Shown: one piece after another, positions 1-27,890 of the stretch
Numbering within the stretch: the stretch's first letter is position 1
How the letters are laid out: each line of letters starts with the position of its first letter
DNA from: a virus
DNA length: 27,890 nt
IMG/VR virus record: IMGVR_UViG_3300042156_000119
Coordinates: 1-27,890 of that record
Reading direction: 5' to 3' (one strand)
Position numbers and translations under genes: made by a program
The notes under the pieces: generated by a model
Database searches by the model: none
What the model was told of the DNA's origin: nothing
Seen by the model: the letters and a program-made list of their open reading frames with translations, nothing else

Positions 1-2188
1 GGCTCGCGGCTCCGCTGCCGGCTCGCTGGTCTGTTACGTCCTCGGCATCACCGAGGTGGACCCGATCCCGCATGACCTGCTATTCCAGCGCTTCATCGAT
101 ATCAGCCGCGCCGACTTGCCTGATATCGACATTGACTTCAACGACACCAAGCGTTGGATGGTCTTCGAGTATCTGCAGAACAAGTATGGCGCACAGAACG
201 TCGCCAAGCTGGGCAACATCAACACGCTCAAAGCGGCATCTGTCATCCAGCAGGTGCGCAAGAAGTTCAACATTCCAGAGCAAGAGGCGCAGCAAATCCG
301 CAACTCGCTCATCGAGTATTCATCCGGTGACGCCCGTTATGGCAAGGGCCTGGAGGATACCTTCGCCGGCACTGAACCTGGCAAGGAGTTCCGTGCCAAC
401 TATCCAGAGGCTTCGGCCTGCATGGGCGACCTGGAAATCCACCCAAGCCATACTGGCGTTCACGCCGCAGGCATCCTGGTTTGTAACGAGCCGATTTCTG
501 ATTTCTGTACGGTCAACGCCGATGGCGTCGGACAGATCGACAAGCCGGACTCCGAATATCTGGACTTGTTGAAGATTGACGCCCTCGGACTGCGGACTCT
601 GGGCATCATCGAGGATGCCGGTGTTACCAACGCGGAAGAGCTTTATGGCTTGAAGCTGGACGACCCGGCGGTGTTCGAAATCATCAACCAGGACAAGGTC
701 AGTGGCATCTTCCAGTTCGAAGGCGATGCCGTGCGTTCTGTTACCCGTTCGGTGGACGTTGATCGGTTCTCCAAGATCGACAACTTGACGGCGCTGGCGC
801 GTCCGGGTCCGTTGGCCTCCGGTATGGCGCAGAAGTACATCGAACGCTCCAACGGTCGCGAGGCCGTCACGTATGATGTGCCGCACCTGGAGAAGTATCT
901 CAAAGACACCTATGGCGTGTTCCTCTACCAAGAACAGATCATGTCCGTGGTGAAGGAAATCGGCCTGTTTGACTGGGTCAAAACCTCTGCCGTCCGGAAG
1001 GCCATGTCAGGCCGGAAGGGCGAGGAGTATTTCAACCAGATGGGCGCCGACTTCGTGACCGGAGCGATGTCCCAGGGCGTGCCGGAAGACCAGGCCAAGA
1101 AAATCTGGAACGAGATGGTGACATTCGGCTCCTGGGGCTTCAACAAATCACACTCGGTGAGCTATGCAGTGGTGACCTATTGGACCTGCTGGCTGAAGTG
1201 CTACCACAAGCTGGAATTCGCTGCGGCCTGCCTACGGTCGGCCAAGGACGATGAGCAGACCATCGCCATCCTTCGCGAGCTGGCCAAGGAGGGCGTGAAC
1301 TATACGCCAATCGATCCTGAGCACTCAGGCCTTAACTGGGTCGTGGCAGATGGACGTCTGATCGGCGGCATCATGAACGCCAAGGGATTCGGCCCGTCCA
1401 AAGCCGAGAAGTTCATCCAGCTGCGCGACAGCGTCAAGGAGTCCATCGCGTTCCTGGCGTCGTTACCGATCACCCCGGAGACGCTGGAGGACTTGCAAGA
1501 CGAAGTGGACGAGTTGTCCGGACGTCTTGAGGTCGCCAAAGAGCAGGCGGACAAAGAGCTGGCGAAGCTTCTGAAGGCCGATCTGGCGGACGTCAAACGG
1601 CGTCTCAAGGACTCCAAGGCCCAGTACAAGGAGATGGGCGGCGAGCACATCAAGCGGGTGAGCGACTGGAACAAGGCCGCAGCCGCGCTGGCCAGTGCCG
1701 AGGTCCAGTTTGCCGACTTGGCAGAGGCTCACACCAAGTTCGGCCACTACTACGCCGACCCGCGCCTGGCAGGCGTCGTCTCCGGCAACCCGATCATTGG
1801 CATGAAGGACGTCAAGGACCGGGACGATGGCCTGATCATCGGCAAGCTCACGAAGAAGGTTCTGGCCGACGAAAACGAGGCCATCAGGATCAAGAAACGT
1901 GGCGGAAAGCGCAAGGAAGGCCTGACCCAGTTCCTTGACCTGATGATGGTGGACGACTCCACTGACTCGCCCATGCGATTCCGCATCCGCCCGGACAAGT
2001 TCGTGGCCCTCGGAAAGCCCATCGCAGAGGGCGCCACCATGGGCTCTTGGTTCCTGGTGAAAGGCTGGAAGATCAGCGACATCGACATGTTCATCGTCAA
2101 GAACATCAAGCGCATATACACCCAGGCAGAACTGGTCGCGCACGAAGACAGGCTCGTGAAACTGGCAGAAGAGGGCGAAGAGCAATGA
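1..2188 (+). CDS. dnaE: DNA polymerase III alpha subunit (DnaE-type), 5' partial
   Basis: This is the replicative C-family DNA polymerase of the phage. The reading frame is open from base 2, so the start and the PHP domain lie outside; 728 residues are visible. The fragment opens with the family motif GSAAGSLV and then PDIDIDF, whose two outer Asp (visible residues 41 and 43) match the catalytic pair of bacterial DnaE. The third catalytic Asp is D193 in KIDALGLRT. Other family blocks are ARPGPLASGM, GVFLYQEQIM and GFNKSHSVSYA. A helix-hairpin-helix-like region (near residue 460) is followed by a Lys/Glu/Ala-rich coiled-coil stretch (about 486-580) that I do not expect in bacterial DnaE, then an OB-like region (about 600-700). 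No tau-binding C-terminus is evident. It overlaps the next gene by ATGA. The family call is near certain; the domain limits are estimates. Confidence 0.95.
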   Translation, partial: ARGSAAGSLVCYVLGITEVDPIPHDLLFQRFIDISRADLPDIDIDFNDTKRWMVFEYLQNKYGAQNVAKLGNINTLKAASVIQQVRKKFNIPEQEAQQIRNSLIEYSSGDARYGKGLEDTFAGTEPGKEFRANYPEASACMGDLEIHPSHTGVHAAGILVCNEPISDFCTVNADGVGQIDKPDSEYLDLLKIDALGLRTLGIIEDAGVTNAEELYGLKLDDPAVFEIINQDKVSGIFQFEGDAVRSVTRSVDVDRFSKIDNLTALARPGPLASGMAQKYIERSNGREAVTYDVPHLEKYLKDTYGVFLYQEQIMSVVKEIGLFDWVKTSAVRKAMSGRKGEEYFNQMGADFVTGAMSQGVPEDQAKKIWNEMVTFGSWGFNKSHSVSYAVVTYWTCWLKCYHKLEFAAACLRSAKDDEQTIAILRELAKEGVNYTPIDPEHSGLNWVVADGRLIGGIMNAKGFGPSKAEKFIQLRDSVKESIAFLASLPITPETLEDLQDEVDELSGRLEVAKEQADKELAKLLKADLADVKRRLKDSKAQYKEMGGEHIKRVSDWNKAAAALASAEVQFADLAEAHTKFGHYYADPRLAGVVSGNPIIGMKDVKDRDDGLIIGKLTKKVLADENEAIRIKKRGGKRKEGLTQFLDLMMVDDSTDSPMRFRIRPDKFVALGKPIAEGATMGSWFLVKGWKISDIDMFIVKNIKRIYTQAELVAHEDRLVKLAEEGEEQ

Positions 2189-2415
2189 AGGTCGAAACAC
2201 AAGACAATGGCAAGGCCAACGGGTTCCGGTTCCGTCTGGTGGCAGGTGATGGCCGCGCCAGCGGATGGGCAGGCTACACGCAAATCGCAGTCCTTGACGA
2301 TAAAATGGCCTTCACCATGTACTATGCCTGCCATGAGACTCGCTCTCTTGTTCCGTTGGACTTCAAGACTGGCTTGTTGGACTTCGCCGTTGGCGAAGAA
2401 GGGGCGGCCCAGTGA
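2185..2415 (+). CDS. Hypothetical protein, 76 aa
   Basis: This is a small protein of unknown function. The start is fixed by the ATGA overlap with the polymerase stop. The sequence is soluble-looking and alternates basic and aromatic residues (FRFRLVAG, WAGYTQIAVLD, MAFTMYYAC), suggesting a small beta-rich fold with no membrane segment or signal peptide. It is translationally coupled on both sides (ATGA upstream, GTGA downstream), so it is probably a replication accessory protein made together with the polymerase and the nuclease that follow. I do not recognise the family. The gene is supported by its tight packing in the operon and by in-frame coding of the same character as its neighbours. 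Confidence 0.75.
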   Translation: MKVETQDNGKANGFRFRLVAGDGRASGWAGYTQIAVLDDKMAFTMYYACHETRSLVPLDFKTGLLDFAVGEEGAAQ

Positions 2416-2837
2416 GCAAACGGATTGACCGCGAACTGGCTGCCGTCAATGCCTTCAAGAAGGATTCGCTTGGGCGTCTTCTTATCGACCGCATCGAGAA
2501 TTCCCAGCGCTCTAGCATGGCCGATACCACCATGCAGAACCGGGCCGGAGTCATCGCATGGGTAGAAGCCAAGGCCCTGGAATCGTGGCCAGCGCGACCC
2601 AATACCGCCCCATTGCGCGGAGCTTTCGAGAAGGGGCAACTGCCATTCCTCCGCGAGCGCATCAGCTGGGGAGGCAAGGCCTTCGTGCTGGCCAAGATCG
2701 AAAGCGATTGGCTGTTGCTGAATCCGATGGTCCCGCTGGAGGAAGTCACTAAGCAGCAACTGTTTGAGGAGCCGGATGGCGTCATATTCGCCTTTGGCAA
2801 GGAAGAGTGCATCAAGTACCTGGAGAACATGCGATGA
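2412..2837 (+). CDS. Probable PD-(D/E)XK (VRR-NUC/resolvase-like) nuclease, 141 aa
   Basis: This is a small protein likely to be a DNA endonuclease of the restriction-like fold. It starts at GTG in a GTGA overlap. The core shows an Asp (MAD, about residue 38), a short hydrophobic strand ending in WVEAKAL (E-x-K, about residues 50-53), then ALESWPARPNTAPLRGAF, an Gln/Leu-rich helix (KGQLPFLRER) and a GGKAFVLAKI strand. This order (D, then E-x-K, helix, strand) is that of phage VRR-NUC/Holliday-junction-resolvase-like nucleases. The E-K-Pro-Arg 'ELKALxxWPxR' run is one I associate with phage nuclease-like proteins. The next gene is a SNF2 helicase, a partnership known for stand-alone VRR-NUC proteins. 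The fold assignment is inferred from motifs only and needs a profile search. Confidence 0.6.
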   Translation: MSKRIDRELAAVNAFKKDSLGRLLIDRIENSQRSSMADTTMQNRAGVIAWVEAKALESWPARPNTAPLRGAFEKGQLPFLRERISWGGKAFVLAKIESDWLLLNPMVPLEEVTKQQLFEEPDGVIFAFGKEECIKYLENMR

Positions 2838-4390
2838 ACGCCATGACCACCTATCCTGTCCCCGGCATGAAGACCGAGGCGATGAAGCACCAGTTTGACG
2901 CCCTTCAGGCCTCGGAGGGCAAGCGCAATTTCGCGTACCTGATGGAGCAGGGCTGCGGCAAGACCTGGACCACCCTGGCCGATGTTGCGCGCGCCTTCCT
3001 GGCCGGCAAAATCGACGGCCTGTTGATCGTGGCGCCGAACGGCGTTCACACCAACTGGATTCTACGCGAGATTCCGCAGCACCTCGCCATCCCGACGATA
3101 TGCGAGGCCTGGCGAGGCCGCCCGACCTCCAAGAAGGCGCGCGCCCGGCTGGACCGGCTCTATGCGGATCACTACGAAGCCGGCAAGGCGCCGTTGCGCG
3201 TATTCGCCATCAACATCGATGCCGTGAATGCCTCCTCTGGATATGAGGAGGTTGAGAAGTTTCTGACGGCCTTCCCGCGCACCATCATGGTGGTGGACGA
3301 ATCGACCCGAATCAAGAACCCGCAAGCGCAACGCTCCAAGAAGGTCGTCAAGCTTGGGACTATGGCCACGGCTCGCCGCATCCTCTCCGGTACGCCTCTG
3401 ACGCGAGCGCCCACCGACCTCTTCATGCAGTACCAATTCCTGCGCGAAGGCATTCTTGGCACGAAATCGTACCGGGCATTCACCTCGGAATTTGCCGTGC
3501 TGCTGGACCCGGACGACCCGGAGATGATTGCCATCATGAAGCGTCTGGATGGCAAGTCCAGGGTTCCGCCGCAAGTCGTCAAGAAGGACGAAAACGGCAT
3601 GCCGATGTTCCGCAACCTGGAGAAGCTTCAGCGCCTCATAGCGCCACACTCATTCCGGGTGACCAAGAAGGATGCCATGCCGTACCTGCCGGACAAGGTC
3701 TACAAGGTCAAGTTCTTTGAGCTCACGCCCAAGCAGCGCGAAGTCTACCAGCGAGTTGAGGAGGACTATGAATTTCTGCTGAAGGCCGACGACTTCCTGA
3801 TGAACGTGTCGTTTGAGGCCATCGCCGCGCGAACCAAGCTGAAGCAGGTGACGTCCGGCTTCATCAACATCTATGGCGAGCCGGTTCTGCTTGGACCTGA
3901 AGACAACCCGCGCATGAGGGAATTCAAGGAGCTGGTGGGCGACCTCCTAGATGACGATCCTGAGCGCCAGATCATCGTCTGGGCGGTCTATGAGCAGGAA
4001 ATCCTCCAAATCCAGGCAGCGCTGGAAGGGATGGGCATCTCTTGTCGGACCTATTACGGCGACACCAAAAAGGGCGACCGTGAGGAGAACATTGATGATT
4101 TCCAATCAGGCAAATACCGGGTCTTTATCGGACACGCAGCAGCAGCCGGAATCGGCATCACCCTGACCGCTGCGGATACGGCCATTTACTACAGTGTCAA
4201 CTTTGACAACGAGCTTCGGATGCAGTCCGAGGATCGCAACCACCGGATTGGCACCAAGACCACGGTGACCTATTGGGACTTGGTTGCCGAGGACACGATT
4301 GATTTGGCCATCCAGCGCTCGCTTGAAATGAAGACACAGCTGGCCCGTTTTGTTATCGACGGAACTGTCAACAAGCTGGTAAATAGTTGA
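2834..4390 (+). CDS. SNF2-family DNA helicase/ATPase
   Basis: This superfamily 2 ATPase of 518 aa probably translocates on duplex DNA and remodels protein-DNA or branched structures during replication and recombination. Visible motifs are an upstream Gln (KHQ, residue 20), Walker A GCGKT (40-44), Walker B VVDEST (D155-E156), motif III LSGTPLTRAPTDL, and in the second lobe GHAAAAGIGITLTAAD and EDRNHRIGT (motif VI, Arg fingers). The length covers only the two RecA-like lobes, with no extra DNA-binding or HIRAN domain. The start is ATG at 2834, overlapping the preceding stop as ATGA; a GTG 27 bases upstream is in frame but less likely. It ends just before the palindrome and promoter-like site at 4400-4428, so it probably closes the first transcription unit of the block. 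Confidence 0.92.
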   Translation: MNAMTTYPVPGMKTEAMKHQFDALQASEGKRNFAYLMEQGCGKTWTTLADVARAFLAGKIDGLLIVAPNGVHTNWILREIPQHLAIPTICEAWRGRPTSKKARARLDRLYADHYEAGKAPLRVFAINIDAVNASSGYEEVEKFLTAFPRTIMVVDESTRIKNPQAQRSKKVVKLGTMATARRILSGTPLTRAPTDLFMQYQFLREGILGTKSYRAFTSEFAVLLDPDDPEMIAIMKRLDGKSRVPPQVVKKDENGMPMFRNLEKLQRLIAPHSFRVTKKDAMPYLPDKVYKVKFFELTPKQREVYQRVEEDYEFLLKADDFLMNVSFEAIAARTKLKQVTSGFINIYGEPVLLGPEDNPRMREFKELVGDLLDDDPERQIIVWAVYEQEILQIQAALEGMGISCRTYYGDTKKGDREENIDDFQSGKYRVFIGHAAAAGIGITLTAADTAIYYSVNFDNELRMQSEDRNHRIGTKTTVTYWDLVAEDTIDLAIQRSLEMKTQLARFVIDGTVNKLVNS

Positions 4391-4399
4391 TTTAAGAGG

Positions 4400-4428
4400 T
4401 TGCCGGACTCCTCTGAGTCCGGCATAAT
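4400..4428 (+). promoter_or_regulatory. Sigma70-like promoter with perfect palindromic spacer
   Basis: TTGCCG at 4400-4405 and CATAAT at 4423-4428 are separated by exactly 17 bases. The spacer is occupied by a perfect 9-bp inverted repeat with a 4-base loop (GCCGGACTC at 4402-4410, GAGTCCGGC at 4415-4423). No U-tract follows, so it is not a standard terminator. The start point would fall near 4435, just ahead of the AAGGAG ribosome-binding site of the next gene. The palindrome could be an operator or a hairpin protecting or processing a read-through transcript. Confidence 0.5.
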
Positions 4429-4453
4429 CCTCCCAGCAAAAGGAGATTCATCA

Positions 4454-4786
4454 ATGAGTCGCGTGTATATCCCCCACCTTACAAAACGTCGTGACATGTC
4501 CAGCGGCAAGCTGAGGCCGCAGCTGGATTTTACCAAGGCCGCGCGATTTGGCGCACTTCGATCCGTCATCGATTCGGATGAAGAGACGGCCCTAATGGCG
4601 CCGGTCATCAGCAAGGCCAAGGCCGAACTGGTCGACTTTGAAACTGGCGACTTTCTCATGGCCGTGGGCGACCCGGCAATCATCGCGGCCTGCTCGGCCA
4701 TCTTGTTGCGTCGTTTCGACTCCATCAAGATGTTGAAGTGGGATCGCATCCTGAAGGACTACATCGAAGTGGAGATTTCTTTGTGA
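4454..4786 (+). CDS. Conserved-looking hypothetical phage protein, 110 aa
   Basis: The function is unknown. The ATG at 4454 is preceded by a strong AAGGAG site about nine bases away, and the gene is the first after the promoter-like site. The protein is a compact alpha/beta candidate: RVYIPHL strand, basic segment, LDFTKAARFGAL, a helix rich in Lys/Ala, then DFLMAVGDPAIIAACSAILLRRF and IKMLKWDRILKDYIEVEISL. The 'FTKAxRFG...GD-P-IIA...LLRRFD...LKWDR' layout reminds me of a short phage family often placed next to a ssDNA-binding-like gene, as here, but I know of no proven activity. It is coupled to the next gene by a GTGA overlap. A replication or recombination accessory role is inferred from position only. 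Confidence 0.8.
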   Translation: MSRVYIPHLTKRRDMSSGKLRPQLDFTKAARFGALRSVIDSDEETALMAPVISKAKAELVDFETGDFLMAVGDPAIIAACSAILLRRFDSIKMLKWDRILKDYIEVEISL

Positions 4787-5391
4787 GCACCCCTGAAGAC
4801 CAAATCCCCGAACACGTGAACGAATCGGCACCGCTGGACTACTGGGCCGACCTCCCGGAAGCCAACGTGGAAGAGTTGCCTGCTGGCACCCGCCTGCTGG
4901 TCCAGGTCAACTCCGCCAACGGCCTGGCCGCAGACGTCGCCCGGCTTGAGAAGGAGTTGGCGGAAAAGCAGGAAGAGTTGTCCAAGGTCAAGCGTGAGCT
5001 GATTCCGGAAATCATGAAGGAACTCGGACTGGAAGAGACGACTTTGACCGATGGTCGCAAAGTGGTCGTCAAGAAGAAGGCCAAGTATTCTGTGCCGGAA
5101 GAGAAGGCCAAAGCCTTCTACAAGTGGCTGGAGGAAACCGAAAATGATGGCATCGTCAAGACCAACGTGGCGTGCGAATTCGGGCGCGGCGAGATGGAGC
5201 AGGCCAAAAAGGCCCGCGAAATCCTTGAGCAAGCCGATTTCTTCCCGTCCCTCAATCAAAGTGTCCACTACCAGACCCTCCAAAGCTTCTGCAAGGAGCA
5301 GCAAGAGAAGGGCACCCAGCTGCCTGAGCAGGTCAACGTGTTCGAGTTCACCGAGGCAGAAATTAAGACACCCAAAGCCAAGAAAAAGTGA
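4783..5391 (+). CDS. Coiled-coil phage protein, probable DNA-metabolism accessory, 202 aa
   Basis: The function is unproven. It starts at GTG in a GTGA overlap with the previous stop. After an acidic, Pro-containing N-terminus (residues 1-45) comes a charged heptad-like coiled coil (about 48-85, DVARLEKELAEKQEELSKVK), then a globular part with TLTDGRKVVVKKKAKYSVPEEKAKAFYKWLEETENDGIVKTNV split over several strands, FGRGEMEQAKKAREILEQ and SVHYQTLQSFCKEQQ, and a Lys-rich end (KTPKAKKK). Similar proteins occur in many lytic phages beside ssDNA-binding-like genes. The strand-helix ending 'DGIVKTNVACEFGRGE' is the part I recognise as shared. A structural role in the replisome or in recombination is an inference; no catalytic motif is visible. 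Confidence 0.8.
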   Translation: MSTPEDQIPEHVNESAPLDYWADLPEANVEELPAGTRLLVQVNSANGLAADVARLEKELAEKQEELSKVKRELIPEIMKELGLEETTLTDGRKVVVKKKAKYSVPEEKAKAFYKWLEETENDGIVKTNVACEFGRGEMEQAKKAREILEQADFFPSLNQSVHYQTLQSFCKEQQEKGTQLPEQVNVFEFTEAEIKTPKAKKK

Positions 5392-5420
5392 TTGCTTTTC
5401 CGCACCAAAAACCATACGAT
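5392..5420 (+). promoter_or_regulatory. Weak promoter candidate ahead of the ssDNA-binding-like gene
   Basis: TTGCTT at 5392-5397 and TACGAT at 5415-5420 are spaced by 17 bases in the A-rich 76-base gap before the 298-aa gene. Both hexamers are imperfect. The following gene has an AAAGGAG site at 5456-5462, consistent with separately boosted expression of an abundant protein. No hairpin is present here. Confidence 0.3.
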
Positions 5421-5467
5421 ACTACCACAGCTTGAACGCTGAAAACCAAACCAGAAAGGAGCCAAAC

Positions 5468-6364
5468 ATGGCCGGTACCAATGTGAAAGATGCGACCAAG
5501 GGAAAAGAAGAAGAAGTGAAGGACGTGGCTCTGGCCACCCAGGGCGGCGCGGTCGCTGAATTCATGGACATGAGCGACTTCGGCGGCCACTCCGGCTTCG
5601 AAGGCGCTGATGCCGAGTCGTATGCCATTCCCTTCCTGCAGATTCTGCAGAAGATGTCCCCGCTGGTGGACGAAGACAGTGCCAAGTACGTTCAAGGCGC
5701 CAAGGCCGGCATGATCTACAACACCGTCACCGGTCGTCTCTACGATGGCAAAGCCGGCATCCTGATCATCCCCTGTGCCTATCGCCGCAGCTTCATCCGC
5801 TGGGGCGGTCGCGAGGCTGAAAACAAGGGCTTCAAGGGCGTGCTCACCGTTGAGCAATTCCGCGCAATCGTCCAAGACCCCACCAAGGTCAAGGAAGTTG
5901 ACCGCCGCTACTTCGTGCCGAACGAAGATGGCAGTGTGAACGAGAAGAAAAACGACTACTATGCCGACACTCGCGAGCACTTCGTCATCGTCATCGATCC
6001 GGAAACCGGCGAGTTTGGCAATGCCATCCTATCCCTGGCCTCCAGCCAAATCAAGGCTTCCAAGAAGTTGATGACCTCGCTGAGCCAGAAGAAGGTCCAG
6101 ACGCCGCAAGGCATGAAGACGCCTCCGACCTTCGCCAACATGGTCCGCCTGTCCACCATCGCCCAGTCCAATGACCAGGGCACCTGGTCTGGCGCCGGCT
6201 TCGAACTGGAAGGCCTGGTATCGGACAAGGGCATGTACGAATCCGCGAAAGCTTTCTACAGCACCATCATCGCTGGCGAAGCCAACGTGGACTACAACAA
6301 GGCCGATGCAGCCAGCAGCGGTGGCGATGGCGTTGGTGAGGCCACCGAGGCCGAAGGATTCTAA
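5468..6364 (+). CDS. Probable phage single-stranded DNA-binding-like protein, 298 aa
   Basis: This is an abundant-type phage protein possibly coating ssDNA. The start is ATG 5468 after AAAGGAG. It has a Lys/Glu-rich N-terminus, then a conserved-looking core: SYAIPFLQILQKMSP (about residues 53-68), YVQGAKAGMIYNTVTGRLYDGKAGILIIPCAYRRSFIRWGGR, a Tyr/Asp-rich loop and FGNAILSLASSQIKASKKLMTSL. The C-terminus is Gly/Glu/Ala-rich and acidic and ends in ...ATEAEGF. A flexible acidic tail with terminal Phe is the hallmark of phage and bacterial ssDNA-binding proteins (T7 gp2.5, E. coli SSB), where it contacts partners. I cannot see an OB-fold signature directly, so the function is inferred from the tail, the stand-alone leader and replication neighbours. 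It is followed by a terminator. Confidence 0.6.
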   Translation: MAGTNVKDATKGKEEEVKDVALATQGGAVAEFMDMSDFGGHSGFEGADAESYAIPFLQILQKMSPLVDEDSAKYVQGAKAGMIYNTVTGRLYDGKAGILIIPCAYRRSFIRWGGREAENKGFKGVLTVEQFRAIVQDPTKVKEVDRRYFVPNEDGSVNEKKNDYYADTREHFVIVIDPETGEFGNAILSLASSQIKASKKLMTSLSQKKVQTPQGMKTPPTFANMVRLSTIAQSNDQGTWSGAGFELEGLVSDKGMYESAKAFYSTIIAGEANVDYNKADAASSGGDGVGEATEAEGF

Positions 6365-6379
6365 CCCGCCAACCAACCA

Positions 6380-6410
6380 AATAAGGCGTCCTAATGGGCG
6401 CCTTATTTTT
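6380..6410 (+). terminator. Intrinsic terminator after the ssDNA-binding-like gene
   Basis: AATAAGGCGTCC (6380-6391) pairs with GGGCGCCTTATT (6396-6407) across the loop TAAT, with one G-U pair, and runs into a T-stretch to 6410. It ends the replication sub-operon. It lies only 14 bases before the holin start, leaving no room for a separate promoter between them. Confidence 0.85.
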
Positions 6411-6424
6411 GCGAGGAAATTGAC

Positions 6425-7003
6425 ATGGAATGGAAGGACATCGCGTCCAAGGTCGGCGCGTTCGCCCCGGCGCTTGGCACCCTGATCGGCGGCCCGGCTG
6501 GTGGCGCCGTTGGCCTGCTGGTGGCAGGCGCGCTTGGGGTGGGGTCAACTCCTGCAGCCGTCGCAGCAGCGCTAGAAACCGACCCGCAGGCCCGTATACG
6601 GCTGGAAGAACTCCAGTCAAACGAGCGGACCAAGCTCGCGGAACTCTCCTACCAGCACGCGGCCATGGTAGCCAACACGGAGAACCAGACCCACAAGTTG
6701 GAAGTCCAAGACCGCGACTCGGCCCGACGTCTGGCTGCGCTGGACAAGGATATGGTACGCCCGGCCATCACCTTTGTGTTGCTTGCCGGGTCCGTGTTCG
6801 TCTTCATTGCCATCTTCACCTTCGGTCGCGAGATGTTGAAAGACCCGACCGCGTCCGTCACCCTCGGCACCATCATAGGCTTCTGGTTTAACGAGTTGAA
6901 GCAGGCCATGGCCTTCTACTTCGGCGCCACTCGCGAAACCTCCCGCCAGAACCAAATCAACATGAACTCGGCCCTTGACGCCGCAAACAGGAATGTGCAA
7001 TGA
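6425..7003 (+). CDS. Holin, 3-TM GTA-holin-like
   Basis: This 192-aa inner-membrane protein is likely to form the lysis hole that lets the endolysin reach the peptidoglycan. It has a Gly/Ala-rich hydrophobic segment (about residues 12-39), the sequence GVGSTPAAVAAALETDP..RIRLEELQ, a long charged middle helix with EVQDRDSARRLAALDKDMVRPAITF, then two more membrane segments (about 112-134 and 144-167). This is the arrangement of the 'holin of 3 TMs, gene-transfer release' family, including the D-x-x-SAR...RP block before the second segment. The C-terminus is soluble and Asn/Gln-rich. An AGGA site lies eight bases upstream of the ATG, directly after the terminator at 6380-6410. It is coupled by ATGA to the MazG-like gene, so the holin is expressed on the replication strand rather than with the endolysin. 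Confidence 0.8.
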   Translation: MEWKDIASKVGAFAPALGTLIGGPAGGAVGLLVAGALGVGSTPAAVAAALETDPQARIRLEELQSNERTKLAELSYQHAAMVANTENQTHKLEVQDRDSARRLAALDKDMVRPAITFVLLAGSVFVFIAIFTFGREMLKDPTASVTLGTIIGFWFNELKQAMAFYFGATRETSRQNQINMNSALDAANRNVQ

Positions 7004-7581
7004 ACCAGATCGCTGAACGAACCTCACGCTTCGCAATCGCCTACAACAATACCGTCGGCTGGGCGCACGCGCGCAATCTGATCAAGGGTGCCACCCCCAA
7101 GGACCAGTATTTGAAGCTGGTCGAAGAGGTGATGGAAGAGCTGTTTTTGGGCATGGAAACCAGCGACCGAGAGCTTATCATCGATGCCATTGGCGACGGT
7201 ATCGTTGTGGCCACGGTCATCTCGGAGCAGATCGGTTCTCTGCTGAAGCCGCACATCGAAGTCGCGCTGGCTAGCCGTCCTGGACATGGCGCCGTCAACG
7301 GCCTGTGCATCGCCATCGGTCGTGGCGCGCGTTTCGCCGTCAAAGGGCAGAATGAAAAACTGGCCGTTCAACTGGGCATCATCGTCGCCTCCCTGGAGCA
7401 AGTCGCGAATCTCTACAGCATCGATGTGCTGGAGGCGTTCGAATCGGCGTACAACGAAATTAAAGACCGTCGCGGCATCATGCACAATGGCGCGTTCGTG
7501 AAGACGGACGATCCTCTGTATGAGTCGATCATCGGCCTGTACCAGAGCGAAGAAGTCCACCAGCAGGAGGCCAAAGCATGA
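7000..7581 (+). CDS. MazG-like nucleoside triphosphate pyrophosphohydrolase
   Basis: This 193-aa all-alpha NTP pyrophosphohydrolase would convert (d)NTPs or alarmone-type nucleotides to monophosphates and PPi, trimming the nucleotide pool during infection. The metal-binding signature is visible: KLVEEVMEEL (E42, E43, E46, E47) followed by IDAIGDGIVVATVI (D62, D66), the EExxE..(D)xxxD pattern of MazG/dUTPase-2 type enzymes. The C-terminal part carries AYNEIKDRRGIMHNGAFVKTDD, the substrate-lid sequence common in phage versions. The protein has one catalytic domain, unlike the tandem domains of E. coli MazG. It overlaps the holin by ATGA and the ligase by ATGA, so all three should be made together. 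The exact substrate cannot be read from sequence. Confidence 0.82.
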   Translation: MNQIAERTSRFAIAYNNTVGWAHARNLIKGATPKDQYLKLVEEVMEELFLGMETSDRELIIDAIGDGIVVATVISEQIGSLLKPHIEVALASRPGHGAVNGLCIAIGRGARFAVKGQNEKLAVQLGIIVASLEQVANLYSIDVLEAFESAYNEIKDRRGIMHNGAFVKTDDPLYESIIGLYQSEEVHQQEAKA

Positions 7582-8486
7582 CCGTCCTTATCAAGCCGCT
7601 GCTGGCCTCCGATGCCGTCCAAGAAGAAATCCGATTCCCGGTATTTGGCTCCGGTAAAATCGACGGATTCCGCTCCTTCCATGACCAGGTGATGTTGAGT
7701 CGCAGCCGGAAGCCGATGCCGAACAACTTCGTGCGCGCGACTCTCGCCAATTCGCTCTTTGACCGCCTCGATGGCGAGTTGACCGTGGGCAGCCCGACCG
7801 ACCCGAAGGTGTTCCAGGGCACCTCTGGCGCGCTTCGCGCCATCGATGGTGAGCCGGATTTCTCCTGGCACATTTTCGATGATATCACCAACCCAAACGA
7901 TCCTTTTGAGAAGCGTCTGGACAGCGCGGCCAGTCGCGTTGAACGGCTCAATGATATTATCGACGCGCCGCGCCTACGACTGGTGGAGCACAAGTTGATC
8001 CGCAACATGGATGAGCTTGACGAGTTCGAATCCATCAAGCTGGCGGAAGGATATGAGGGCGTGATGATTCGCGACCCGAATGGCCGTTACAAGTTCGGGC
8101 GCTCTACCGTCAAAGAAGGCATTCTGCTGAAGGTGAAGCGGATGAGCCATGAAGAGGGCGAGATTGTCGACTTCGTGGAGTTGCTGCACAACGAAAACGA
8201 GGCATTCGTTGATGAGCTTGGGCGCACCAAACGCTCGGATCACGCGGAGAACCTGGTGCCGTCCGGCATGCTTGGGGCCTTCGTCGTCCGCAGTCCGAAG
8301 TACGCCAAAGACTTCCGGGTGAGCGCCAGCTCAATGACGCTGGAAGAGCGCCGGACGGCCTGGGGGATGCGCGATGTGATCAGAAATTCCAGGCGTTTGG
8401 TGCGATACAAGTTCTTCGCTCATGGTATGAAGGACGTGCCGCGTCATGCCGTCTTCGCTGGATTCCGCGACTACTTCGACCTGTAA
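7578..8486 (+). CDS. ATP-dependent DNA ligase
   Basis: This ligase seals nicks between adjacent 3'-OH and 5'-phosphate ends, for Okazaki fragment joining and repair, through a lysyl-AMP intermediate. The nucleotidyltransferase motifs are in order: motif I GKIDGFR with adenylated K27, motif III LDGEL, motif IV EGYEGVMIRDP, and motif V EGILLKVKR. A C-terminal OB-like part follows (MLGAFVVRSPKYAKDFRVSA), preceded by a charged insertion (HNENEAFVDELGRTKRSDHAE). At 302 aa it is a minimal ligase, shorter than the T7 enzyme, with no extra DNA-binding domain. It is the last gene of the holin-MazG-ligase unit, coupled by ATGA and followed at once by a strong terminator. Confidence 0.9.
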   Translation: MTVLIKPLLASDAVQEEIRFPVFGSGKIDGFRSFHDQVMLSRSRKPMPNNFVRATLANSLFDRLDGELTVGSPTDPKVFQGTSGALRAIDGEPDFSWHIFDDITNPNDPFEKRLDSAASRVERLNDIIDAPRLRLVEHKLIRNMDELDEFESIKLAEGYEGVMIRDPNGRYKFGRSTVKEGILLKVKRMSHEEGEIVDFVELLHNENEAFVDELGRTKRSDHAENLVPSGMLGAFVVRSPKYAKDFRVSASSMTLEERRTAWGMRDVIRNSRRLVRYKFFAHGMKDVPRHAVFAGFRDYFDL

Positions 8487-8498
8487 TAGCGGACATTA

Positions 8499-8536
8499 GG
8501 CCGGGCAATCCACACGAGCGGTTGCCCGGCCTTTTT
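8499..8536 (+). terminator. Strong intrinsic terminator after the ligase
   Basis: A perfect 10-bp stem, GGCCGGGCAA (8499-8508) with TTGCCCGGCC (8522-8531), is extended by two inner pairs and followed by TTTTT (8532-8536). It closes the replication/nucleotide block. Confidence 0.93.
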
Positions 8537-8558
8537 CTTGTCTGCGCCTTCCTAGTGT

Positions 8559-8636
8559 CCGGATACGGACGGCATTAGACCGCCGACAGGCGCCATAGTT
8601 CCGCCATCCACTTCCAGGTATACTATCCGTGTCCGG
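8559..8636 (+). promoter_or_regulatory. Leader region with promoter-like -10 and an inverted repeat
   Basis: The gap between the ligase terminator and the 68-aa gene (8537-8727) holds no gene. TATACT at 8619-8624 is a good -10 hexamer; 17 bases upstream is only TAGTTC, a poor -35. Arms CCGGATACGGA (8559-8569) and TCCGTGTCCGG (8626-8636) are inverted copies with one mismatch that bracket the -10. A smaller hairpin, GTCCG-GATA-CGGAC, sits at 8557-8570. This fits a separately regulated promoter for the 68-aa gene, but the evidence is by eye. Confidence 0.3.
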
Positions 8637-8727
8637 GCTTCCGGGCTGCCAACAATACAACAACCAAACCAGCTGGTGGCCGTCCATTACGGCTGAGGGG
8701 GAAGTCTATAGCATCGAGAGGTAGGCC

Positions 8728-8934
8728 ATGAAAAGAAAGGACGTGCTGCGCGTTGTTCGCGTCGTCAAGACTGTGCTGAAAAGGGAAGTCGTCGCGGTCT
8801 TGGTCAAACTGGCGGGGGAAACGGTAAAAGATAAGGTATTCAGGGCTGCGTTGGTAGGATTAGGGACTATCGCTGCGAACTACTTTGGCATTGGGGATGT
8901 TGCCGGAGAGGTTCTGAAAGGAATCGCTGAATAA
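8728..8934 (+). CDS. Small basic protein with hydrophobic C-terminal half, 68 aa
   Basis: The function is unknown. ATG 8728 has a GAGG site seven bases upstream. The N-terminal half is strongly basic and valine-rich (KRKDVLRVVRVVKTVLKREVV), an amphipathic helix candidate. The second half (residues about 42-66) is Gly/Ala/Ile-rich (ALVGLGTIAANYFGIGDVAGEVL) and could associate with a membrane, though it is only moderately hydrophobic. It stands alone between the ligase terminator and the bidirectional terminator, next to the endolysin gene on the other strand. Possibilities include a host-takeover peptide, an antiholin or second holin-like protein, or a DNA-binding peptide; none can be chosen. 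Its own leader, ribosome-binding site and terminator support it as a real gene. Confidence 0.7.
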   Translation: MKRKDVLRVVRVVKTVLKREVVAVLVKLAGETVKDKVFRAALVGLGTIAANYFGIGDVAGEVLKGIAE

Positions 8935-8948
8935 CTATGAAGCAGCAG

Positions 8949-8971
8949 AAAGGGGCCATCCAGGCCCCTTT
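8949..8971. terminator. Bidirectional terminator at the convergent junction
   Basis: AAAGGGGCC (8949-8957) and GGCCCCTTT (8963-8971) form a perfect 9-bp stem around ATCCA. T-richness follows on the + strand (CTTTT), and the A/T flanks also serve the - strand. It lies between the 68-aa gene (ends 8934) and the endolysin stop (8980) and so can stop both converging transcripts. Confidence 0.88.
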
Positions 8972-8979
8972 CTTTTGGG

Positions 8980-9642
8980 TCAAGCAAGCATCTGCCTTAC
9001 TTTGTGATATCGCTCCAAACGAAGCGGGCCGTGGTTGTTGGCGTTGGGCAGCGCGCCATTGATGGTCTGGACGATCCGGGAGATTTGGTTGCCGTCTGCC
9101 ATCTCGTTGCAGCCGTTGCTCTGGAAGAAGCACGCAGCCGATCTGGCGGCGACGTCCGGTCGCGTCAGCAGGTCCGGGTTTCCGATGAGGTCCACGCCCA
9201 GGGCTTTTCCCGCTTTGGCGTAGTTCTCGCGACCGGTCGTCTGCATCGCGCCGCGCCCACGATAGCGGAACCCATCACCGCTGGCCTCGTTGCCGTTGCC
9301 CATCCGGTTCGCATAGACCCGGTTGGCCATCTTCTCGCTGTTGCGGATGTATTGTTTGGCAAACTCGATGTCGTCTTCATCCACGACCTTGTTGTTGTTG
9401 ATATCCATAGACGACCGGAAAATCTTGGCCACTCGCACCGGGTCGGTATAGTACAACGATTCAACCAGAGATACCAGGCCACCGGACTCCACCCCAACGT
9501 TGGCCAGGAAGGCCCCAACGCGGTTCGCCGTCACGATTTTGAACTCATCGCAGGCAGCCTGTAGGGGTTCCAGCCACTTGCCGGCTAGCAGCGCCGTAGC
9601 GCCACAGCCGACCACTATGATGTTTTGCGTTAACCTTTCCAT
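8980..9642 (-). CDS. Endolysin, GH19 chitinase-like glycosidase
   Basis: This 220-aa enzyme cleaves the glycan backbone of peptidoglycan at the end of infection. GH19 features include FLANVGVESGG with candidate catalytic E52 (the usual His before this Glu is Val), VESLYY (E61), KMANRVYANRMGNG, GDGFRYRGRGAMQTTGR and VDLIGNPDLL. Between FR and FAKQYIRN is an inserted loop, DINNNKVVDEDD (residues 80-91), matching a dockerin/EF-hand calcium site. The start is ATG 9642, eight bases from the fibre stop, with an AAGG site overlapping that TAA; open frame upstream overlaps the fibre gene and is not used. The N-terminus is mildly hydrophobic (IIVVGCGATALLAG) but aligns with the first helix of soluble GH19 endolysins, so I expect holin-dependent release. 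There is no separate cell-wall-binding domain. It is the last gene of the structural block. Confidence 0.9.
   Translation of the reverse strand: MERLTQNIIVVGCGATALLAGKWLEPLQAACDEFKIVTANRVGAFLANVGVESGGLVSLVESLYYTDPVRVAKIFRSSMDINNNKVVDEDDIEFAKQYIRNSEKMANRVYANRMGNGNEASGDGFRYRGRGAMQTTGRENYAKAGKALGVDLIGNPDLLTRPDVAARSAACFFQSNGCNEMADGNQISRIVQTINGALPNANNHGPLRLERYHKVRQMLA
9370..9405 (-). other. EF-hand/dockerin-like Ca-binding loop in the endolysin
   Basis: These 36 bases encode DINNNKVVDEDD (residues 80-91). The acidic or Asn residues fall at loop positions 1, 3, 5, 9 and 12, and hydrophobic Val is at position 8, as in dockerin and EF-hand loops. Lys replaces the usual Gly at position 6. Confidence 0.6.
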
Positions 9643-9650
9643 ATTCAACC

Positions 9651-12068
9651 TTAGATGTGGATGAAATAGTGTAGCGCCAAATTGGTCGGGCGCGTCTCGG
9701 TGGAGCCGTTGGCGTTGACTACGATGGTGTGGGCGTGGTCGCCGCCAACGTCTACATCGACCGTATGTTGGTGGTTGCCAATGGTCGAGTTGGTGACGGT
9801 ATGGGTGTGGCCGGTGCTGTTTGCAATGGACACAGTGTGGTCGTGGGTGCCGTTCGAAGCAGCAGTGGCGCTGATGGAGTGCGCGTGACCTTCCAGCGTG
9901 TTGGTGAAGTAGATACCGAAAGGACCAGATACGGACTGGCCGTCGCACATAACGCCTGTGGTGGACTGGCCGCTGGCAGGAACGGTGATGCTCGCCGCAG
10001 AACCACCTTGCTGGATGGCAGAAGAGAACCGAGAAGTGTTAGTTGTTCCGGAAGTGCCGGAGACGGTGTGGGTGTGTGCGCCGGCATCGCCGGTGCTTGC
10101 AGTGTGGGTGTGGATTCCGTCCGTGGAAACCGTTGTAGTATGGGTGTGGCTGCCAGCGGCAAGCGCCGTCGCCGTGTGGTCGTGCGTGCCAGCATTGGAG
10201 GCCGTCGCCGTGTGGCTGTGCGATTGCATCGCGAAACTTTGCGAGGAGCCGAGTACGCGACTCGGATCAAGCCCTCTGCCGGCATCTACACCTCGCACGA
10301 ACTGGCCACGCAGGTCAGGCACGTTGAACGTTGTTGATCCGTTGCCGGCACCAAAGGTCGTGCCAATCTTCGCAAACAATGCCGCGTAGGTGGTTCGCGA
10401 AACTGCAGAACCATCACAGAACAACCAGCCGCCGCCTGGCGAGCTGTGGCTAAACGCCGAGATAGCGCCAGTCATGGCCAGGTTGTTCTCGTCCCAAGGA
10501 ACAACCCCTTCAAAGGTCGGGCGTTTGGAGAACGCCATCACTTGGGTGTGTCTGTTTGCCGTATATATCAATTGAGCAGCGGCAGCATCATCATAGCCAT
10601 AGAAGTACATGGCGGTGTCGTTGCTGGTAAACAAGTACCTGGCTGTCTGTCCATCGCTTGCCAGGAAACGGATCATGCCGTTTGTGGTTTGTGTGCAGCG
10701 GATTCCTTGTTGAAAAAACGTTATCGCCTTGTAGTCTACTGTGGTTTGCGTGTACTCTCGCAGGACCACAGCTTGTGTTGCAAGACGAATGGTGTTGTCG
10801 TCAATCAGAGACTCGGAAAACCTGGTTAATCCGCCATCAGTGTTGCGCCAAGATATGGCCGGGTTGGCGCCACCAGGATTCCGGTTCAACAAAAGAGTGG
10901 ACAAGGTGGCCGCGTTCTTGTTGATGACGACGTCCGGCTTGTTCTGGACTTCGTCCCAGTCGATGACCACTTCTGTAGCGACATAGTCCTTGACTTGCTT
11001 CCAGCTCGGTACATGGTTATCGGCAATGGCATCGTTAACCTGGAGACGAGACGTCGCATTGATGATGACCCAGGCATCAGACGTCGGCGTCCAACGCAGA
11101 GTCACGTTGCGTCCAATCAGCATCTCGGAACCGGAGAGTGCCTGGAAGGCCTGCCCCAGAATTGTCTTGGCACCAAGGTTATTCAAATTAAGTGTCGATG
11201 CGCCGGTGTTGCTTGCGTGCATCCGCAGTCGAACTTCCATGCCATCTGTCAGGGCAGCAGGGGCTGGCGTCAAGTTGGCCAGATAGTTGTTGGTAGTGGT
11301 CGATGCCGTCAATGCAAAAGTCGGTTTCTGCGCCTGAAGGATTCCATAGTTGGTGTATTGCACCCAAGTTGTTGAGCCGCTCGGCAGGATGTATACGTTG
11401 CCAAGCATGTCCACGTATCGAAGTATTTTGACGCCTGCGACGGCGCTTGCTGTGCACACCTCCAGAATGCCAGCGAGCGCCGATGGTGCAGCGGTGTGAA
11501 TGTCCTTTGGCAAATTCGGCGTGGCAGCGGCAGCGGCATTGTTGGAGTACATGTATGTTCCGCGAGGGAGCGTCAGAGGATCGTATGCCGCCCCTCCGGT
11601 GGCAATGATGCCTGCCGATGCCATAGCAGTAGTCGCGCCGCCAGACGGCATCGGGATGTTTTGAATCATCTCCGAGACGGTCTGAACATATTCCCACTGA
11701 GTCGGAGCGGAGCCGGGAGTGGTAACGTTGCCGGCGACCAACGAACGAAACGGGGTGGCCACACCGGCAATCTCGTGGATGACAATGGCATTCTTGGCGT
11801 AGCCTCCGGGCATTCCGGCGTACCACGGCGGAATGCAGGCCGATTGCCAAGCTTTGGCATGCAGGGTGGCCTGGTTGAACATGTAGTTCTGGACCTTCCG
11901 CTCAACCGCCTTGGCTTGCGGCTGGCCGGCATCCAGTCGCATCTCATAGAATGGCGTGTATCCTTCGGTGAAGTTCACGAAGCCTTGCGGGGAGAGTTGC
12001 GGCGGCGTGTCTTTCTCGCCGCCAGATGCGAATGTTGCTTGGATCAGATCAGGAGTCAGGAGTGCCAT
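9651..12068 (-). CDS. Tail fibre/receptor-binding protein with collar domain and HxH repeats
   Basis: This 805-aa trimeric-fibre candidate would attach to the baseplate and contact the host. The N-terminus (residues 1-130) is a baseplate-attachment-like region with YTPFYEMRLDAGQPQAKAVERKVQNYMFNQ; the middle is Thr/Asn-rich beta sequence. About residues 530-612 form the phage tail collar domain (GGGWLFCDGSAVSRTTYAALFAKIGTTFG split, then FNVPDLRGQFVRGVD and RVLGSSQ). The C-terminal part (617-780) has ten HxH motifs, mostly every 12 residues, in two groups of five, which in known fibres bind a row of metal ions along the trimer axis. A short cap ends ...HYFIHI. Start ATG 12068 is three bases from the DUF2612 stop. 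No separate fibre chaperone follows; the endolysin comes next. Confidence 0.88.
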   Translation of the reverse strand: MALLTPDLIQATFASGGEKDTPPQLSPQGFVNFTEGYTPFYEMRLDAGQPQAKAVERKVQNYMFNQATLHAKAWQSACIPPWYAGMPGGYAKNAIVIHEIAGVATPFRSLVAGNVTTPGSAPTQWEYVQTVSEMIQNIPMPSGGATTAMASAGIIATGGAAYDPLTLPRGTYMYSNNAAAAATPNLPKDIHTAAPSALAGILEVCTASAVAGVKILRYVDMLGNVYILPSGSTTWVQYTNYGILQAQKPTFALTASTTTNNYLANLTPAPAALTDGMEVRLRMHASNTGASTLNLNNLGAKTILGQAFQALSGSEMLIGRNVTLRWTPTSDAWVIINATSRLQVNDAIADNHVPSWKQVKDYVATEVVIDWDEVQNKPDVVINKNAATLSTLLLNRNPGGANPAISWRNTDGGLTRFSESLIDDNTIRLATQAVVLREYTQTTVDYKAITFFQQGIRCTQTTNGMIRFLASDGQTARYLFTSNDTAMYFYGYDDAAAAQLIYTANRHTQVMAFSKRPTFEGVVPWDENNLAMTGAISAFSHSSPGGGWLFCDGSAVSRTTYAALFAKIGTTFGAGNGSTTFNVPDLRGQFVRGVDAGRGLDPSRVLGSSQSFAMQSHSHTATASNAGTHDHTATALAAGSHTHTTTVSTDGIHTHTASTGDAGAHTHTVSGTSGTTNTSRFSSAIQQGGSAASITVPASGQSTTGVMCDGQSVSGPFGIYFTNTLEGHAHSISATAASNGTHDHTVSIANSTGHTHTVTNSTIGNHQHTVDVDVGGDHAHTIVVNANGSTETRPTNLALHYFIHI
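9729..10220 (-). repeat. HxH metal-binding repeat region of the fibre
   Basis: This stretch encodes ten HxH motifs (HSH, HDH, HTH, HTH, HTH; then HAH, HDH, HTH, HQH, HAH). The spacing is 12 residues (36 bases) within each group of five, except for one 14-residue step. The two groups are separated by a non-repeated Ser/Thr/Gly region. The repeats are diverged in DNA, so they reflect old protein-level repetition. Confidence 0.85.
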
Positions 12069-12071
12069 TAT

Positions 12072-13535
12072 TTACACCTTGGTCATGGTATATCGAACGC
12101 CAGCAGGAGCCGGGGTGATTCCAGATTCTGGATCGGCTAAGATCACCAGGCTCTGGTCCGACACGCCGGCATTTTGGCCCAGTCGGTATTCTATCAACAT
12201 CGGCGTCGCGGTCTTGGTGGTGGAGTTCGGCGGAGTAGGGATGATGAAGGCCGTTGTGGAGCCATCCCCTTGTCCAACTTTGACATCAAAGATGGTGTCA
12301 GCGCCCTTGAATCCACCGGACCAGAACAGCTCCGCGTTGCTCGCCATAGTATACCCCATGGCCAGCGCCCCGGTCGATGCCGTCAGCGTGTAGTCCTTCT
12401 GTGTCACGACAGAGCTGGTCGGGCGCTTAACATATTTGCCGTAGTCACTTCCAAGGGCAAGCATTGGCGCGACCACGGTGACGTAGGCGCCAGCCGGGAT
12501 GGGAATCCCGGTGCGACCGCTATCCGCCATCCAGAATCGGGCAATTGGGTTGATGGCGGCGATGTCAACGCACAACCAGACCTTCACATAGCCGTTGGCC
12601 AGCTGCTCTATGCCAAAATCGACATATTCACCTTCCACGGAAATGATAGATGCCGCGCCGATATCGATGACGATCTGCGATGCCAAGCTTGCGGTGTTCG
12701 TTACCTGCATCACGACTTGGTTGACGCCGGACGTCTTCAGCAGCGCTTGGAAGACATGGCGACCGGCCACGGCATTTGTCTGGTTGCCCATGAATTGAGC
12801 GCCAGAGGATATCGACTGGGCCGTCATCCGGATGACGCTGTAGGTGGACGGAAATTCCGGAACGGCAGCCTGAATGTCCACGGTCGTCTGCACGCCGGTC
12901 CAGCCGGAGTCGGCCAGGCCTTGGTTTCTGGTGACCTCTTGCAGCGTCACCTCGCCCTCAGCAGCCGTCTTCTCATAGAGGCGCTTTATGGCAGCGTTGC
13001 TGGTATTGCCAGAACCAGTCACGTCCATGGCATAGAAATAGTTGCCGTTGGCGAAGTCCCAAGGCTCACCATCGTTGAAGATTTCTCGCAGCATGTAGTT
13101 GATGTGCGCCAAAGTTCCGTTGTGGGTCAACGCGACATAACGCAACTTCAGCAGGCGGCGAATCTCATCCAAGTTAACGATGGAACCGGCGCCGCCGCCG
13201 ATGAAGTTGCCGCCGATCAGGTTGGGGTCGGTGAGGCTTCCCGGCGTGCCGCTGAATATGAAGTTCTCGCGGTTTGCGCCGTAACCCCATGCATTCTCAA
13301 TCGGATCGAAGCTGAACGGCTCGGTGTTGACTCCAAGGATGATGCACCAGACGATCAAGCCGAAGTCGCTGGCAGTGTCTATGTTAAACACTGTTTGATA
13401 CCAGTCATCCCAGAATTGGAAGTGATTCCGATCATACCACTCGGCCTTCTGGGAGATGATTGACTGGATGTTCGGGGCTTCATTCTGCAGCCACTTGAGC
13501 GCCTGCAGAATGTCCGTATTGTGGGGCGTCATCAT
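12072..13535 (-). CDS. Baseplate/tail protein, DUF2612-type N-terminus with jelly-roll-like domain
   Basis: This 487-aa baseplate-distal protein probably links wedge protein J to the fibre, in the position of gpI/DUF2612 proteins. The N-terminal ~190 residues show the DUF2612 character: ALKWLQNEAPNIQSI, FQFWDDWYQTVFNIDTA, DFGLIVWCIILGV, LDEIRRLLKLRYVAL, GTLAHINYMLREIF. Residues about 215-375 look like a beta-sandwich of the carbohydrate-binding/fibre-head type (VIRMTAQSIS, GRHVFQALLKTSGV, EQLANGYVKVWLCVDI, PIPAGAYVTVVAPMLALGSDYGKYV). A final beta domain includes FDVKVGQGDGSTTAFIIP. The start is ATG (followed by a second ATG) overlapping the J stop as ATGA. The jelly-roll call is from motif resemblance only. 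Confidence 0.75.
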   Translation of the reverse strand: MMTPHNTDILQALKWLQNEAPNIQSIISQKAEWYDRNHFQFWDDWYQTVFNIDTASDFGLIVWCIILGVNTEPFSFDPIENAWGYGANRENFIFSGTPGSLTDPNLIGGNFIGGGAGSIVNLDEIRRLLKLRYVALTHNGTLAHINYMLREIFNDGEPWDFANGNYFYAMDVTGSGNTSNAAIKRLYEKTAAEGEVTLQEVTRNQGLADSGWTGVQTTVDIQAAVPEFPSTYSVIRMTAQSISSGAQFMGNQTNAVAGRHVFQALLKTSGVNQVVMQVTNTASLASQIVIDIGAASIISVEGEYVDFGIEQLANGYVKVWLCVDIAAINPIARFWMADSGRTGIPIPAGAYVTVVAPMLALGSDYGKYVKRPTSSVVTQKDYTLTASTGALAMGYTMASNAELFWSGGFKGADTIFDVKVGQGDGSTTAFIIPTPPNSTTKTATPMLIEYRLGQNAGVSDQSLVILADPESGITPAPAGVRYTMTKV

Positions 13536-14791
13536 GGCAGAATCTCCACTAGAACGCTACCGACGTTGGTGGAGGCGATACCCCAGGCCGCCATCGCGAA
13601 CTCAAAGGCATACGCGCCGTCCACCGGTGGCGACAGGCCCTTCAGGACGCACGCGACCTTGATCTCAACGATGGAAAGACCGGGCATTTGCGCCGATATG
13701 GCCCCTGCCACGTCGAAGGCGTAGATGGAGGCACCGACCACGAATCCGTCTTCACCGTCAATCTCGCCGTTGCCATAGGCCACCACTGCCTCTTTCACGG
13801 TTTCGGTCGGAGTCGACGCGCCCGGTTGGCGGCGAACCTTGATCTTGAAATAGGCGTCATATTCCACCGCTTGTGTGAACTTGACGTTGTAGAAAATCCC
13901 GCTGGACGGGTCCGGGGTTGATACGCCGTTGGGCGACTGGACCGGGGTGCCGTTGCCGGTGTTGCCGTAGTCCCACGGAATTCCCATGTGGTGGGCGCGA
14001 TAGAGGGCAGCCGCAACGTCGTCCACCACGGCTTCGCCGGCCACGCAAACCCACACGGCGTTGGGCAGGGTAAAGGTCACGCCCTTGACCAGCCCGGTGG
14101 CCCCGGTATTGTTCTCCACCACCAGCGCCGACCTGACGTTGGGCACGGCCAGGACCGATGCCAGGATTGCCCCGGAAGAGCCTATGCCGAGGGCGGCCAG
14201 GCGACGGCGCCGGACGTTCTTCAGAGCGCCATCCTTCAGCGCCGTCGAACCAGGCTCAACCACGGAAGTCAGGGTGACCTCTGCCGAACCCCAGCCAATG
14301 ACGCCGTCGATGATGGTCAGGTCTTGCTCCGGGACTTCCAGGGCGCCCGGCTCAGACGCGATGATGTCCACGACTATGGCTTTGGAAGCCGGGATGGTGA
14401 CCTGGTCAATGGTCGTGAATATCACGCCGTCTTGGTCCTGCAAACGCGAACCTGCCGGGATAACGGTGGCCTGGTTTCCGCCAAGCAGAACCTTGCGGAC
14501 GATGGTTGCCTGGTTCTCGCCGCGACCGATGGCGTTGAAGGCGCAGATGGCATCCAGGAACCGCCCATAGGACAGGTCCGGGTTGAGCAGGTTTGCGTAT
14601 TCTGCGTTGTTGCGCATAACATCGTTACGCGCGATTGCTTCGGCAGTGATGAGGCTGCCTTGCGGCGTGTTGGATTGTGTGTTGAGGCTCTGGCCAAGGG
14701 CCGTCTTGAACTCGTTTTGGACCTCTTCCAGCATGTCTGCCGTATCGACAGAAATTGCGCCCGTTTCGCGTGAATAAATATACTCGGTCAC
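13532..14791 (-). CDS. Baseplate wedge protein J-like
   Basis: This 419-aa baseplate wedge component is related to P2 gpJ / T4 gp6 and closes the ring around the hub. Family features include an N-terminal helical region (ADMLEEVQNEFKTALG, SNTPQGSLITAEA), VRKVLLGGNQATVIPAGSRLQDQDGVIFTT, the DIIASEPGALEVPEQDLTII block split over strands, and VVEPGSTALKDGALKNVRRRRLAAL. A C-terminal half has FTLPNAVWVCVAGEAVVDDVAAALYRAHHMGI and GEIDGEDGFVVGASIYAFDV. The start codon is GTG in a GTGA overlap with the spike stop, so translation is coupled. The stop overlaps the DUF2612 start by ATGA. Confidence 0.9.
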   Translation of the reverse strand: MTEYIYSRETGAISVDTADMLEEVQNEFKTALGQSLNTQSNTPQGSLITAEAIARNDVMRNNAEYANLLNPDLSYGRFLDAICAFNAIGRGENQATIVRKVLLGGNQATVIPAGSRLQDQDGVIFTTIDQVTIPASKAIVVDIIASEPGALEVPEQDLTIIDGVIGWGSAEVTLTSVVEPGSTALKDGALKNVRRRRLAALGIGSSGAILASVLAVPNVRSALVVENNTGATGLVKGVTFTLPNAVWVCVAGEAVVDDVAAALYRAHHMGIPWDYGNTGNGTPVQSPNGVSTPDPSSGIFYNVKFTQAVEYDAYFKIKVRRQPGASTPTETVKEAVVAYGNGEIDGEDGFVVGASIYAFDVAGAISAQMPGLSIVEIKVACVLKGLSPPVDGAYAFEFAMAAWGIASTNVGSVLVEILP

Positions 14792-15483
14792 GATACCATG
14801 CCCCCTGCGGTCCTTCCGCTGTTAGTCTCTTGGTGTCCGTGAGAGGACACGTTAATGTCGTTGACAGTGGTGTTCTTCAGAGTTGAAATCCCAAGCACCG
14901 TCAAGTTTTGCTGAATGTTGACGTTTCCGGTGATATCGGTCAACGGAGTGTCCAGCGTTATCTTGCTGGGCGTCGTTATTTTGATGTTGTCGCCGCGAAT
15001 GCTGATCCGGGTTGCGCTATCGGTCGACTGGATGACCATGGCATCGGCATCTTCTGCGTGAATAACATACTGGCGGAAGACGTCAGGAATGAACATGCAA
15101 TCTTCGAACGTGTGCAGGCGGCCAGAGTTAGGCTGCGACTCGGCCAACGTCTCTTTGAACTGGGAGATGTCGCGGTCGGAAGCGTAAATCCAGCCCAGGT
15201 CGCCGGCCTTGATCGGGAAGTTGATGTGGAATCCACCAGCGCCCAGAGATATGACCGGTACGTTGTCAATCTCGTGCCGAGAATGCAATTTATCGTCGGT
15301 CCCGACCCAAGCAATCAGCGGCTTGATCGTGGCCAGGTTGGACTCGCGGTCATACTGAAGGATTTGCGCCGGTAGCACGTTATCATCAAAGATGACGGCT
15401 TTGCGAAGCAGCTCCTTTATCGCCGCGAGCTGCTTGGACTTGTCCGGCTGTGATGCTGAGAGGATCGATTGTTGATTGGACAT
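14788..15483 (-). CDS. Baseplate central spike protein, Gp138 type
   Basis: This 231-aa trimeric spike at the tail tip pierces the outer membrane. The OB-fold Gp138 N-terminal domain is visible (LPAQILQYDRESNLATIKPLI, NVPVISLGAGGFHINFPIKAGDLGWIYASDRDI split, SGRLHTFEDCMFIPDVF). A repetitive beta-helix follows (ISIRGDNIKITTPSKITLDTP, ITGNVNIQQNLTVLG). The tip ends in SSHGHQETNSGRTAGG, with an HGH metal-binding motif like that of known membrane-piercing spikes. I chose ATG 15483. An in-frame TTG at 15513 lies inside the -10 of the upstream promoter-like site and would not be in a transcript started there. The ribosome-binding site is weak. It couples to gene J by GTGA. Confidence 0.88.
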   Translation of the reverse strand: MSNQQSILSASQPDKSKQLAAIKELLRKAVIFDDNVLPAQILQYDRESNLATIKPLIAWVGTDDKLHSRHEIDNVPVISLGAGGFHINFPIKAGDLGWIYASDRDISQFKETLAESQPNSGRLHTFEDCMFIPDVFRQYVIHAEDADAMVIQSTDSATRISIRGDNIKITTPSKITLDTPLTDITGNVNIQQNLTVLGISTLKNTTVNDINVSSHGHQETNSGRTAGGMVS

Positions 15484-15512
15484 TCTGATGGCACCCGCTG
15501 ATTCAAGTCCCA

Positions 15513-15541
15513 ATTATAAGCGGGTGCAACGCCCAGGTAAA
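15513..15541 (-). promoter_or_regulatory. Promoter candidate for the baseplate genes, inside an inverted repeat
   Basis: On the - strand TTTACC (15541-15536) and a perfect TATAAT (15518-15513) are 17 bases apart. The -10 lies between two exact 9-base inverted arms (15491-15499 GCACCCGCT and 15519-15527 AGCGGGTGC). The start would be near 15506, about 23 bases before the spike ATG. The arms look like an operator, or they form a hairpin in read-through RNA. Confidence 0.5.
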
Positions 15542-16060
15542 TCAGCGTCGCTCGGCCTTCTTCATTGCCCGCTCATTGGCAAGGGCCTCGTTCACGCCCT
15601 TGGAAGTCATCACATCAAACATCTTGAAGGCGTCCTCCAGAGAATAATACTCTTCCAACTCCTTGAGGCTGGCGGCCTCCTGCTGGATCAAGGCGCTGAT
15701 CATCGGCAGGACGTTCTGGGAGGCCACGCCATCCACGTCAGTCAAGAATCTGGACGGAACCCTGACGCCCTTCCAGGTGCCGATGAAAGAGAAATTGAAC
15801 TCCCGGATAACGCTGACGATGCCGCGCAGAACCATCAGCGGCGAGACGCAGCGCGCACCGTCATAGACGTAACGGTTGATATTCTCCGGGGTCGCCAACG
15901 AGTGCCAGGCGCCATCGTGCCAAGCCTCGGTTGTCGCCAACATCCGACAGGGGTGATCGGCGCCACGAGTATCAACGAAGCGCATACCAGAAACGGCATC
16001 GAATTGCTTGGTGCGATAGGCGATGCCGAATGCGGTGAATTCTCTGGTTTGTCTGGCCAT
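15542..16060 (-). CDS. Hypothetical tail/baseplate-associated protein, 172 aa
   Basis: The function is unknown. The N-terminal third is beta-like (REFTAFGIAYRTKQFDAVSGMRFVDTR), followed by EAWHDGAWHSLATPENINRYVYD, a hydrophobic helix (SPLMVLRGIVSVIREFNFSFIG) and a charged helical C-terminus (QQEAASLKELEEYYSLEDAFKMFDVM...ERAMKKAERR). The opening 'REF..FGI.YRTKQFDAV..MRF' is similar in style to phage tail assembly chaperones, and the all-helical basic end would fit a chaperone too. Its place between hub and spike also allows a baseplate assembly role. It lies one base after the hub stop and just before the baseplate promoter-like site. The gene is certain; the role is not. Confidence 0.82.
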   Translation of the reverse strand: MARQTREFTAFGIAYRTKQFDAVSGMRFVDTRGADHPCRMLATTEAWHDGAWHSLATPENINRYVYDGARCVSPLMVLRGIVSVIREFNFSFIGTWKGVRVPSRFLTDVDGVASQNVLPMISALIQQEAASLKELEEYYSLEDAFKMFDVMTSKGVNEALANERAMKKAERR

Positions 16061-16061
16061 G

Positions 16062-16934
16062 TTATGCTGACGGCGGGCTGCCGAATCCTTTGACGTAAAA
16101 TGCTCGGTCGCGACTGTTCAGATCGTACTCCAACGACGTCAGGACATAGTTGCCGTTGACGCCTGGGTTCATCTTGGAGGTCAGGTTGACGGCGCCAGCG
16201 AGGCGTATGGACGGATTGAAGATGGTCGTGAATTCCACACCCCACTCGGTCCACGAGGGGATGCCGACGAAGACATCAAGAGGCACGAGTTGTTCGCGGC
16301 TGATGACCTTGTCGCGGTCCTTGACTATGAGCACGTCGTCATCGATGAATGCCGCGACGTCCGGCTTATACAAGTCCTGGATGTATGGGATCAGGCCGGC
16401 GACGGTCTGGATGGAGCGCGCCGGGTTCTCGATTGGCGTGTCATTGAAGGACGTCTCACAAACGAAGTTGCTGCCGAAGCCGATTTGATCGGAAACCCAG
16501 GCCACCAGATCATAGAAGCGCATGGAGGATGGCGTGCGATTAGTCACCCACTTCGTCTTGTCGACTTGGCGCGTGAAGCAGGTGATTTTGACGCCAATAT
16601 CCGGAGGGGTGGACGAGGGATCGACCATGGCGACTTCGCCCTTGAAGACCACGGCCAGGTTCTCGGATCGGCGTTCAGAATAGCCGGCCTCGATGGTGAC
16701 CTTTACGAACGGCTCCGGCGCCTGGCCGGTCTGGACCAGGCGGTTGTTCCAGGCGGTGAACTGGGACAGCAGGCCCTCGCGCATCTCGGTGGACATGCCG
16801 ACGACCTCCACGACGGCGCGGGCCTGGATGGCCAGCGCTGCCTTCTGGATGCGCACCCGCAGCTGCAGAGTTTCGTCCAAAACGACCTTGTTGTTTTGGA
16901 GTGTGAAAGTGACCCGTAGTAGGCGACGTTTCAT
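16062..16934 (-). CDS. Baseplate hub protein, gp27-like
   Basis: This 290-aa hub subunit joins the tail tube to the spike. Supporting features are the beta-rich N-terminus (LRVTFTLQNNKVVLDETLQLRVRIQKAALAIQARAVVEVVGMS, read over several strands), QFTAWNNRL...FVKVTIEAGYSERRSENLAVVFKGEVAMVDPSSTPPDIGVKITCFT, and the later half with RSIQTVAGLIPYIQDLYKPDVAAFIDDDVLIVKDRDK and VGIPSWTEWGVEFTTIFNPSIRLAGAVNL (VGIPSW-T-GV.F.T-FNPSI). The end, YVLTSLEYDLNSRDRAFYVKGFGSP, is typical of gp27/phage protein D-like hubs. It sits directly after the tape measure with a one-base TGATG overlap and upstream of the spike, as expected. Confidence 0.85.
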   Translation of the reverse strand: MKRRLLRVTFTLQNNKVVLDETLQLRVRIQKAALAIQARAVVEVVGMSTEMREGLLSQFTAWNNRLVQTGQAPEPFVKVTIEAGYSERRSENLAVVFKGEVAMVDPSSTPPDIGVKITCFTRQVDKTKWVTNRTPSSMRFYDLVAWVSDQIGFGSNFVCETSFNDTPIENPARSIQTVAGLIPYIQDLYKPDVAAFIDDDVLIVKDRDKVISREQLVPLDVFVGIPSWTEWGVEFTTIFNPSIRLAGAVNLTSKMNPGVNGNYVLTSLEYDLNSRDRAFYVKGFGSPPSA

Positions 16935-19552
16935 CAGAGCTTAACCCCATCCGAGGCATTGTTGACGATGTCGCTGAGGCCGTCTTGCACGCGGCCTCGC
17001 ACGGCCTCGGCAGTCTCCTGCGGGCTTCCGACGCCATTGACGTTGATCTGGATTGCGCGCTCACCCACGGTGATTTCGCGCGGTCCTTGGCGCTGGTCCT
17101 GGATGACGTCGCCGCCAAATGCGCGGAGGGCGGTCAATCCGGTTTCCTGGATTTTGTACTGCTCCATCAGTTCTGCGCGTGCGCTGTCTGTCAACATCTG
17201 GTTGGACAGTTCCGTCTGGATGCGCGTCTTGTGGTTCTGATAGCCGGCCTCCAGCTGGGCGACCTTCCAGGCGACATCGTCGCGGTTCACGGCGCCGTGC
17301 TGGAGCTGGGTGACCGGGACGCCAAGGGCCTGGGCGATGTTCGCTTGAACGGTGACCTTGTTGATCTTCTCGCGGTTCTCGCCGCCACTGGCCCCGGCGC
17401 GTCCTGTGTCAAAGTAACGGGCATCTGCCACTGGCGTATTCGGGGCGTTCGGGTTCGGGCTTTTTGCCCAATCGCCCTGGCCGTTGAGCGATGCCGGCAG
17501 GTTGGAGGATTGTCCGTTGGACTTGCTGGCTTCCACCGGGGCGCGCTGCGGCTGCGGAATCGGGCTGGACGTCCAATCGTTGTGCCCGGCAAGCGCTGCA
17601 GGCAGGTCCGCCGGCAACGGCGAACGAATGCCTTGGGCGCGCTCCAGGGCCTCCAACTCAAGTTTGACCTTGTCCGGATAAGAGCGCGTCAGCGGGCCGT
17701 AGTTGGCCGGGTTCGTGCCGCCATGGTACATCAGCAGGGCATCTTCATAGCTGCCGGTTCGGTCCAGGTTCTCCCGCATGAGCTTGGCGCCGGCCATGAT
17801 GTTCTCATAGGGGTCGTATGCGTTACGGACGCCAAGTGACTTGGCAGTCTTTGGCATCAGCTGCATAAGGCCCTGGGCGCCGGCTCCGCTGGTGGCCATC
17901 GGGTCCATCTTGGACTCAACTTGCGTTTGAGCCTTGAGCCAATTGACGTTCAGGTTGTACTTTTGCGCGGCCTTGGCAAATATGTCGTCGTATGGCGTCT
18001 TGACTGGCGGATTCGCAGACGGCTTTGCGAGTACCGGAGTGCCTCCAGGAGTCGTGCCGCTGATTGGATCGTAATTTCCGGTGCTGCTCATCGCGCTCCA
18101 GTTCGGCGTGCCGTCTGCCTTGCGTGGAAGCGGGTCGGTGCGCTGCGGGCCTTGGGTGGTACTGCCCAGACCGGAGGCCTGACCGACCATACCGGCCCAA
18201 GCGGCCCAAGCCTGGCGCTCATCGATGGCATTGGAGAAGGTCGCGACGGCGCTGTTGAACATGTTGACTGCCAGCGACATCTGCGAAGCCGTCTGCAGGC
18301 CCAGCTGGTTGTTCCGGTCGGCCTGATCGATCAGCTCGTCAGCGGTTTTGCGACCTTCGGCCACGTTCCGGCTCTGGCCTTCGATTGCCGATAGGATGCG
18401 TGCGCCCTGCTGGCCACTCTCTTGGCCGTTACGCGACGGCATCAAGAGGTCAGGCCCGGACAATGGCAGGCCCTTTCTCGCTGCGTCCTGGCCAAGACCG
18501 GCCAAGCGCTGGCCATCGCCGGCCTCTGGCTTCCCGAAAGCCCAGTTGTAGGCTTGCTTGCTCTTGTCGACGGCGTATTTGCCCATGGCGATGCCAGGGA
18601 AGCCATCGGCCCAGAAGTTTTTGATGAGCTTGTTTTCCGGGGTGCCCGGCGAGGCGACTTCATCGGCATCAGGCAGATACTGGTCTGCTATGTCGGAAAT
18701 CTCTTTCACCTTCTCGATGATCTTGTTGAGCACCGGGAGGAGTTTGGAGCCGAGGCTGATTTGCAGCTGGTTGACGCTGTCGCTGAATTTGGCCATTTCA
18801 TCATTGAATCTGGCCAGGTCGGCTTCCGCCTGCTTGCGGACGTCAATTTCTTGCGCAGTCATCTCGGTGACCTTGCCGATTTCCGGTCCAAGCTTCGCCA
18901 TAGTCAGCGCGAAGTCCTTGCTGATGCCGGCCTGCTCGGAAACGCCCTGGGCGCGCTCCGGTCCCATCTTCTGAAAGCGGGTGGCCAACTGGACAAGCGC
19001 ATCCTTGGTACCAAGCATCGGGCCGCCAAGTGCGCCCGGATTCATGCCCATGATTCGCAGGAATCGGTTCTCAGTGCCGGAGCGGGTCGGGTCTGTGTAC
19101 GCTCGCTTGATCAGATCGGATACACCCTTGACGTTCTCGCGGGTTTGCTCGCGGGTGATGGTGCCACCGGAGGTTCGTGCGACCTTCCGCTCAATCTCTT
19201 CCAGGCGCATGCCGGACATGCCGACGTCCATGCCGACCATGCGCTGCTGGTTGAATTGGTCGCGAAGCTTGATGACGGACAAAATACCAGCGCCAAGGGC
19301 GGCGACTGCGGCAGAGGCAGCGGTAAATCCAACGGTCATGGCGGACGTCGCCGCGCCGACCTTGTCCATTCCAGGGATGAGGCGGCCAATCTCGTTGCCG
19401 GCCTCGCGGGCAAACTCGCTGAATTCCTTGCGCGCCTTTCCCGGTCCCTTGTTGACGACTTCAACCCGCTGGTTCAACTGCTCCAGGCGGTTGATGGCGT
19501 CCTTCAGTTCTACTTGATACTGAAGGACAAAAGTGTCCATCTCGGTGGCCAT
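16934..19552 (-). CDS. Tail tape measure protein with SLT lytic transglycosylase domain
   Basis: This 872-aa protein sets tail length and helps DNA pass the cell wall. The N-terminal part is helical and coiled (LKDAINRLEQLNQRVEVVNKG, ARKEFSEFAREAGNEIGRL), with a hydrophobic Ala/Gly segment at about residues 64-95 (GAATSAMTVGFTAASAAVAALGAGIL) and a second coiled region near 255-295. Residues about 525-640 are a transglycosylase SLT domain: YDDIFAKAAQKYNLNVNWLKAQ, QVESKMDP with catalytic E546, GAGAQGLMQLMPKTAKSLGV, and YEDALLMYHGG. A Pro/Ser/Asn-rich linker and a C-terminal region (EITVGERAIQINVNGV, ETAEAVRGRVQDGLSDIV) follow. GAGGG precedes the ATG, two bases after the chaperone stop. Confidence 0.92.
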   Translation of the reverse strand: MATEMDTFVLQYQVELKDAINRLEQLNQRVEVVNKGPGKARKEFSEFAREAGNEIGRLIPGMDKVGAATSAMTVGFTAASAAVAALGAGILSVIKLRDQFNQQRMVGMDVGMSGMRLEEIERKVARTSGGTITREQTRENVKGVSDLIKRAYTDPTRSGTENRFLRIMGMNPGALGGPMLGTKDALVQLATRFQKMGPERAQGVSEQAGISKDFALTMAKLGPEIGKVTEMTAQEIDVRKQAEADLARFNDEMAKFSDSVNQLQISLGSKLLPVLNKIIEKVKEISDIADQYLPDADEVASPGTPENKLIKNFWADGFPGIAMGKYAVDKSKQAYNWAFGKPEAGDGQRLAGLGQDAARKGLPLSGPDLLMPSRNGQESGQQGARILSAIEGQSRNVAEGRKTADELIDQADRNNQLGLQTASQMSLAVNMFNSAVATFSNAIDERQAWAAWAGMVGQASGLGSTTQGPQRTDPLPRKADGTPNWSAMSSTGNYDPISGTTPGGTPVLAKPSANPPVKTPYDDIFAKAAQKYNLNVNWLKAQTQVESKMDPMATSGAGAQGLMQLMPKTAKSLGVRNAYDPYENIMAGAKLMRENLDRTGSYEDALLMYHGGTNPANYGPLTRSYPDKVKLELEALERAQGIRSPLPADLPAALAGHNDWTSSPIPQPQRAPVEASKSNGQSSNLPASLNGQGDWAKSPNPNAPNTPVADARYFDTGRAGASGGENREKINKVTVQANIAQALGVPVTQLQHGAVNRDDVAWKVAQLEAGYQNHKTRIQTELSNQMLTDSARAELMEQYKIQETGLTALRAFGGDVIQDQRQGPREITVGERAIQINVNGVGSPQETAEAVRGRVQDGLSDIVNNASDGVKL

Positions 19553-19554
19553 GA

Positions 19555-19983
19555 TCAGCCCTCTTGAGTAGCGGCCTGTCCAGCCAGCTCAAAGGCAGGC
19601 CCCATGAGCTTGGTACATTCAGCGATAAAGGCCACGGCCAGTTCGGAGCCGGCATTGGCCCAAAAATGCGGCTTGCTCGCGTGAGTCACCGGATCGATGC
19701 CGTTGTGCAGGAGGACGGCCTCAAACACCGCCTGGATGTTCGTCCACGTCTCCAAGTGGTTATCGATCAGGCCATCAGTCGCCAAAGGGTAAACGTGGTC
19801 ACCGACGACGACGCGAGCGTATTGCAGGATTTCCATAACGAAGGCGCGACGAAATGCCTTGTCGGTGGTGGCCGCGAAGTCCAGGAAGCGCATCTGGATA
19901 TCCCACCCGTCCAGAGCGGAGAAGTGAAGCAACTCAACTTGCTTGAGTTGTCCTTGGCGACCGGTTATCTCAATCATGTCCAT
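19555..19983 (-). CDS. Candidate tail assembly chaperone, 142 aa
   Basis: This protein lies directly before the tape measure, where tail assembly chaperones that load it are found. The sequence has LLHFSALDGWDIQMRFLDFAATTDKAFRRAFVMEILQYARVV, VYPLATDGLIDNHLETWTNIQAVFEAVLLHNGIDP and AVAFIAECTKLMGPAFELAG, read here in pieces; it is mostly helical. The combination of one-domain helical protein, position and size suits the chaperone family. I looked for a programmed -1 frameshift leading into the tape measure and found no convincing slippery heptamer. Its ATG overlaps the previous stop by one base (TAATG). Confidence 0.7.
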   Translation of the reverse strand: MDMIEITGRQGQLKQVELLHFSALDGWDIQMRFLDFAATTDKAFRRAFVMEILQYARVVVGDHVYPLATDGLIDNHLETWTNIQAVFEAVLLHNGIDPVTHASKPHFWANAGSELAVAFIAECTKLMGPAFELAGQAATQEG

Positions 19984-20579
19984 TACCCAATATAGGAAAG
20001 GACTTTATTATACAGAGCCTCAGCGGACGAAGTAAAGGTGGAAACACCGTTGGAAATGCCTTCGGATATCGAAGTTGCTTTTGGGTCCTGGACTTTGACG
20101 CCAAAAGTCGATTCATCAGATGGACTCTTTGGATCGAATTGGTCCATAACTGTCTTTTCGACTTGCTCCATCTCAAATTCGATGACGTTGGCAGATATGA
20201 TCTTTGGCGTCTGCTCGATTTGTATGCGAGTCAGCGCCATGTTATCTGCGATGAACTCTTTGGTTGTTATTTCAAATGTCGATTCGACATCATAGAAGCT
20301 GTCGATCATCGATTCCAAAGTGGTGATGTCGTCGCACATAGCGCGAACCAACAACTTCACCGGCTTGATGATTTTGGAGTTGCGCGAGTCCTTGTTGGTC
20401 TGGTCCATGGCCAAGTTAACATCAGTCAAATCCTTGATGGCGACCGGACTGTCAGAGGTATCAGAGTCGATATATGGCGTGACGGACCTGATCTTCAACT
20501 TGTCCCAAACAATAAGGGCAGTATAAAGGTCACGCACTTTGAAGACGCGCGGCTGGATTATCGCATCAATGGCGTTCAT
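19983..20579 (-). CDS. Tail-tip protein, paralogue of the next upstream gene, 198 aa
   Basis: This is a probable tail-tube-distal or baseplate component. It shares the segment IEQTPKIISANVIEFEMEQ with the 185-aa neighbour (APEQTPKVLSATPMTLEFRQ), in the same position relative to a preceding DxxTxxxxxxDxFYDV-like helix-strand unit. This shows old duplication. The N-terminal half is strand-rich (RVFKVRDLYTALIVWDKLKIRSVTPYIDS). The C-terminus is a Ser/Thr-rich amphipathic tail ending KVLSYIG. The ATG is fixed by an ATGA overlap and the stop overlaps the chaperone start. The Dit-like/tube-initiator type of role is inferred from position. Confidence 0.7.
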   Translation of the reverse strand: MNAIDAIIQPRVFKVRDLYTALIVWDKLKIRSVTPYIDSDTSDSPVAIKDLTDVNLAMDQTNKDSRNSKIIKPVKLLVRAMCDDITTLESMIDSFYDVESTFEITTKEFIADNMALTRIQIEQTPKIISANVIEFEMEQVEKTVMDQFDPKSPSDESTFGVKVQDPKATSISEGISNGVSTFTSSAEALYNKVLSYIG

Positions 20580-21133
20580 ATGTTGCCTATGAAGTTTGTG
20601 GCTCGCTCGGTCGCCTGGCCAACGGCCTTGTTGACTGAGTCTACAACGCCAAGCACGCTTTCTTTTGCGTCTTCTATCAGGGAGATGCCGCGATCAACCA
20701 ACTTGGAGTCGCTGGCCTGGCGAAACAGGACCGGGGCAACGTTCTGGACGATGATTTGCCTGAATTCCAAAGTCATCGGGGTCGCTGACAAGACCTTGGG
20801 CGTCTGCTCCGGCGCCATGGAGTTCAGCTTCATCGACCGAAGACTAAGGCCGCGCGACTTGATGGTGTACAAAGAGTGTCGGTTGGCCATCACCGCGTTG
20901 ACTTGATTGACCGCGTCCAGGTTCGGGCAAAATATCTGGATGGTCATAATGTTCGGGCGCGGCACCCTGGTGTCGATGAACAGTGATCCGTCTTCCATGT
21001 GGTGGCGCATCGGGTCGGATTGCAGGCGAATCATCACCGAGGCCACGCGGACGTCCGGAAGGACCGGCATGTCCGTTGACATATCGATGAACTCACAAGC
21101 CTTGGTGCCAATGAGTTGGTCTATTATGTTCAA
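20576..21133 (-). CDS. Tail-tip protein, first of a paralogous pair, 185 aa (TTG start)
   Basis: This probable tail-tip or tube-baseplate junction protein begins with beta-rich residues (DVRVASVMIRLQSDPMRHHMEDGSLFIDTRV, NIMTIQIFCPNLDAVNQVNAVM) and carries EQTPKVLSATPMTLEFRQIIVQN, the block shared with the 198-aa neighbour. The C-terminal ~40 residues form an amphipathic helix (LIEDAKESVLGVVDSVNKAVG) ending FIGNI. The likely start is TTG at 21133, giving TTGA overlap with the stop of the gene before; the next ATG would remove 17 residues and leave a gap. The stop overlaps the next start by ATGA. Confidence 0.7.
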   Translation of the reverse strand: MNIIDQLIGTKACEFIDMSTDMPVLPDVRVASVMIRLQSDPMRHHMEDGSLFIDTRVPRPNIMTIQIFCPNLDAVNQVNAVMANRHSLYTIKSRGLSLRSMKLNSMAPEQTPKVLSATPMTLEFRQIIVQNVAPVLFRQASDSKLVDRGISLIEDAKESVLGVVDSVNKAVGQATERATNFIGNI

Positions 21134-21630
21134 CCAAAGAACCCCAAGGCCGATTGGATTCCACCGGCAATCAGCTGCTTGGCCGATTGGGCGCCGGTGA
21201 CGGTGCCGAACACGAACGTGTAGGTGTTGCTCTTTCTGCGACCGGTGCTTTGGATCGAGTCCAGGGCCGGGCCGCGCAGGATGCTGCCGTGGCTTAGGAC
21301 CGTCCTACCGCCATCAGGGTAGGAGATTGCCATGGTGGTGATATCCTCAAACGGGAAGAGGGACAGGCCACCCTTCTTGTTGCCGAGGAGGATTTTCAGG
21401 TTGATGTCTTCGTCGCTATTCGGAATGACGGATACACTGACCTCGATTGGCGCGGCCTGGGCATAGGTGAAGATGGTGCCGTCATAAAGCGGTTCATAGC
21501 CAAACGGCTCCATCTCCTTGGCGCTTATCGGGTCGGTGTCATCAGCGAATTTGGACAAGCTGAAGCCCATAGGGAAGGACTGCAGCGCCAAAATCATTAT
21601 TTCTGTTCCAAACCCGCTGATGTCTTCCAT
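21130..21630 (-). CDS. Second tail tube-like protein (tube paralogue), 166 aa
   Basis: This is clearly homologous to the tail tube protein at 22765-23208. Both start with ISGF and share FPxGxSLSxFADDTDP, IPNS(E/D)(D/E)DINLxxLL, YP(N/D)G and S(S/T)GRxKSxxYxFxF at matching positions. This copy has diverged in the middle and carries a C-terminal extension (GAQSAKQLIAGGIQSALGFFG) that the tube lacks. In contractile tails, tube-initiator or baseplate-tube junction proteins (T4 gp48/gp54) share the tube fold. A tube-initiator role is therefore a reasonable inference, supported by its place among tail-tip genes. The start is ATG 21630, nine bases after the proline-rich gene. Confidence 0.82.
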   Translation of the reverse strand: MEDISGFGTEIMILALQSFPMGFSLSKFADDTDPISAKEMEPFGYEPLYDGTIFTYAQAAPIEVSVSVIPNSDEDINLKILLGNKKGGLSLFPFEDITTMAISYPDGGRTVLSHGSILRGPALDSIQSTGRRKSNTYTFVFGTVTGAQSAKQLIAGGIQSALGFFG

Positions 21631-21639
21631 CTTTCGACC

Positions 21640-22095
21640 TTACTTCTTGGTGGTGGTTTTGGCGACCGGGGCCGGTGCAGGCTCTTCCACTACCGGTGCA
21701 GGCTCAACGACCGGGGCCGGCTCAACGACCGGGGCCGGCTCAACGACCGGGGCCGGCTCAACGACCGGGGCCGGCTCGACGACCGGGGCCGGCTCGACGA
21801 CCGGGGCCGGCTCGACGACCGGGGCCGGCTCGACGACCGGGGCCGGCTCGACGACCGGGGCCGGCTCGACGACCGGGGCGGACATTGGCGCGGCCAGGCC
21901 TTGATCGACGCCAAGGCCAAGGTCCGGGGCGACGGTCGCGCCAATGTCCGGCGATGCGGGCAACTCCTGGCCGCGCGGCATCTGGTCCGGGGAAGGCCCG
22001 AAGCTCGGCAGCGGGTTCAGCTTGAGGCTGCGTTTGTTGCCGTCGACTCGCATCACGCCGTTGGCGTATTGGACGTTATAAGGTTTGGTCTTCAT
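21640..22095 (-). CDS. Proline-rich repeat protein in the tail cluster, 151 aa
   Basis: The function is unknown. Residues 1-70 are a short globular or extended part (YNVQYANGVMRVDGNKRSLKLNPLPSFG...PRGQELPASPDIG). Residues about 72-132 are pure tandem PAPVVE hexapeptides; the repeats then decay (PAPVVEEPAPAPV) and the protein ends in KTTTKK. Such Pro/Glu/Val repeats form stiff extended rods, as in TonB-type linkers, so this may be a spacer or flexible virion arm. Its ATG overlaps the stop of the gp25-like gene (ATGA), so it is co-expressed with the baseplate genes. The repeat is near-perfect at the DNA level, which marks recent expansion. Confidence 0.8.
   Translation of the reverse strand: MKTKPYNVQYANGVMRVDGNKRSLKLNPLPSFGPSPDQMPRGQELPASPDIGATVAPDLGLGVDQGLAAPMSAPVVEPAPVVEPAPVVEPAPVVEPAPVVEPAPVVEPAPVVEPAPVVEPAPVVEPAPVVEPAPVVEEPAPAPVAKTTTKK
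21701..21880 (-). repeat. 18-bp coding tandem repeat, about ten units
   Basis: Unit starts fall every 18 bases at 21701, 21719, 21737 and so on to 21863. Each encodes one PAPVVE hexapeptide. The four units nearest the 3' end of the gene carry CTCAAC and the six nearer the 5' end carry CTCGAC on the + strand; otherwise the units are the same, apart from the outer edge of the last. Degenerate units lie at 21665-21700. This is a slipped-strand type array that should vary in length between isolates. Confidence 0.95.
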
Positions 22096-22445
22096 GAGTT
22101 TGTCACCCTTGTTCTACCGTGGAGAGTGGAGACAACGGCCTGGAAATTGAATATGCCGCTGCCAACTTGAATATCCAGAGAGTCAATGCTGACGACATCA
22201 GGGCTGCTGGATATGGCATCGATGAGGCTCTTGCGAGCCGCATCATAGTTCTGTTGCGGAGTGAATACAAATTCGAAGTAGCCGACGCCTGCCGTCACGT
22301 CATATATGTCTTCACCAAGGCGCATCAAAGTGCGACTGCGGACGTCTTGTGCGCACGCTTCGATGTTATTCACCAACTCCAAGTTCCTGCCATCGAACAG
22401 AAACAGGTCATTGTTGATGTTGGTGCGAAGGCTGGAAGTTGTCAT
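22092..22445 (-). CDS. Baseplate wedge protein, gpW/gp25-like
   Basis: This 117-aa protein probably nucleates sheath polymerisation at the baseplate. It reads NNDLFLFDGRNLELVNNIEACAQDVRSRTLMRLGEDIYDVTAGVGYFEFVF, then YDAARKSLIDAISSSPDVVSIDSLDIQVGSGIFNFQAVVSTLHG. A helix followed by a short 'GED...G..Y' segment, a helix with IxxSPxVxSI and two C-terminal strands is the gp25-like plan. The start is ATG 22445, overlapping the previous stop by one base (TGATG); a longer frame upstream lies inside the neighbouring gene. The stop overlaps the proline-rich gene by ATGA. The assignment is by pattern and context. Confidence 0.7.
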   Translation of the reverse strand: MTTSSLRTNINNDLFLFDGRNLELVNNIEACAQDVRSRTLMRLGEDIYDVTAGVGYFEFVFTPQQNYDAARKSLIDAISSSPDVVSIDSLDIQVGSGIFNFQAVVSTLHGRTRVTNS

Positions 22446-22762
22446 CAAGCCACCCTCAAGCCGGTGAATTCTTTGTACTCTGGAAGAGTCAAATACAACA
22501 AGTTGCACGACTCGCCAAAGGTGGTCCAGTCCGGATCGGCATCAAATAGAAAGTTGCCATAGTTCGGCAAGTGCATGAACTGATAAGGCATCAGTGGCTC
22601 GCCCACTAGACAGCGAGTTCCAGTGATCAACACCTCGCCGTTGCGGCTGACGTCGGCATACATGTGATCGATTGCCTGATAGACATGTATCGACCAGAAT
22701 GCGCCGTCAACGTTGAACGAAATGGCCTGATTTGGAATCGCTGCTAGTGGGATTCTGAACAT
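22445..22762 (-). CDS. Baseplate plug protein, Pam3 gp18-like
   Basis: This 105-aa beta-rich protein opens with IPLAAIPNQAISFNVDGAFWSIHVY, followed by DVSRNGEVLITGTRCLVGEPLMPY and LPNYGNFLFDADPD..TTFGESCNLLYLT. 'IP..PNQ..S...DG..', 'ITG.R...G.PL.PY' and 'GN...DAD' are the signature blocks of the small cyanophage Pam3 gp18-like baseplate plug family. In that family the protein seals the hub region of a simple contractile tail. It starts two bases after the tube stop and its own stop overlaps the gp25-like gene by one base. Confidence 0.72.
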   Translation of the reverse strand: MFRIPLAAIPNQAISFNVDGAFWSIHVYQAIDHMYADVSRNGEVLITGTRCLVGEPLMPYQFMHLPNYGNFLFDADPDWTTFGESCNLLYLTLPEYKEFTGLRVA

Positions 22763-22764
22763 GA

Positions 22765-23208
22765 TTAGCCTTGGGTCACACTTTCGAAGCGGAAGCGATA
22801 CACACGGCTCTTCAGGCGACCGGAAGAGGCGACCGAAGGCATCAGCGGGCCTTGGGTGATGACGCCGTTGGAGCCGGTCACCTTCTTGCCGTTCGGATAG
22901 TTCAGAACGATGCTGATGATGTCCTGGGAGCCGGACTTGGACTTGCCAACGCGGTTAGCGTTCAGCAGGGCCTCCAGGTTGATGTCGTCTTCGCTGTTCG
23001 GGATGATGCCAAACACCATCTCGATGCCGCCCGGACGGGTCCAAACGACCAGGTCGCCGTTCAGGCCCATTGCGGTGTCGGCAGCGGTGAAGTCGGGAGA
23101 GTCCATCGGGTCGGTATCATCGGCAAAGGCCGACAGCGAGACGCCGCTGGGGAATGTGTTGCTGGCCACGCAGATGGCCGAAAGGGAGAAGCCGGAAATG
23201 TTGATCAT
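22765..23208 (-). CDS. Tail tube protein (DUF3277/phiTE-tube family)
   Basis: This 147-aa subunit forms the inner tail tube through which DNA passes. It begins MINISGFSLSAICVASNTFPSGVSLSAFADD in pieces and then has DTAMGLNGDLVVW, IIPNSEDDINLEALLNANRVGKSKSG, LNYPNGKKVTGSNGVIT and SSGRLKSRVYRFRFESVTQ. This set of blocks is that of the phiTE tube/KPP10 ORF10-like family. I chose ATG 23208, with a GAGGAC site about eight bases upstream; the frame runs 16 residues further but overlaps the promoter-like and terminator region. It has its own promoter candidate, fitting the high dose required. Confidence 0.88.
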   Translation of the reverse strand: MINISGFSLSAICVASNTFPSGVSLSAFADDTDPMDSPDFTAADTAMGLNGDLVVWTRPGGIEMVFGIIPNSEDDINLEALLNANRVGKSKSGSQDIISIVLNYPNGKKVTGSNGVITQGPLMPSVASSGRLKSRVYRFRFESVTQG

Positions 23209-23231
23209 GGTGCGTCCTCTAAGGAGTCCTG

Positions 23232-23260
23232 ATTGTATCGAAAACCGCCCGGCCATTCAA
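23232..23260 (-). promoter_or_regulatory. Promoter candidate for the tail tube gene
   Basis: On the - strand TTGAAT (23260-23255) and TACAAT (23237-23232) are exactly 17 bases apart. The -35 lies in the loop of the sheath terminator hairpin. The start would be near 23225, giving a short leader with GAGGAC ahead of ATG 23208. Confidence 0.55.
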
Positions 23261-23268
23261 CCGGGCGG
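23241..23268 (-). terminator. Intrinsic terminator after the tail sheath gene
   Basis: CCGCCCGG (23245-23252) and CCGGGCGG (23261-23268) form a perfect 8-bp stem with an 8-base loop. On the - strand it runs into TTTT (23244-23241). It lies directly after the sheath stop at 23275 and lets tube and sheath levels be set apart. Confidence 0.87.
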
Positions 23269-23274
23269 CCAGGC

Positions 23275-24795
23275 TTAGACCATTACGTCAGAGCCTTCCA
23301 CGAAGCGGATGACGTCACCCTTGGAGTAGACGAGGCGATACACCGCCTTCCACTCGGTCAGATCGGTGTTTTGGTTGACATACGATTCGAAGCGGATGTC
23401 AATCCAATAGCCGAGAGTCTGGACCTGACGCCAAGCATTCACATCACCGGTGATGCTGCTGATGTATTGCTGCTGGATGGCGTCCAGAGTCTTGCCATAG
23501 CTGAAGGTTCCGTTGTTCACAGCCGAGGTGATGACCGGCTGGACGACGGCCAGCAGCTGGGCTTCACCCAGGGCGCTCGCCGGGACCGCGCCGACTGCCA
23601 GGAACAGACGCAGGAAGGTGCTGGCCAGGGTCGACTTGAGCCACATCTCGTTGGCATAGATGTTCATGTCAACGGCGTCTTGCGAGCCGCCGCACAGGAT
23701 GCCACGCTGGTAGAATGCCAGGCTTTGGCCAGCGTTCTGGGTCACACCGATGTAGTTGCAGCGCAGGGAGTCGGCCAGGTCGGCGGTCGGGTCGTCGCTG
23801 ACCGTCACGTTGCGCTGGTCGAATTCATAAAACATGTAGTTCTGGTTCGCCGCTGGCTGGTTGAAGTTGGTCGCGGCCAGAATCTCGCACGGAATCTGCT
23901 CAACATAGTCGTTGAGCTGAGTGGTGGAAAGGATGTTGAGCGCGCAGCCACTCAGGCCCTTTACCAGATCGAACAACGCGGAGGCGTTCGCCAGCGGGGT
24001 CGGCACGCTGTAGATGTACATGTTGTTCTGCGTGTCGTTCCACTCCGCGACCTTCTTCACGTCGGCGTTGGCCAGTCGGCCTTCGGCGTTGGTGAAGACG
24101 AAGGAGCCGAAGTTGTTGGAGACGGCAGCGGACTTGGCCACGGCGACGTCCGGAGTGTCAGCGTTTTGGCCGACTACCAGAACGGAACCAGAGGTGCCCC
24201 AGCCCAGCAGGGCCGATATGTCGGTGGCCTCGCCAGTCGGGGTGACGGAGATGGCCGCAGAGCCGGGGCCAGCGCCGGGGCCGGTGAGGGTGAAGACGTT
24301 GGTGTTGGTCGAATAGGTGACGGTCACACCAGCGAAATCGGTGTCAGCGACAAGGACCGCCTGGAGGTCAGCCGCGACGTCGGTGAGGTCGGTGGAGGCC
24401 GACAGGTCGATGGCGGTGAACTTCTTGGTGACGGCGCCCAGGTTGACGGTCAGCGAGCCAGTGGTCACCGGGGTGAAGCTGGCAATGTTCTTCGGCTGGC
24501 TGTCGCCAACGAGCATCGACGGAACCGCCGAGTTGACCCAGCGCGCGAAGCTGATGACGCTCGGAGCCTGGATGTTCTTGTTGATGAAGCCGAAGTAGGG
24601 CAGGGCGCGCTTGTACTCTTCGGAGTTGAAGCCGAAGAACTGGCCGACTACATCAGCGGTGCCGAATTCGGCAATGACGCCCGGAGTAAGAAGCGGGTTC
24701 TGGGTGATGATGCGGAGAATGAGTTTGCGCTCCGCCACCGCAGCACCGGCGCCTACGCCAGAGACGATGTTTACATAGCGTTTTTGACTGATCAC
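23275..24795 (-). CDS. Contractile tail sheath protein, DUF3383 family
   Basis: This 506-aa protein forms the contractile outer sheath that drives the tube through the host envelope. Recognised blocks are an N-terminal RYVNIVSGVGAGA, then TQNPLLTPGVIAEF, VGQFFGFNSEEYKRALPYFGFINK, and APSVISFARWV. A Thr/Val/Gly-rich variable domain follows (about residues 100-210), then VAEWNDTQNNMYIYSV, QNYMFYEFDQRNVTVSDD and the C-terminal FSYGKTLDAIQQQYISSITGD, LGYWIDIRFES. The start codon is GTG at 24795 with AGGAG about eight bases upstream, overlapping the previous stop. It is followed by its own terminator. Confidence 0.92.
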   Translation of the reverse strand: MISQKRYVNIVSGVGAGAAVAERKLILRIITQNPLLTPGVIAEFGTADVVGQFFGFNSEEYKRALPYFGFINKNIQAPSVISFARWVNSAVPSMLVGDSQPKNIASFTPVTTGSLTVNLGAVTKKFTAIDLSASTDLTDVAADLQAVLVADTDFAGVTVTYSTNTNVFTLTGPGAGPGSAAISVTPTGEATDISALLGWGTSGSVLVVGQNADTPDVAVAKSAAVSNNFGSFVFTNAEGRLANADVKKVAEWNDTQNNMYIYSVPTPLANASALFDLVKGLSGCALNILSTTQLNDYVEQIPCEILAATNFNQPAANQNYMFYEFDQRNVTVSDDPTADLADSLRCNYIGVTQNAGQSLAFYQRGILCGGSQDAVDMNIYANEMWLKSTLASTFLRLFLAVGAVPASALGEAQLLAVVQPVITSAVNNGTFSYGKTLDAIQQQYISSITGDVNAWRQVQTLGYWIDIRFESYVNQNTDLTEWKAVYRLVYSKGDVIRFVEGSDVMV

Positions 24796-24809
24796 TTTGG
24801 AGTCTCCTG

Positions 24810-25379
24810 TTAAGTGACTTTGCTGCTTATGGACTGGAGCATATGCGCCGAATCAATCAGAGGCTTGTTAAAGCCTTTCTTTCTAACTGTGGACGGCGCG
24901 TTTGTCTGCCAATTTCCATTTTTGATGCTCTGTGCGATGCAATTTTCCAATGCCATCCCGATTTGAGCCAGGCCCTCTTCGGCGGATATCTCACCATTGG
25001 CCATCTTATTTGCTATCGCCTTCTGAATGCTGCTCCTTTGTTGAAGGAACATCAACCAGGCAAGCCGCATGAACGGTCGCGCTGGAATCTCAATCTTGTG
25101 CGGCTTGGTGACTTCGTGATCGCCCTCGAAATCGTTTCTGACGAATCGAGTGCCAAGGAATCGATCTTTGGTTGCCGCGTCCGTAATATACTTTGTCCCG
25201 CCCGGATGGTCGATAGTTCCACCATACTCTTGGATACGGGCAACGCGAGCAACCTGGATACCTTCCTTGCCTTCTGCGGCAGGATAGCGGGCCGTTTCGA
25301 ACCAGCCAGCCTCCACCTGTTTGCCTTTGAGTTGTTTGAGGTTCTTTATGTGTTCCTCAATCATCTTGGAGCCGGCCAT
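24810..25379 (-). CDS. HK97-gp10-like/tail completion protein, 189 aa
   Basis: This protein of the head-tail joining region would cap the tail end or connect it to the neck. It has a basic helical N-terminus (IEEHIKNLKQLKGKQVEAGWF), VARVARIQEYGGTIDHPGG, the marker IEIPARPFMR, and near the C-terminus PLIDSAHMLQSISSKV. 'EYGG', 'IPaRPF.R' and 'PLIDSa.ML.SIs' in this order are typical of the gp10/virion morphogenesis proteins that lie between connectors and sheath. Its start is one base after the neck terminator stop. Confidence 0.72.
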   Translation of the reverse strand: MAGSKMIEEHIKNLKQLKGKQVEAGWFETARYPAAEGKEGIQVARVARIQEYGGTIDHPGGTKYITDAATKDRFLGTRFVRNDFEGDHEVTKPHKIEIPARPFMRLAWLMFLQQRSSIQKAIANKMANGEISAEEGLAQIGMALENCIAQSIKNGNWQTNAPSTVRKKGFNKPLIDSAHMLQSISSKVT

Positions 25380-25380
25380 G

Positions 25381-25920
25381 TCAAACTCCTGTGATGAACT
25401 CTTCCTCAGCGCTATATGCAGCAGGGGTGATGAATTCGAAGACTCGATTGTGGATCAGAGTGATATCGAAACTTGGGAAGGATTCGAACTGGTGCAGATC
25501 GTTTTCGAACTTGTCGTTGCGAACGTCAGTTACACGCAGCATCGCAACTTCGACTGCCTTGAACTTGGCAATGGAATAGCGGGATTGCAGAAACATCTTC
25601 ATCATGTTGGCCAAATCCGGCGCTGTCGGAGTTGACGTGACCAGCGGGTCTTGGCGATATCGGCAGCTGATCTGGATGACGGTGTTGACCACCTGGCGCT
25701 CGCTTTCTTTGAACTCGCGGGCCGGAGTGATGTGCGAAAGACCGACTTGCGGCGAGCCGTGGTGAAGGTCAAACATGCGCTCGAAAAATACCGTTGGCGC
25801 GCTTGGCGTGCCCTGCTGGTCCGGGAGAGGCTTTTGGACGATCTCAGCCGCGACGTTCCAGTGGGCCAGACCTTCCTCGATCATATTGCCGACGAAGATC
25901 AGCAGGTCATTGTCCTTCAT
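25381..25920 (-). CDS. Neck terminator protein (phage gp12-like, LIC_12616 family)
   Basis: This 179-aa protein probably tops the tail and docks to the head connector. The body carries VFFERMFDLHHGSPQVG, VNTVIQISCRYRQDPLV, TAPDLANMMKMFLQSRYSIAKFK, VAMLRVTDVRNDKFENDLHQFESFPSFDITLIHNRVFEF (read in pieces). 'FFERM..G..G', 'RQDP', 'A.DL.N....LQS' and 'LRVTDVRN..F.DD..QFE..PSFDITL.H' are the blocks I associate with neck terminator proteins. I chose ATG 25920 with an AAGG site; it overlaps the collar gene end by 14 bases. An upstream frame of 28 residues inside that gene is probably not translated. Confidence 0.82.
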   Translation of the reverse strand: MKDNDLLIFVGNMIEEGLAHWNVAAEIVQKPLPDQQGTPSAPTVFFERMFDLHHGSPQVGLSHITPAREFKESERQVVNTVIQISCRYRQDPLVTSTPTAPDLANMMKMFLQSRYSIAKFKAVEVAMLRVTDVRNDKFENDLHQFESFPSFDITLIHNRVFEFITPAAYSAEEEFITGV

Positions 25921-26329
25921 CGCCTTCACCTTCGTCCGGGGCCGGGGCCGGAACTTCGAACTGAGCCGGGCCGATGGCGACGGCAAGCGCGCCACACCAT
26001 CCATCTTGGATAAACCAGGTGTTGCGATCTTGTAGCTGGAACGTTTGGCCGCCCCAGATGAACTGGTCGCCGTGGTTGTCGCGCTCCAGGTCTATGACGT
26101 CCAGAGATACGAAAATCCTGACATATTGCTTCTGCCAGTCCAGGTTGAATTGGCGATAGACCGATTGCTTGACCGATTGCACCGAGGCGTTGACGTGGAA
26201 CGGTACGCCATAAGAGGACACGAACTGGCGCAGCTCGTTCTGGGTTCGGCCATCGGCCTTGCGATACGGCACCAGGGAGGTGCCGACCACACTGAAGGCC
26301 AGGGAAAGGAGGTTGACGCCCGGTATCAA
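25907..26329 (-). CDS. Phage collar protein, 140 aa (TTG start)
   Basis: This neck/collar component begins at TTG (26329), giving IPGVNLLSLAFSVVG, the usual N-terminus of the family. A GGGGGAG ribosome-binding site lies six bases upstream, and the codon overlaps the DUF4054 stop as TTGA. Other blocks are YRKADGRTQNELRQFV, YGVPFHVNASVQSVKQSVYRQFNLDWQKQYVRIFVSLDVIDLERD (in pieces), GDQFIWGGQTFQLQDRN and WFIQDGWCGALAV. The C-terminal 20 residues are acidic and Pro/Glu-rich (APAPDEGEGDEGQ). No other in-frame start would keep the conserved N-terminus. Confidence 0.78.
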   Translation of the reverse strand: MIPGVNLLSLAFSVVGTSLVPYRKADGRTQNELRQFVSSYGVPFHVNASVQSVKQSVYRQFNLDWQKQYVRIFVSLDVIDLERDNHGDQFIWGGQTFQLQDRNTWFIQDGWCGALAVAIGPAQFEVPAPAPDEGEGDEGQ

Positions 26330-26793
26330 AAGAATACTCCCCCGACTTTCCGGAAGCCTTCACGCTCCGGGAGTCCGCCGATGGCAAATCCGCCCACAGC
26401 CTTCACGCTTAGCAGCGCCCAGAGGGCCTGGCCATAGGGCGTGCTGGCCAACCACCACTGCCAGCCGTTGGTGGCCGGAGGTGCCAATTTGGCCACGCTG
26501 ACCTCGCCCACGGTCGCGGAGGTGATGAAACCGCCTTGAACGCCACCAGCCGATTGGCCCTGGCCGCCAGCGCCAGCGGTTTGCATGGTGCCGAGGGCCA
26601 AAAGGTGCGCGGTCAAGTAGTAAAGGCAAGTCTCAAGGACTTTTCCGCTCAAGGTCCGATATGGGCAATCGTCAGCAGAAATGAACTGGGTGGCAAGCTC
26701 CCAATACATTTCTATCATCAAATCCGGATACGCCACCTGGTCTTTGTAAGCCGGGAAGAGTACGCGGAATTTAGCAATGTCAAGCGTGACCAT
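26326..26793 (-). CDS. Head-tail connector-region protein, DUF4054 family
   Basis: This 155-aa protein is of the type found directly after the capsid genes in many myoviruses, where it is taken as a head-completion/adaptor subunit. It begins LDIAKFRVLFPAYKDQVAYPDLMIEMYWELATQF, has LSGKVLETCLYYLTAHLLAL, a Gly/Gln-rich loop (GAGGQGQSAGGVQGG), ITSATVGEVSVAKLAPP, WQWWLASTPYGQALWALL and ends GFAIGGLPERE...GGVFF. The 'F..FPAY', 'LYYLTAHLLAL', 'SATVGEVSV' and 'YG..LW' marks are those of DUF4054. GAGG lies seven bases before the ATG. Confidence 0.88.
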   Translation of the reverse strand: MVTLDIAKFRVLFPAYKDQVAYPDLMIEMYWELATQFISADDCPYRTLSGKVLETCLYYLTAHLLALGTMQTAGAGGQGQSAGGVQGGFITSATVGEVSVAKLAPPATNGWQWWLASTPYGQALWALLSVKAVGGFAIGGLPEREGFRKVGGVFF

Positions 26794-26808
26794 ATCGGAC
26801 CTCGTTTG

Positions 26809-27246
26809 TTACAGGCGGAATTCCGACTCTTGCGGAGCGAAGCTGGTGGACACCTTCACCTTCTGCTTGATGGTATCCTTGTTGAGCGGCTGGAAGCCGT
26901 CACGCTGCATGCCGCGCGATTCCTTCTGGACGGCGCGGTGGTTGCCGACGATATCCGACTTGGTCGTCTTGATGTAGCCGGCATCCATGTGCTTCCTGAA
27001 TACTTTGTTCTCTTTGAGGATTTCCCAATCAGCCTCGCTGACCGGGGTGACGAAACCTTCGGCAGTCCAGATCGGGCGGCCTTCGGCATCGTTCTGCATC
27101 TCACCGAAGCCGGAACGGGCCGAGTTGATGCCGGCGCCGCCACGAATGAGGATGCCTTTGAGGAAGATGGGTTGGTCGCGTTTGGTGGTGTCATACAGGT
27201 TGTAGGACACGTTCTGGGTCATGGTCGAAATAACGTATACAGTCAT
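26809..27246 (-). CDS. Head-associated hypothetical protein, 145 aa
   Basis: The function is unknown. It lies between the major capsid and DUF4054 genes. The N-terminus is strand-rich (VYVISTMTQNVSYNLYD, PIFLKGILIRGGAG), then SARSGFGEMQNDAEGRPIWTAEGFVTPVSEADWEILKENKVFRKHMDAGYIKTTKS in segments, and a Lys-rich tail. Similar 'VYVIST.TQ.V.Y..YD' proteins occur beside capsid genes in phages, where they may be decoration or capsid-accessory proteins, but I know of no proven role. Its AGGA site and ATG at 27246 follow the capsid terminator; a promoter in the 60-base gap is likely but not clear. Confidence 0.78.
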   Translation of the reverse strand: MTVYVISTMTQNVSYNLYDTTKRDQPIFLKGILIRGGAGINSARSGFGEMQNDAEGRPIWTAEGFVTPVSEADWEILKENKVFRKHMDAGYIKTTKSDIVGNHRAVQKESRGMQRDGFQPLNKDTIKQKVKVSTSFAPQESEFRL

Positions 27247-27309
27247 GGTTTGTAGTCCTAATAATTACGCCCTGGAGGCCCCTACAGCACACTCAGAGTC
27301 GGGATAGAG

Positions 27310-27334
27310 AAACGGGCGGAAGTTCCGCCCGTTT
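27310..27334 (-). terminator. Intrinsic terminator after the major capsid gene
   Basis: AAACGGGCGGAA (27310-27321) and TTCCGCCCGTTT (27323-27334) are perfect inverted copies around one base; in RNA the loop will be about five bases. On the - strand it is followed by CTCTATC, so the U-tract is short. It lies 20 bases after the capsid stop and probably limits read-through into the minor genes. Confidence 0.78.
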
Positions 27335-27353
27335 CGGTTCAACGCCAGAAGGC

Positions 27354-27890
27354 TTAGATGCCGATGAAGCGCACCACAGCCCACGGACGCTTGCAGAGCA
27401 CACCAGCGGTGCCGTTGCTGAAGTCCTCGATGTAGGACTTGGCGCGCTTCTCAACGCCCAGGGTGATGAACTTGCTCTGTACCAGCTGAGCAAACACGTC
27501 ACCGCCATCGGTGGAGCCGTCGACGGAGCTGTCGATGTCTTCTGCGAAGAAGTACATGGCGTCCAGCGCTTCGGCACCGTCCATCTGCACACCGGAGAGT
27601 TCCGGGGCGGATACGACACGCAGCTTGGGATAGGTCTGCTTCAACCAGTCCATCACGCTGATGCCGAAGTCGGTGGTCACCGACAGCAGGTCAACCTTGC
27701 TGGTCGGCAGCGCGACGGTGATCTCAACGGCCTGCGGATCGACCATGTCCTGGGACTGGACACGCAGACGGCGGATGCCTTCGCGGAAGTCGCCGATGAT
27801 GGCCTGGAAGTCGTTGGCCCAGCCGCCACTCGGAGCGGTCTGGAAGGCCGGCAGGTTCGGATCGTTCAGGAAGCCGAAGGTTCGGTTGCC
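27354..27890 (-). CDS. Major capsid protein (DUF2184 type), 5' partial
   Basis: This is the C-terminal 178 residues of the shell protein; the start lies beyond the window. The fragment begins [22 protein letters not shown] and then has [69 protein letters not shown] in pieces, [54 protein letters not shown]. '[12 protein letters not shown]', 'LL......G.SV.DW....YP..R....PEL' and 'G....RP.AVVR..G' are the marks of HK97-fold DUF2184 capsid proteins. A terminator follows the stop. Confidence 0.9.

Follow-up and report, generated by a model that had tools for sequence, protein, structure and literature searches.

The pbunaviruses count among the most thoroughly studied Pseudomonas phages and among those most used in therapy, and their baseplates have been described in two high-resolution cryo-EM studies. 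In the slot between the genes of the sheath initiator and the baseplate tube these phages encode a small protein, which is gp35 in E217 (143 aa), gp36 in Pa193, gp34 in JG024, and ORF36 in SCUT-S1 (PHROG 5228), and these are the counterparts of the gene analysed here. SCUT-S1 ORF36 has been found in purified virions by mass spectrometry (14.46 kDa, 6 peptides, 50% coverage; PMC6521218 Table 1), and the mass computed from its sequence (MK340760) is 14.47 kDa. Another counterpart, KPP22M2 ORF071, is annotated as a virion protein. Among the products named in the E217 cryo-EM paper are gp33, gp34, gp36, gp37, gp38, and later ones, with gp35 absent throughout (PMC10329688), gp36 is likewise missing from the eleven baseplate proteins of the Pa193 preprint (PMC11042391), and a Tn-insertion study of phage S1 had ORF36 outside its tests (PMC10974960). 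A PDB sequence search with the JG024 counterpart or with a profile of 22 slot proteins revealed no matching chain. The presence in virions together with the invisibility in the structures fits a mostly disordered protein. The baseplate location is suggested by the gene order and by the absence from the maps, which would also fit low occupancy or a site within the tube.

Low-complexity repeats in virion tail proteins, for example the collagen-like regions of fibres, can differ in copy number. The protein described here contains such a repeat. It is encoded in a stretch of 27,890 nucleotides of viral DNA (IMG/VR record IMGVR_UViG_3300042156_000119), the whole of which is called the window in the following. 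While collagen-like phage fibres consist of Gly-X-Y repeats, the unit in the window is PVVEPA, which is free of Gly-X-Y, and a Pfam search with the protein did not give any match. In contrast to the tail fibres there is no receptor-binding domain after the repeat, and the gene is not a fibre gene. Phase-variable on/off loci have units that are not multiples of three, whereas the unit in the window comprises 18 bp and the period of every array found at the slot is divisible by three. Pro/Ala/Glu-rich cellular spacers of the TonB type have PAPVVE runs as well but do not show any homology outside the repeat, and TonB itself has a C-terminal domain and an N-terminal membrane anchor, neither of which is indicated by the Pfam search. 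Runs of at least three PAPVVE units are present in 16 genome stretches that encode unrelated proteins of bacteria, one of them a Ruminococcaceae contig with 13 units, and among the IMG/VR contigs only a near-clonal contig has at least three in a row. Thus, the unit does not carry any family signal, and the PAPVVE pattern is convergent low-complexity sequence. The protein would work like a low-complexity spacer, and it is a gp35-type member of the slot by its position and N-terminal motif and not by PHROG 5228.

The tandem array and the surrounding baseplate genes

By far the strongest tandem repeat of the whole window is the 18-bp array at 21692-21879, for which Tandem Repeats Finder reports a period of 18, 10.4 copies, 98% matches, no indels, and a score of 334. 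On the coding strand, six GCCCCGGTCGTCGAGCCG units come first, and GTT replaces GTC in the four units after them, which corresponds to the A/G difference dividing the units four versus six on the plus strand. The final base of the last GTT-type unit also deviates; otherwise the units differ at the GTC/GTT site only. Because this change is synonymous (Val), every unit encodes APVVEP, and on the minus strand the array reads as eleven PVVEPA. The first-pass annotation had described about ten near-identical units with the same split into four and six, which agrees with both the repeat finder and the unit listing, although its coordinates 21640-22095 are those of the whole ORF. Given ten near-identical units a chance origin is ruled out, and the recent copying proposed in the same annotation is borne out by units that are identical even at synonymous sites. 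Antisense ORFs across the array were discarded, as the stop-free 18-bp unit keeps several frames open. A second, weak tandem repeat (27 bp x 2.2 copies) is located at the end of the window at 27830-27885.

The features of the cassette, all on the minus strand, are the following:

23275..24795, minus strand: tail sheath (E217 gp31), by a match to phrog_205 (E=1e-68)
22765..23256, minus strand: tail tube (E217 gp32), by phrog_2420 and gene order
22445..22762, minus strand: helical-bundle baseplate adaptor (E217 gp33 / Pa193 gp34), by phmmer to 9b45_A and 8env_G
22092..22508, minus strand: sheath initiator (E217 gp34 / Pa193 gp35), by phmmer to 9b45_G and 8env_H and by phrog_120
21640..22095, minus strand: gp35-type array gene, 151 aa, with N-terminal motif, variable linker, PVVEPA array, and KTTTKK end, by ORF and translation and by the position of E217 gp35
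22042..22077, minus strand: conserved N-terminal motif NVQYANGVMRVD (residues 7-18), a predicted beta-hairpin and proposed virion anchor, by the AlphaFold2 model and the held-out profile
21692..21879, minus strand: 18-bp tandem array of 10.4 copies encoding APVVEP, the six GTC-type units preceding the four GTT-type units in the coding direction, by Tandem Repeats Finder and unit listing
21643..21660, minus strand: basic C-terminal tip KTTTKK, by sequence comparison
21130..21630, minus strand: baseplate tube (E217 gp36 / Pa193 gp37), by phmmer to 9b45_M (E=4e-64) and 8env_I
20576..21133, minus strand: ripcord-1-type protein (E217 gp37), by gene order and phrog_2580
19983..20579, minus strand: ripcord-2-type protein (E217 gp38), by phmmer to 9b45_V and 8eon_D

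The order of sheath, tube, helical-bundle adaptor, sheath initiator, array gene, baseplate tube, two ripcord-type proteins, a chaperone-like gene, and a transglycosylase tape measure is identical to that in JG024 and E217. By the PHROG matches, the neighbours of the array gene are a gp25-type sheath initiator on one side and a tube-like protein on the other, and the flanking products match chains of the solved E217 and Pa193 baseplates. The location among baseplate genes, as assumed in the first annotation, is therefore backed by gene order as well as by the PHROG and phmmer matches of the neighbours. PHROG labels some of these neighbours as tail fiber proteins, which is misleading because they are tube-type baseplate proteins. 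The stop codon of the sheath initiator and the start codon of the array gene share bases (ATGA). At its other end the sheath initiator ORF has a 5' extension of 21 codons running over the upstream gene, and since the homology starts at residue 22 the true start is probably near 22445.

The array-gene protein has a predicted mass of 15.4 kDa and a pI of 4.5, and it consists of MKTKPYNVQYANGVMRVDGNKRSLKLNPLPSFGPSPDQMPRG..., eleven PVVEPA, and VVEEPAPAPVAKTTTKK. As a fully extended polyproline-like chain the eleven units would span about 20 nm, one unit adding about 2 nm, by arithmetic from textbook geometry. The AlphaFold2 model is of modest confidence (mean pLDDT 65, pTM 0.18), and a Foldseek search with this low-confidence model did not find a match. 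Over 22 sequences the sole fold predicted is a hairpin with strands at residues 7-11 and 14-18 (pLDDT about 80), which is followed by extended coil. At E<0.001 the only PHROG matches of the protein are phrog_7964 and phrog_5070. Both are driven by the repeat (residues 75-136), were judged to be compositional, and have been left out of account.

The slot gene in pbunaviruses and other lineages

The gene order and the matches of the flanking products to solved chains identify the array gene as the positional counterpart of E217 gp35. Pbunavirus gp35 occupies the same slot, is of similar size, and has a comparable N-terminus (xxQYANGxxxxDGxxxxxLxPLPSFxPS), an acidic Ala/Pro/Glu-rich tail, and a KTT(T/S)K end; its tails do not contain any perfect short array, whereas the tail in the window contains the eleven PVVEPA units. 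We use the term "positional counterpart" because the window protein does not match the pbunavirus family profile PHROG 5228 at E<0.001, a profile that the slot protein of lineage L043 matches at 1.4e-89. The window ORF is recovered at E=0.0038 by a profile that was built from the other lineages with the window held out, and the best ORF outside the slot has E=1.2. Judged from position and N-terminal motif, the protein is probably a diverged homologue of the gp35 family.

In two records the slot gene is incomplete or joined to a neighbour. In KPP12 (L100:601-1383) sheath initiator and gp35 form a single ORF of 260 aa through a one-base deletion, which is either a real fusion or a sequencing error and which probably explains the fused PHROG 120 profile. 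Because the difference is a single base that may be such an error, we have set it aside as proof of contact between gp34 and gp35. In FBPa35 (L095:2501-2700) a 364-bp deletion has taken out most of gp35 together with the initial residues of the baseplate tube; as the tape-measure gene of the 62,320-bp record is shorter too, this was not considered a natural knock-out.

An alignment of the baseplate tube was used to scan IMG/VR, which resulted in 59 loci. About 43 of them share the cassette, and each of these has a short gene at the slot. When grouped at 90% identity in the baseplate tube together with four genomes from phage collections, they formed 31 lineages. A short gene is present at the slot in all 31 lineages, and the earlier statement that the array gene has no known counterpart therefore does not hold. 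The slot proteins comprise between 62 and 233 aa (CV 0.34), compared to 163-167 aa (CV 0.005) for the adjoining baseplate tube in these lineages. Within their first 30 residues a (F/Y)A(H/N)GV(L/M)-type motif is recognisable in most lineages, and held-out profiles ranked most slot proteins above every other ORF. For L049, L053, L060, L070, L072, and L075 the profiles failed or were marginal, and homology across all lineages is therefore likely but not proven.

The tails are mutually unrelated and mostly of low complexity, being PAPVVE, DDAPG, Ala/Thr-rich, charged helix-like, or SAP-like. In the Wifcevirus-type lineages L057, L058, L069, and L015 the C-terminal part of the slot protein is a SAP-type helix-extension-helix domain, and in L058 the Pfam SAP match exceeds the cut-off. 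The KTTTKK tip is shared with L056 and L007, appears as KTTSK in the pbunaviruses and as KTTKK in L039, and is missing from several lineages. The longest slot protein, that of the metagenomic phage L053 (233 aa), contains two copies of an N-terminal-like motif and has a weak match to phrog_215, "structural protein with Ig domain" (E=0.0035). We keep this Ig-like domain as a hint of exposure only, given that a Pfam match is missing and that the single-sequence model was useless. Beside this slot protein (L053:1022-1732 and 2085-2786) the helical-bundle adaptor has an extra C-terminal segment with weak matches to Ig_3 and to the tail protein phrog_3995, which suggests that such adaptors can carry exposed domains. 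Two further loci have unusual genes in this region. In L045 the slot gene (1831-2232) and the baseplate tube are separated by two extra genes (2232-2988), of which the second (2572-2988) is Ala/Thr-rich. In L075 a collagen-like (GDK)n protein is encoded between the sheath initiator and baseplate tube genes (2375-2782), and the assignment of the slot gene is uncertain there.

In-frame repeats and length variation

Ten of the 14 tandem arrays detected in the 31 loci are located in the slot gene, which accounts for 5% of the DNA. This corresponds to an array density of about 48 times that found elsewhere (binomial p about 7e-11). This value calls for caution, as the window was picked for its array, the lineages share ancestry, and tails of low complexity are prone to repeats. 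In-frame tandem repeats at the slot were found in nine lineages, the second-strongest being (DDAPG)7.5 in L050-L052, which is clearly of separate origin. The (DDAPG)n repeat of L050-L052, (ETTEPTA)n of L039, (TAEA)n of L037, and the twofold PVAEAEEPAA of L036 share with the window the slot, the N-terminal motif, and an in-frame array in the tail, but unit and length are unrelated to those of the window array. As far as can be told from the sequences, they arose separately from it.

Variation in length, which had been suspected from the first reading, is found on two levels. The near-clonal contig L017 (IMGVR_UViG_3300041405_000141) matches the window along all of its 10,992 bp except for a single SNP and a single gap. 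In this gap L017 is short of exactly one 18-bp unit of the GTC block, which was either lost in L017 or gained in the window, copy numbers being those of the assemblies. In cultured pbunaviruses most sampled counterparts have 142 or 143 aa. The counterpart in Wadjak_2 has gained 21 aa by a 63-bp in-frame tandem duplication (164 aa), that of PaSt-2 has lost 18 aa (125 aa), that of phage 1644 has lost 4 aa, and in F8 a STAAKEA stretch has been duplicated (146 aa), while gp34 and gp36 have unchanged lengths. Because cultured phages with counterparts of 125 to 164 aa form plaques, this argues for tolerance of length rather than for fine tuning. A literature search on copy-number variation of tandem repeats in phage tails did not reveal anything relevant.

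The copy number in the window comes from an assembly, and the longest exact repeat inside the array is 101 bp; thus a short-read miscount by at least one unit is possible. The longest exact repeat in L017 is 83 bp. Repeats of these two lengths come close to what short-read graph assembly can resolve, and the copy number as well as the one-unit difference could be artefacts of assembly, the array itself being real. We regard this as unlikely, since the block of four GTT units is the same in both assemblies with the difference confined to the GTC block, and since length variants including the 63-bp duplication have appeared independently in the cultured relatives.

A probable tether of loosely constrained length

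In our opinion the array-gene protein is rather probably a minor baseplate-associated virion protein consisting of a short anchor and a disordered tether whose length is only loosely constrained. The N-terminal motif, with its predicted beta-hairpin, would anchor the protein to the baseplate cap or the adaptor layer, the site probably being near the sheath initiator or the baseplate tube, whose genes flank the array gene. The remainder of the protein would be a disordered, acidic tether rich in Pro, Ala, Val, and Glu, as judged from the model and the composition, and the young 18-bp array would form most of this tether in the phage of the window. Units may be gained or lost by slippage or unequal recombination, a change that the protein would tolerate. 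Because the unit is a multiple of three, each event alters the tether by six residues and leaves the reading frame intact. Under such a loose constraint on length, repeats could be born, drift, and be replaced lineage by lineage. As tails of very different chemistry and length are found in one slot, we give drift more weight than the tuning of adsorption, and infer a spacer or tether role with near-neutral drift of tail length.

Instead, the protein could function in tail assembly or in the lumen of the tube, for example by holding the tape measure or sealing the tip, with small amounts being kept in the virions and the tail serving as assembly tether and not as an outside arm. The gene has those of the sheath initiator and the baseplate tube as neighbours and precedes the assembly-chaperone and tape-measure genes, and an acidic, disordered tail that is not resolved in averaged cryo-EM maps would suit this role too. 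However, peptide count and coverage of the SCUT-S1 protein resemble those of the resolved adaptors ORF34 and ORF35, so that it is not obviously present in traces, and the likely chaperone ORF40 is missing from the same virion table (PMC6521218). Accordingly, we consider an assembly function to be doubtful.

With a similarly low probability, Pbunavirus and allied genera might possess a dedicated hypervariable baseplate slot, in which a fixed anchor carries an exposed polymer-like tail that is repeatedly rebuilt by in-frame tandem duplication, so that changes in its length and chemistry would adjust adsorption or shield the baseplate. The rod-like arm of the first annotation, here taken as exposed and tuned in length by slippage under selection on reach or on binding to the host surface, might be seen in the array with its one-unit difference to L017, in the recurrent in-frame repeats, and in the Ig-like match of the L053 slot protein, but it seems quite improbable given that the tails are chemically dissimilar (PAPVVE, DDAPG, charged helix-like, SAP-like), that lengths vary in cultured pbunaviruses without obvious consequence, and that the L053 match is weak and backed by neither Pfam nor a usable model.

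The tether model concerns a small virion protein that is encoded in the middle of the baseplate genes and seen by mass spectrometry, and that is missing from both cryo-EM studies. No other stretch of the cassette varies as much as its tail, which in several lineages lengthens by tandem duplications that preserve the frame. Should this tail be exposed, the slot would provide a natural experiment on the effect of a disordered appendage on adsorption; with a tail on the inside, the protein would be a missing piece of tail assembly.
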